The notes beneath the pieces were generated by a model. The model was not told the origin of the DNA. It did not search any database and saw only the letters and a program-made list of their open reading frames with translations. A DNA stretch of 64,000 nucleotides from Tridacna crocea (lineage: Eukaryota > Mollusca > Bivalvia > Cardiida > Cardiidae): contig OX031063.1 of NCBI GenBank assembly GCA_943736015.1, positions 41,742,672 through 41,806,671 on the forward strand. Reading direction: 5' to 3'. Positions 1 through 64,000 of this stretch are shown here, in pieces (position 1 is the stretch's first letter; every line of letters starts with the position of its first letter). The position numbers were made by a program, and so were the translations under genes.

Positions 1-97
1 TACTTAGATCACAGAGTTAATCATGTTGGAATAGACAGTATCATTCCATTCAATCAAATCATTTTGAACGATGGCGGAGCTTACAACACTATCACAG
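1..97 (+). CDS. C1q gene exon (partial at window edge)
   Basis: Open from base 1 in frame 1; ends after ATC ACA G with donor GTAAAG at 98. The split glycine codon is completed by GC at 594. Confidence 0.85.
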
Positions 98-1904
98 GTA
101 AAGTCAAAGACACTGCTGTTAGCAATAATCGAGATATTATCAGTCAAGTACAATCTGTAATTCATGGCGCTGTTCTACTTGGAGGATTAGATGAAGCACT
201 GTCAACAAATTGTATTGCAGCTATTAAAAATAAATCTCGCTGGCTATTTGTGTAATAAACATTTGTGTAACCCTAGTTTCAACCGAGACAAATCATATGC
301 ATCATGAAATTTACTGCCATAAAGCATAGCCTACATGTATTCTCTTTCTGAAAAAGAAGGTGGAAAGGAGTTGCTGGTATTATACTTACTCTCTTTTTTT
401 AATCTTTATTATGATAATCATTAGAATTTCACAGATTATCAAAAATGGCCTATATGAAAACAAACAGCTTGTTCAAGTGACAAGGAAACTCCTGTTGAAA
501 AGTTGTCTGGTTATGTATTCAGAATGCCCTAATCGGAGATTTCTATTTCAAAAATGCCATCTGGCGGAAGATAATGGTTTCAGGTGTTTTCAGGCCAGGC
601 AAACATTCTATTTCCAGGTATATTCACAGTACCGGTATCCGGTGTGTACTTGTTCCACTACTCGGTGAATACAGACGTGAAGGCTTATCAGTTGGTTGTC
701 AAACTCGTCCTGGACAATGTCAACATGTCTGATGGTACATCAGACCCTTTCCATGAACTCCAGGTCAGTGGCTTGCTCAATTCTCACTCTCTGCCATTCG
801 AAAAATAGAACATAACCTACACTTCGGTTAACCTACACATTATAAACTGCCTTTGATTGTCACATTGTGTATACTAGTACTTGGGTAACTTGGCAAATCT
901 CATTTAAAAACCATCTCGATTAGCCTATCAGGAATTGCATTAGATCTACTCTCAAAAAATTAAATTTCTATAGAACGAGACGAAGAATGTCTTAAAAGAG
1001 TCGATGAAAACGGACTTAGGACTTAGGACTTTATTATACTGCAAAGAAATTTCTCGTGATCTGATTGGAAAATATGCCCCGAACGTATATCTCATGTTCA
1101 CTGGCAAAACCCACGTAAAAGCAGTTTCCCTTTCGGGAGCCCGGTATACATGACTACACTATCAACACAACATCCAAAATGGCGGCGTCGATCAAGATTT
1201 ACGTCAAAATTATGCGCCAAGCTGCACGTTTTAACATGTATTGCCAAGGTTTCAGTGACGTCAGTTTCCAGTGACGTCAGTTTTCAATTAATTGGGGCAC
1301 TCAGAAGGGAAATTCTACTTTGTCAGCGTACTCGATTTTGTAAAAAAAAAAATAAATAAAATTCGCTTCGCAAACTTTGGAATGGCAAAACTTCACATTA
1401 TAATAAATTCGTTATGCGGTCAGGTGGCAGGGGACTCGGAAACTTGTTCACAGCTGAGGTGAATCATGTCGCGACCTCGCCTTCGGCTCGGAGCGACATG
1501 ATACAACAGCCGTGAATAAGTTTCCAAGTCCCTGCTACCTGACCGTACAAATGATAATGTGCAGGTTCTTTTCTAGTTCAGGTGATGAAATGTATAAATA
1601 CTTAAGGTCTGCAGCCCTTACTCTAATACTAAAATACGGAAGCTGCCGAGATAAGCCGAATAGCCTTTACGAAAAGGTCAATGTTATACTGACGAGTTAG
1701 GGGTCGTGATCCTTAACAACGGCTATTTTATTCGTATATTCTTGTTCACAATTGAAGGAGATACAAGGAGGTAACACGGTGGTATTCCGAGCCAATCAGG
1801 GACAATCTGTATGGCTGGCTGCCTATAACACCGGTGACACCATGGTGGATGGACGACAGGACTACAGATTTTCTACTTTCTCCGGTGTTCTCTTGTATGA
1901 ATAA
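1..1904 (+). CDS. C1q-domain-containing protein, 3' part (5' end outside window)
   Basis: Three exons join in phase: 1-97, 594-763 and 1758-1904 (the last may begin at 1761; both AGs are in frame). Together they encode a nearly complete C1q/TNF-like jelly-roll domain. Exon 1 gives the early strands (AYxT-like segment ending NDGGAYNTITG), exon 2 has FPGIFTVPVSGVYLFHYSV, the family hallmark, and exon 3 has GGNTVVFRANQGQSVWLAAY and ends FSGVLLYE-stop, the usual C-terminus. Donors are AG/GTAAAG and AG/GTCAGT. Bivalves carry hundreds of secreted C1q genes used as pattern-recognition lectins; that role here is inference. The signal peptide and any coiled coil would lie left of the window. An AATAAA overlaps the stop codon, too close to be sure it is the polyadenylation signal. 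Confidence 0.9.
594..763 (+). CDS. C1q gene exon, central strands
   Basis: Acceptor TTTTCAG at 587-593, donor GTCAGT at 764. Encodes the core motif FPGIFTVPVSGVYLFHY followed by a strand ending DPFHELQ. 170 nt, phases 1 to 0. Confidence 0.9.
764..1757 (+). other. C1q intron with a short inverted repeat
   Basis: Non-coding. 1405-1550 is an imperfect inverted repeat: arms around AGGTGGCAGGGGACTCGGAA and its complement near 1525-1548, with a GC-rich centre CCTCGCCTTCGGCTCGGAG. It looks like a decayed foldback element. No further coding potential seen. Confidence 0.5.
1758..1904 (+). CDS. C1q gene last exon
   Basis: Begins after TTGAAG (or 3 nt later after GGAG) and encodes the last strands with the conserved FSGVLLYE end and a double stop TAATAA. 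Confidence 0.88.
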   Translation, partial: EIQGGNTVVFRANQGQSVWLAAYNTGDTMVDGRQDYRFSTFSGVLLYE

Positions 1905-1975
1905 TAAACAATGCAGACCTTTTATAAAAGTGCTTTTGTTCTACTTTTTTTCTGTGTAGCATATTTATTTGAACC

Positions 1976-2236
1976 ATGCTCTGTGAAAAGGGGTTTAATG
2001 CATCTGCAAAAAGTAGCGAACCAGGTCAGCATGCGCAATCGGCGCATGCTGACCTAGGTCGAAACTTTTTGATTTTCGGTAGATTTTCTCCATGCCTAAG
2101 GACACTTCTACAACATGATGCGATCATTTATTAAACAAAACGGTTGTTATGGATCTAAAGTTTTGTGATGACTTGCATGAAATAATGCATCACGGAGATG
2201 CACTGAGCCCCCTTTTGTCAATTCGTTCGTGGCTCG
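1976..2236. repeat. Family B foldback MITE
   Basis: Starts at GCTCTGTGAAAAGGGGTTTA and ends near CCCCCTTTTGTCAA...GTGGCTC, so the termini are inverted. An internal perfect hairpin GGTCAGCATGCGC / GCGCATGCTGACC lies at 2025-2057. Other copies at 11694, 33825, 47580, 60634 and 62470 share the order: end, hairpin, GATCCATAATTAT-like stretch, end. Confidence 0.75.
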
Positions 2237-4420
2237 GAGATTGTTGAAGACAAATCCGAATTAACAATCTGCCCACTCTTATCCACAACTGTTTGCACTC
2301 AGCAATACCGCGATATCACTTTCAATTTTTGGACAAAACGACTTCTAGTATTATAAAGAATAAACCACTCCGATCTTCGAGCCTTTATGTCTTTTTCATG
2401 TTAATATTACTTCTTAAGCTGCTGATTTGTTCAGTATTTTTTCCAACTTTCAATGAAAATGATTCATAATAAACTATGTTATCGTCTTTGTTGCATAGTT
2501 CTCTTTTGGAATTTGTCGAAAGCAACGCCACTATGAGTTCAATATCAAATTTTGAAGACCATGAATTTTATTTTGAGCAAAACCAAAGGAAATAAATCCA
2601 ACTAAACTCATGATTTTATTCTCAGGCAAATGAGTTTTTCGATAGCACTTAGATAAGTTATTGGAAATGACGTATTAAAATAAAGTGGATTAGACCATGG
2701 ATCGTGAAAGAACTTCTTTTTGATTAGAAATAGCTTTACCTGCGCATAGTCTTCTATTGGCGCAATGATATACACAAAATTTGTCTACTGACTACTTGGT
2801 TCTGGGCTTTTCGGTTCCAAAACTAGTTCGTTCCTTGGCTTGTTCATCACATGGTTGCACGCTACTCCATTTGATTGTGCATGGATATTCATAAATTGAA
2901 ACGATTAATTGTAATGTTTGAAATTAGATCTTTACCGCCAAAGATATCTGAAAATCATAGTTTTTTTTTTTCGTACAGAGTTGATTTAATACGATGTATG
3001 TACATGATTTCTCTCTCTACAGTTCATGCATGCTATCTTCAAGTGACATTACTCCTGACTCCTTCTGAATGATCAAAGGGAGACCAGCAACACAAATCGA
3101 ATCCAAACTTCGGCATGAGTACTCTACCAAAAAGTTATCTGTTTTTTTTTTCGGACTATTAATTCCACACAATGGCTTCCTTGACAAATACCTCACTAGT
3201 GTTGTCAATGCTTTGATTTTCTAAGTAACTGTAAGATGGCTGTTCTAGTGACTCATGACGTTGGTATAAAAAAGGTATCTATAAATCACTATAATACTAT
3301 GGCCCTTTTCCAGTGTTCGTAAGTTTTCTTGGAAAAGAATAACAAATATCCTTATTTTCAAAACTTTGTAAAGAATGACAAAGGTTTCTATCGGGCAAAC
3401 GACGAACCTTACATATTTTGTCATGGTGACACTGTGTGTTTGCGTAATTGTTTGTCTCGTATCTAATCCTTTCCCATACGATAAATTGGAAGCATTTGCA
3501 CAGACAGTGAATTTGCAAGTGGCACAAATGAACTTAATATCTTTGACAAGGTGGAAAACATTTTGGGAATAGGAGAAAATGCTAGTTGCCAGCATTTTCT
3601 TTTCCAACAAATGTTTTCAAAGGGCCTCTTCCACAGGGTCGTGCAAAAGAAGGGGGTTGTTTGGTAAAGGATTAATCCACTGTCATCGCAAAATAATTTG
3701 CATATCAAACCTACATCAGAATAAATAAATCTTTATTGGTTCTCTCCGGCGTTTTGGATAATAAGCATGCGTAATTGACTGTAGAAATACGTTTTATCCT
3801 AAAAATGATTAATCCATTACAAACTATTCCGAGTTTTGAAAGTCACGCGAAAAAAAAAAAAACTCTGGAAAATTTTGTGGGAACAGAAGGAATTGCTGGT
3901 TTCACACAGTTTCCACCTTTACCACTATGTCTTCTTGTATGGAATTTGAGGCCATGTTAATTATCATATATGTATCATATTATTATACAGATGTAGATCC
4001 ATTATGATATTTTCAAAAGCGCCTGCCGCAGTTTTGTCTCCTTTGATAAACAGCTAATCATATTTCACGCAAGATCCCTTCATGTTGTGTTATCATCCAT
4101 AATGTACTCGAAATCGACGGGTCCATCTTCAGGATCTGTGGGCAAATGCGAAAGAAGAGGATGAAAGTACCTGAAGGGAGTAACATTACAAAATCATGCG
4201 TAATGATCGCATTATGTTATAAATCAGTTGTGGCGTCATAAATGTAATTCTTTGTCGTTGATACATGTACACATGTAAATTTGATCTATGGTATACATTT
4301 AGTTTTTTAAGAATGCAAATCGTAACTTTAAAATGGGGGAGTCTACTTTTCGAATTATTGTTGATAACTCTGATGGAAACCTCAGGTATGTAAATGAACA
4401 AACGAACTTAAAGCCCTTTG
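2237..4420. other. Intergenic AT-rich DNA between C1q and receptor genes
   Basis: No exon could be supported. It holds a family A copy at 3463-3675 and poly-T runs. The missing first exon(s) of the downstream receptor gene may lie here, but no signal-peptide reading frame with a phase 1 donor stood out. Confidence 0.4.
3463..3675 (+). repeat. Family A TTAA hairpin element (diverged)
   Basis: Runs from TAATCCTTTCCCATACGA to GGTAAAGGATTAA. The central hairpin at 3570-3616 is preserved with mismatches (AATGCTAGTTGCCAGCATT). Same order of blocks as the reference copy at 19265. Confidence 0.75.
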
Positions 4421-4424
4421 AAGT

Positions 4425-4960
4425 TTGTTACTCTCTCTCTCTCTCTCTCTGTTTTTCTGTCTGGCTGGCTGTATCTCTCTCTATTCCTTTTTTTATTGGC
4501 CTTCAGTATTTCTGTCTGTTTTTTTTCTTTCTGTATGTATCTCTCAATTTGTCCGTATTATCTGGATTTCTGTCTTTCTGTTTTTCCTGTCTGGTCGAGT
4601 GCATCTCTGTTTTTCCATCGTCTAGCTGTCTGCATTTCTCTCTTTTCCGTTTTTCCTGTCTGGTCGAGTGCTTCTCTGTTTTTCCATCGTCTAGCTGTCT
4701 GCATTTCTCTCTTTTCCGTTTTTCCTGTCTTGTCGAGTGCATCTGTTTTTCCGTCGTCTAGCTGTCAGCAATTCTCTCTTTTCCGTTTTTCTCTCTGGCT
4801 GTGCGTAACATTTTTACTGTTTTTCATCTGTCTGGCTTTGTGTGTTTCTCTTTGTTTTTTCTGTTCGGTTGTGAGTATCTCTATTTTTCTTAAATGGCTG
4901 ATTCTGTATTTCTCTCTGTTTTCCTATCTAGCTGTGTGCATTTCTCTACATTTCTTTGAC
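4425..4960. repeat. CT-rich minisatellite, 69-bp units
   Basis: Begins with a (CT)n run, then pyrimidine-rich sequence. From 4586 a 69-bp unit repeats about three times (CCTGTCTGGTCGAGTGC at 4586, 4655 and, with one change, 4724). Since 69 is divisible by 3, long open frames appear on both strands; they are low-complexity and not genes. Confidence 0.8.
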
Positions 4961-5169
4961 ACGATTATGCTCCTTTTCCGATTAATAATCTTCATTGAAA
5001 AGCATTTGCAGGGCTCCGAGGGCAGGCAGCAGCATGCAGTGCTCTTGTTTTAGACAACTCATACCTTTGTATGCTACAGTATGTATCGTCCAGCCTGATG
5101 TTGATTTATGCTGTCTTCGCCCTGGATTGATTGGATTCAAATAAACCAGACGAAAAAAATATTTGCAAC

Positions 5170-5368
5170 CAGAGCCTGTATTTACCCACCATTCTTGAGA
5201 ATATTCTTAGTCTTATTGTCCAAGGTTTTCTACATTTGTAAGCAACACAACTTCTGATTGGCTAAACCGAATGGTTTAGCCAATCAGAAGTTGTGTTACT
5301 TACAAATGTAGAAAATTCTGGAGAATAAGACAAAGAACATTCTTAAGAATGGTTGGTGAATACGCAAC
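5170..5368. repeat. Family D palindromic MITE
   Basis: Nearly perfect ~200 bp palindrome. The left arm begins ACCCACCATTCTTGAGAATA and the right arm ends TTCTTAAGAATGGTTGGTGA. The centre is AACCGAATGGTT, flanked by TAGCCAATCAGAAGTTGTGT and its complement. A second full copy lies at 15240-15441. Confidence 0.85.
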
Positions 5369-5564
5369 CAGGTTTCTCAATTATGACTTATCTTTTGTTC
5401 ATCGGGAAACAATTCATCCCATATCACAGCTGAATACAATGCCCTCACGGAGTCACTTGGTGTCAAGGTGATGAAGGAATTACACGAACGTCCAGTTCCT
5501 GATAGAAACAGCCAAAAATCTTAACGACGAGTATATCTTACATTTGTTGGTGAAATACTTTCAG

Positions 5565-5717
5565 GTGGAGCATGTCCCGAGAAGTTTGGCATTCGAATGT
5601 TTGGGGAAAACTGTAAATTTAGATGTCGCTGTAAAGATAATATTCAATGCGACCTCAACACAGGCGCATGCGCAACCGGATGTGACGTCGGATGGATTGG
5701 GCCTGGCTGTCAATATG
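5565..5717 (+). CDS. Receptor exon: N-terminal EGF-like module
   Basis: Acceptor TTTCAG, donor G/GTATCG. Encodes GACPEKFGIRMFGENCKFRC and continues to GWIGPGCQ, a laminin/MEGF-type EGF module with eight cysteines. It begins with two bases of a split codon, so at least one upstream exon is missing. Confidence 0.85.
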
Positions 5718-8700
5718 GTATCGAGTATATCTTAACAATCTCCTGCGATCAATTTGTCATCTTAACACAACTTTGAAAGCATTATTACAGCAAATTGTGC
5801 CGAAACGTATAAAATACGTATCAATACTCTCTTAAAATATACTAAAACCCTTTTTCACAGAGCATGGCTGGAATGTATTAAAAATCATTTCATATTTCAA
5901 GGATATTTTGGAAGGCTTGAGATGCAAATAGTATCAAGGGGGGGGGGAATAAGCTTTACATCTTCGGATAAGTTCACTGATAAGTTCACTGGCTGCCAAA
6001 ATATAAATGGCGTTAAAAACGGGATTAAGAAACTGTTGTCACAGGATTTTTTGATAAATGGTCTCAAAAACTTTCTATACGATAAAAATCATAACGAACA
6101 AACAACTGCACATTCTCATTGTATTTTACTATTTTTTCTCACAGAAAACGTTGCTTTCAACAAACCAAGCGTCCAAAGCTCGACATCAGTTGTTGGTATG
6201 ACGTCATTGGACGCCATGAAGGCGACAGATGGGCTACTCGACACATGCACTGGTACACAGCTATCGGAGAACAGTTGGTGGAGAGTAGACCTTGGAACCC
6301 AGCGATACATTGTGGGGCTAGCTATCCACCTACGGAAAAGCAAGTATTTGTTGATGTTTTCTTTTTTTCACTCAATGACAACACCAGTAGTTTAACTTGA
6401 AGTATAGATTCGCATCGATATCATGTGATGCTGGTCAGGGCTACATAATTTGGGTGAAGGAAGAGTAGGTGAGGCAACACCTCAATAAATATTATAGAAA
6501 GCTGCATTCAAAAGAGACTGTGACTATTTACGTTTATTCAAAATTCTATAGCATACCTTCTGTGTGCCATGTATAGAACTTTTGAGTATGAACAACAAAT
6601 ATCGTTGAAATTCATACATGTTTTTCTAAACACTCGTCTTATTAACTCGGCAGTGGAATTTGTCTTTCAAATCAGTCTACTTCGAAGAGGTTTTTGTTGA
6701 ATTTTATGGAGAAGAAATTGCTTAGTACGAGTAGCCAATTATTTTTCTTTTGTTACTTTTTTTGTAAACTTGTTCCTATTAATGAAATCTTAATTCATGT
6801 TTATTACAAAATTAATGCAGCTTCTCCTTTTAATTGAAAATGTCAGTGCTTATATTTTATTTACATGTTTTAGATGAAGCTTCGGGTATTCAACCAAGAA
6901 ATAATATCGTTATTTACATCCGTAATAGTACCGACGACACAGCTGAACGAATTCTTTGCTACCGCGAGACCGGAAGTCAGTCCAGTTATGACGTCACGTT
7001 AGAGATCACTTGTTTAGAACCCATGATTGGTCAACACGTAGAGATAAACGTCATTGAACGGTCGCAGCTGGAACTCTGTGAAGTACAGATTTATGGCGGT
7101 AAAATATTTTACGTGAAATACTAAGTATCCTTTAAAAAAGATTAAGTCGGATGGCCAAATGAATAAAGTTCATATTTACAGCCCGATCTATATATTCATT
7201 TTGTCTGCAGATATTTTTCAGTTGTGCTTGTCCCTCTTCGGGTTCATAATCAAAAGGAAATACTTTGAATGAAACAGAAGTCGTGAAGTCAAAACAGCTC
7301 TTCCAGATCATTGCTGTTCTAAAATAAAAAGAGCCATGCCTGGTTAAAGGGGATTTAACCCTTTCTCAAACAATCCCTGGTTTTCACGACCATGAGAAAG
7401 AAGCCTTCTGAAAACATCGTGGGAAAAGGAGAAAATGCTGGTAACCAGCATTTTCTCTTTTTCCCACAATGTTTTCTTCCCTTTCAAAAACAAATTCCAA
7501 CTTTTAAGTCACATTAGTTTTGTTGTCTGCAAATGCTTCAAAATTTGGACTTGTCGAAAATTATGTCTTTTGGTGAAGAGTTAATACATTTGTTAAAAAA
7601 AATCGACCCAGGTCAGCCTGTGCTAATGGTCAATTGTCTGTGAGTCCCTCTTATGTCAAATGGCTTTTAAACAAAATACACGTAGATGTGCAGTGTTCAT
7701 GGTTTTGAGACGGAGCGTCGGCCTTGTAACCATATGCTTCTGTGTTCGAGATCTGGGAGCGGTTGTCAACTTTGGCACTGTTCACTGGCCCACATACATG
7801 TATCCTGCGCGAATACTGGAGTATACTGGAGTATTTCCCGTGAAGCAGAATCGAAAGAGATTAGTATAATTCGTAAAAAATTGTTTCATAATCGATGTAA
7901 AGTAAATCTGTTTAAACTAAGGGACATGGATTTCATGGGTGCCAAATTATGTAATGGAACACTTGATATAATGCATCAGAGAGACTCATAGCGGCCAACC
8001 CTACCATCCATCGAACAGTGGTTGATAGTAATCCCGCCGATATATCTACCCCTTGCTTTGTAACAAGTTTTACACTTATATGCGTGGAATCATGAAAGTT
8101 TTTATTCGTGAAAAAAATAAATGTGAACTATGTGAACATGTTTGTTGACAGGGTTTGACACATTATTTCACTTACATGGACAGGTCGTGAACTAGCTCTG
8201 ATGAGATCAACCGATCAATCATCGTCCTTCTCCACCACACAGAGGTCAGAAGTTGCTGTCGATGGTATCACAGCGGACAACGACACGTTCACGTGTGCTC
8301 AGACCAGGCGATCACGTGATCCATGGTGGACCGTCGATCTAGGTCACATGTTCATGATACAGTCTATAGTCATATACAACCGTTTGGACACAGGTAAACA
8401 AGGTAACCTTGATGGCGGTGGATTGCGACACTAATAAAATTTTTGTCATGGATAGTATTTTTATCTTTATCTAATGGGTGTCCTTGATTTAGCTCTCGTG
8501 AAATGGCTGACTCAAACCGTAACCCTTTACCAAACGATCCCGGGCTTAACTAATCTAAGAAATAAAGACTTCTGAAAACATTGTAGGAACATGAGAAAAA
8601 GCTAGTGATCAGAATTGTCACCTTTCACTACACTATTTTCAACTTTTCGTTATTATCTCACTATTTGAGCCATTTGTCGTCCACAAATAGAATGGTTTGG

Positions 8701-11700
8701 ATTTGGACAACTACAAAAAATTGTTCTTCAGTTTAGAAATAACCCCTAAGCTGCTAACGGTGACCTTTTTCAGACTGTGTAGATCAAGATCAGACTGCAC
8801 AGAACGTGCAGTCTGATCTTTGATTTACATTGTCCAATGAGGACATATCCCCACCACCTATTACCTTTCAAATAGCAAAGCTTAGATCTTTTTACTAACA
8901 TTACCTGCTTAAAAATTTCATGTCAGTTATTTTGCAGTACAAGGATTGAGTAAAAATGATAGATCTAAAAAGAATTCTATCGTGTTTGATTCTCTTAACC
9001 CTTTACCAGACGACAAAATTTTAGACCTATCCACACTGAAAGCATTTGAAGACGACAATCACAATTTGGTTCTAATGATGTGAGTTTTGTTAAACGGGGT
9101 AAAAGAAAACGTTGAGGGAAAATGAGAAAATGCTGGTTACCAGCATTTTCTCATTTTCGCTCAGTGTTTTCAATGGCTTTTTCCTTAGGGCAGTTAAAAG
9201 TCCGGATTGTGTGGTAAAGGAATAACACTGCAAGCCTGCCTATCCTTTGAAAGTAGTTTCGTGTGAGGAAAGAGGAGACCCCTTATATCTCCTTTAACCT
9301 TTTTAACCGGACGGCAAAATTTTAAACAATCGAGTATCAACACTAAAAGCTTTTGCAGACGACAAATTAACTTGTGTCAAAATGATTAAATATGTATTTG
9401 CAAACGCAAAAAATTGCCCAAAATTGTGCAAAAAATTGCACAAAAGCAGAAAAGACTTCTTAATCCTTAACTTCACAGCAAAATTTGAGGTCTATCCAAA
9501 TCCAACGCATAACTCTGACGCCAAATTATATGTGGGTAAATTTGTGGATGCAGTCTTTGATAAAGTAGAAAACAGAAAATAATTGTGGGAAAAGGATAAA
9601 ATGCTGCTTACGACACTGTCTGCCTCAGTACACGCAAAAAACAATGTCGTCCAAATGTGGTAATTTTCTAATTCACCTAACGGATAATCCATTAATCCTA
9701 GTATAGCGTAAGTCAGTTTACTTTTTTATTAACAGACAAATTATTAAAACTGATATTTTATCGTTGTAGGTTTGATTGAAGGTTTTTACGTAGAAATCGA
9801 CAACAGATCAAGTTTCGACAGTCCAAATCTATTTGTATATAGGCATGAACAGTCTACAAGAACAGAGTTAATCCGAATTAACTTTTTACTTCCGGTGTCT
9901 GGTCAGTATGTCAAGGTCGCTGTTCCTGGGTTCAACAGAATTCTAACACTCTGTGAAGTTGAAGTCTTTGGAGGTAATTAAACTCACCTACTCTAGATGT
10001 CTGAGAACGGCCTTCAGAGGGTCACCCTCTGTTGACCTTTGAGTCAATCAAAATCTGGATTTCAGATTTTAGTAAAGCAAAATAGATCTAAGTAGACCAA
10101 AATTATCTGTCCTTGGGCAAGACAGTTCAGAGCCTAGCCTAGTACTGGTGAAACCCAGGGAACATGAATATGTGAACTGTCGCCGTGATATGACTGAAAT
10201 ACTGTTGAAAGCGGCGTAAAACACCATTCAAACAAACAAACAAAACCAAAATTATCTTAAGTACGATGAAACTCCGTCATTTCAAGCATGAACTGAATGA
10301 ATCTTGAACGAGTCATCAAAGTAGCATAGCTATATACATAGATGTATGAGTTTTTAGGAAGACAAAACGATAGCGTTTGACCTCAGGTCTGTCGTTTGGG
10401 ATCACGCAGACATAATTTTGGTAGAACGATTCTAAAGATAATGTGTTTTTTAGGGGGGGGGGGGTAAGACTTTTTTTAAAACATCGTGGTAATAGGAGAA
10501 AATGCTGTAAAACAGGACGTTTTATCCATTTCCAACATCATTGTCTACCCTTCGAAAAATAAGTCGCTATAGGCCCTACTGGAGCAACTATGGTCATCTG
10601 CAATGATTTCAAATGGGACAATTCCAAAATTATGGCGTCAGTATGAAACTTACTTTGCATTTTCTATCAGACTGCCCGGATGGTATGTGCGGTTATGACT
10701 GCCGTTTCACCTGTCTGTGTAACACAACGATCACCGGACACCGCAAAATAAACAGCACGTGTCCATATGGATGTGCTGGAAGGGCAACTGGAGTGTCCGG
10801 AAAATGTGATTATAGTGAGTAATTGTCTTTTGATGTTCAAACCTGTCGCTTTAAGTTAAACAAAAACTCTCTGTTGGAATCTTAAAAAACAGGTCTTCGA
10901 TAAATTCTAAACAAATTGCCTAAATTCAGAAAATCACTTTTCACCAACTACTCATAGTGATTCTTTTCGATTATTTCTAAAAATTATCTAAATTTTAAAG
11001 AAATACTATTTACCAACCAGTCATAGTAATATTCTTCGATTTATGGCTGGCTAAAATCGACTTGTTTAGCCAATCCAATTGCCATGGTTACTATCAAATT
11101 TTGGAACTAGACCAAGAACTAATCCTGAATTTTATCATTTCAATGCTGCCAGTGTAGTTCCAAGACTATGAAAAACAAAATGTTGATGTCTTGATTCATT
11201 GCTTCTCTCTTGTGAACAAGAAAGCGTTTCAAGTTCAAATCTAATTATGGCAAACGGAAGTAAGAATTCAGGATTACTTTTTCGCTACACTTTATGTTGG
11301 ATATATCCGGTCTGACGAGCTACTTTAATTATATCTCTCGGAGATACATTTAAACAGATTGTGAGGACAAGATGTGGGGTGAGCGATGCTCTGAGATGTG
11401 TGGAATCTGCGCAAACAATGAATCATGTGACGTCATCAATGGGACGTGTGTAAATGGCTGCCAGGTAGGATTCAAACAAACGGAACTGTGCCGTGATGGT
11501 AAGCGTGATTTCATTTCTATACAGTCATAGACTGATATCGTAATACTTTTTGGCATGCTTGTATGAACTCCCTTGTTTTTTTTCCACGAAATCTCGGAAA
11601 TATTTTATTTGCCTTCAGTCAAAATTAAAAAAAAAAGACTAGGGAAAGAGCAAACAAAATAAATTGCATTTAGAAGTCGCACCACAGATGACTCATGCTC

Positions 11701-14700
11701 TGTGATATGGCGGTCTAATGTGTTTTAAGAAAGAGTCGGCCCATGTCAGCTTGCGCAGTCCTGGGTCAAAACGTTTTGCTATTGGTCAAATCTCAACATC
11801 ACAAAATGGACCTTATGGATTTATAAATGTGTGATGTTTTACGAGATACGACGATTCACGCAGATACGCAGGTACTTGTACATTAAAACCCCTTTCACCA
11901 GAGCGTGGCTTAAATGTAGATCCAATGTAGATCTATTTGATTGCCTATTTTTCAGGTTGTGAGACAGGCCTTTACGGTGAAAATTGTGAGCTCCGATGCG
12001 GCTTCTGTGCAAATCAAGCGCCCTGTTTCGGAAAGTATGGGACATGTCAAAATCGTTGTGAGCCGGGATATAAATTTCCATTATGCAAAACAGGTCTGTT
12101 CAAAGTTTCTGTAAATAATTAATCTATTTCGATCATTATTATAATTATACTTATAATTAATTAAATCTTTACAAAAACCGAAAACCCTTTTTGATTTTCT
12201 TCGAAGCCATGGCATTTGAAGGCGACAAATGTGTCTGAAACGGTGGAAATGTTCTATGAACTGGTAGAAATTATTGCTGGAAAAGGAGAAAATACTGGTA
12301 CCAGCACTTTTTTCTTTTTTAACAACGTCTTTACCAGCCTTCCCATGGTCGTTTAAGCTAAATTTAATTTGGACAAATGTTGAAAAGTCACAAAACAGCA
12401 TACCTCAGAGTTAACAAATCAAAGCACTGAGCGCACTGTGTTATCTATGGCATTGTATACCTCAGTATTAAAGCCAGAAGCGAATAGATCATAAAGCTCC
12501 ATATGTCCTTGAATAGAAAAATATTGTTAAATGTGAAAGGGATCGTTATAGCTGTAAATAATCATGTAAAAAAGAATGGTTGATTGTATGCAACCGGTGA
12601 GAGTAATTATACACTCCGTTGGGAAATAGCACATCGCCATCGCATAATAATGGTTCTACTTCAAAAAGACATGACACTACCGCGACCTTGAGATGATAAG
12701 GGAACGTAACCGTCGCAGATGAAATTTTCTATGCTTGGCTTTATATACATATCTCTCCGAATAATTGGGTGCATTGGTTTTCATTTTATGTACAGTATTT
12801 TGAATAGTGAAACCTTACTTTATGACCCGAAGAACTGCGATTTTTATCAACGCCATTGTTTATTGTGTTTCAACAAAGCGGATAGTGTGGATCAAAGATC
12901 AGGCTGCGCGTTTGTGTAGCTGTTCCTGATCTACATTGGCCCCAAGTCAAACATAGTCGTGTAAGGTGTTTAAAGCGTTGAGTTTTTTTTTTTTTTCCTT
13001 TAAGCTTGTGACCCCTATACATGGGGAATCAACTGTAACATGACGTGCGGTAAATGTAGAAACGACGATCCATGTGATCAGGTGGCCGGGTACTGTCCAA
13101 GTGGTTGTGGATTTCGGATACAAGACACACTTCTCTGCGATAAAGGTAAATGTCTTATTTCTCTTGTGCTTAAATCCTTAGGCTACTAAGAACGACTCAA
13201 GAACCTTTTGTGGACAATGTGAATGTGACACAGAATGTGCAGTCTAATCTTAAGTTTACACTGTCCGGGAAGGAGATTTTTTTTTAAAAAAAAAAGTGCA
13301 TTTGAAATAGCAAAAGAAGTTTCGTTCACGTATGCAGCAGATTATCGGTTACTTGAATGTGACTACATATACATCCCTACCTAAATAATGCCAAGCGGGA
13401 AGCTCAGTAGTTAGCGTATCCGTTCTCGTTCTTTTAAGCTGATCTTGATTTTTTTCCGTCGCTTTTTGCGTTGAAATGGCTAAGACACCAGTGTCACATG
13501 TTAACTATTAGCATTTACACAAACAGGTTGCGAGACTGGGTTTTACGGGCCAAACTGTAACCAGTGCGGGAATTGTGAGGGACCATGTGACTCCAACACC
13601 GGAAGTTGTATGCAGTGTCTTCCTGGTTACCAGCTTCCGTTCTGTATGAAAGGTTTGTTTGTTTATTAGAACGGTGTTTAATTCCGATTCTGATAGTACT
13701 GAAACAATCTTTTAATCATACCGTGGCACAAACATATGAGCCATGCTCTTTGCAAAAGTGGCTTAATATATCTGCGAAAAGTATCGACCTAGGTCAGCCT
13801 GCTTAGTCTGGAAGATGCATTTTTAACCCATTACCACACAATCCCACTTTTGACGCCCCTGAGAAAGAAACCTTTTGAAAACAATGCGGGAAAAGGAGAA
13901 AATGCTGGTAACCAGCATTTCTCCTTTTCCCACTGTGTTTTCTACCCTTCCCGGAACAAATTTCTATTTTTGAATCACCTCTATTTTGTCGTCTACTAAT
14001 GCTTTCAATTTGGACCAGTCTAAAATTTTCTCGTCTGTTAAAGAGTTAAAACCCTCTTGCCAGAACGGTACCCAAATGTTTGGTGCCGAACGAGTTAACC
14101 TGGGTCAGTATTCAACAAACATTCTTAAGAACGTATTCTTACGATTTTTCTAAATTTGAAAGAGACACAACCTCTGATTGGCTAAACAATTCGGTTTTAC
14201 CAAACAGAAATTGTGTAACTTGGCATACAAAGTTTGAAAATGTTAGTCAAAGCCGGGACCAAAAAAACGATAACACACTAGTGTTGTATCAAAAATAAGT
14301 CATGGGTTTTATACACTGCCGCAGAGGGTTTATGTAGTAAATAAAATTCTGATTCTAGATTCTAAGACGACTCATCTGTCTGATTTTCTGCCTCAGCGAT
14401 TCAGATGGCAATTAAGAACTAGATCAACTCTTTGAACGCCTATTAAGTATGACCTCATTTCTTTTTCTTTTTACTTTTTTACAGAATGTCTGCCTGGGAA
14501 CTATGGGACTAACTGCATGTCTCCTTGCGGGCATTGTAAAGATGGTGTAGCATGTAACCACGTGACTGGTGAGTGCCAGAACGGTTGCCAGAAACCGTGG
14601 ACTGGAAATCTATGCGATATTGGTAAGACTTGGCATACATAGCTATCAGTGATAGAATTTGTGTATTATTCATTTAAGCTTTTACCACAAAATCCCGAGT

Positions 14701-17700
14701 TTTAATGACCCTTAAGGAGAGGAATTTTGTAAAAAATTGTGGGAAAAGGAGAAAATACTGGTAACCAACATTTTCTCCTTTTCCTACGATGTTCTCTGTC
14801 CTGTCAAGGACATTTTCAAGTTTTTAGTTGAACCACATTTAATTGGTCGTTTTTCAAATGCTTTCAATTTAGCAGAGTCTAAAATTTTGTCGTTTGGTAA
14901 GGACTTAAGCCAATACCTCTTGCAGACGACTTTTCGTGGTAGATTTTTGTTTAAACAATGTGGTAGAAGAAGAAATTGCTCGTAACAACCACTTCATGCT
15001 CCTATGATGTATTTCTATGTATCTATACTAAAACAAAAAATATCTTCGCGACGTAAATTTGCTGGCAAATATATACTTAGGGACCTCAAAATACATATTT
15101 GGCCAATCAGACACGTTTATTTATTTATTAGTTATTAGTATTAAAAAGTCGGTTAAAAGCCAGCATATCCAGCTACGCCGAAAATACAACCCTTTCATGT
15201 TGATAATTTGTATTTTCAGAGTCATCAACTGCAAAACTCCAGGGCCCGTATTCACCAACCATTCTTTAGAATATTCTTAGTCTTATTCTCCAAGGTTTTC
15301 TAGATTTGTAAGTAACACAACTTCTGATTGGCTAAACCATTCGGTTTAGCCAATCAGAAGTTGTGTTACTTACAAATGTAGAAAATTCTGGAGGATAAGA
15401 CAAAGAACGTTCTTAAGAATGGTTGGTGAATACGGGCCCTGGTTTACATTTTACGTAAACGTCTCTATTTGGCCTGCAACACGCGAAAAGGGTCATTCGG
15501 ACATTTGCGTAAAGTGTCGTTTCGGATCAGCCTGCGCAGTCCGCACAGGCTAATCCGAAAGGACACTTTCCGATTTTATGTGATTTTCTGTTTTACGCAG
15601 GTCTACTGTAGCACAAAATCTCATGTAGTCGTAAAGTGCCGTCTCGAATTAGCCTGCGCGTCTCGAATTAGCCTGCGCGGACTGCGCAGGCTAATTCGAG
15701 ACGACACTTTACGCAAATGTCCGAATGCACCTTTTCGCGTGTTGCACTCCATTTAATTTCTATTTCTGTTTTGCGCAGGTCTTCTGTATCACAAAATTTA
15801 ATGTAGTCGTAAAGTGCCGTCTCGGATTAGCCTCCGCGTACTGCGCAGGTTGATCCGAGACGACACTTTACGCAAATGTCCGAATGCACCTTTTAGCGTG
15901 TTGCAAGCCAAATGCCGATCTAACTCATAGGCCTACAAAGTTTAGGGACCCACATTCCTATTCCAGCAACAGACAGCCAATCGTCGTTATTCGGGCCACC
16001 ACGTCGAGACCAGGGTACAGTGGCGGTGGTAGGGCTTACACTTGGCGGTATTGGAGCGTTCGTGTGTATGGGTATCATGTTTTTCGGCCTAGTATTGTTC
16101 TGTCGAAGGAGGTATTACCATGATTTATTAATTAACTATTGGATATATAGAAGTTATACAAGGAAACCGGTCCACGCGATACCAGTCACATTTCTGATTT
16201 CGTATAGTACATAGGTCGTGACCCCGGCTTAATACGATTTGACCTCCGATCAATACAGTTGACCTCGTATCAGTATTGATGACCCGCGACCAATACAGAA
16301 ATTCTTCAACGTGATTGGTCAAAAGTTCAGTCGCGTGAGCTTCTGCGCTTACTTTTAGCCAATCACGTTCAAGGAGGCGGCAAAGTAAGCGTGACCCAAA
16401 AATTGATATTGGTTTCCAGCAGGGTAGAAAACATTGTGGGAAAAAGGAGAAAATGCCGGTTACCAGCATTATCTCCTTTTCTCACAATGTTTTCAGAAGG
16501 CTTCTTTTTCAGGGTCGTAAAAACCAGGGATTACTTGGTAAAGGGTTAATTAATAAAACTGTCATTAATCAAATGATTTCGTATTGGCCCAGTTACAGTT
16601 CCTCGATCAGACGTATTGGCCCTCGGCCTTCGGCCTCGGGCCAATACGGCTGATCTCGGACCTGTAACTGGGCCAATACGAAATCACTTGATTAATAACA
16701 TTGTTATATTTCATGTGTCTATTTTTAGAAATGTTACGGGTAAAGAAATGTCGTAATTTAAGCTGGAGGAATTATTTCCCAGTGAATATTTTCCTCCTGT
16801 CGAAAATCTGAAACTACCTTTTTTTCTACTTTGCTACTAGTTTTGATAGTGGCATTCGTTGACAAAATAATCAGAGGAAATATACAATTTATTTCATCAG
16901 CTTGTGGTTAATATGGAGAAATATTTGCCTCAAAAGCGAAAGCTCCGCGAAAATAACTCATGCCTCACGGCACTCGTTATTTTCGCATACCTTTCCCTTT
17001 TTCGGTAAATATTTCCCGATATTAACCACAAGCTGACGAAATAAACTCTATTTATTTTCATTTATCAAAGACTTGACCATAATTTCATATAGAAAGTTTT
17101 CGTATCCTCGCGTCATTTTATAGATATAGAAACTTTTCCAGTCTCATCTTGCTGAATTAAAAAATCAACGGAACCAAAACTTTCTGAAATTCACATAATG
17201 GTTTTCCTCTTGTAATGAGGAAAGTAAAGCTCCTACCATTGATTGGAGATTCAAGGAAAAAGAGCAAGATCAGCCCTTACGGTTTTAACCCTTTCCCAAA
17301 CGACAAATTTTAGACTCTTCCAAACTGAAAGAGTTTGCAGACAACAATTTTAAATTAGATGAAAATGGTAGAAAGTTCTTATAAAGGGTAGAAAGCACTG
17401 TGGGAAAAGGAGAAATTGCTCGTTACGAGCAATTTCTCCTTTTCCCGCAGTGTTTTCAAAAGACTTGTACTGCAGACATGTAAAAACCAGGGCCTGTTTG
17501 GGAGAGGGTTAATAGAGTACGTAAGGTTACAAGCTGTGTAAAACAGCATCATTTCCAAAAGTTTTTCGGTACAGTGTCAGTAAAAGAGTAAAATGGGCAT
17601 TTTCATTGAGGAAAAATGACCAAAATAATGAAAAATGAGATCTGTTTTGGCCAGAATTTCTCACAAAGTATCACCTAGAATGGATGTAAGACCGAATTAC

Positions 17701-18177
17701 ACAGTCTGTGCGGTTCTATTTTCTGTTAACTCTTTCATAACCGACGAAAATGAAAGGCGTGACCAAATTCAAAGTTGCTGCAGACGACAAATAAAATATG
17801 GCTCTATTGATGTTTTTTTCTCATAAATGATAGAAAACATTGTTGGAAAATGAGAAAACGCTAGTGACCAGCACTTTCTCCTTTACCCAAAATATCTTAA
17901 AAAGCCAGTCTCTTCGGACTCGGGATTGTGTGGTAGAGAGAAAAGTTGTGTGTTGCCCTCGGTGGTAGTGTGAGAGTGTGGGGGGGGGGGGGGGGGGAAA
18001 GAGAGAGGATGGTATCTTTCGCTCAGATGAATGTACTTCCCCTATTTTTTTTCTTTTCACAGAAAGGTAAGGAAACGTGAAGAAGACTCGAAGTATAAAA
18101 ATTACATGATCCGCCATCAACTTGGTGTGGAGAATCAAGCAAACGACTATTTCAACTACGACCAAACTACATTCTAG
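5565..18177 (+). CDS. Type I membrane receptor: EGF-like, 2x F5/8C (fucolectin-like), 6x EGF-like, TM (5' incomplete)
   Basis: Thirteen exons join in phase: 5565-5717, 6145-6339, 6874-7098, 8184-8393, 9770-9973, 10671-10814, 11358-11498, 11956-12093, 13005-13145, 13527-13652, 14485-14622, 15967-16111, 18063-18177; 690 residues visible. Order: a Cys-rich EGF-like module; two F5/8C domains, each split over two exons, with WWRVDLG and PWWTVDLG; six Cys-rich EGF-like modules, one per exon; a glycine-rich TM helix; a ~40-residue basic then tyrosine-containing tail ending YDQTTF. Ectodomain exons are almost all phase 1-1, the signature of exon shuffling. F5/8C domains of this type often bind fucosylated glycans; a recognition role is inference. 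Related molluscan proteins with this ectodomain can carry cytoplasmic phosphatase domains; none is present here. The signal-peptide exon was not found. Possible polyA signal AATAAA at 18782. Confidence 0.87.
6145..7098 (+). CDS. Receptor exons: first F5/8C domain (split by a GC-AG intron)
   Basis: Exons 6145-6339 and 6874-7098. The first half starts ENVAFNKPSVQSST and contains SWWRVDLG. The second half ends LELCEVQIYGG, the usual F5/8C close. Reading phase requires the donor at 6340-6345 (GCAAGT); the nearby GT at 6343 would give an immediate stop codon. Confidence 0.85.
7355..7584 (-). repeat. Family A element
   Basis: Full length, reverse orientation, TTAA at both ends (TTAACCCTTTCTCAAACA ... 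AAGAGTTAA). The hairpin at 7418-7476 is nearly perfect. Confidence 0.85.
7590..8150. other. Receptor intron with family B fragments
   Basis: Contains pieces of family B (GACCCAGGTCAGCCTGTGCTAATGG near 7605, ATAATGCATCAGAGAGA near 7967). Open frames between 7660 and 7991 have no recognisable protein character. Confidence 0.4.
8184..9973 (+). CDS. Receptor exons: second F5/8C domain
   Basis: Exons 8184-8393 and 9770-9973. It has DPWWTVDLGH, IVIYNRLDTG and ILTLCEVEVFGG. The internal intron sits at the same phase and position as in the first F5/8C domain but uses a normal donor (CAG/GTAAAC). The two domains are tandem duplicates that have diverged. Confidence 0.87.
8519..8742 (-). repeat. Family A element, decayed hairpin
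   Basis: Recognised by its ends (AACCCTTTACCAAACGATCC) and by GAAAACATTGTAGGAACATG; the second hairpin arm is degraded. Confidence 0.6.
8752..8855. repeat. Family E foldback repeat
   Basis: Hairpin AAGATCAGACTGCACAGAAC / CGTGCAGTCTGATCTT at 8787-8820 preceded by GCTGCTAACGGTGACC. Related copies at 13180, 20080, 48190, 51125 and 56700. Confidence 0.7.
8995..9225 (+). repeat. Family A element
   Basis: TTAACCCTTTACCAGACGAC to GTGGTAAAGGAATAA; hairpin 9105-9170 intact. Confidence 0.82.
9303..9695 (+). repeat. Family A element, expanded and degraded
   Basis: Left block TTAACCGGACGGCAAAATTT and a TTGCAGACGACAAATTAA stretch are clear. The centre is rearranged with extra AAAATTGCACAAAA repeats and the hairpin is no longer symmetrical. 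Confidence 0.45.
10110..10250 (+). repeat. SINE-like 3' tail
   Basis: CGCCGTGATATGACTGAAAT, TGTTGAAAGCGGCGTAAAAC and a (CAAA)n tail. Related remnants occur at 20480-20600 and 52040-52115. This tail type is common in molluscan tRNA-derived SINEs (from memory of such genomes). Confidence 0.55.
10671..14622 (+). CDS. Receptor exons: six EGF-like modules
   Basis: Exons 10671-10814, 11358-11498, 11956-12093, 13005-13145, 13527-13652, 14485-14622, all phase 1-1 and 126-144 nt. Typical starts are CEDKMWGERCSEMCG, CETGLYGENCELRCG, CETGFYGPNC and CLPGNYGTNCMSPCG. Cys spacing matches MEGF/scavenger-receptor-F style modules. The first (DCPDGMCGYDCRFTC) is the most divergent. Each exon could be skipped without a frameshift. 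Confidence 0.87.
11694..11911. repeat. Family B foldback MITE (decayed hairpin)
   Basis: Begins ATGCTCTGTGATATGGCGGT and ends AACCCCTTTCACCAGAGCGT; the middle keeps GTCAGCTTGCGCAGTCCTGG but lacks the second arm. Confidence 0.65.
12179..12414 (-). repeat. Family A element (diverged)
   Basis: GCTGGAAAAGGAGAAAATACTGGTACC... hairpin is damaged; right end GTTAA at 12410. Confidence 0.6.
13180..13280. repeat. Family E foldback repeat
   Basis: GGCTACTAAGAACGACTC, then GAATGTGCAGTCTAATCTTA; degenerate relative to 8752 and 56700. Confidence 0.5.
13823..14049 (-). repeat. Family A element
   Basis: Full length with TTAA ends; hairpin 13876-13938. Directly preceded by a truncated family B fragment (13735-13805). 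Confidence 0.82.
14100..14260. repeat. Family D palindrome, degraded
   Basis: Keeps ATTCTTAAGAACGTATTCTT and ACCTCTGATTGGCTAAACAATTCGG-like core; right arm mostly lost. Confidence 0.5.
14674..14908 (-). repeat. Family A element
   Basis: TTAAGCTTTTACCACAAAAT to GGTAAGGACTTAA; hairpin 14736-14796. Confidence 0.8.
15240..15441. repeat. Family D palindromic MITE (best copy)
   Basis: Near-perfect 200 bp palindrome bounded by GGGCCCGTATTCACCAACCA and its complement. The centre AACCATTCGGTT is a short symmetric loop. Predicted to extrude as one long hairpin. Confidence 0.92.
15470..15906. repeat. Family C double-hairpin MITE with partial tandem duplication
   Basis: Ends carry GGCCTGCAACACGCGAAAAG and its inverted form near 15745. 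Two internal hairpins have GC-rich CCTGCGCAGTCCGC / GCAGGCT cores. A 19-bp segment (TCTCGAATTAGCCTGCGCG) is doubled at 15643-15680. A second, shortened unit repeats the right half at 15765-15906. Other copies at 30238, 51343 and 62138. Confidence 0.85.
15967..18177 (+). CDS. Receptor exons: transmembrane helix and cytoplasmic tail
   Basis: Exon 15967-16111 encodes a ~15-residue linker, then a helix starting GTVAVVGLTLGGIGAFVCMG and ending FCRRR. The second exon, 18063-18177, gives RKVRKREEDSKYKNYMIRHQ and then NDYFNYDQTTF-stop. Several tyrosines are present but no catalytic domain. The intervening intron holds families A and inverted repeats. Confidence 0.83.
16397..16549 (+). repeat. Family A element, left end missing
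   Basis: Starts within the block AAAATTGATATTGGTTTCC; hairpin 16426-16490 and right end GGTAAAGGGTTAA intact. Confidence 0.75.
16550..16705. repeat. Palindrome with GC-rich loop
   Basis: Arms TCGTATTGGCCCAGTTACAG and the complement CTGTAACTGGGCCAATACGA meet around CCTCGGCCTTCGGCCTCGG at 16620-16638. A foldback element of a separate family. Confidence 0.85.
16885..17045. repeat. Inverted repeat, ~160 bp
   Basis: Arms TTTATTTCATCAGCTTGTGG / CCACAAGCTGACGAAATAAA flank a loop with GCGAAAATAACTCATGCC and its partial complement. Likely another foldback element. Confidence 0.8.
17285..17512 (+). repeat. Family A element, variant loop
   Basis: Hairpin 17397-17458 ends in AATTGCTCGTTACGAGCAATT, not the usual CTGGTTACCAG loop. 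The same variant loop is seen at 48357-48585. Confidence 0.82.
17725..17940 (+). repeat. Family A element (diverged)
   Basis: TTAACTCTTTCATAACCGAC left end; hairpin with mismatches at 17829-17890; right TTAA lost. Confidence 0.6.
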
Positions 18178-18376
18178 CCTTGGGAAAAAACGAAGTTCGT
18201 CTAACACGTTATGCTATTGTTTTAAACTGTTTTAAAGTTTAAAAGTTCATGACCAAGAGTGTTAAGTTTATGAAAAAGTCTTGGAAATTAGCATGACAGC
18301 TGACTACAGAAAAGGATGCGTTAAATATTTACTCACTTTTTAACATGGTTGAGCTTGATGTAAAATCTGAAACCCC

Positions 18377-18428
<52 letters not shown>

Positions 18429-18790
18429 GTTGGTTGGTTGGTTGGTTTGTCGATCGATCGATTGATAGACCGACGGATCGATGGACCAATCGGTCTTTTG
18501 ATTGATTGGCTATATTTTTTTATCCATTTTCCACAAATATACATTTATTTTATTACTTTTCCTATGTTTCTACTTTTAATCAGTTAATGTCAAAAGTTTA
18601 TACTTGATTTTCTCAAACTTCACAGACAAAACGACAGAAAATAACTTAGATCAACTACAAAGGGTCTTTTGTGGCCGTTGTTTGATCTTTCACATTTTGG
18701 ATTATTTTCCCCTTGTTATAAATTGCACATGTTGTTTGTATCTATATATTATCAAATAGAAATTTGTGTAATTTTATGCTGAATAAACTG
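18178..18790 (+). other. Receptor 3' UTR with tetranucleotide microsatellite
   Basis: Follows the receptor stop. 18376-18445 is (ATTG)n grading into (GGTT)n, then degenerate CGAT repeats to 18480. AATAAA at 18782 is a candidate polyadenylation signal about 600 nt after the stop. Confidence 0.5.
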
Positions 18791-18991
18791 AAAATGACAA
18801 AAAGTTCTGCGCACTTAAAATACCCGTTTTCGGTATGTTGCTTTCTGAAAGGTTATAAATAGGGTCGAACAGCTGGTTATTATAGATTGACAAGCAATAA
18901 GATTCAAGCTGTTGCTAGGAGATAGATACAAACCATGTATTTCTGTGTTTTGCTACATTTATGTTTATAGTCTCGCCTCCATATCATCCCA

Positions 18992-19214
18992 TTAACAAAC
19001 GCGATGAGATTTTAAACTTGTTCAGATTGAAAGCTTGTGCAGATAACAAAGTAAACGTGACTAAAAACAAAAATGAAATTTTTGGAAAATTAGAAAAAAC
19101 ACTGTGGGAAAAGGAGAAAATGCTGGTTACCAGCATTTTCTCCTTTCCCACAATGTTTTCATAAGCTGTCTCTCTCAGGGTGGTCAGAACTAGTGATTGA
19201 GTGGTGAAGGGTAA
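18992..19214 (+). repeat. Family A element
   Basis: Left TTAACAAACGCGATGAG is diverged; hairpin 19101-19160 perfect at its core. Confidence 0.75.
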
Positions 19215-19264
19215 ATCTGTCTTTACCCTTAGCAAGAAAATCATTTTATTTCTAAAAGATGTGT

Positions 19265-19493
19265 TTAACTCTTTACCAAACGACAAAATTTTAGACTGGT
19301 TCAAATTGAAAGCATTTGCAGACGACAAAATAAAGGTGACTGAAAAATTGAAATTTGTTCTGGGAAGGGTAGAAAACACTGTGGGAAAAGGAGAAAATGC
19401 TGGTTACCAGCATTTTCTCCTTTTCCTACAGTGTTTTCAAAAGGCTTCTTTCTCAGGGGCGTCAAAAGTAGGGATTGTGTGGTAATGGGTTAA
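19265..19493 (+). repeat. Family A element (reference-quality copy)
   Basis: TTAACTCTTTACCAAACGAC at the left and TGTGGTAATGGGTTAA at the right. Middle blocks in order: TTTTAGACTGGTTCAAATTG, AGCATTTGCAGACGACAAAA, then a ~60 bp hairpin centred on AATGCTGGTTACCAGCATT (about 19395-19413), then GGCTTCTTTCTCAGGGGCGT. 229 bp including both TTAAs. No coding capacity. Confidence 0.95.
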
Positions 19494-19812
19494 TTAAAAG
19501 GGCATAGCCCGGTGGCAAAGTTGATGAAGTACACTGTTTGAATCTTATCGGGTTACAGAATGGACTCCCCAGCTCGACAAAAGTATTTTTTCGGTATTTT
19601 ATAGACGACGTTTATATGGGAAAGCAGTCAATGGCTTGAAAAAAAAACACCAATTGTGCAAAGTAATATGGTGAAGGATATTGTGGATTAATGCCCCTAG
19701 TCCCCGTTATAAAACAGATATTGTCGAAATCGGGTTTACTCCTCTCCCTTTCAACAATATTAAGCTAATTAAGTGAAATGAAACTTTTAAGTAGATAGTT
19801 AAAAACACACAT

Positions 19813-20041
19813 TTAACTCTTTACCAAACGACAATATTTTCGGCTTGCCCAAATCGAAAGCATTTGCAGACGACAAAATAAAAGTGACTGAAAATTTGAA
19901 GTTTGTTTTGTGAAGGGTAGTAAACATTGTGGGAAAAGGAGAAAATGCTGTTTATCAGCATTTTCTCCTTTTCCCACAATGTTTTCTAAAGGCTTCTTTC
20001 TCAGGGGCGTCAAAAGGAGGGATTGAGTGGTAATGGGTTAA
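19813..20041 (+). repeat. Family A element
   Basis: 229 bp, TTAA both ends; hairpin loop TGCTGTTTATCAGCA. Confidence 0.93.
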
Positions 20042-20185
20042 ATGGCCAAAAGATAGTTAGTGGGATAGAAAATATGTCCTCAAGGGATAGTTTAGATCTA
20101 CGATCAGACTGCGGATTCTGTGCAGTCTTATCTTGGTCTGCACCATCCGTAAAAGGTCTTTGAGTTGCGCATAAAAACCTAAAGC

Positions 20186-20405
20186 TTAACCCATTACCAC
20201 ACTATCTCTACTTTTGACGACCCTGAGAAAGAAGCCTTTAGAAAACATTGTGGAAAAAGGAGAAAATGTTGGTAACCAGCATTTTCTCCTTTTCCCACAA
20301 TGTTTTCTACCTTTCACAAAACTTTTCAGTCACTTTTATTTTGTCGTCTGCAAAATGCTTTCGATTTAGACAAACCTTATATTTTGTCGTTTGGTAATGG
20401 GTTAA
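20186..20405 (-). repeat. Family A element
   Basis: TTAACCCATTACCACACTAT to GGTAATGGGTTAA; full hairpin. Confidence 0.9.
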
Positions 20406-20479
20406 GTCAGATTTTCGCCGATGACTCACTAATTTTTTTTTTCGGGGGAGGAGGGGGATAGATCCACAAATGGGAGTAT

Positions 20480-20600
20480 CCCTTGGCAAGGCATTGCAAA
20501 GTCCAAGCCGACAGTATGTTCTCGAATGCATACACGAACTGTCGACGTGGTTTGACTGACACACATAAAGCGGCAAACGGCCTTCAAACACACAAGCCAC
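20480..20600 (+). repeat. SINE-like remnant
   Basis: CCTTGGCAAGGCATTGC followed by GAACTGTCGACGTGGTTTGA and AAAGCGGCAAACGGCC; matches the layout of the tail at 10110-10250. Confidence 0.5.
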
Positions 20601-20756
20601 TGCTATCTACCACATATTTCATATAAAATATATTATCACGTTGTACGATAAACACGTGACCTACATAATACTCTTTATCGTGTGTTAAGTTGAATGACCG
20701 TGCATAGAGCCAATTTTTCTCTGTACGGTCATACACTGTGAGCTTTTGCAACAAGA
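20600..20756 (+). promoter_or_regulatory. Probable promoter/5' UTR of the AnmK gene
   Basis: Only 150 bp lie between the SINE remnant and the ATG. It contains CACGTG (E-box) at about 20654 and an inverted pair ATGACCGT / ACGGTCAT at about 20693-20733. No TATA box placed with confidence. Confidence 0.3.
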
Positions 20757-21503
20757 ATGACGTCCTTTTTGGGCATTGGGTGTATGTCGGGCTCTTCCGT
20801 CGACGGACTGGATATTTGCTGCGTGGAATTTACGGGCGACATTCAGTCGGATTTGTGGGGATTTAGGATAAACGTAGCAGAAACGGTTGACTACCCAGAA
20901 ACATGGAAAGAAACGCTTACAAATGCACCTACCTTATCGGGGATTGACCTAATTAAATTACATGTGGATTATGGACATTTTATTGGTAAAACAGTGTCGG
21001 AATTTATATCAAAACACGAACTCGAGGACAAAGTACAGTTTATTTCTTCACATGGACATTCAGTTTTTCACCAACCGGAAAATGGGTTCACATTTCAACT
21101 GGGAGAAGGGGAAGTGACGTCCACGTATTTCCGGGTTCCGTTTATTTGTAACTTCCGGTCAAAAGATGTATGCATCGGAGGTGAAGGTGCACCTTTGGTG
21201 CCGTGTGGAGAACGTTTTCTGTTCAGAAACAATGACATATGTGTAAATCTTGGAGGTATTTCAAACATCGGAGTCAACGGAACTTCCGGTTATGATATCA
21301 GTCCATGTAACATCGTCCTGAATCGGCTTGCGTGTAGGCTAGATAAAAGCCTGCTCTTTGACAAAGATGGAGACATAGCGAGGCGAGGTGAAATTATTCC
21401 ACGTATGTTGGAAGAACTAGAAACTTTAGCATTTTATCAAAAGTCGCCACCAAAGTCGCTATGGAAAGAGTACATTGACAATCACATATTTCCGGTCTTC
21501 GAG
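20757..21503 (+). CDS. anmK-like: AnmK exon 1 (residues 1-249)
   Basis: Starts at the first ATG; no upstream in-frame ATG improves homology because GIGCMSGSS begins at residue 6. Read-through past 21503 runs 18 codons of unrelated sequence to a stop, so the donor GTTTGT is supported. Confidence 0.95.
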
Positions 21504-22620
21504 GTTTGTATTACATTTTTTCCTGTCTCTATCAAAGATGATTTTCTACTGTTGTCATGAATTGTGGCTTATCCCTTTTTTCATGTTATTTGAAAGAATT
21601 ATATTTCTTTAAACTTAACTTAGAATGATAATAATAGAAAATATAATAGCATTGCTGCTTCTGATGATGATATTACAATGAAATATTGAAATAATTTACG
21701 TTTGTCCATCTTTCCAATGTCTAACAACATATTACATGTATGTTATTATTGATATTTTACACCCTTTAACTTACAGCTTTCACAAGAATTGCATGGATCA
21801 AAGAGTGGACTTTTTTGTTCACCATTAATTTCTCGTCTTCAGACAAAAAATGCACATCTTTAGACAAAGACATTTTAACGGTTGTTCCAGGGCAAGACGT
21901 CGTAGAGCCCTATACTGTATAACGCATGAAATCTTCCAAGGATATGAACAGTTCAGGCTGACTTGAATTAAAATTCCTCGTCAAATAGGTAAATTTTCAT
22001 TGTGTCCAAAGACTATTCTACCTCACGAGTAAGTGAGTTGTTAGACTAAAAGGATTTCATGGATCCATAATTATATGGTCACGTGTTTGGAACAATGCAT
22101 GACGTAAATGCACGAAACACTCTTGCTTGAGCATGTCTCATCTTTCGGTTTGATTTCTTTTAATAATGCTCATGATTGGATCAATTGATAGATCAAAGGT
22201 CAATGATTTAAATATTTTCAGGGTGAAGGTTATCAATTAGAAGACATTCTACGAACTGCCACAGAACATATCGCCCTTCGTGTTGCAGACGCTTGTAGAA
22301 CAGAATTGGGTGCTCTCCAAAAACAGCCAATCCACAAACCTAACATATTGCTCACCGGTGGTGGAGCATTGAATAAATTTCTAGTCGAGAGGATTAAACT
22401 GCATCTCAGTGGTACCGAGTGCGAGTTTGAACAAGTTGACGGAATGACGATCAATTTTAAGGAGGCATTGATTTTTGCCTTTCTTGGTTTGCGCTGTCTT
22501 TTGGGAGAAGACAACGTGTTTTGTGACGTCACAGGGTCACGCGCTAACAGTATTTCCGGTTCCATTCATCGACCGTTGATGGTCGGTAAAATAAAACAAA
22601 TAAGCCTCTTAAGTCATTGA
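20757..22620 (+). CDS. anmK-like: Anhydro-N-acetylmuramic acid kinase (AnmK), bacterial-type, with one intron
   Basis: Exons 20757-21503 and 22222-22620 join in phase 0 (GAG/GTTTGT ... TTTTCAG/GGT) to give 381 aa, against ~370 for bacterial AnmK. The family phosphorylates 1,6-anhydro-MurNAc to MurNAc-6-phosphate in peptidoglycan recycling (ASKHA fold). Visible motifs: MSGSSVDGLD (10-19, phosphate loop), SSHGHSV (97-103), FRSKDVCIGGEGAPLVP (133-149), NLGGISNIG (164-172), GYDISPCN (178-185, D180 matching the catalytic Asp), FDKDGDIARRG (201-211), PPKSLWKEY (231-239), LLTGGGALN (292-300) and VTGSRANSISGSI (352-364). No signal peptide, so cytosolic. The form DISPCNIVLN is nearer Bacteroidetes than proteobacterial enzymes (from memory). 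AATAAA at 22717. Substrate in the animal is unknown. Confidence 0.95.
21504..22221 (+). other. AnmK intron with family B fragment
   Basis: 718 bp intron. 22015-22165 has the family B right half (GATTTCATGGATCCATAATT and the CTTGCTTGAGCATG end). Confidence 0.7.
22222..22620 (+). CDS. anmK-like: AnmK exon 2 (residues 250-381)
   Basis: Acceptor ATATTTTCAG. It opens GEGYQLEDILRTATEHIA, the family's helix before the second nucleotide-binding half, and ends QISLLSH-stop. Confidence 0.95.
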   Translation, partial: GEGYQLEDILRTATEHIALRVADACRTELGALQKQPIHKPNILLTGGGALNKFLVERIKLHLSGTECEFEQVDGMTINFKEALIFAFLGLRCLLGEDNVFCDVTGSRANSISGSIHRPLMVGKIKQISLLSH

Positions 22621-23450
22621 AAGGAAAACAGATAGTTGGGTTTATTCTTTGCTTTGTTGATACATGTGGAAAATTTGATTTGCCTAAATGTAAGGCATTG
22701 ATTTTTGTAGACGAAAAATAAAATATAACTCGGGGAGTGGAAATTGCCTATAGAATGGAAGAAAAAAATGTGGGGGAAAAAAAGAAAATGATGACATTAT
22801 AGGCCTATTCCTATGGACATAGAAACCGACCGAATGAGACGGGCATGGCAACACACCTTTTTTTTTCTTAATGAGGGTCATATTAGTGCATCTTACAGCT
22901 GCATTATACCGAGTTCAGAATGTGCTGAATATGTAGGAAAAATCGCTTTCATTTTGGGTGAAGCATATGAAATTAATTATTAGATTTCCAAATTTAACAA
23001 AAAGGGTCATTGCCTATTTCATTAATTTGCTATAGTATGAGTCCAGGCCCCGTGGTATCGATTAGCGGTAGCACGCTTGGAAATAGTGCGTTGTCTGCGC
23101 ATGTCATATTCTTCGAAGATTCGACCGGTCTTATATGACGCATCACCTATTCCCCGATTCTAGGGAAAAGTAGGGCTTATACTGAAGCTGAACCCAAGCC
23201 TGTAGGGACTGTTTTAATAAATAACCGGTGCATAGGTTACCTGCAAGCTGATCATAACTGAATAAATCGCACCAGATAGCGTTTTACTGTGTAAACGTGA
23301 AATATAAAGTAACAGTTGTCGTTTTGAAAATTAGTCCGCTTATTGTATCCAGAAGCACAAGCGGTTAAAGTACATTAGAGACGGTAAGTAGCTCTAAGAC
23401 GTTCATGCCTTGCTCAGGCAAAGAGGGGGGGGGGGGGGGGGGAAAGGGGG
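22621..23450. other. Intergenic, weak repeats only
   Basis: 22700-22880 may be a very old family A copy (AATGTGGGGGAAAAAAAGAA). 23040-23180 resembles a tRNA-like SINE head (GTGGTATCGATTAGCGGTAG). No exon supported. A poly-G run ends at 23442. Confidence 0.4.
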
Positions 23451-23676
23451 TTAACTCTTTACCACACGACATTTTAGACTGGTTCAAATTGGAAGCATTT
23501 GCAGACGACAAAATAAAGGTGACTGAAAAATTGAAATTTGTTCTGGAAAGTGTAGAAAACACTGTGGGAAAAGGAGAAAATGCTGGTTACCAGCATTTTC
23601 TCTTTTTCCCACAGTGTTTTCAAAAGGCCTCTTTCTCAGGGGCGTCAAAAGCAGGGATTGTTTGGTAATGGGTCAA
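23451..23676 (+). repeat. Family A element
   Basis: TTAACTCTTTACCACACGAC; right end TCAA, one change from TTAA. Confidence 0.88.
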
Positions 23677-24060
23677 TGCATTCGTCCATAATGCCATAGA
23701 TCAAGTATGCTATCAAACAATTATGGATTCATCAAATCCGTTTTGTCTAACAACCGACTCATTAGGTAGACTGGTCCTTTCACATGCAGAAAATTGATCA
23801 ATAGGAAATAGTTACGACCCCTATCACCCTGCGCGGACTGCGCATACTGAAACAGGTCGATGCATTTTACAGAAGCATAAACCTCTTCACAGGGCATGGC
23901 TCTTACATGTTATATGGGGTTTGTGTGGTTATTTTACTTTCATAATCTACTGGCGTATTTAAAAAAAAAAGGGAAATAAAAAAAAAAAACACTACAAGAG
24001 ATAAATAAAAGATTTCGGTGATCAATTTTACCTCTAGCTCCTAAAAAAGAAAATTCAAAC

Positions 24061-24290
24061 TTAACTCTTTACCAAACGATAAAATTTGGACCGGTCCAAA
24101 CTGAAAGCACTTGCAAACAATAAAATAAACATAGCTCAAAAATTGAAATTGATTTCCGGTATGGTAGAAAACATTGTGGGAAAAGGAGAAAATGCTGGTT
24201 ACCAGCATTTTCTCCTTTTTCAACAATGTTTTCAGAAGGCTTCCTTCTCAGGGTTGTGAAAACCAGGGATATTGTTTTGTAAAGGGTAAA
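24061..24290 (+). repeat. Family A element
   Basis: TTAACTCTTTACCAAACGAT left, hairpin 24168-24230 with one mismatched end. Confidence 0.85.
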
Positions 24291-24654
24291 TCATGACGAC
24301 AGCTTATTCCCAATTCATGCCTTTCCTAGTTTCATTTGATACTGGGCTAGGGCCCTGCAATGCCTTGTCCAGGGACACTACCGGAAAAGCCACCACTACC
24401 AGCTGGGATAAAATCCAGAACCTTTGGATTACAAATTGATCATTATTATCACTAAGCTTCAGAACATCCGGTCATCCATCAACGTGAGATTTGTGTTCTA
24501 GTGACCAACAGCTAGGTCACTGGATGATTGCAACTAGAATTATAGCAAGACAAAACACAGACAACCCTTCCCCTCCTACTCGGTTTACTCACACACATAG
24601 GTTGTCTTGTCACTTGGTCAGGAAAAACTCAAAGGGCAATAACTCCTGTAACAG

Positions 24655-24884
24655 TTAACCCTTTACCACACAATCCCAACTTTTAACCGCCCTTTGAAAA
24701 ATGCCTTTGGAAAACAGTGTGGAAATAACAGAAAATGCTGGTAAGCAGCAATTTCTCCTTTTCCCACAATGTTTTCTACCCTTCACAAAACAAATTTCAA
24801 ATCTTCATTCACTTTTATTTTGTCGTTTGCAAATGCTTCTGATTTGGACAAGCCTAAAATATTGTCGTTTGGGAATGAGCCAAC
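24655..24884 (-). repeat. Family A element
   Basis: TTAACCCTTTACCACACAAT left; hairpin loop CTGGTAAGCAGCA; right TTAA eroded. Confidence 0.82.
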
Positions 24885-26390
24885 CATGAGGGTGCCCTGG
24901 CCTCTGTAGTTTGTTTGAAGGTTTATACTACAATGCCATTTCAGCAATACTGACTGAAAACTGCGGATAAGGCCATAAACTTGTGCCAAAAATGGATAGA
25001 AAGACAGAAGGAGTACCGGGTTCCTGTATACCCCACACTTCATTGGTGGGAAATATTAAAACAAATCAAAACAGCTTGAATCTCAATAATTTAATACAAA
25101 ATTGTTCAAAACTCTGGCAAAATATAAACAAATAACTTTTATTGAAATAGAAATATAAATAAATATGAATATGGCTGTATGAAAAATAAAAAATCAGAAT
25201 TACACAACATATCTGTATATGTATGAACAAATAGCTGGGCAGACATCAATGCATTCTTTGACATAATACGAAATTCTCTAACGAATGAATGATTAGCGTT
25301 TTAAGGCCCGTCGACAACTTAGGTCATATTGAGCGCACTTATTAGTAAATAATAATGCGAGGTGAAAATAACATACATGTGCAACAACATAAGACAAACA
25401 TGATAAATGAGGAATGGACGAAACACAAAATAATGCCCCATTTGTCGCCTTTTACGACATGTTATCACTTTTGTTACGCCAGATGAAATGGTAGATGTGA
25501 CGATCGCGGGACTGCAGTGGTTTATTCTTATACCCCGATTAAACCACACGGGGTCCCACAGGCTAACTGATTCCCATTCCAAACCCTATTTACATCGAGA
25601 AAAAAATATAGGATTTGGAATAAGAACTACCCAGCCTGCTGCAATCCTACGAATTACGAGGAAAGCAGCCGTTTGTTTCTAATTTTAGTCGCCTTCCACG
25701 ACATGCCATAGAGAAAGGCCGAGGTCCTATTCTATACAGTAAAAAAAACTCGGGACCCCACGGGGAGAAATTCTCCAAAACTGTCAACATGTAAACATTT
25801 ATTGAAACATAAACAAACATGAACATGGCTGTATGAAAAACGACAGATCTATACAAAATAGCTGCGTTTGAACAAACAAATTGGAGGACATCAATGCAGT
25901 TTTGTCCTTAAAACATTTTTTTTTCTTTTGCTTCCAACCTATAGTATGAGCTACAACATTGGTATTAAAGAAGATGAGAATTTTGGACTCGCATGAATAA
26001 CAAACTACCATTTTTCAAAACCTCTACTGTAGGGTTGACTTTACTAACGCCCTCTACCCACCCAAAATAATTCTGCCACCAAAGTTGTAAAGCACTGTAT
26101 CACTATCATACGTACACATTCATACACATGTAACTGATTTTTTCGCTAGATCGGAATTCCCTTTACAACTAAATAGATGGGTAAAACAGATGCAATGACA
26201 CCAAAGGATTTCTTCTATGCTTTACAACAAAATCAATGGTGATGTTTCACCTCTCTCCCCATTGGCAATTTGTGCCTCTCTGTGCATATGAATATTTTAA
26301 TTCTGGCTGTCCCTATGTTGTATGCCGTTACTGAGTCCCTGTATCTCTCACTGACTCTCACGGGCTGTGATTGTTTTAACAAGAACGACC
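24885..26390. other. Intergenic region with an old internal duplication
   Basis: 25125-25258 and 25787-25912 are diverged direct copies (TTTATTGAAA, AACATGGCTGTATGAAAAA, GACATCAATGCA in the same order). A second pair, GTCGCC TTTT/TTCC ACGACATG, lies at 25446 and 25690. On the - strand both long copies carry AATAAA, so this may be the CEP44 3' UTR end and a duplicate of it. No coding exon seen. Confidence 0.45.
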
Positions 26391-26392
26391 TC

Positions 26393-26629
26393 TTAACCCT
26401 TTACCAAACAATCTTTCGTTTTAACAAACCCTAAAGAAGAAAGCATATGAAACATTGAGGGAAAAGGAGAAAATGCTGGTTACGAGAAAATGCTGGTAAC
26501 CAGCATTTTCTCCTTTTCCCCACAATGTTCCCTACCCTTCTAAAAACATTTTCAAAATTTGAGTCACATTTTTTTTATATGCTTTCAATTTGGCCAACTC
26601 TAACCTTTTGTCATCTGGTAAAGAGCTAA
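26393..26629 (-). repeat. Family A element with a doubled hairpin arm
   Basis: Left hairpin arm GAGAAAATGCTGGTTAC is followed at once by GAGAAAATGCTGGTAACC, so one arm is partly duplicated. It lies just 12 bp past the CEP44 stop codon, so it would form the start of that 3' UTR. Confidence 0.85.
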
Positions 26630-26640
26630 TTCTGCCATTC

Positions 26641-26710
26641 TCATTCCACGCCATTTCTCAAACTGGAAAGCTCGGGCTGGTCCTTCAACATCTGGTTTGT
26701 GTTCTGTACC
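26641..26710 (-). CDS. CEP44: CEP44 last exon
   Basis: Acceptor TTTTTGTAG; codes MVQNTNQMLKDQPELSSLRN-GVE-stop. The phase matches exon 10 (AT + G). Confidence 0.85.
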
Positions 26711-29700
26711 CTACAAAAAGAAAACTGTGCCTTTATTCTGGTGTATAACCCTTTGATTTCTGATTTCTTACCGTCATTAAAAGTTGGGATTGTGTAGTAA
26801 GGGGTTAATGAGGGCTGGAGAGTGATACCAGCATGGCATCTCGATATGTGCCCCTAAGGCTATAGCCCAAGACACGATTTTCTATATTTATTATGTCTTT
26901 GCCAGTTTTGTGATTCTATCATTGCTTCTAGATATATTGATCTATCTCCTAACAATTGACAGACTGATTCAGCCATTTTTTTTTTTTCAAACAAGATGTT
27001 TTGAAAATGTTAATTAGGGAGCAAGGATTGTTTTGCTATAAATTTAGAACAAATTTCTGGTCAATAGAAGGATATATGATATTGGCCTGTCACCCCTGTG
27101 TATCTGCCTTTGTATGACCTACATATCTCAACTATCATCCCACTGTATCTGTCCTTGTATGACATACAGATCTCCACAAATCACACTGATATTACACCAT
27201 TTTCCGTAGAAAATATTACTATATACAGTAACGAATGCAATAAGGAAAATAATGTTCTAGTAACTTTCTTGTCCTTGTATTTGATTCAAGTTGAGAGCAA
27301 AAATTTGATATCACAATACCTCATTTCCTACATTATTATATCCCCGCAAAATGAATGTTTTGGGGGGGTATACTGGAATCAGCCTGTCTGTCTGTCTGTC
27401 TTTCTGTCCATCCGTATGTTCGTCTGTACAAAATACATATACTGTCAAAGCACTGGCGGAGGTATAAAGTCACATTCAGTGACAGATCTAGTTTTATCTC
27501 TTGTGTGCTATATTCTATCCACCTGCACAGCATGTATTTATAGACATATAATAAAGATACATATGTTGCCATTAAATGCAACTAGAATGATGGGATGTCT
27601 TTGGCAGGCTAAAAAATATTCTGGAAAAAACGTAAATGCCAATAAATATTCTTTTCTGCTTTATCCACAATGTGTCAAAAAGGCATTTTGCTTTGAGCTG
27701 TGAAAATACAAGATCATTTGGTACAGATTTTACTCTTTTACAAACGACAAAATATTAGACTGGTCCAAATTAAAAGCATTTGCAAAATGTGACTCAATGT
27801 GACTCAAAAACTGAAATTTTTTCTGGGAGGGCAGAAAACATAGTGGGAAAAGGAGGAAATGCTGGTTACAAGCATTTTCTCCTTTTCCCATGATGTTTCC
27901 AAAATACTTGTTTTTCAGGGTTGTGAAATCCAGGGATTGTTTGGGAAAGGGTTAATCTAAAAAAAAAAACTTACATTTTTTCTATTCTTGAGGCAGCATC
28001 AAGAAAACTGGCCTCTGGTTTGACTTCTACTGCACGAGGGGTTGGAGTACTTGATCTTCTTGCATCTTCCTCTGTGGCCTGTGACAAGAATGTGTCTTCA
28101 TTGGCTGAAAATATCTCCCCATCAACACCATTTGTGGCCTTACGGATCGGAGAGTAGTTCAATGATAGATCAACAGGTTCTTTTGAGAGATTTTTCACTC
28201 TTGGATCTGCAAGGAACTTCAGCTGTGTTGCTGTAAAGCGCAATACAATGTAGTTTTTTCTTTTTATTGAACTCATTTCCTTCCTAACGTAGTAGACCCG
28301 TAATAGAAAACAGCTATTTCCACAATAATATTATCTTACAAATTTTGCTAAGATTAAAAAACAGTGTTATTGTACTGCTTTAACCAAGCCACTTTTCCCT
28401 TTTTGTCTTTTCTAGAATTATCATTTATAAATCTAAAACCTCTATATTTTCATTACAAAGAGAGATAGTAATTACCTCCCTTTTCTAGAAACTAACAAAA
28501 GTACCTACAAATAAATTCAACATAGGCATAGAGAAATTTCTGGTCCATTAAAAATGTGCAAAAGTATCATACCTGTATAAATCCGCATTTATCAACTATC
28601 AAAAAAAACTTTATGCAATGCAGCACTAGAGGTATTAGGGGTTTACCACCTTAAAAGAAAAAAGTTATTGGAATCAGAAACTTGTAAAAGATCATCCAAC
28701 ACATGTCTTGGTCAAATGATTGCGAGGATTCAACCTCACAAACCCTCAGGCTTCTAGCCTGTATAGTCCCATATCCATCTTTGAAATTCAAAATTTATCA
28801 ATTGTGCTCCTCAAAGACACAGACCATTTCTCTGAAGAGAAAAATGTGCAAATGCTAGTAACTGATATTTTCTACTTTTCCAACAATATTTTACAAATCC
28901 TCTTCATAACATAAATATTTTGTACAAAGTAAAAACAACTTTACTTACAAAATGATGAGCCTTGGTCATTGATAGTCACACTTGGGTTGACCACAGAAAG
29001 ATCTCTCTCCATCGTCTTGTTTGATTGCAGAGGAACCTTACTTATACTGTCAACCTAGAAAGCAATACAAATACATGCATTAAATCGGGCTCTCAGTATT
29101 TGAAGAGCTAAGCCCTGGTAGTTCAGTCGGTGATGTCCAGAACTTGAGAACAGGAGGTCATGGGTTGGGTCCCTGGCTTGGTCAAATTCTTTCTGAGGTT
29201 TAACCCTTTACCAAGCAATCCCTGGTTTTTACGACCCACAGATAGAAGCCTTTTGAAAACATTGTGGGAAAAGGAGACAATGCTGGTAACCAGCATTGTC
29301 TCCTTTTCCAAAAATGTTTTCTGCCCTGCTGGAAACAAATTTCAATTACTGAGTTACGTTTATTTTGTGGCCCGCAAGTGCTTTCAGTTTGGACCAGTCT
29401 AAAATTTTGTTGTTTGGGAAAGGGTTAATGATAGTCATTGTGACGGGATTCACTAGTCTCTCATCCTGGGACCATTGTTTTTACCATAGTTAGGTAGGAG
29501 AGCAGCCAGTGGATTGGAAAGAAAAACTGTGTGAAGAAGTGGTAAAATGGACTCGAGGAAAGCATGGATAGGTGCACTGGCTCCCTTGATATAACCAAAA
29601 TAACTTTGAAAATGGCTTTAACCCTTTCCCACACAAGAAATTTTGGAGCAGTCCAAATTCAAAATACAAAATTAATGACAAATTCAGTATAGGTACAAAT

Positions 29701-32700
29701 ATTCCGAAGTTTTCTGATATGATAGTTTTCTTTCTCAGGGTCGTTAAAAGTCGAGATTGTGCAGTATAGTGTTAAACACCTTTATCTTAAGTATTGTGAC
29801 AAGACATACATATAAAATCATACTGGCTTACTATTCAAAAAGACCTCAAACATCATGAGAGACACATTACAGGTTTATACAGGGCAGAGATTATAAAGTT
29901 CTTAGTTGAACTCTATACCACTTTATCGACCCTGAAAAAGAGAACTTTTGAAAGCATTGTGGGAAAAATGCTGGTAACCAGAAATTTCTCCTTTTTCCCT
30001 CAATGGTTTTCCAGCCAATCAAGGACAAGTTTTATCATTTGAGTCACATATAAATTGTTGTATGCAAATGCTTTCAATTTGGACGAGTCTACAATTTATT
30101 GTCCGGTAGCGTTAAACTTATTTCTTTCTTATTTCTTTCCGAGACAAAATTGAAACAGAGTAAACATCTTTGCATAGCATGTAAAATCTACATCATTCTG
30201 CGTATTATTAAGGTAATTCCTCATGATGATAAATGGCTTCCGACACGCCAAAGGGAGCAAAAAGGGGCATTCTGACATTTCCTAAAGTGTCATCTCGGAT
30301 CAGCTTTTACAAGTACATTAGATTGTGTCCTTCAATAGACATGTGCAAAACAAAATTACATAATAAAAACGGAAATTGACGGGGGCTGTGCAGGTTGATC
30401 CAAGTAGACACTTTACGCAAATGTTCGAATGTCCCTATTGCGTGGACTAATGACATTTTTCCTTTTATATAAATGCCGGAGCTCTGTACATATTTTACTT
30501 GTTTCTTTTTTTTAAGCATTACCACATGATCCCTACTTTTGACGACCCTGAGATAGAAGCCTTTCGAAAACATTGTAGGAAAAGGAGAAAATGCTGGTAA
30601 CCAGCATTTTCTCCTTTTCTCTCAGTGTTTTCTACCCTTCACAAAACTAATTTCAAATTTTCAACTACTTTATTTTGTTGTCTGCAAATGCTTACGATTT
30701 AAACAAGCCTAAAATTTTATTGTTTGGTAAAGGGTTAAGGAATGTCTTATAAGAACAGATTGTATAGTAATAGACTGCAATATACAATGTACAATATATG
30801 ATTCAAATACCTTCATTTCAACAATCTGTAATCTGTTATCAATGAGTACTATCTGTGCCTTGAGATTTTCAAATTGTTGCTGTACTTTGTTTTCTAGTTC
30901 CACTATATAGGGGTCTGTTTTAGATTCCTGTGACCGCATAGCTGTTACAACGTCTGTGAACTGTTGCTTTAGATCTATGGCTAAATTCTCCATATTCTAC
31001 AATATGCAATCCTCATGATGAAACATGCTCAGTACTTCATAGTGCTTTTTTGCAGACAGTGCACTAAGTTCGTGAACTGTTACTTTAGATCTATGGTTGA
31101 ATTTTCAGATGCAACTTGGAATACTTGGCTCTTTTTCTGACCAATATAGATAAGGATAAACCTTCACAAAGCATAGGCAAATCTAGGACCTACACTGTCC
31201 AATATAGACATATTTTTGCATAAATCAACAAGAGCGGCAAATTGTCGCAAAATACGCCCGTCTTACCCCAAGTTGTAAAGCTGGGGCATGCACCAGAAAA
31301 ATTCAAGTATGAAAAAGGACAAAAGGCATTAACTCAAAAATTAAGCGAGCAAGAGTTATCATTCCTGGGCACTGCACTCCCCCTTGATGAGATCTATCCA
31401 TCCATGAAATTTCATAACCTTAGCTAGTATAGTTTTGGAGATATGCTCCGGATAAAATTCAAGTATGAAAAAAAACAAAGCGCACTAACTCAAAAATTAA
31501 GCAAGCAAGAGTTATGATTTCTGTGCACTGCACTCCCCCTTGATGAGATCTATCCACCCTTGAAATTTCATAACCTTAGCTAGTATAGTTTTGGAGATAT
31601 TCACCAGACAAAATTCAAGTAGGAAAATGACAAAGGGCACTAACTCAAAAATTAAGCAAGCAAGAGTAATGAATCCTGTGCACTGCACTCCCCCATTGGT
31701 GAGATTCATCCACCCATGAAATTTCATAACCCTACCTAGTATAGTTTTTGAGATATGCTCCGGACAAAATTCAAGCATGAAAAAAAACAAAGGGCAATAA
31801 CTCAAAAATTAAGCAAGCAAGAGTTCTGGTTCCTGAGCACTGCACTCCCCCTTGATGAGATCTATTTATCCATGAAATTTCATAACCTTAGCTAGTATAA
31901 TTTTGGAGATATACTCCGGACAAAATTCAAGTATAAAAAACGACAAAGGGCACTAACTCAAAAATTAAGCAAGCTAGAGTTATCATTCTTATGCACTGAA
32001 CTCCCCCTCGGTGAGATTCATCCACCTATGAAATTTCATAACCCTAGCTAGTATGGTTTTGGAGATATGCTCCGGACAAAATTCAAGTATGAAAAAAAAC
32101 AAAGGGCAATAACTAAAAAATTAAGCAAGCAAGAGTTATGGTTCCTAAGCACTGCATTCCTGCTTGATGAGATCTATCCATCCATGAAATTTCATAACCC
32201 TAGCTAATATAATGTTGGAGATATGCTCCGGACAAAATTCAAGTATGAAAAATAACAAAGGGCAATAACTGAAAAATTAGGCAAGCAAGAGTTATGATTC
32301 CTGCGCACTGCACTCCCCCTTGATGAGATCTATCCATCCATGAAATTTAAAGGTTCAATCACCCGCCATTAACGTAGCTACTGACTGCGCATGTGCGAGC
32401 TACATCTCATTTTATTTCCGAACCGATTTATTGGCGAAATAGAATTTCATAACCCTAGCTACAATAATTTTGGAGATATGCTCCGGACAAAGAACTGGAC
32501 GACGCCAGGACGCCTGCCCGCCACGGGTGATCCCATAATACGTCCCATCTTCAACGGGCGTATAATGATGAAATTGCAAAAAATCAGAATTGGCTAATCT
32601 GGTAAAATTCAGCCCAAAATATATATATGATTTGGCATAATTTGGCATTTGCAGTGAGATCTGATAAAAAAGTAAACAAAAACATTTCTAAGCTAACCTC

Positions 32701-35700
32701 TAATTTTTTTTTTCTTTAGACAGGTTGTATCAAATTTTATCTAATAAGGCAAAAAATGATTTTTTTTTTCAGTCTGTTACTAGATAAGAGTATTTCAGGG
32801 GCTATTCACCATACAATGCAAAAACATACACAAACATGTGAAACTTTTCATGAGTGAATTCAACTCTGATCTTAGACAGGAGTACCAGAATACATATGGT
32901 ATGGAAACTTATCCAAAGAAGCTTATATACATGTATAACAACTTGTTTCAAATCAACAAATAAAATACAATTAAGTTCAGCAAAGTGAAAGATCATTTAT
33001 TTGCACAATAAACAAGTTACCAAGTTGAGAAATTATTCAACAATGACACATGAATTTGGCTCTACCAACACTGCAATGAGAGTATGGTAAGGACAATGTC
33101 ACTCTGTATACAGTGAGTCACCAATAACTGTTTCATTTCTCCATCCTCAGATGTTTTACCAATGATAGTCAAATAAAGTAAACAAATCATCATTTTAGCT
33201 TCTTGGAAAATAGCCAAGCTTTCAAGATCTACAGACAGACAACCTAATTCACACCAAACCCCCAAACGTCAAGTTAGATATAAAAAATACAAGGAATATC
33301 TGTCAAACTAGAAAAATGAACACCAAAAAGTGGTCAAGATAATATACCTTAAACATAGTTTTAACTTCCTGTGTATCACAAACTGACTCTTGCAGCACTG
33401 AATCACTTGTTTGAGCACGTACATCCACAATACTGATATCTGGGGTATTTTGACTCCAACCTGGAAATGGACATAAGAAAATGATCATTTGTTAAAAATT
33501 TTGTACCAAACTTTCCAAGGTCTGAAGAACCCTAATCACAAAGTCTAAAAACCATACAATCAAACAATCATCCCTGTTTAAATTATAAATTATCAACAAG
33601 ATTTAGGATATAATGAATACTGTATATATACATATTAAGATGTTGTTGCAAAGGAAGCAACTGTGCATAACATGACTGAGTCAAAACATTTTGTTATTTG
33701 CAACTTTCCTGCATGTGCAAGGACCTTACTACCTCATGATCAAGTTAGACATTGGATAAAATGGTTTCTATGGATCCATAATTATGTGAAGGCTTGCAAA
33801 GTATAATGCATCATAGAGATGGGCCATGCTCTGTGAAAGAGGGGCTTAATGCATCTGCACAGGCTGACCTGGGCCAAAACTTTTTGCTATTTGTTAATTT
33901 CTTGTATGTCCAAGGACCATTCTACTTTATGATTCAGTCAATTATATAAAAATTGTCTATTATGGATCTTAAATTAAATGAAATGCTTGATATCATATAT
34001 CAGGGAGATGCATTAAAAACCCTTTTGCAAGAGCATGGCTCAGAGGTAATTTAACTCTTAAACTCTTTTACCACACAACCACATTTTACACTTACGTCTA
34101 GGAAGGGACACCACCTCCACAAGCTGTGGATTGTGGTCTTTTATACTGGGAGTATTTGGATAGGTTAGAGTTGTCGCCAAACCTATCTGTGAGGCATTTT
34201 CACATGTCGATGGCACACTAGACCGCATAGTAATGAACTCTGGAGAAATTCGCACTTGTTGTTGTTGTTCACCGCTGGGAATCTGTGAGACATTTTCACA
34301 TGTGGTAGGCATACTAGACCTCATGGTGATGAATTCTGGAGAAATTCTCCCTTGATTTTGTTGTTCACTACTGGTGCTGTCTGGATCAAAGAGAAACAAA
34401 ATCAGTTGAGTTTAACTTTTTCCACAAGAATAAAGGAATGGATGAATGTTGTTTAACTCTTTAGCAAACGACAAAATTATTGGACTATTAACAAATTAAA
34501 AGCATCTGCAGACAACAAATCAGAATTTGTTAATATCATGATTTCTGACTTTGATATGATAGAAAATATTGTGGGAAAAGGAGAAAATGCTGGTTACCAG
34601 CATTTTCTCCTATTTCCAAAATGTTTTCTATAGGCTTCTTTCTCAGGGTTGTTAAAAGTCGGGATTGTGTGGCTATAGTTAATGACAGCTCTGGTTATTT
34701 AGGGACTAAATATCATAAAGTGCAACTTTTGAGCCAAAAACTATTTGAACAAAATGATGATATTAAAAAGGGTTAAATCAAGGACTATATGTAATCTCTA
34801 TATGAACACACAGCATTTTTCAGTGCCAGGGCAGTCCATGCCTACTCAAAAGTTGCAAGTGAAAAAGTTAAGCTTCTGAAAAGTAGTTTTATTAATCTTT
34901 CTTCCTACAATGTTTTCAAAAGCCATCTTTGTTAATGTAATTAAACCATTGTATGGTGTTGAATGTGATTTCTAACATTATTTAAGTTATGTCGCAGCAC
35001 CCAGTGCACCTATCCTATTGTCATGACTATCATTAATCCATGGAAAGAAAGTGGCTAAGCCTAGGATCAAACAAGCAACCCTTGTTCTTATGTCTTGTAT
35101 AGTACTGACTGTGCTACACAGCCTCGGTTACAGTGTTTAAAACTCACAGATGTGCAGTACAGGGTTAAATACAATTTTACCACTTCTTCCTGCTACATGT
35201 CGGGTAAAATTTCTCTGGTCATAGACTGGAGCTCTATGTCTTATGGGAGGATCTGTTGGAACTGACACCAGTTCATTCACCACCTGCCTAGCTTCTCTCC
35301 CAGATGATGGTCTCTTTGTTTTGGGAACTGCTGTATAGAAAAGATAAACCAACCCTTTACCAAACAATGCTCAGTTTTGATCCCAAAGGAAGAAAGAAGA
35401 AACTGCTGGCAACCAGCATTTTCTCCATTTCCAACCATTTTACTACCCTTTCATAATAAGCAAATCTAATCCTTATTACTCATTACCAAACAACAAAATT
35501 TTTAGTTTATCCAAATCGAAACCATTTGCAGATGACAAAATAAAATTGACTAAAAATTTGAAATTTGTTTCGTGAAGGGTAGAAACATTGTGGGAAAAGG
35601 AGAAAATGCTAAAAACCCTTTTTCCACAATGTCTTTTCTAAAGGCTTCTTTCTCAGGGTCGTCAAAAGTAGGTATTGTGTAGTAGCCATCTTTTTTTGTA

Positions 35701-38700
35701 GTAGTCTGCAAAGGCTTGTAAGTTAGACTGGTCTAAACTTTTGCTGTCAGTTAACCCTTTACTACATGATCCCAACTTTAAGTCAAAGGACTGAAGGTCC
35801 TGAAAGTCGCACTAATGGTGAAACCTTGATATTTTGGGACTGATAGATGGTCATCACCCTTTTACAGGACAATCTTGCTTTTACGTAATTCAAACAGCTT
35901 TGGAAAACAGAGCTGAAAGAAAGAAAAACTCATTTTTTTTTACTCAAGGTTTTCTTCCAATTAGACTCAAATTTAATGGTGTAGTCAAATTTGATTAGTT
36001 TTCAGCAATTCTTCGATTTTGACTAGTCTGCAATTTACTTGAGCAAATGCAGTTACTTGTAATAGGCAGCTTCCCACCAAGTTAGATCTTTTCATTTTTC
36101 TTTTTCTTTAATATATCAATGTTGGCATATAGCCTGACATAATATACCCAAAACAATATTAAATGTATGTCAATGGTCACCTCTATTACTTGGAACTTAC
36201 TGAAACAGTGCCACTGCATACCGATGCTAGTACTTGACAATTTTTGAAAAGGGACACATAAGGGACATCTCTGTGAAGTCATTTCAAAATCTGACCAACC
36301 ATTTCAGTGAAGAAGAATTTTCAAGAATTTCTTCATGTCCGAATAGTGCAAGTGGACCCCATTTACCAGAGCCATGTTTCTTGATGGATCAGAATTTCGA
36401 AAACATTTTTGAAAATGGTCACCCAAGGAAGATTGCTTTGAAATTATTTTAAAATCTGATCATGGGTTTCAGAGAAGGTGAATTTTCAAGAAATTCTTCA
36501 TTTCCATATAGTAGCCCCAATTCACCTGAGCCATGTTTCTTGGCAAATCAAAATTTCGCGAACAAGTTTTTAAAAGGGTCACCCAAGGAACATCTCTGTG
36601 AACTTTTTTCAATATCTGATCAGCCGTTTCAGAGAAGTAAGAATTTTCAAGAATTTCTGCATGTCCATATAAGTACAAGTAGCCCCCATTCACCAGAGCC
36701 ATGTTTCTTGACGGATTGAAATTTCGCAAACAATTTTTGAAAAGGGTCACCAATAGAACATCCCTGAGAAATTATTTCAAAATATGACCAGTGGTTTCTG
36801 AGAAGAAGAATTTTTTAGAATTTCTTCATTCCTGTATAGTGCAAATAGCCCCCATTCACCAGTCATGTTTCTTGACTGATCAAAATTTCACGAAAAAGTT
36901 TTGGAAAGGGTCACTTAAGGTAGTGGACCCGTAATAAGCATAGTGCAGCATGGCATAAAATTTCTGGACAGTTGATAAGACATATTTTGTACAGATATGA
37001 TACTATTGCACATTTTTGACTGAACAGAAATTCCTTCGGGGTCCGTCTTGAAATTATTTGTTGATAATTTTGTTAGTTTCCAGAAAAGGGAGGTAATTAT
37101 CATATCCATTTGTAATGAAATTATAGTAGTTATAGATTTATAAATGATAATTCTAGGAAGGACAAAAAAGAAAAAGTGGCTCGGTGAAAGTAGTACAATA
37201 GTGCTCATTTTTAATCTTAGCAAATTTTCTAGGGTAATATTATAGTGGAAATAGCTGTTTTCTATTACGGGTCCACTACGTTAAGGAACATCTCTGTGAA
37301 ATTATTTTAAAATCTGGCCAGCTGTTTCAGAGAAGAAGATTTTTAAAGAATTTCTTAGAAAACTGTTTGGTTGCCATGGCAACCAAAACTTTTGACGTAA
37401 TCAAATTCTGTGAACAATTTTCAAAGAGGACCTCCCAAGGAACATTCCAGCCAAGTTTGGTCCATATTGGCCCAGCGGTTTTGGAGGAGTTGATGTTTAA
37501 AGAATTGTTGATGACGCATGACGGATGACAGACACCAGGTGATCCTAAAAGCTTCCCTTGAGCATGTTGTGCTCAGGTTAGCTGAAAAAACAGTCCGAAG
37601 GTTTTTCATCTCAACCAAACTGACTCTCAAATTATAAAAAATATTTGCAAAGTAATTAATAACTATGCAATCTACAACAGGTTAAAGACCATTGTGAATA
37701 ATTAGTTTAACTCATTACCAGACCAGCCCAATTTTAGGCTTGTCCAAATTGAAAGCATTTGCAGACGACAAAATAAAAGTGACAGAAAATTTGAAATTTG
37801 TTTTGTGAAGGTTAGAAAAAATTGTGGGAAAAGGAGAAAATGCATTTTTTTCCCTTTCCCACAATGTGTTCTATAGGCTTCTTTCTCAGGGTAGTCGAAA
37901 CTAGGGATTGTGTGGTAATGGGTTAATCACCACATTAAATTTGTTACACTCTTTTTGAGTTTTGAAATTGTATCTTTGCTATCCAAACAATGTAATTATT
38001 GTATCAAATTCTTTCTCAAGGTAGTCAAAACTAGGGATTGTGTGGTAATGGGTTAATCACCACATTAAATTTGTTACACTCTTTTTGAGTGTTGAAATTG
38101 TATCTTTGCTTTCCAAACAATGTAATTAATGTATCACATTTTTCTGTTATATCATTTCTTTAAATGTGCTGATGCTTATGTTTTTTTTTTTTCATATATA
38201 AAACATATTTTTATAATGATGGATAAATATTTTTGAAGTATTCAATATGCTTTTTTTTTTTTCATTAATAGTAACTTTATCTTCCTTAAAAAAAAAATAG
38301 AAAGAAAAAAGTGATTTTATCACTAAGCATTTGATTGACTTCGCTATGTTTATTGTTAAATAAGTTTCATCATTGGTTTTAATCATGTAAGGCAAATTCA
38401 AAATAAAGCAAGAGTTATATAAATCGTCATGATGACGAATACGTAATTTCTATTAATTTTTACACAAATTGAAGTTAGAAATACTATAAAAATCATGTGT
38501 TCATTTTGACTACACATTGGGTACGTTTTGACTCCACTTGGGTAGGTTTAGACTTCATTTGGTTAAGTTTTGACTCCATTCGGGTACGTTTTGACTTGGG
38601 TACGTTTTGGTTTGAGTACGTTTTGACTGTAAACCCCTCAACAGTGCAACTGTCAATGTACGGTCGTAATTGCTGTATTTTACCTTGCGTTCCATATTTC

Positions 38701-41700
38701 ATGTTGTATTTACTGTATACGGAGGGGATGCAATATCCTTGTCGCCACTCTTTTGGGGTCCGAACAAATGCAGTAATCAACATTTTAACTTTACTGGTGT
38801 TAATCGTAATATGCGTTTGTTTTCTATCCCGTCCGCCATTTGCATTTTCTTAATCAAAGTACAATTTTGTACTTCAAACTTAAGCTGATCAAAGACCTAA
38901 AACACTAGAATTGATAGCAAAAGTTTTTGTCTGATTTCCATAAAATCGTGTAGGCATAATACCGTAAAACGCCCACCATAAATCGCGAAAACCCATGAAA
39001 ATCGAAATTATGTGTCAAAAAATTGCAAGTCTTTTATGTATTCATTTCGTTTACATCAAATACAATATTTTTCAACGGAATGAAGCTGAAAATTTCATTA
39101 AATTTCTTCGTTTAACTCAAAAAACAATGCCACATGTAAGCATTGACTGTATAGCAGAGGGGCGTTTTACGGTATTATGCCATCGTGTATGTAAGCGTTT
39201 CGCATGCAGTTTTATATGTTACAGAAGTTTTTTGATGTGTAATGGAATAGTTTTTGGGTGTTTTGGGGTATTCGAGTGGTTTGGGGTGTTTCATCCGAGA
39301 CGTACGTTACAAACTAGGTCAAAGCTGCGGAACGAAACAAATTTTCAAATTTAGAGCGAGTTTTACGATATTTAACCCTGAATTCATGGTTTGCATGGTT
39401 TAAAAGAGTTAATTTCAAATGACATCACTCGAGTCCGAAATTCCACCTTATAAGCGAAGCTCTACCGGTCTCGATAATACATGAATATTTACAGTAAAGT
39501 GCTCTCGATAAGCCATATTAATCCGCGATCCCTTTTAAACTCACATTAAGCACTGATGGGGGATATCATAGCTGAATTGTGTTTTCTTTACCCATCTAAA
39601 CAAAGATAGATGTTAAATTTTCACATGACATACAAAATAACCGCATTTTTTTTTTAATTTAAAATTTGAGTCACGTTCTCCTTTTTCTAGCGTAGGTATA
39701 TGAGTTATATGAGTTACCGGGTCCAGTCCCATCATAAAGAACAAATTCCAGACATACCAAAGAAAAAGTAGTTCTACAGCGATTGGGTTTAAAGCAGAGT
39801 AACTGCACCTCGTTTATGAAGTATATACGACGTTTTTGATCCAATTTTTTTCATGATTCTTCAACCCACTATAGACACCCCCCAACCCCCACCCTGAGCT
39901 CCTCGAGCTCATCGCAAAAAGTCGAACGTTTTGACAAACGTGCGACTTAAAAACCTTGAGAAATCAGACTTTTGAAAACATTATGGGGAAAAGGAAAAAA
40001 TATGCTGATGTGCAGAATCTTTTCCTAAGTGATTTCTCCTCATTACCAGACAAGTTCAAACATCTGAGCCACATCTGATTTTTCATCTGAAATTGCTTTC
40101 AAATCGGACAAGTATAGAACCCTATTGTCTGATAAAGTGTTCTAAAGCTCATCAAAATAGATGTGACATATTTGTTGAAAGTAAAGATAACAAGTATGAA
40201 CTTGCAATTCAAAACAAGGAATTGACATAAACAAGAGTCTTTTAATCCCAAGGATACAAATATTTTTAAATGTGCACCTCAAACTCAGCCCTACAAAGAG
40301 TAAGGTGTCCAAAACTTTGCTTAACAATGGCTTTGAGTTACCTGATTATCAAGTTTGTGTCTGGATCTAAGTACATATGAAAGCTAAAGCACCGCAGTAT
40401 ATTCATAAAGGGGCATAACTGTGTCAAAAATACTTTGACGGTTACCTACCACAATTGTTTAGGTTTCCCTTTCAATAGTTAACAAACACTCCAAGTTTGA
40501 AGTAAACATCTTCACTAAGGAGAGAGATCATAAAATTTCAAGTCTCTATGTCAAAATAGCCATAAAAAAAATATTTCAATAGTTACCTACCCCTGTTGTA
40601 TGGATAGTTTATATCCCAAGTTCAAAGTAAATATCTTCTGTAATAACAAAGGTATTATAAAATGTCTAAGTTTCTACACAACAATAACAACGCAGACCAC
40701 GACACAAGAGCTATAACAACACCTCAAAGTTTTCTTTGAAGTGAAGGGCATATGCAAACTCTGTATGAAATACAATTTCTCTGGTCCAGACCAGAGACAG
40801 ATCTTTCCTTTGGTCCAGAATGTGGTGGGAGGGAAAAGATTTAACTTTACAGAGTTTTGAAATCAACACACAAGTATGAACAAATCTGAAAGGTATATAT
40901 TCTGTGGGTACAATACTAGAACATTATGTGTTAATTATCAAATCTTTAAAGTTTACAGCTTTCGAAGATATTATGAGACAAGAAGAAATTGCATATAAAA
41001 AGCAAGATCTCCTTATCCTAAAATGTTTTCCATACTATAACTGTCTGGAAGTACTTGTGTAGCATACACTTCCAACTAGTCTTAATATGCCTACATATGG
41101 CCTGCAAAGTAGATGTTAAGCCCTTACGTAACAATACAATATCTTACTGCCCTTGGGTGGTTGTATGTTTGTATGGTGTGTAATGCCATTTTCAATATTA
41201 TTTTGCAATGGCCAGTGCACCTGTTCATTTGTACCCATATGAGATTTGTTGGGCCAGCAGATAGTATTAACTTGGAAGACTCTAAAATCAGTCATTTGGC
41301 AGACCAAGAAAGGCTTAAAAGCTGCAACTCTGACTTACCAGAATGGCTCTTGGTTTCTGCAGCTGTTTTGGGTCTTGTACCTGTCTGCAAACAAACAAAA
41401 GTACCGTCAGATCATGTTCATGTGACAGAAACTTTTATTATAAAATCTTGACTGGATGCAGAGATTTTTGCAATCACTAGCTTATTTTATCTAAACACAG
41501 CTGCTTACCAGCATATTCTCCTTTTCTCACAATGTTTGTAAAAGCTTTTATCTCTGGGATTATTAAGAGTCAGGATTGTGAGGTAAAAGGTTACATACAA
41601 TTTATATGATGAAATCTTAAACATTGTGGAAAGAAACAAATTGCTGGTTACCAGTAAGTTAAACTTTTCCCACCATATTATCAAGCTTTTAACCCCATGG

Positions 41701-44700
41701 TCATAAAGTACAGAATTTTTAGGTAAAAGGCTATGCTGTCAGCCTCCATACACAAACCAAGTTAATATTCCTGATTGTGAAGCTGTTAATTATACAGTAA
41801 TTATGTCCAAAAAAAAAACAAGAGCTTCGCAAAGCGGCACATATACGCCCGAAGGGGCTTGTCAGTGAAATGAGTTGAAATGACAGAAGGGCCATGAATG
41901 AAGAGTAGTTAATCTCCATGATATGTGAAAAATATTAAAGGGCAATAGCTAAAAAAAGAAGGGTGGCACAGTTACAAATTTTGTGAATTGCTGTTCTCCA
42001 CAAGGTGTTCTATCAGTTTTGAAAGGTTCAAGATCACAGCTTTCATATTTAAGAAATTATGGTCCAGACGAAAATTCAAAGAGAAAACTAACAAAGGGCA
42101 ATAACTTAAAAAGAAGGATGGCAGAGTTATGGTTCTTGTGCAGTGCACTTCTTCATAATGTGTTCTATTAGTCTTTGAAGTTTGAAGATGATAGGTTTTA
42201 AAGTTTGGGAGTTATGGCCTGGACAAAAATTCAATCTGAAAATTAACAAAGGGCAATAACTATAAAAATAAAGGTTGCAGAGTTATGGTTCATGTGCAAT
42301 GCACTTCTCCATAATGTGTTCTATCAGTGTATGAAGTTGCAAGTTATTAGCTTTTATAGTTTGGAAGTTATGGCCTGGACAAAAATTCAAACTGAAAATT
42401 AACAAAGGGCAATAACTCAAAAAATTAAAACTTGCAGAGTTATGGTTCATGTGCGATGCACTGCTCCACAATATGTTCTATCAGTGCATGAAGTTCCAAG
42501 TTAATAGCTTTTATGGTTTAGAAGTTATGGCCTGGACAAAAATTCAAACTGAAAATTAACAAAGGGCTGTAACTCAAAAAATAACAGTGGCAGAGTTATG
42601 GTTCATGTGCACTGTACTTCTGCATAATGTGTTCTATCAGTGTATGAAGTTGCAAGTTATTAGCTTTTATAGTTTGGAAGTTATGGCCTGGAAAAAAATT
42701 CAAACTGAAAATTAACAAAGGGCAATAACTCAAAAAATAAAAGTGGCAGAGTTATGTTTCATGTGCACTGCACTTCTCGATAATGTGTTCTATCAGTGTA
42801 TGTAGTTTCAATTTGATACCTTTAATGGTATGGAAGTTATGGCCTGAACAAAAATTCAAAGTGAAAAGTTGGTAATTTCAGAAATCAAGGGCAGATAATT
42901 TTGGAACGCAAACAGCGATAAAAATTCTAAGACCCAGGTGCACAACTAGACATCATAGAGATTCATTGTGGCAAGTTTCAAATAATTCCGATGAAAACTG
43001 TAGGAGGAGTTGCACACACAAGAAATTGCTAACAGACGGACGACAGACGGACAGACGGACGGACAGACGGACGACCGGGGGTATAACATAATACGACCCT
43101 TCGGGCGTATAAAAAGCCATGCTCTTGTAACTAGAACATAATCATTAAACTTCTTTCCTCAGCTAAGAGTATCAAATTTAACTCATAAGCGGCTGTAAGC
43201 CTGTAAGGTTTATGAATAACAATACATGTATCAACCTACCTTCATGGCAGTTTTGGATGGACCAGGGTTGAGTTCAGCATGTTTCCTTTTGATGAGCTGT
43301 ACTATCTCTGTGCACATAATAATTTTCCTTTCTGCAAATCCTTTGGCAAAAAACTGATCTTTGGTGATGGGTGGTTTGTAGGAGAAAACATCTCTGAGAA
43401 TCTTGAAATAAAGAAAAGGGTCTTGTCTGTCTGGTTTAATTTAACTCTTTACCAAACGACAAAATTTTAGACTGGTTCAAATTGAAAGCATTTGCAGACG
43501 ACAAAATAAAGGTGACTGAAAAATTGAAATTTGTTCTTGGAAGGGCAGAAGGGTAGAAAACACTGTGGGAAATTTTCTCCTTTTCCCACAGTGTTTTCAA
43601 AAGGCTTCTTTCTCAGGGGTAGGGATTGTGTGGTAATGGGTTAATTTACACCATCCTATGGAATCTGTGCAAAGGTCATTATCAACAACAATTCCTATAA
43701 AGCTTCAAGGTGTTGCACTTAAAATCACTCAGGTCTGATTTTTGTTTCAAGTAAAAATGACGAAGTTATAATTAGCAGCTCTGCCAAGAGTACAAGGTTT
43801 ACCTACAACCTCCACTAAAATCCCATCATTGGATTCTCGATTAATGCTATTCATTTGCCATAAAGAACATACTTTCCAAGATGACATAAAAATGTGGAAT
43901 TTGACAGTATAACAAGGTAAGGAAATTTGGAATGGATAAAAGTAACAATTACCTTGTATACAACTTCCATGAACCTGGCATCTGACCTACCATAGATTTC
44001 AAAGTTTGTGGACAGGATAAACTCAGCTACCTGCACACTGTACACAGTGAAGGCATAATGATAGATGGGTAAGTAAACTGTGGCACTGCCCTCTGTTAGG
44101 CTGAAATTTAGAAAAGATACAATTTTTTTTTGTCGTTGAGCTTAATTGAGTTTCAGGGATACATCTTTACAGCCAGAGAGTAAACAAAAGCTTTTTAAAC
44201 TTGACAGCATGTAGAATCTAGGCAGCTGTGTAGACAGATAGAAAAACTATAAAAGGTATATGAGATAACGAAACTTGAGGGATTTGTCTTTGATTTCAAC
44301 CAGAGCCTGTCATTGCGATGTTTTTGGATAGCCTCCAGTCCAGAAAATGAAATGCATTTTCTCTCTGGCATAATCTGTGCAACAATAACTGTTGGTGGCA
44401 ACACTGGCAGAAAGATAGTTTCATAAAATAAAGATGAAATTGATAATAAAAAAAAAAAAGCTGGATGAAAATGAGTAAAAATGTTTCTTTAAACATATTC
44501 ATTCTTTTTAGGTGAAGCAACTCACATTTACTATTTTCAATGATGGCATCCATGGAACTTTAATTTATTCCAAAACAACAAAAGTTTTAGAGTGTTTGTT
44601 TGTTTGTAATGGAGTTTAGCACCATTCTAACAGCTAAGGTCATATCACACCAGTCCCGACACATCTTTCCAAGCCACCGACTACTTTTCACACATGCATC

Positions 44701-46881
44701 ACAGGAAAGGCGCCAAAAAATGTCGTAAAGAAAATTTGTTTCAACCGGCTACTGAAGTCTTTACCAATTTAAGGATCATGTGTTTAATAAGCCTCAAAAA
44801 GATTTCCGGCAAACATTACAGGAATACAAGACAAAGCTTGTACACAGCATTTTATACCTTTTCAAAACTGTATCCCGAGTGAACCCTTGATAAACAAATC
44901 TCATCATTTGATACACATTTGACTCAAATTCATAGACTTTTCCTCTTAACCAAATGACAAAATTTTAGACTTGACCAAACTGAAAGCATTTGCAGACAAC
45001 AACATAAACATGACTCAAAAATTGAAGCCTGTCTTTAGAAGAGAAAACAAGAGGGCCAAGATGGCCCTGGATCGCTCACCTGAATTTTTGAGATGACCAT
45101 AGTCTATTTTTTTTTTTTGAGGTATTGAAACATTGGAACCAAATTTATAATTTTGCCAAGCAATTTTCAAAAGGTCACCTGTAAAAGTCATTTCGAAATC
45201 TGACCATCAGTTTCAAAAAGAAGAATTTTTAAGAATTCTTCATTTCTGTATAAGAGCAAGTAGCCCCCTTCCACGAGAGCCATGTTTCTCGATGGATCAA
45301 AATTTACCAACAAGTTTTGAAAAGGGTCACCCAAGGAACATCTCTCTGAAATTATTTCAAAATCTGACCAGGGGTTTCAGCGAAGAGAGAATTTTAAAGA
45401 ATTTCATCATGTCCGTATAGTGCAAGTACCCCCCAATCACAAGAGCCATGTTTCTTGACAGATCAAAATTATATGTACAGCTTTTGGAAAGGGTCACCCA
45501 AGGAACATCTCTGTCAGATTATTTTAAAATCTGACCACGGGTTTCAGAGAAGAAGAATTTTCAAGAATTTCTTCATTTCCATATAGAGCAAGTAGCCCCC
45601 ATTCACTAGAGCCATGTTTCTTGGCCAATCAAAATTTCACGAACAATTTTAGTAAAGGGTCACCCAAGGAACATCTCTGTGAAATTATTTCAAAAACTGT
45701 CCAGCCATTTCAGAGAAGAAGAATTTTCAAGAATTTCTTCATTTCTGTATAGTGCAAGTAGCCCCCATTCACCAGAGCCATGTTTCTTGACCAATCAAAA
45801 TTTCGCGAACAATTTTTGAAAAGGGTCACCCAAGGAACAAGTCTGTGAAATTATTTCAAAATCTAACCAGCTGTTTCAGAGAAGAAGAATTTTTAAGAAT
45901 TTCTTCATTTCTGTATAGTGCAAGAAGCCCCCATTCACCAGAGCCATGTTTCTTGACCAATCAAAATTTCATGAACAATTTTTTAAAAGGGTCACCCAAG
46001 GAACAACTCTGTGAAATTATTTCAAAATCTGACCAGCGCTTTCAGAGAAGAAGATTTTTTAAGAATTTCTTCATTTCTGTATAGTGCAAGAAGCCCCCAT
46101 TCACCAGAGCCACAATTTTTGACGGATCAAAATTTCACGAACAATTTTTGAAAAGGGTCACCCAAGGAACATATCTGTGAAATTATTACAAAATCCGACC
46201 AGCGGTTTCAGAGGAGAAGATTTTTTAAGAATTCCTTCATTTCTGTATAGTGCAAGAAGCCCCCATTCAGAGCCACAATTTTTGACGAATCAAAATTTCA
46301 CGAACAATTTTTGAAAAGGGTCACCCAAGGAACATATCTGTGAAATTATTTCAAAATCCGACCAGCGGTTTCAGAGGAGAAGATTTTTAAAGAATTTGCT
46401 AAAAAATTCCATTTGGTTGCCATGGCAACCAGAGTTTTTGATGGAATCAAATTCTGTGAACAATTTTTAAAGAGGACCTCCGAAGGAACATTTCTGCCAA
46501 GTTTGGTCCAAATCCGCCCAGCGGTTTAGGAGGAGTTGATGTTTAAAGAATTGTTGACGACGCACGACGGACACCGGATGATCCTAAAAGCTCCCCTTGA
46601 GCACGTTGTGCTCAGGTGAGCTAAAAACATTGTGGGAAAAGGAGAGCATTTTCTCCTTTTCCCACGATGTTTTCAAAGACTTCTTCCTCTGGATTGGCCA
46701 AACCAGGGGCTATTTGGTATAGGGTAAAAATGAACAAGTCTAAAATGCTGACATCTTGTATAGACTTCAAGATCACATTTCAATACCTGCGTATATCAAG
46801 GTCTTCTGCTGCCTCATATTTAATGCTTTTGAGGATGCTCTTAAGTTTTCTTGCATTGTTCCGTACATCTCCTGTGGCCAT
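26641..46881 (-). CDS. CEP44: Centrosomal protein CEP44-like, complete CDS
   Basis: Eleven exons on the - strand join in phase: 46881-46787, 44100-43953, 43401-43240, 41384-41339, 35330-35181, 34380-34096, 33460-33348, 30996-30811, 29054-28949, 28230-27975, 26710-26641; 538 aa. The N-terminus MATGDVRNNARKLKSILKSI, then LPIYHYAFTVYS, DARFMEVVYK and GFAERKIIMCTEI, follows the CEP44 N-terminal domain, a calponin-homology-like fold that binds microtubules and is needed for centriole-to-centrosome conversion in vertebrates. The middle is Ser/Pro/Gln-rich linker. Exon 8 is a coiled coil (DLKQQFTDVV ... LENKVQQQFENLKAQI). The end is LKDQPELSSLRNGVE-stop. It is longer than vertebrate CEP44 (about 390 aa), mostly from the linker. 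Start context GAGATGG is good. Introns total about 18.6 kb and are full of repeats. Confidence 0.92.
26711..27728 (-). other. CEP44 last intron, repeats only
   Basis: 26746-26808 is a solo pair of family A ends with the middle deleted. 27355-27420 has GGGGGGGTATACTGGAATC followed by a (CTGT)n run. 27085-27175 repeats CTTGTATGACMTACAKATCT twice. Confidence 0.5.
27729..27955 (+). repeat. Family A element
   Basis: Hairpin 27838-27895; right end GGGAAAGGGTTAA. It abuts the CEP44 exon 10 donor within 20 bp. Confidence 0.82.
27975..30996 (-). CDS. CEP44: CEP44 exons 8-10, coiled coil and following segment
   Basis: Exons 30996-30811 (coiled coil), 29054-28949 (VDSISKVPLQSNKTMERDLS) and 28230-27975 (STQLKFLADPRVKNLSKEPV ... 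FLDAASRIEKM). Confidence 0.85.
28281..28660 (-). repeat. Family F TTAA-type MITE (second copy)
   Basis: Starts CGTAGTAGACCCGTAATAGA and ends near GGGTTTACCACCTTAA. It is the reverse complement, with divergence, of the copy at 36917-37284. Confidence 0.65.
29105..29200 (+). repeat. tRNA-like SINE head
   Basis: CCTGGTAGTTCAGTCGGTGA followed by GGTCATGGGTTGGGTCCC, which resemble A and B box spacing of a tRNA-derived SINE. Not a functional tRNA: no cloverleaf closes. Confidence 0.4.
29200..29428 (-). repeat. Family A element
   Basis: 229 bp with TTAA ends; hairpin variant ACAATGCTGGTAACCAGCAT. Confidence 0.88.
29628..29775 (+). repeat. Family A element with hairpin deleted
   Basis: TTAACCCTTTCCCACACAAG and GTTAA ends remain; the palindrome is gone. 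Confidence 0.6.
29905..30115 (-). repeat. Family A element (shortened arm)
   Basis: AGCATTGTGGGAAAAATGCTGGTAACC: about 12 bp of the left arm are missing. Confidence 0.7.
30238..30455. repeat. Family C MITE (degraded)
   Basis: GACATTTCCTAAAGTGTCAT and TACGCAAATGTTCGAATGTC are the inverted halves. Confidence 0.65.
30512..30738 (-). repeat. Family A element
   Basis: TTAAGCATTACCACATGATC to GGTAAAGGGTTAA; hairpin perfect to 24 bp per arm. Confidence 0.9.
31215..32575 (+). mobile_element. Helitron-like non-autonomous element with 156-bp tandem core
   Basis: ATTCAAGTATGAAAAA starts at 31301, 31457, 31613, 31769, 31925, 32081 and 32237: seven units of exactly 156 bp. The 5' end carries CAAGAGCGGCAAATTGTCGC and ACGCCCGTC; the 3' end has TTCAACGGGCGTATAATG. 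A ~95 bp foreign segment interrupts the last unit at about 32349-32443. This layout (short ends, ~160 bp core array) is that of bivalve pearl/CvA elements (established for other bivalves; assignment here is inference). Lies in a CEP44 intron. Confidence 0.75.
32576..33300 (-). other. CEP44 intron, AT-rich, nothing recognised
   Basis: Poly-T runs near 32706 and 32760; no repeat family or exon identified. Confidence 0.4.
33348..35330 (-). CDS. CEP44: CEP44 exons 5-7, linker region
   Basis: Exons 35330-35181, 34380-34096 and 33460-33348. Exon 6 holds a ~37-residue internal duplication: RISPEFITMRSS, then TCENVSQI / TCENASQI appear twice. Low-complexity, polar, likely disordered. Confidence 0.8.
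33650..34045. repeat. Two adjacent family B MITE copies
   Basis: A 5'-shortened copy (33650-33822) runs into a longer one (33825-34042) with ATGCTCTGTGAAAGAGGGGC ... CCCTTTTGCAAGAGCATGGC. Both share GTTAGACATTGG / GATCCATAATTAT blocks. Confidence 0.65.
34453..34682 (+). repeat. Family A element
   Basis: TTAACTCTTTAGCAAACGAC to GGCTATAGTTAA; hairpin intact. Confidence 0.88.
34980..35120 (-). repeat. SINE-like remnant
   Basis: Reverse-strand sequence similar to the SINE head at 29105 (GCTGTGTAGCACAGTCAGTA read on -). Weak. Confidence 0.3.
35349..35687 (+). repeat. Two family A elements back to back
   Basis: 35349-35460 is a 3'-truncated reverse copy (CTGCTGGCAACCAGCA loop). 35474-35687 is a forward copy whose hairpin has collapsed to AAATGCTAAAAACCC. 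Confidence 0.65.
36236..37587 (+). mobile_element. Helitron-like element (5' truncated) with nested TTAA element
   Basis: Same family as 45049-46622: unit text AAATCTGACCAGYNGTTTCA, AGCCCCCATTCACCAGAGCC, GGGTCACCCAAGGAACATC repeats four to five times. The 3' end is GCATGACGGATGACAGACACC ... CTTGAGCATGTTGTGCTCAG. Interrupted at 36917-37284 by a family F MITE. Confidence 0.75.
36914..37288 (+). repeat. Family F MITE with TTAA target duplication
   Basis: Left TTAAG then GTAGTGGACCCGTAATA; right TATTACGGGTCCACTAC then GTTAAG. Removing it restores the host unit GGTCACTTAAGGAACATC. The TTAA target is typical of piggyBac-type transposases; no ORF present. Confidence 0.85.
37707..37926 (+). repeat. 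Family A element, shortened loop
   Basis: TTAACTCATTACCAGACCAG left. The hairpin tip reads GGAGAAAATGCATTTTTTTC, losing the CTGGTTACCAG loop. Confidence 0.82.
37876..38123 (+). repeat. Tandem duplication, ~130 bp unit
   Basis: The right end of the family A copy plus flank (CTTTCTCARGGTAGTC ... GTATCTTTGCTWTCCAAAC) occurs twice in a row, from 37880 and 38010, nearly identical. Recent. Confidence 0.85.
38513..38632. repeat. Short minisatellite, ~17-18 bp units
   Basis: TTGGGTACGTTTTGACTCCA and variants about seven times. Creates an open frame 38497-38853 (+) that is not judged a gene. Confidence 0.8.
38952..39183. repeat. MITE with ~22 bp terminal inverted repeats
   Basis: GGCATAATACCGTAAAACGC at the left and GCGTTTTACGGTATTATGCC at the right, 232 bp total. 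No coding. Separate family from A-F. Confidence 0.85.
39184..41100 (-). other. CEP44 intron, decayed repeats
   Basis: 39955-40140 is an old family A copy (ACATTATGGGGAAAAGG). 40380-40700 has two diverged units of another array (GTTACCTACC, CAAGTTTGAAGTAAACATCT). No exon seen. Confidence 0.4.
41339..41384 (-). CDS. CEP44: CEP44 exon 4 (46 nt)
   Basis: Encodes TGTRPKTAAETKSHS. Two acceptors 4 nt apart exist (TTTGCAG/ACAG/GTAC); only the first keeps the downstream frame open through exon 5. Confidence 0.75.
41819..43113 (+). mobile_element. Helitron-like (pearl-like) element with ~157-bp core and GACG microsatellite
   Basis: 5' end CAAGAGCTTCGCAAAGCGGC and TATACGCCCGAAGGGG. AGTTATGGCCTGGACAAAAA recurs at about 42209, 42367, 42525, 42682 and 42838. 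The (GACGGACA)n microsatellite at 43035-43078 precedes a 3' end ACCCTTCGGGCGTATA that pairs with the 5' CGCCCGAAGGG. Parts in order match published pearl elements: end, core array, microsatellite, end. Confidence 0.8.
43240..44100 (-). CDS. CEP44: CEP44 exons 2-3, end of N-terminal domain
   Basis: Exons 44100-43953 (SLTEGSATVYLPIYHYAF ... FMEVVYK) and 43401-43240 (ILRDVFSYKPPITKDQFF ... KRKHAELNPGPSKTAMK). Phase 0 between them. This is the best conserved part and fixes the gene identity. Confidence 0.92.
43441..43644 (+). repeat. Family A element, one hairpin arm lost
   Basis: TTAA ends perfect; about 25 bp around the loop deleted (CACTGTGGGAAATTTTCTCC). Confidence 0.85.
44946..46728 (+). 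repeat. Family A element split by a Helitron-like insertion
   Basis: Left part 44946-45049 ends AGAAGAGAAAA. The right part resumes at about 46623 with AAAACATTGTGGGAAAAGG and runs to GGTATAGGGTAAA. Joining them gives a normal family A order. Confidence 0.85.
45049..46622 (+). mobile_element. Helitron-like element with ~166-bp tandem core
   Basis: 5' end CAAGAGGGCCAAGATGGCCC (hairpin) and TCGCTCACCTGA; 3' end CTTGAGCACGTTGTGCTCAG and GTGAGCT. GGGTCACCCAAGGAACA recurs at 45323, 45491, 45658, 45823, 45989, 46155 and 46318 (163-168 bp apart). The 3' GCTCAGGTGAGCT is complementary to the 5' end text AGCTCACCTGA-like. No ORF, so non-autonomous. Confidence 0.82.
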
Positions 46882-46886
46882 CTCTG
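46787..46886 (-). CDS. CEP44: CEP44 first coding exon
   Basis: ATG at 46881-46879, donor CGCAG/GTATTG. Acceptor TTTACTAG lies only 5 nt before the ATG, so a separate upstream 5' UTR exon must exist. Confidence 0.88.
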
Positions 46887-47327
46887 CTAGTAAAATAATG
46901 ATTAAATATAGTTATGTAATAAAAAATAAATGGGAATATCCCCTAAACCTTTACAAAACCATCCAAAATCTAGATGGTTTGAGAAAGAAGGCTCTTAGAA
47001 TCTTGTAGGAAAAGGAGAAAACTGAGGTGACTAACAATTTCTTCTTTTTTGTTTGACACCAGTCCTTCTGCCAGTGAAAACACAAAACTGATCATCTGAT
47101 TAAAATGTTATTTGTTGTCTGAAGATCCAATCAAACTGGACCTATCAAAAATTTTGTTGTTTGGTAAAGAGTTATTATACTTACAGGTATGTTCAGAAAA
47201 TGGTAAATTCAAAGCTAAAATTTCATAGGATAAATCAATATTTTTTGCTGAAATCTCTTTGATATTTGTTGGTTTTTTTCTTTTTAAAAATACGATTTCA
47301 TGATAATCAGTAGATGTGAAGTGGTTA

Positions 47328-47557
47328 TCTAACTCTTTACCACATGACAAAATTTTAGACTTATCCAAATTCAAAATATTTGCAGACGACAATTAAGATT
47401 GGGCTCAACTGATAGATCTTGTCTTTGACAGGGTAGAAAACATTGTGGGAAAAGGAGAAAATGCTGGTTACCAGCATTTTCTCCTTTTCCCACAATGTTT
47501 TCAAAAGGCTTCTTTCTAAGGGTCATTAAAAATCAGGATAGTGTGGTAAAGAGTTAA
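47328..47557 (+). repeat. Family A element
   Basis: Full length; hairpin with 28-bp perfect arms at 47438-47503. Confidence 0.9.
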
Positions 47558-47579
47558 CAATCTTTTGAACTAATCCATT

Positions 47580-47828
47580 AATCATTGTTAAAAAAGAGCT
47601 TAATGTATCTGCATGAAAATAACAGTATAGGTTGAGGTCAGCGTGCAGTTCATGCAGGCTGACCTGGGCCAGAACTTTGTGCTCAGGTTAATTTTGTACA
47701 TGTCAAAGTATCAGTCTATCTCCAGATCCAGTTGGTTTTCAGACAAAATGGATTTTTTTTTTATCCATAATTATATGATGATGTGCTTGGCTAAACCACT
47801 AAACCCCCTTTTGCCAGAGCATGACTCA
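47580..47828. repeat. Family B MITE
   Basis: GAGCTTAATGTATCTGCATG, hairpin GGTCAGCGTGCAG/CATGCAGGCTGACC, GATCCATAATTAT-like stretch and CCCCTTTTGCCAGAGCATGA end. Confidence 0.75.
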
Positions 47829-48356
47829 TAAACTGGTTATTGCGTATAGAAAAGGCGTAAAAAATAGCTAAGCTATTAATGTTAAGTTTGAGAGGTTTCA
47901 ATTTTTCAAGTTATAATACAACATATACAAACACTTCAAGTTATAATACAACATATACAAACAGATATGTCTTATCTCAGAAAAATTTATGGTAGTTTCT
48001 GTGCCAAACAAGTTTCACAAATAAGACATATGGTAATTCGTTTGGAGGCTTCTGCAATAATAAATCGAGGATATTGGACTGGTAGACCGTGAGATTACAA
48101 ATCTGTCACTAGAATGGGGTGTGATGTGGTTTGACTCTGGTCAAATTGTAAATAATAGGAAAGTGTATCACTAGGGTCATTATTATAGCCCCCACCTTAA
48201 AGAAAGCTAGATCAGATTGCTGCATATCAAGATCAGACTGCACGTTCTGTAACCTGTACAGAAAATTATCACTGCAATGCTATCAAACAGCAGCTTATAA
48301 ACTTGTGTTTTAAAATGTCTGTAAAGAATACACATTTTTTACTGTCATTAAACCTT

Positions 48357-48585
48357 TTAACCCTTTACCCCATAAGGCATTTCTATTGTATCTCTAATTG
48401 ACCCTAAATAACAGCTTAGATGAAGCTGTTCCTTATGTGTATATGACACCTTTTGATAGCATAGAAAACATTGTGGCAAAAGGTGAAATTGCTCGTCACG
48501 AGCAATTTCACCTTTTGCCACAATGTTTTCCAAAGGCTCCAACAAGCAATGTGTTGAAATGAGTATCTATGGAGTAAAGGGTTAA
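48357..48585 (-). repeat. Family A subfamily with GCTCGTCACGAGC loop
   Basis: TTAACCCTTTACCCCATAAG to GGAGTAAAGGGTTAA. The hairpin arms read ATTGTGGCAAAAGGTGAAAT (not GGGAAAAGGAGAAAAT), with compensating changes on both arms. The flanking blocks differ from the main subfamily. Confidence 0.88.
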
Positions 48586-49659
48586 AAGGATAACATAGAA
48601 CAAGGTAAGCGTTTTTATCTTTAATAATAAACTCATGAAAATGATAATTCCAAGTCACACTGAACTCGTGATATGTAAGCTACTGCAATCGTTTATATTG
48701 CAATGAGTCTCTCTGTACCCATCAATATTCGACTTGTATCTGCAAATGAAAATTAATTTTGATAAAAAAGAATGCATTTTTTTTCCCTTATTATCATGGA
48801 CTGAAGAATTTTGGATCTTTTGGAAAATGTTTGTTGCAAAAAAAGGAACTTTCTTGATTCCTGATTTCCTGATTAGCCATTAAATTTACGGTTACCTCAT
48901 CTAAGATGAGAAAGGATCAGTACTGGAATATCTGTTATCAAACACTAAACCCAATAGGGTTGCAATCAAGCACAAGAGCATTGAACATTATGGGAAAAAA
49001 AAACTCTCATGGCAAGAGTTTTCTCCTTTTTCCACATTGTTTTTTTTAAGTTACTTTCTTCAGGGTCATAAATACTAAAAAGTCATAAAAACTAGAGTAA
49101 AGCATAACAGTAAATTCTGTTTTTGTCTGATGATGATAATCCTTCAACAAGGTATTACTTCCTCCCTGACCTTTTTCGTGCCTCCCAGCCCTTTTGCTTG
49201 GTCTAGAAAAATCATTATAGTGCATTGGATTTTCTGACAAAAGAAAATCATTTCATAAACAAATCAAGCTTATCAGCTCATCAGAAAGACTTAAAAAAAC
49301 TGTCATCCTGTGAAATCCATATAAAATTTAGGATTTTTCTATGTCCACCGAAAAAAGTTGTCGTTTCAGATGACAGTATTGGCGCTTCCTGAAACTCTTT
49401 ACACTTTGTTATCAGGAATTTCTACACTCCTTAGAATACTCTGAATTTAAGCTTTTGAAAAAGAGGGAGAAAAATTAGACAACACATATTTTTCATTAAT
49501 CGAAAACTCGGGTTAAGTTTATTTCGAATCGGGTCGAGTTTCCTTGGGGTCGAGTCAACTCCGCTGAGCCGTCTGTCCGAATCTTCTTCCGTTCTTTGGC
49601 ACACCTTGCAGATATTTTATTGAATGAAAAACTTTTCTTCAAGTGAACAGTTGAAATAT

Positions 49660-49830
49660 AATTCGCAAATAATACCTGTCTTACCTGTCACTGCTAGAAA
49701 ACTCACCTGAATTCATCTATTTGACACTTGTTGTAGCCCGCAAATCGCGTTTAACTGGTAGCCTGCCTTCGAGAACACGTATCGATCGGACGGAAAAATT
49801 GAACAAGTACCAGCAGTTTAGCGGATATCC
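49660..49830 (-). other. Candidate CEP44 5' UTR exon and promoter region
   Basis: On the - strand two donors are close: GAATTCAG/GTGAGT (at about 49706) and GTGACAG/GTAAGA (at about 49685). Sequence upstream (49730-49830) is richer in CG dinucleotides than surrounding DNA. Either donor could splice to the acceptor at 46886. Not proven. Confidence 0.35.
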
Positions 49831-50740
49831 GATACAATCTAAAACTCAGGCTTCCGGCATTCTTGTGGGTCGGCATTAGAAATCTATTTAAAGTTTTTGG
49901 TAAAAGGAAAATTCTACGAGTTGAAAGCAAAATGAAAATAAAAAGAATATAAAACGGTTAAAAAGCTATATGATAGTTTGAAACTATCTTAAAGTAAAAA
50001 TAAATCTAAAACTCATCATATTTCAGGTATTTTCCCGATTGTCGAAAGAGGTCATGTAGAGTGGTATATTTCTGCCAAGAGACGCGAGGTAACTTTCATT
50101 ATAAGTTTAGAAAAGTACCGCGATAAACCAAAGTTTCTTGGAAATTTCATCTAGGGAGTGAAAAGTTTCCTGACAAAATATCAAGATAATCTTAGATACA
50201 TTGATCACAAGATATTTTTTCATAAAATTTTGAAATTTTTGTGCACGAAGCTGACATTCGAGATAAACTTATCGTGATAGTTCCACCCGTTTCTCGATAT
50301 CTGTAATTAGAAAATTCACCGTTTGGAGAAACTTAGTATTTTTTTTTTAAAAAATCGAAATATTAACTGTTGTAGCATAAGTGGTAAAATTTGACTACAC
50401 CCGAAATGACAAGAAGTCTGTTAAACGCAACGAAGCCTCGAAATGCCTCCTACCACCAATTTTGAAAACATTCAGGTAACAGGAGACTTTATAAAGTTGT
50501 ACACAAAATTTTTCCTAACCGTATCTAATTATACAAACCGTGAATGTCAGTAGTGGGCGCAAAGGAAAATAAACTGATCATATTTAGAAAAAAATCGCGA
50601 TATTTTTGTCATGAAACCTTCAAGTTTATACATAGATCTATATAGTTTATATTTCCAGGGAAGTTCGTTTTATCACGATACTTCCCTTAAGTTTTTATGA
50701 TAGTTTTCGCAAATCTTGTGCCAGAAATATGCCACCATAG
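49831..50740. other. Intergenic, no gene or repeat recognised
   Basis: AT-rich, no exon borders with coding sequence on either strand. Confidence 0.4.
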
Positions 50741-50746
50741 TCAACT

Positions 50747-50975
50747 TTAACCCTTTACCGTATGATGCCAACTTTTAAGGACTCTAGGAAAGAAGCCCTT
50801 TGAAAACATTGTGGAAAAAGAAGAAAATGCTGATAGCCAGCATTTTCTCCTTTTCCCACAATGTTTCCTACCCTATCGAAGAAAGACTTCCCTATTTGAG
50901 CCACATTGAAATTGTCGTCTGCAAATGCTCTCATTTACGACTAACCAAAAAGTTTGTCGTCTGGTAAAGGGTTAA
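50747..50975 (-). repeat. Family A element
   Basis: 229 bp, TTAA ends, hairpin with a few changes (GCTGATAGCCAGC loop). Confidence 0.9.
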
Positions 50976-51342
50976 AGAGCTCGTAATTTTGCCGCCGAAA
51001 AACAAAATAATCAAAGTGCTGTGAACCCTATCGTGTTCAGTCGGGCGTTGAGGAAGGAATGCATCGACCTTTGCTGTGGCAAAAGTAAATTTCACAGACA
51101 CATACATGTGCTAATGGTATAGATTACTTGAAGATCAAGCTGCATCGTGCAGTCAGATCTTGATGCATGCTTTCGGTTATTCGTGAGGGGGCTTGTGGCT
51201 AATAAACGGCAAATAGCCTATCAGCGTTATATGTCGCATAATAAATCTGCAATCAAGTAGATCGAAATCAATTCATTATTTTACCATTACCATGCCGAAC
51301 GTGACTAATGCTGATACGTGATTGAAAACCAAGAAGGCCATA

Positions 51343-51590
51343 TTTTTTGGCCTGCAACACGCGAAAAGGGACACTCAGATATCTGTGTAAAGGGACTTCC
51401 TGGATCAGGCTGCGCAGTCTGCGGAACATTACGAGACGACATTCTTCCGTCTTTATTTATTTTTCTGTTTTGCGCATGTCTACTGGAGAACAAAAGCTGA
51501 TGTTGTCGTAAAGTGCCATCTTAGGTCAACCTGCGCGAACTGATCCGAGACGACCGTGACTTTTCGCAGATGTACGAACGCATACATAAG
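51343..51590. repeat. Family C MITE (degraded)
   Basis: GGCCTGCAACACGCGAAAAG at 51350 is perfect; right half lost its terminal inverted repeat. Confidence 0.7.
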
Positions 51591-51633
51591 AAAACAGCCG
51601 GTACTTTGGACGGAATGTTATGCAAGATACTTG

Positions 51634-52027
51634 TTAAGTCTTTACCAAACGACAAAATTCTAGGGGAATGGCCGAATCTAAGTTGTGAGAACTTGTGGCC
51701 AGACCCCTTTGCCAATGTACATTTGTCATTCCATGTATACTAGAAATTGTATTTATGTATTGCTGTTATTGACATGTACATATGTATGGCAATAAAATAT
51801 GTTTAAACTAAACTAAACAAAATTCTAGACTAGTCGAAATTGAAAGCCTTTGCAGACAGCAAAATCAAAGTGACTGAAAATTTGAAAATTATATCAAAAA
51901 GGAGAGAAAACATTGTGGGAAAAGGAGAAAATGCTGGTTACCAGCATTTTCTCCTTTTCCCACAATGTTTTCTAAAGGCTTCATTCTCAGGGCCGTCAAA
52001 AGTCGGCATTGTGTGGTAAAAGGTTAA
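51634..52027 (+). repeat. Family A element interrupted by a LINE-like insertion
   Basis: TTAAGTCTTTACCAAACGAC left; hairpin 51908-51972 perfect; right GGTAAAAGGTTAA. 153 bp of foreign sequence lie at 51664-51816. Confidence 0.88.
51664..51816 (+). mobile_element. 3' tail of a non-LTR retrotransposon (5' truncated)
   Basis: Flanked by a perfect 12 bp target duplication ACAAAATTCTAG (51652-51663 and 51817-51828). It ends with AATAAA followed by an (AAACT)n tail. These are the marks of target-primed reverse transcription. The 153 bp contain no usable ORF, so the LINE clade cannot be named. Confidence 0.8.
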
Positions 52028-52320
52028 AGAAAATCAGACGGTTAGCATGGTGAGGTGTACTGGTCACCGTGATATGAATGATACACTTTGAAAGCGGCGT
52101 TAAGATCAAACAATCACGGGATGGAGCGACGACTTTCTGAACAAAATATCTGGAAACGAGGTCACCTTATACAAATTCTTTTGCATGTTTCGTCTAAATA
52201 TCCTTTACCTGTCATTAGAATGAAGTCAGTCCGTTAAATAGTGCGTATTGATAAGAAGAAATATTTATGATAAATCTGGATATCAAGTGCACTAATATAA
52301 ATGTCCCCAGTATGTTTGAT

Positions 52321-52503
52321 TTAAATCTTTATCATACAAGCCCTGGTTTTTACGACCCTGAGATATAAGTCTTTTGAAAACATTGTGGGAAAAGTAGAAA
52401 ATGCTGGAAACAAATTTCAATTTTAGAGTTACATTTATTTTGTCGTCTGCAAGTGCTTTCAATTTGGACCAGTCTAAAATTTTGTCGTTTGGTAAAGGGT
52501 CTA
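52321..52503 (-). repeat. Family A element, right arm deleted
   Basis: GGAAAAGTAGAAAATGCTGG runs directly into AAACAAATTTCAATT; the second arm is gone. Confidence 0.75.
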
Positions 52504-52645
52504 TCTGTATTTTAGACAAAGGCCAAGTAATGTTCAACACATAACTTTTATAGGTTTCATACGGTTGTGTATATTGTTCATTAGAATGACCCAAATGCAA
52601 GGCCTGAAAGCCAGGCTGGTCTGCCATTTACAATCAAAGATGCGT

Positions 52646-52874
52646 CTTATCCCTCTACCACACAATGACGACTTTTGACGACCCTTGGAAACAAGCCTTT
52701 TGAAAACATTGTGGGAAAAGGAGAAAATGCTGGTAACCAGCATTTTCTCCTTTTCCCACAATGTTTTCTATCCCATCAATAAACAATTGCACCATTTGAG
52801 CCACACTGAAATTGTCATCTGCAAATGCTTTCAATTCGATAAGGGCTAAAATATTGTCATCTGGTAAAAGGTTA
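52646..52874 (-). repeat. Family A element
   Basis: Hairpin perfect over about 30 bp per arm (52704-52765); end TTAAs eroded to TTAT. Lies just past the GPCR stop on the - strand, in or after its 3' UTR. Confidence 0.85.
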
Positions 52875-53159
52875 TGGGGGTATATACAAAACAAAAGAAT
52901 CGATCTCTACATATAATTCAGTCTGGTCTTGGTCTATATCGCCCGCCTCCTTATGAATGTTTTTATTCATGACAGTTATTTCATACTGTTCGCTTATAGA
53001 ATTTCTGCTATCACCGGTAAATAGAAAAAATCGATTAAAAATCATTTCAGATGGCATCTATTATGTGCAGTAGTTATTCAATTTCGAAAATATTGTAACC
53101 TCAACACAGGTTTTGATTCTAGTTTCGTGTAATTTCTAGCAGACAATGTTAACTCATCA

Positions 53160-54762
53160 TTATTTCATCACTTTTGCATACAAATCGTTCCTGTCGTAAG
53201 CTGAGTATGTTTGAACACCATTTTGTTTTGAGGATGTGTTGTTTCCATAGTATAGAACGTAGCCATCCGAGGATTCCGAGTTCTGACGTATTCCAATGAC
53301 GTTATTCAAAACGTGACCATTGTGAATTGCGTTCATTTCATATGACGTAGGCCTAGTATCATCGTCTAGAATGTTACGCCGAGATGTAAAATCATTGAGC
53401 TGTTTTGTAGAAGAAGAACTGCTTCTCCTATGCAGTTTGTCAATCGGGGATTCTTGTGGCAAAATGAAGACGTCATCGTCGAAAGATACCGAGTGAGGTC
53501 GGGAAATTCCGTTCTGTTTCGCCGGATGATCGGAAACTCTTCTGTCAAATGTTGAATATGCACTCGTGGTATTCGTCTTTACCTACATCAGGAACAGTTT
53601 AAGATAAAAATGTCACATGACTAACATTCACTGGTGAGAACATTTGATTTTCAGCGCTGTTAATTTAGACCGTCCACAGCCTACTAATATTTGCCAACAA
53701 AAAATGCCAAACAATACACCTTTAGAGCCCAAGTTTAAGATCCATTATTTCTCTTCCAAACCCTATGTTTTGCCGGTTCTAATGAATACCTACAACATAG
53801 GTCTAAGCGGAGAAAAATTGATATTTTCAATGTTGAAATCAAAATCACTCCCTCTGCACCTTTTCTTTTCTTCAGAAAAAAAATCTCATTAATCTCCCAT
53901 TCATTTTACATCAATTATGGGTATCGAATGCCCGAAATACCACATTATATCTAGCAGACGCCTCCTACATGTATATTTGTGATGCAACTAATCACTTTTG
54001 AAAACATTGCACCAAGGGGAAAATATTTAAATGTAAAATCTTTAACTTCTGTTGACAACCGTACTTTACAAAAATGTTACCGAAGTCTTCAAGTGGGATT
54101 ATTTAACCCTTTCCCAAATAGCAAATTTTAGACCAGACCAAATTCAAAGCATTTTGCAGATGACAAATTAACAGTTGCTAAAAAGATGATTTTTCTATAC
54201 GACAGGGTAGAAAACATTGTGGGAAAAGGAGAAAATGCTGGTTACCAGCATTTTCTCCTTTTCCCAAAATGTTTTCAAAAGGCTTCCATTCCTGACCCGT
54301 AAAAACCGGGGATTGTTTGGGAAAGGGTTAAAAACTTGTGTAACCTTTAACTGTACTTTAACACGAGCAGCCCGATCTTGAATCTTCACTGTCCCATAAG
54401 GAGATGTTTTCCTCCCATAGACATGATTTGAAACAAGATTATTCTGGTTTTAAGTATCGGCCTTAAGGTTGCATTTCATTTGTATAGTATAAGGGTTAAT
54501 GTCTTTGTAAGTGTATTAAAAATTGACTTTTCATCATCATCAACATCAGTATCATCATTGTTCTCATCATCATCATCATCATCATGGTTATTAATATTTT
54601 CTTGACAGAGAAGATTTTGCAAATATTTACCGATTCTCTAAAGCCTCCTGAATAGTCTGATGAATCGTACTCGGACCCTTTCCTTGTACGTTTAGAGAAT
54701 GAACTCTCGGTCAACCTTAACTGACTCCGTCTTCGACTATGACGGTCGTAGGCGTTTTGTAC
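53160..54762 (-). CDS. aGPCR exons: cytoplasmic tail
   Basis: 54762-54631 (VQNAYDRHSRRRSQLRLTES ... GGFRES) and last exon 53582-53160, 140 residues plus stop. Both acceptors are followed by GTA (TAG/GTAAAG at 53582), resembling a recursive splice site. Confidence 0.87.
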
Positions 54763-57700
54763 CTGCAAGTGTCAAGTTCAGTATGAACATATGTTCTTTT
54801 CTGGATCCGGTGTAATGCAGAAAAATGACCCCCATTACAAAATGACCCGTGGGTCATTTCTCGACGTAGAATAATGACCCATGGGTCATTTCTCTACGTC
54901 GAGAAATGACCCATGAGTCATTTCTCGACGTAGAATAATGACCCGGGTCATTTTTCTACGTCGAAAAATGACCCACGGGTCATTCCTCTACGTCGAGAAA
55001 TGACCCGGGGTCATTTTGTAATGGGGGTCATTTTTCTGCATTACACCGGCTTCAAATAAACAAAAATGGTCTCTTACTTTGCTCAATAAAAGGCCACTTT
55101 CAGAAAGAAATTGAGTTTCATTTAAGATGCATTTCACTAATAATAACAGACTTCATGTCACGATTTTTCGGTTATTTAACGAGAAATATTGGTAGAATAT
55201 TGTTTGATATTTCATGTTAACTACCAGTGAAAAACAAAATTGTGTTGTACATTGACGTACCCCCACGCCCCCAAAGAAGGAGGGAGGGGGTTAGAAGAAT
55301 GAAAGAAGAATGAAATAAGTAGACTATTTGTTTTTGCCGGTGGAAGATCCAAATTTTATGTCATCGAGGTAACATAATCGGTAATATTATCACGAGTGGA
55401 GCAGCCACTCGTGAAAATATTACTGATTATGTTCACCCGATGACATAAATTCTTTCACCGTAAAAAAATACCCTTTATTTCGTAACCTTTTCAAATCCTG
55501 AGTTGATACAATTTTTCAGACTAAGTTTAGCAAAATCATCCGACTTTCCTCATTCAACAGATTGAAGCCAACTTCTTTGTTAAGTCTGGAACGTTGCATC
55601 GACTGAGCATTTTATAGACCCTCACTCTAGTCAGATATTGTCAGTGACAAACGTTCCAAATAACAATATCAGACTGGAGTGATAAGAAGCCTTTAGAAAA
55701 CATTGTGGGAATAGGAGAAAATGCTGGTTACCAGCATTTTCTCCTTTTCCCACAATGTTTTCTACCCTTCACAAGACAAATTTCAATTTTTCAGTCACTT
55801 TTATTTTGTCGTCTGCAAATGCTTTCGATTTGGACAAGCCTAAAATTTTGTCGTTTGGTAATGAGTTAAACCCCTTTCTTACCAGAGCGTGGCTAACCTA
55901 ATTATAAGTTTCAGTTTAAAGAAAATAGATAATGTCATAGTTGGCATTGGCTCATACTTACGTCAACACTCAACAGGCAATGAAATACAAAGAAAAAGAC
56001 CCCCTGAAAAAAGAAACAAAAAATATCTTTAAAAAAGATAAACAGCGTTAGAGATACTTAAGCATGAATATTGTAACCCTTTTGCTCGATATGATGTAAA
56101 ATAATGAAAAGTAGCCTTACGAGCACTTGCCTGCTTTTCCTCACAGTTTTTCATCTTGTTGAAAAGTAGCATTTTGTCATTGGGTTACGCTTATGAAAAT
56201 ATTTAATTTCCAAGGAGGACCAAAAAAAGTATCATTCTAGTAGTAGCAACGGTTGTAAGTGCTGGTTTCATAAACTGGGAAGAAAGTATGGCAGCAGGGA
56301 CCGTCGAATAAACATATGCATATTTCTGACCAATCGCAAATTACCATATATTCGTTCTGTATCAGTACCATGAAGTGGGTCAGCTGGGCCGAAAAAAAAT
56401 AATACACTGTAAAAGTCTTAAGCCAAGTGCATATCGCTTTGTAATTTCACTCTTTACCACATACTCCCGAGTCTTAACTACCAAAGAAGGCATAGGAAAA
56501 CATAACCCCGAATCTAAACTACCAAAGAAGGCATAGGAAAAGAGGAAAATGCTGGAAACCAGCATTTTTTTTATTTCCTACAATGATTTTTACCTTTCCG
56601 GAAACAAATTAAAATGTTTGATTCACATTTACTTTGTCCTCTGTAAATGTTTTTGGCTTTGGACATGTCTAAAGTATTGTCGTTTTGATAAAGAATTTAA
56701 CATTTAGGCTGCTAGGCGCGACTCACTGACCCTTTGTGGACAGTGTAGATTGAGATCAGATTGCACAGAACGTGTAGTCTGATCTTGAATCTGCGCTATC
56801 CTGTATGGAGATGTTGTTCCTACATATAAAATCCGTTTGGTTTGGTTTTTATTATAGGCTTGAAAGTTTCACTTCTTCTATTCAGCAGGTTGAGCTTAAA
56901 AATATTAAATGAGACTGGTAAGATCTATTGAAGAACTTTGTAATAGCGTACTACACATACCTGCATTGAGTTAAAGAATGTGAATAGATATGTGAAAATG
57001 AGTGTTTCCTTGTCGGTGATGGAGAGATAGCCAAACACCCATGTGATTCCCAATAACGGAAGGAGAACACACGCAGCCTTTAAACCACTTCTGAAAAAGC
57101 GATTCAAATCCAATTTACCCTAAACATGCAATGTTTGGAATGTACCAAATAGAACCTGACATGATATTCATGAGTAAAAGTATATTTGGTGTACTCTGAC
57201 CTTAGGTCAATACCGTCCATTTGTTGCAAGCCTGTAAGATTAAAAATTATTCATTGTTTCAGTGGGTTAAACTTTTTCGCTATCGAAAGAGATAGAGTTC
57301 AAATATTTGGAACTGAAAGAGACCAATCTTACAAGCTTTTTTTCCTATGCAAACATTAATTTAAAATTACTTAAAATAGATGTTATGGATCCATAGTTAT
57401 GCGTCAGCTTGTCTGGTATAAGCATCAGGAATGCCTTAAATCTCCCCTTGCCTGAGCATAGCATATGACTTTATTTTCTCAACGTTTTCTGTGGAATACT
57501 GCAGAATGCAAGTACCCATCTGCAAAAGGTAATGAAATAAGCTCAATGTTGTGTTAAAGAAAGTTAACAAAAAGTAAAGTCAACATACTTGACTGAGGAG
57601 CGTTCCTCAACAGCGGACTTAGATCCTTTCTCCATAGATTTAAACATGATCCGTATCACCACGATTAGCACGACAGAGTTGATCTGCAATCACACAATGA

Positions 57701-60700
57701 AACTAATGTATGACTTAATCTAAAAACCAAAAATAAAACAAACAAATGTCTTAATATAAAACTATACTTAGACAAAAGCAAACAAATAAAACGCCATGAT
57801 TTAATCCGTTAAATTATAATTTAAAACAAACCAATTCGTTATTCTATAAAAACACAAGATCAAGAAAAAAATACACTCATACACATACACGCTTTGATTT
57901 TGTCTGCAACAAAGCAATAAAACAAAGCTATTGTGGTACTCAAAAACTAAGTCATAAAGAAGAACGAATTTGGTGTTCTGAAACTACACGATGATGATAA
58001 CCTAAAGTGGTGATCTTAAACCACCCAATACAGACAAACAGATGTAGTGATTTGAAACCACATCATAGAAACAAACATATGAGGTGATCTGAATTCATAC
58101 AGTAAAGACAAACGTATGTGGTGATCTGAAACTGCACAATGAGGACCAACATATAAATGATCTGAAACCACACAAACACGAAAAACAAACGTGGTGATCT
58201 GAAATCACAAAACAAAGACAAACCAATTTAGTGATCTGAAACTACGTGAAAAAAGACAACCCTTTGTGGTGAGCTAAAAACAAAAAACACAAACCATTGT
58301 GGTGATCTGAAACCACGCGAAAAAGACAAACCAATATGGTGATCTAAAACCACACAAAAAAGACAAATCTATATATTGATCTGAAACAACAACAACAACA
58401 ACAACAACAAAAACCAATGTGATGATCTGAAACTACACAATAAAGGACAAACTGATGCGGTGATCTGAAACCACACAATAAAGACAAGCCTATATGGTGA
58501 TCTGAAACAACACAATAAAGACAAATATATGTGTAATATGAAATTAGACAATAATACAAACTTATCTGGTGATCTGAAACCGCACGAAAAAGACGAACAT
58601 ATATGGTGATCTGACATGTAGCGCTAAACTTTGACTGAAGTTATTTACTCATGCACGGGTGCTCTTAAAAGCATTTAATACAAATTTGAGTCAAAAGGTT
58701 ATAAACTGAGAGAGAATGATGCAAGTTTTTACATACCACAATAACGAGACTAACTGCAGGTATAAAAGCTACTAAAAGGACTTTGTGTGTGAGCCAGCAT
58801 CTGTAACGAAAAAACGATAATTCAATATTTCAAAAATCTATAGTTGATACCTTTCAGATTATTGTAAGAGATTATTGTAAGTATTGGTATACATGTATTA
58901 CCATTCCTCATTGAGTCCAATCGTCCTGTCTCTGCGAAACATGTGCATGCTTTGTATTCGCATCATTATAGATCACTTATTGTCAAGTCTATAAGCCTTT
59001 CAAAGGATTTCAGTAGAATGCGTCTTTTCCTTTGGTTGGAAGAAAAACTATTAAAGTTATAAAACGAAACAAAACAAAAAAAAAGCACAAAAAAGTTTCG
59101 AGAGTAAGGCTTATCTAGTACCCACAAATCGACAAAAGATGAAGATATTAATAATGTATCTTTTCGAATTGGAAAATACTCACACTGCGCCAGTTCCGTA
59201 GTCATCATGAAAAATCCCAGCTGATATTCCAACTATTACAAAAGGTACCCCTTGAAATAAACGGAAAAAAGAAGGAAATTTCACTGTGCACTTTCTTTAT
59301 AACTTCTGACCTCAGGGCTAAAATTGAATAATCTTAGTAGGGGTCCAATGGATAAAGCTTCACACGAAATTTGGCAGCCTTATGCCCTAAGCTTAAGAAC
59401 TAGAAACCTTTAAGAATTTTCACTACATAAGCCTATGTGAAATTTGTGACCCTCGGGATGGAGCATTTTTGACCAAAGACAAGGAAATATCAGTTTAAAC
59501 GATTTTCACTATTTTTCAGTTTTGTTGCCACGGTAACCAGAGTTCTTACCAGAATCAAATTCGTTGGCAAAGTTATGAAGAGGAACATTCTGCGATATTC
59601 ATCAAAATCAATAATGGATGGGTATTTCAAGAGAAGAAATGAAACAAAACGCACGGACAGAAGGACGCATTGAAGTACGAATGTACGACGGACACAGGGC
59701 TATGACATAAGGCTTGCTTGTCTTCGGACAGTGGAGCTAAAATTACAAGCTAATCAAACAAAAAATGTTGTAAGAGAGACACGAATCTCTGTCCATATAT
59801 TATGAGCCACTTTTTTACCGAATGAGCAATACTTGCTGTGTAACAACCGACTGTGTTCAAAACGTACGTGTAAATCGACATGAGGTAGCAGCTACCCCAC
59901 TCTTGACAAATCTGGAGACAATTTACAGAAAAAAATGATTTCCATTCTTCCACTTTTGAAGATTATCAGTTTTGAAAGATTGCTTACAATTTCCGACACA
60001 TAACCTAGAATCGAACAGCTTTACTTGCCTTGTTTACAGCTCAAAACATAATTCACAACAAAGAAATGTTTACCCCATCCTATGAGGACATATTTCTTCA
60101 TGTTTGACTGTGATTTAAACACTTTCACCAGAACGAGGTACAGATGAGCGCCCTCTACTAGCATCCAGCAAAACATGGCCACCAATACGTAATGTAGACA
60201 AATTGCCAGCACTTTGCATACAACCTGAAAGTGAGATATTTTCAACTTTTACCGAATAATCTCGTGTTATGCGACACTGACGAAGATGGCTTATGAAAAT
60301 ACTGTGGGACAAGGAAAAAATGCTGAGCACTGTCTCATTTCAACACAATGTTTTCTACGCTTCGGCATCAAATTTGTTATTTTGAGCTACATCTGCTTTG
60401 TAGCTCAAAGTTTATTTACTGTAAATGTGCATATGTGAAAAATCACCGTTTGGCCTGCTAAAGTGTTATGCATGGTACTAATGAAGAATTGACACTAATG
60501 TGTCTATTGGCGCACTTACCGCGGTTTAAGAACTGAAACACTTTTGGAAATTTCATTGTACACAAAAAAGACAGAAGAACAGATCAGATCGCAGAAATAA
60601 CATTATGGTCATTTTTATATAAGTCATGCGTTTTGAAAAAAGGACATAACGCATCTGCAAAAAGTATCAATTCCGGTCAGCATGCGCAGTCCGAGAAGGC

Positions 60701-63700
60701 TTACCTGGGTCGAAAGTTTTTGTTATGGTCAATTTTCTGTATGTCAAAAGACCAATGTAAGTCATAGTTCAGTTGATTGTTAGACAAAAAAAATATGAAT
60801 CCATATTTATGCTATGACATGCTTGGTGTAATTCATCACGGAAATGCACTAAACTCCCTTGTGCCTGAATATGGCCCATATCTGTGTACAACGGCAAACC
60901 AGTTTAGCTTTAAAATGGTAGTTTGCTGTAAAACTTACTTTATTTTCCGTTCTGTCAATGCCGACCAGAAAGAAAACTTGTACAAGTATTATAGTCAGTG
61001 CTAATTGCTCGTGAATCCGAACTCTCTGGTTTTTCAGTCTGGAACAAAAGATAACAGTGCAGTTTTGAAATTTCTTTACAAGACGACAAACTTTTTTATT
61101 CGTTTATATTGAAGGCATCTGTAGAAGACCAATAAAATATAGGTCGAAGGATAGCACTGCATTTATTTTTGAAAGGGTAATAGGTATTATATTAAAGGAG
61201 GAAATGAAAATCATAATGATAAATAATAAGCATTTTCTCTTTCTTCAATCATGTTCCCAAAATCTTGCTAAATTGAAGTCGAGAAAATGTCGACAAACAT
61301 CACTTGTAGCCAAAGTCAGATACAGACAGTACAAGTTTAATGAGTCGTTCAACAAAACATAGAAATAGTTATACATATGTTTCATAAAAACGCTTTTTAA
61401 AGTTTTCCCGTGCTTTTGTCTTTATCGCTTTGTTGCCTTTTAATTTTACATTCTGAATATACTTATTGAAAATTTAAATTTATACTGGTTAAAAATAAGC
61501 TATAAACATGCCTGAAGAATTCAAATACCACGATTGAAATACAACAACCAAGAATCGAGAGAGCACCGCCTCCGTATGATAAATAGGTTAATATCTTTGC
61601 ATCAAAATCGTCTATAGCAGTCTGCAAAATAGATAATAATAATTATAACAATAATAATAATAATAATAACAGTCAGCAGAAAGAGGATTCTTATTAAAGT
61701 GTCTGTCCATATTTGACTTATGAGACAACTTTGTTTGGCAGGTTTACTCCCTTTTAGAAGATGTGCATTAACATGTAATTAACAATTGGCAACATTTACT
61801 TTTCCTAGAAAGATTCTGCAGGCAACATAATACTTTCTTATCCCTTAATCAAACAGTGCTGGTGTTTTAACGACCCTCCATCCCTCAAAATGCTCGCTAT
61901 TAATAGCTCCACAAATGTCCTTATCAGGAATTTCAGTCCTTTGATTTATTTCTTTCAAATTCTTAACTACAAATACCGTATTATTAATGTATCTAACTAA
62001 ATCATTGCCCCCCTGAAACAAAAATAGAGTAGAAAGACACCTTTGACAGCATTTTTATACGTTATGTATGATCCATGCTCTGACGATGATGTCCATGATA
62101 TATCAGAGATGTATGATACCATGCAAGTCATCACTATATGGCCTGCTTCACGCGGAAAGGGGCATTCGGACATTTGCGTAAAGTGTCGTCTCGGACCAGC
62201 CTGCGCAGTCCGCGCAGGCTGATCCGAGACGGCACTTTACAACTACATTAGATTGTGTGCTACAGTAGACTTGTGCGAAACAGAAAATTAAATAAAAACG
62301 GAAAGTGTCGTTTCGGATTAGCCTGCGCAGACTGCCCAGGCTGATCCTAGACGACACTTTACGCAAATGTCCGAATGTCCCTTTTCGCGTGTTGCAGGCC
62401 ATATTATGAATCTATAAAATCCATTACGTATAACAACTGACTGAACCTATGGGATAGATCGATCCTTTAATACACAAAATATTGACCAATAGCAAAATGT
62501 TTCGACTCAGGTCCGCCTGCGTGAACTGCGCTGGCTGACCTGGGTCTAGGCTTGTTGCAGATACGTAAAGCCCCATTTTCACAGAGCAAAAGTCATATAT
62601 AAAATCAAGAAGAAACGAGATTCAATACATGGATACATAAAAGAAATGTACTACAGGAAAACTTACAAAGTTTTCAAAAGTGCTCTTCTGCAAGAGCGGA
62701 AAAAAGTATACGATGTTTCTAGATCCGAATATGTCACTACCGACCTCGCACCGAGACCAAGTGCTTCAAGTTATAGCTTGCGAGATCAAGAGTATTTGTG
62801 TTCAAAACTCGGTTCGGCACAGACTTTTTCCCAAAGAATTTAAATAAGTCATTGGTCTACGATTCAATCCGTTCTCACTACCAAACATAGTATCTGTTAT
62901 TCGACCTTTATATCGAACCAAAAGCATCAAGTAGCATATCCGGGCATGTACTCATGCACCTTTCCAAACAGTATACCTAGTTTAATTCTAAACTTTTTAT
63001 TTAAAAAAAAGAAACACGATTTCTGATTGGGTAAAAGACCAAAAACTGTGTCCATTTGAAATTAAGACGACTCATGTGAAGTACAAAGGGATATCTTACA
63101 GAATGTTTGTAAATAGGGCTGTGAGACTAATTCTGGGTCTGTTTTCACAAAAGAAACTCTTTAGAAAAGTTTTGGTCTTATTCTCAAGAAATTTCTAACT
63201 TTGAACGTAAAACAATTTCTGATCACAAGTTAAACAAACCTCTACGTCATAAATGTCCATAAGAACAGCAAAGTTTGTGAGATGGTTGCAGTAGCAAACA
63301 GTGATATTCTCGTCACTTTCGACTTCACTTCTTATACAACCAGAGTGCGACCACCGGTCAGTTTTGTTCCTGTTAAAATGAACATTCTATATAGAGAATA
63401 TTAAACTGGGTGTGATATTAAAAGTCAGTCATTGGAATGGGGGAGTAATGTGGTTGAAAAAAGGACGAGTTTTTAACCCCTTCCCAAACGACAAACTTTT
63501 GGACTAGACTAAATTGAAAGCATTTGCAGACGACAATTCAAGTATTGCTGAAAAGATGATTTCTGTCTATGATAGGGTAGAAAACATTGTGGGAAAGGGA
63601 GAAAATGCTGGTTACCAGCATTTTCTCCTTTTCCCACAATGTTTTCAAAAGGCTACTATTCCAGACCCGTAAAAACCAGGGATTGTTTGGGAAAGGGTTA

Positions 63701-64000
63701 AACCGCATCACACCTCATTTCGAGTGACAGATTTTTAATATCACACAACCTGTTGACTGCCCTGTTTATTGTATTTCTAATTCACACTTTTTTCATTCTA
63801 ATACTTAACAAGAATTGTACAGTATGAGCAATATTGGAAAAAAGTAGTTCCGCCAAACATTCTAAAACCATATCTCACTAGTGACGAATGCTATACTTAT
63901 CATCACTAGTGGTATTTTTCACTGTGAATTACCAGTAATTCACTGATAGGAATATAATAAGTATTTTTTATCAACATACACATAAACGGCGATCAGCGTT
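53160..64000 (-). CDS. Adhesion G-protein-coupled receptor (class B2), 3' part; 5' end outside window
   Basis: Exons in order: 64000-63980 (tentative), 63369-63240, 62687-62667 (tentative 21 nt), 61621-61512, 61038-60939, 60224-60074, 59250-59184, 58800-58737, 57683-57589, 57090-56961, 56003-55962, 54762-54631, 53582-53160. GPS: RWSHSGCIRSE ... CYCNHLTNFAVLM, with cleavage expected between L and T of HLT and TNFAVLM as tethered agonist. TM1 TYLSYGGGALSILGCCISIV; TM2 ... FFLVGIDRTEN; TM3 CWMLVEGAHLYLVLVKVF; TM4 GVPFVIVGISAGI; ECL2 VCWLTH; TM5 LLVAFIPAVSLVIV; TM6 LLPLLGITWVFGYLSI; TM7 GVFFFVFHCLLSV. This is closest to latrophilin/ADGRL-like receptors. The tail (about 185 aa) is Ser-rich and ends DLYAKVMK. 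Ligand domains are beyond the window, so the subfamily is unsure. TTTATT at 52972 (AATAAA on -) is a candidate polyA signal. Confidence 0.93.
54103..54331 (+). repeat. Family A element
   Basis: TTAACCCTTTCCCAAATAGC to GGGAAAGGGTTAA. The right block reads GACCCGTAAAAACCGGGG, shared with 63473-63701: a distinct subfamily. Confidence 0.92.
54535..54585 (-). repeat. CAT/ATG trinucleotide microsatellite
   Basis: (CATCAT)n interrupted; in an aGPCR intron. Confidence 0.8.
54808..55051. repeat. Compound palindrome of AATGACCC/GGGTCATT modules
   Basis: Ends CCGGTGTAATGCAGAAAAAT and its complement. Inside, six short palindromes of the type AATGACCCRYGGGTCATT are separated by CTCGACGTAGA or TCTACGTCGAG spacers. 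The whole is self-complementary at several scales. Confidence 0.92.
55331..55475. repeat. Palindrome, ~145 bp
   Basis: Arms ATGTCATCGAGGTAACATAA / TTATGTTCACCCGATGACAT, central TCACGAGTGGAGCAGCCACTCGTGA-type hairpin at 55391-55415. Confidence 0.85.
55681..55869 (-). repeat. Family A element, left end missing
   Basis: Starts at AGAAGCCTTTAGAAAACATT; hairpin perfect except one base; right GGTAATGAGTTAA. Confidence 0.85.
55962..57683 (-). CDS. aGPCR exons: end of TM5, ICL3, TM6 and TM7
   Basis: 57683-57589 (INSVVLIVVIRIMFKSMEKG), 57090-56961 (SGLKAACVLLPLLGITWVFG ... FTFFNSMQ) and the 42-nt exon 56003-55962 (GVFFFVFHCLLSVD). Confidence 0.92.
56443..56700 (-). repeat. Family A element with duplicated block
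   Basis: TAACTACCAAAGAAGGCATAGG-like block occurs twice (56476 and 56517) before the hairpin. Confidence 0.7.
56700..56825. repeat. Family E foldback repeat (best copy)
   Basis: GGCTGCTAGGCGCGACTCAC ... AGATCAGATTGCACAGAACG / CGTGTAGTCTGATCTTGAAT. Confidence 0.7.
57985..58620. repeat. Minisatellite, ~37-42 bp units
   Basis: TGGTGATCTGAAACCACACA followed by AAAGACAAAC recurs about 15 times with drift; an (AAC)n run sits inside at 58386-58410. In the TM5 intron of the aGPCR. Confidence 0.88.
58737..60224 (-). CDS. aGPCR exons: TM3 to TM5
   Basis: 60224-60074 has VVCKVLAICLHYVLVAMFCW and LVEGAHLYLVLV; the Cys at its start and that in VCWLTH (58800-58737) should form the conserved disulfide. 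59250-59184 is TM4. Confidence 0.92.
59300..59745 (+). mobile_element. Helitron-like remnant
   Basis: GTTGCCACGGTAACCAGAGT and GACGGACACAGGGCTATGAC followed by GTGGAGCTAAAA match the 3' part of the 45049 element (GTTGCCATGGCAACC, GACGGACACC, GAGCTAAAA). Confidence 0.6.
60240..60470 (-). repeat. Family A element (old)
   Basis: GAAAATACTGTGGGACAAGG and ACACAATGTTTTCTACGC remain; loop lost. Confidence 0.45.
60634..60872. repeat. Family B MITE
   Basis: CATAACGCATCTGCAAAAAG, GGTCAGCATGCGCAGTCC, AGGCTTACCTGGGTCGAAAG, AATTCATCACGGAAATGCAC. Confidence 0.75.
60939..61621 (-). CDS. aGPCR exons: TM1 and TM2 (GC-AG intron between)
   Basis: Exon 61621-61512 (TAIDDFDAKILTYLSYGGG ... VFEFF) and 61038-60939 (LKNQRVRIHEQLALTIILVQ ... 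GIDRTENK). Phase needs a donor at TTCAG/GCATGT; the GT 4 bp downstream would put a stop within TM2. Confidence 0.88.
62138..62403. repeat. Family C double-hairpin MITE (best copy)
   Basis: TGGCCTGCTTCACGCGGAAA left and TTTTCGCGTGTTGCAGGCCA right. Hairpins: CAGCCTGCGCAGTCCGCGCA/GGCTG at 62197-62222 and TAGCCTGCGCAGACTGCCCAGGCTG near 62320. TIRs continue as GGACATTTGCGTAAAGTGTC. Confidence 0.9.
62470..62592. repeat. Family B MITE, truncated
   Basis: TTTCGACTCAGGTCCGCCTG, hairpin, GTTGCAGATACGTAAAGCCC, TTTTCACAGAGC end; other half missing. Confidence 0.65.
62667..62687 (-). CDS. aGPCR microexon, tentative (21 nt, KSTFENF)
   Basis: Strong acceptor (TTTTTTCCGCTCTTGCAG) and donor (GTAAGT), phase 0 on both sides, lying between the GPS exon and TM1 exon, which are also phase 0. 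It would add seven residues to the linker between tethered agonist and TM1. Confidence 0.5.
63240..63369 (-). CDS. aGPCR exon: GPS motif and tethered agonist
   Basis: Acceptor TTTTAACAG, donor GAG/GTTTGT. NKTDRWSHSGC then VCYCNHLTNFAVLMDIYDVE. The first GPS Cys and Trp should be in the exon before. Confidence 0.92.
63473..63701 (+). repeat. Family A element
   Basis: 229 bp with TTAA at both ends; hairpin 63577-63643 near perfect. Same subfamily as 54103-54331. Confidence 0.93.
63980..64000 (-). CDS. aGPCR exon, tentative, running off the window edge
   Basis: On -, TLIAVYV then donor GTATGTTGA; phase 2 as required by the next exon. It would align with the CxxW start of the GPS but lacks both Cys and Trp, so it may be a false exon. 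Confidence 0.35.

Follow-up and report, generated by a model that had tools for sequence, protein, structure and literature searches.

An intron-split AnmK gene on the forward strand

The window, i.e. the whole 64-kb stretch of Tridacna crocea DNA that was analysed, spans 41.74-41.81 Mb of contig C8, in an assembly of 1.05 Gb and 31 contigs. It carries a two-exon gene of the AnmK family, flanked by exons of animal genes and by repeats (positions are those of the window):

575..1901, forward strand: C1q-like exons, host neighbour (23.6 and 17.2 bits against a Pfam cut-off of 23.7; singly below it)
5766..8431, forward strand: F5/8 type C (fucolectin-like) exons, host neighbour (E 1e-6 and 5.2e-9)
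beyond the F5/8 exons to ~14.6 kb: cysteine-rich EGF-like ORFs, recognised by eye
19802..20415: MITE of ~230 bp, two inverted copies upstream of AnmK
20757..21503, forward strand: AnmK exon 1, residues 1-249 (own-genome Pfam match 1.2e-37), with the phosphate loop MSGSSVDGLD, SHGHSVFHQP, GG.GAPLVP, NLGGISN and the catalytic D180
21504..22221, forward strand: phase-0 intron, GT..AG, 718 bp
21990..22146, approximate limits: dispersed host repeat inside the intron, found on many contigs
22222..22620, forward strand: AnmK exon 2, residues 250-381 and stop codon (own-genome Pfam match 3.4e-7), with GGGA and EA..FA motifs
22717..22722, forward strand: AATAAA, a possible polyadenylation signal starting 97 bases past the stop codon
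23442..23677: MITE copy downstream of AnmK, with more at 24042-24293 and 24651-24885
56928..63386, reverse strand: adhesion-GPCR-like exons (GPS, 7tm_2), host neighbour (E 1.8e-12 and 3.6e-9)

Joined in frame, exons 1 and 2 encode an AnmK of 381 residues. The join is in register with the bacterial homologues, and since the 14 bacterial rows aligned across it are continuous there, the intron stands at a site of added sequence. Its G+C content is 32% vs 43% for the exons, and it contains stop codons in 3 of 3 frames. The transcript is predicted to be spliced at 21503/22222; beyond its GT the splice donor is weak (GTTTGT), which we count against the interpretation proposed below. The original prediction had described this same gene from the letters alone, and its coordinates, exon ends, 381-residue frame, spliceosomal-type intron and catalytic D180 are all as it gave them.

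Residence in the host chromosome

When the AnmK model was run against all six frames of the assembly, this gene was the sole match, in two exons, ~41.76 Mb into contig C8. Ten neighbouring ORFs were compared with Pfam, of which four scored above the cut-off, two (the C1q-like exons) below it, and four had no match; neither of the two EGF-like ORFs tried matched a Pfam family. The minus strand also has long open frames resembling host exons at 53163-53582 and 27974-28330, the former possibly being the adhesion-GPCR gene's tail.

Repeats detected within the window itself make up ~30% of its length. The MITE of ~230 bp has inner palindromic arms of ~33 bases and ends like TTAACYCWTTACCA, and is seen between 18988 and 24885 as well as throughout the window. 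Allowing at most 3 mismatches, 61 matches to its 21-base core occur in the 64 kb, against 0 in 100 shuffles; because the core is palindromic, it is often counted twice per element. Inside the intron, the stretch 21990-22221 has at least 40 matches across the clam genome, counting itself (of 461 candidates, 40 were scored), and the 39 other scored copies, 72-90% identical to it, are spread over many contigs.

Contamination was considered and rejected: it is very unlikely because animal genes and host repeats flank AnmK and a dispersed host repeat lies within its intron. A caution comes from the mite Oppiella, where AnmK, according to the available portion of the report, lay in contaminating Acinetobacter contigs (PMC12507336); that case too concerns AnmK in an animal assembly, but the clam copy differs by its intron and its surrounding host DNA, and the caution does not fit the clam locus. 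Of the features that mark a horizontally acquired animal gene, a position in a host chromosome, host neighbours and an intron are found here. The animal genome, the MITEs on both sides, the repeat within the intron and the residence of the gene in an animal chromosome had each been proposed beforehand, and all are borne out, the first by adhesion-GPCR, C1q-like and i-type lysozyme exons, the others by the ~230-bp copies upstream and downstream, by the intron repeat, and by the sole assembly match among host neighbours.

A Bacteroidota-type AnmK

AnmK (PF03702) is the only Pfam family listed for the protein, over residues 7-365 (E 1.3e-53; 182.8 bits vs a cut-off of 24). Among 14 NCBIfam models, NF007144 is the best at 377 bits, the next one reaching 235. 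The clam protein misses the equivalog cut-off of this model (436 bits) by 59 bits, which counts against our main reading; NF007144 is also the best model for 3 of 3 Bacteroidota rows tried, one of which likewise lies under the cut-off (396.8 bits).

A pattern scan of 84,980 bacterial and archaeal species, made with six short query peptides and thus biased to close relatives, gave 34 relatives, all from Bacteroidota by their titles. In viral contigs scanned for AnmK relatives, one stretch fits a pattern and none encodes a relative. The gene is present in 104 of the 148 Bacteroidota genomes sampled, and from those 104 we read the 30 with the highest scores (canonical, 327-374 bits) and 20 with low scores (divergent, 185-248 bits). 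Bacteroidota have two distinct AnmK types, the canonical one (mostly FDTGPGN) and the divergent one (YDI/FDV.P.N), with one match per genome where found.

In a 63-row tree, the clam AnmK groups with 49 Bacteroidota rows of the divergent type with 100/100 support, apart from 13 canonical rows, and a faster 82-row tree agrees. The motif style is common to the clam and this Bacteroidota AnmK (NF007144, PRK09585.2-3 type), which reads SHGH..FHQPENGF and YDI.P.N or FDV.P.N, the clam having YDISPCN where canonical AnmK mostly has FDTGPGN. Identity to Bacteroidota AnmK is at most 45%, and the clam copy departs from it in being intron-split, in an animal chromosome, and 59 bits under the equivalog cut-off; against canonical AnmK, identity is ~28% (median over 40 canonical or other rows). 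Judged by the best-matching model and the 100/100 grouping, the source of the clam AnmK is of Bacteroidota type, and the Bacteroidetes-like donor that had been suggested from the style of the catalytic motif is supported as to type.

The clam AnmK is drawn inside the Bacteroidota group (first fork 93/89), with no close sister resolved, and the alternative tree, in which the 49 Bacteroidota rows form a clade without it, is not rejected (p-AU 0.233). Its end branch measures 1.25 vs a median of 0.48. With a best identity of 45%, this long branch points to an old transfer or to a true donor that is unsampled.

Older eukaryotic inheritance, or passage via another eukaryote rather than a single direct bacterial transfer, would also fit the non-rejected alternative and the long clam branch, in trees whose only eukaryotic sequence is that of the clam. 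The available parts of three papers mention AnmK for other eukaryotes: among the bacterial-wall-degrading enzymes of Naegleria (PMC9928731), and in the fungi Ophiostoma (PMC4632067) and Aspergillus (PMC8762651). Like the clam, these organisms make no peptidoglycan and have AnmK annotated, the likeness being one of annotation only, between different lineages. Such a route is set against the 100/100 grouping with Bacteroidota-type AnmK and against the fungal levoglucosan kinase, which is farther from the clam protein by sequence than the nearest AnmK, and we hold it to be unlikely.

Proposed activity and a possibly missing MurQ step

AnmK acts on 1,6-anhydro-MurNAc, whose 1,6-anhydro ring it opens and whose O6 it phosphorylates; in bacteria, MurQ is the enzyme that follows. 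We think it fairly probable that the clam carries a resident AnmK, the only copy found, which was gained long ago by bivalve ancestors from a Bacteroidota-type source and would work as a cytosolic kinase. The gene would be spliced and its protein made in the cytosol, a location suggested because no leader stands ahead of the first motif. The substrate would be 1,6-anhydro-MurNAc derived from bacteria, either digested or symbiotic; by opening the 1,6-anhydro ring and placing phosphate onto O6 in an ATP-dependent manner, AnmK would yield MurNAc-6-phosphate, which would then be trapped or cleared, or else passed to an unrecognised enzyme.

An exon-by-exon search of the clam assembly with the MurQ model (TIGR00274) gave one match, at 33.2 bits vs a cut-off of 302, its open stretch containing a stop; the same search found matches in 12 of 14 control genomes, and it could overlook a MurQ gene broken into many short exons. 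This lone weak match, the only candidate for a bacterial-type MurQ in the clam genome, was rejected as such, being the GKRP gene, which covers ~26 kb or more of contig C4 (8735489-8761605). As read from its exons, GKRP carries Thr at the position of the VECPPTF glutamate of Salinivibrio MurQ, and the QE..ED glutamate is kept. We take both of these MurQ glutamates to be catalytic, MurQ presumably needing the two. Thus, where a functional MurQ would be sought, the clam genome offers a score under the cut-off, with the first glutamate replaced and the second kept. With GKRP as the only MurQ relative found, the clam may lack the classical step after AnmK, and its processing of the wall sugar may end with MurNAc-6-phosphate. 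As no active MurQ was found, the use of the kinase may lie in trapping or clearing the sugar, or in feeding a yet unrecognised enzyme; unless another enzyme takes it up, MurNAc-6-phosphate would be a dead end serving trapping, clearance or signalling, which departs from the earlier recycling picture.

Complete salvage would run further, from AnmK to MurNAc-6-phosphate, then by a host etherase to GlcNAc-6-phosphate and D-lactate, with the amino-sugar pathway using both. The host genome does contain wall-degrading families, whose lysozyme and amidase members also favour our main reading. There are two exon matches to i-type lysozyme, the exon compared with the PDB being closest to 2dqa (1.5e-30), then 3ab6 and 4pj2 (1.8e-27), all three of which are presumably clam proteins; two matches to phage-type lysozyme lie ~12.6 kb apart on contig C18 (9784896-9797910), and amidase_2 and GH3 have three and five exon matches, respectively. 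GH3 was considered for NagZ candidates, and the two inspected read SDM and SDE at the motif, with no assignment made. The presence of GKRP, a MurQ relative with the second glutamate, also goes in the direction of salvage. Against it stand the sole MurQ-model match, sub-cut-off and in GKRP, and the Thr at the first glutamate position; GKRP as the only MurQ relative found is counted against a complete recycling route, which we regard as unlikely.

Substrate and conservation

The same chemistry could act on a different 1,6-anhydro sugar, as in the levoglucosan kinase of the fungus Lipomyces (PDB 4zxz, 4zlu), a eukaryotic enzyme of the same family as the clam AnmK (1.5e-26) that uses another substrate. 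This enzyme is PDB match no. 2 by sequence and no. 1 with an AlphaFold model of exon 1, and animals produce no anhydro-MurNAc themselves. Note that the model covers 249 of the 381 residues and is poor (pLDDT 70.9, pTM 0.60, with residues 138-183, which hold D180, below 50); it matches 24 PDB entries at E ≤ 0.001, each an AnmK or a levoglucosan kinase, though with TM by query of 0.52-0.57 and rmsd of 7.3-9.5 Å. The long branch also means that substrate specificity may have moved, which we count against our main reading. By sequence, however, the clam protein is nearer to AnmK (3cqy, 5.9e-31), and it keeps H105, present in all 55 Bacteroidota and 43 other AnmK rows, where levoglucosan kinase has Ser by an alignment that places this residue next to a gap. 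A switch to another anhydro sugar thus appears quite improbable.

A protein kept for something other than kinase activity, or a gene in decay, might account for two changes at conserved columns, T102S and A178G. These are the only changes among 49 columns in which ≥95% of 55 Bacteroidota rows agree on the residue (47 kept). Leaving out each bacterial row in turn and scoring it likewise gives shares down to 0.939, and the clam, at 0.959, is inside their range. Across the family, the clam keeps 43 of 44 columns conserved at ≥90% in both the 55 Bacteroidota and 40 other rows, and 41 of 42, including D180 and H105, when all 43 usable other rows are taken with the 55; these 41 residues are shared with canonical AnmK (E. 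coli, P. aeruginosa; PDB 3qbx and 4mo5 with anhMurNAc). Set against loss of function are this bacteria-like level of conservation and the 381-codon open frame with its catalytic Asp and phosphate loop, and we judge decay to be very doubtful.

The catalytic motifs are thus intact, as had been claimed for the phosphate loop and D180. Residues held over so long a branch speak for lasting constraint on the clam AnmK, and on these grounds we infer that it is domesticated.

Finally, it is highly unlikely that MurNAc-6-phosphate, perhaps unbreakable in this animal, serves as a signal by binding the MurQ-derived sugar-phosphate pocket of GKRP, which is without the first catalytic glutamate, tying the digestion or presence of bacteria to hexokinase control; if it did, an AnmK derived from bacteria would supply the ligand of an old animal regulator that is itself of bacterial-enzyme descent.

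Relation to known systems

Animals have gained wall-acting genes from bacteria and phages as antibacterial weapons, such as the phage-type lysozymes of bivalves, as far as the accessible text of PMC5303276 goes. The same text reports these lysozymes for Heterodonta and Palaeoheterodonta; in the oyster Crassostrea gigas none was found. With two matches to this family in the genome studied here, and an i-type lysozyme exon nearest to presumed clam proteins, the host is probably a heteroconch bivalve. The phage-type lysozymes resemble the clam AnmK in being horizontally acquired wall-acting genes that have gained introns, and they differ in that they kill bacteria, come from phages and are no sugar kinases (PMC5303276, same portion).

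A literature search pairing the name of the kinase with molluscs found no paper, and among the matches listed for eukaryotes, horizontal gene transfer or invertebrates, none concerns an animal AnmK gene by its title. Some invertebrate database entries are named AnmK-like. Bacterial wall enzymes gained by animals are therefore a known kind, and the clam AnmK seems to be undescribed within the literature searched.

The case for a resident gene is well supported, and the predicted function can be tested by an enzyme assay. If an animal keeps a kinase, apparently cytosolic, for a sugar made by bacteria alone, this would imply that its cells take in and process wall sugars. As no active MurQ was found, the fate of the AnmK product becomes a concrete question.

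Genes beside anmK in bacteria

The neighbours of Bacteroidota-type anmK were inspected as a guide to function (10 ORFs from 7 loci). They comprise glutamate dehydrogenase (3), acyl-CoA dehydrogenase (2), an M23 peptidase, a C69 peptidase, a Mur ligase, a PLP enzyme and a member of the bile-acid symporter family. This context was set aside as too uninformative, the M23 peptidase and the Mur ligase being its sole hints of the wall; that wall recycling is barely visible in it counts against our main reading. On plasmids of the haloarchaea Haladaptatus and Halorussus, organisms that make no murein, an annotated AnmK lies beside a GNAT acetyltransferase.
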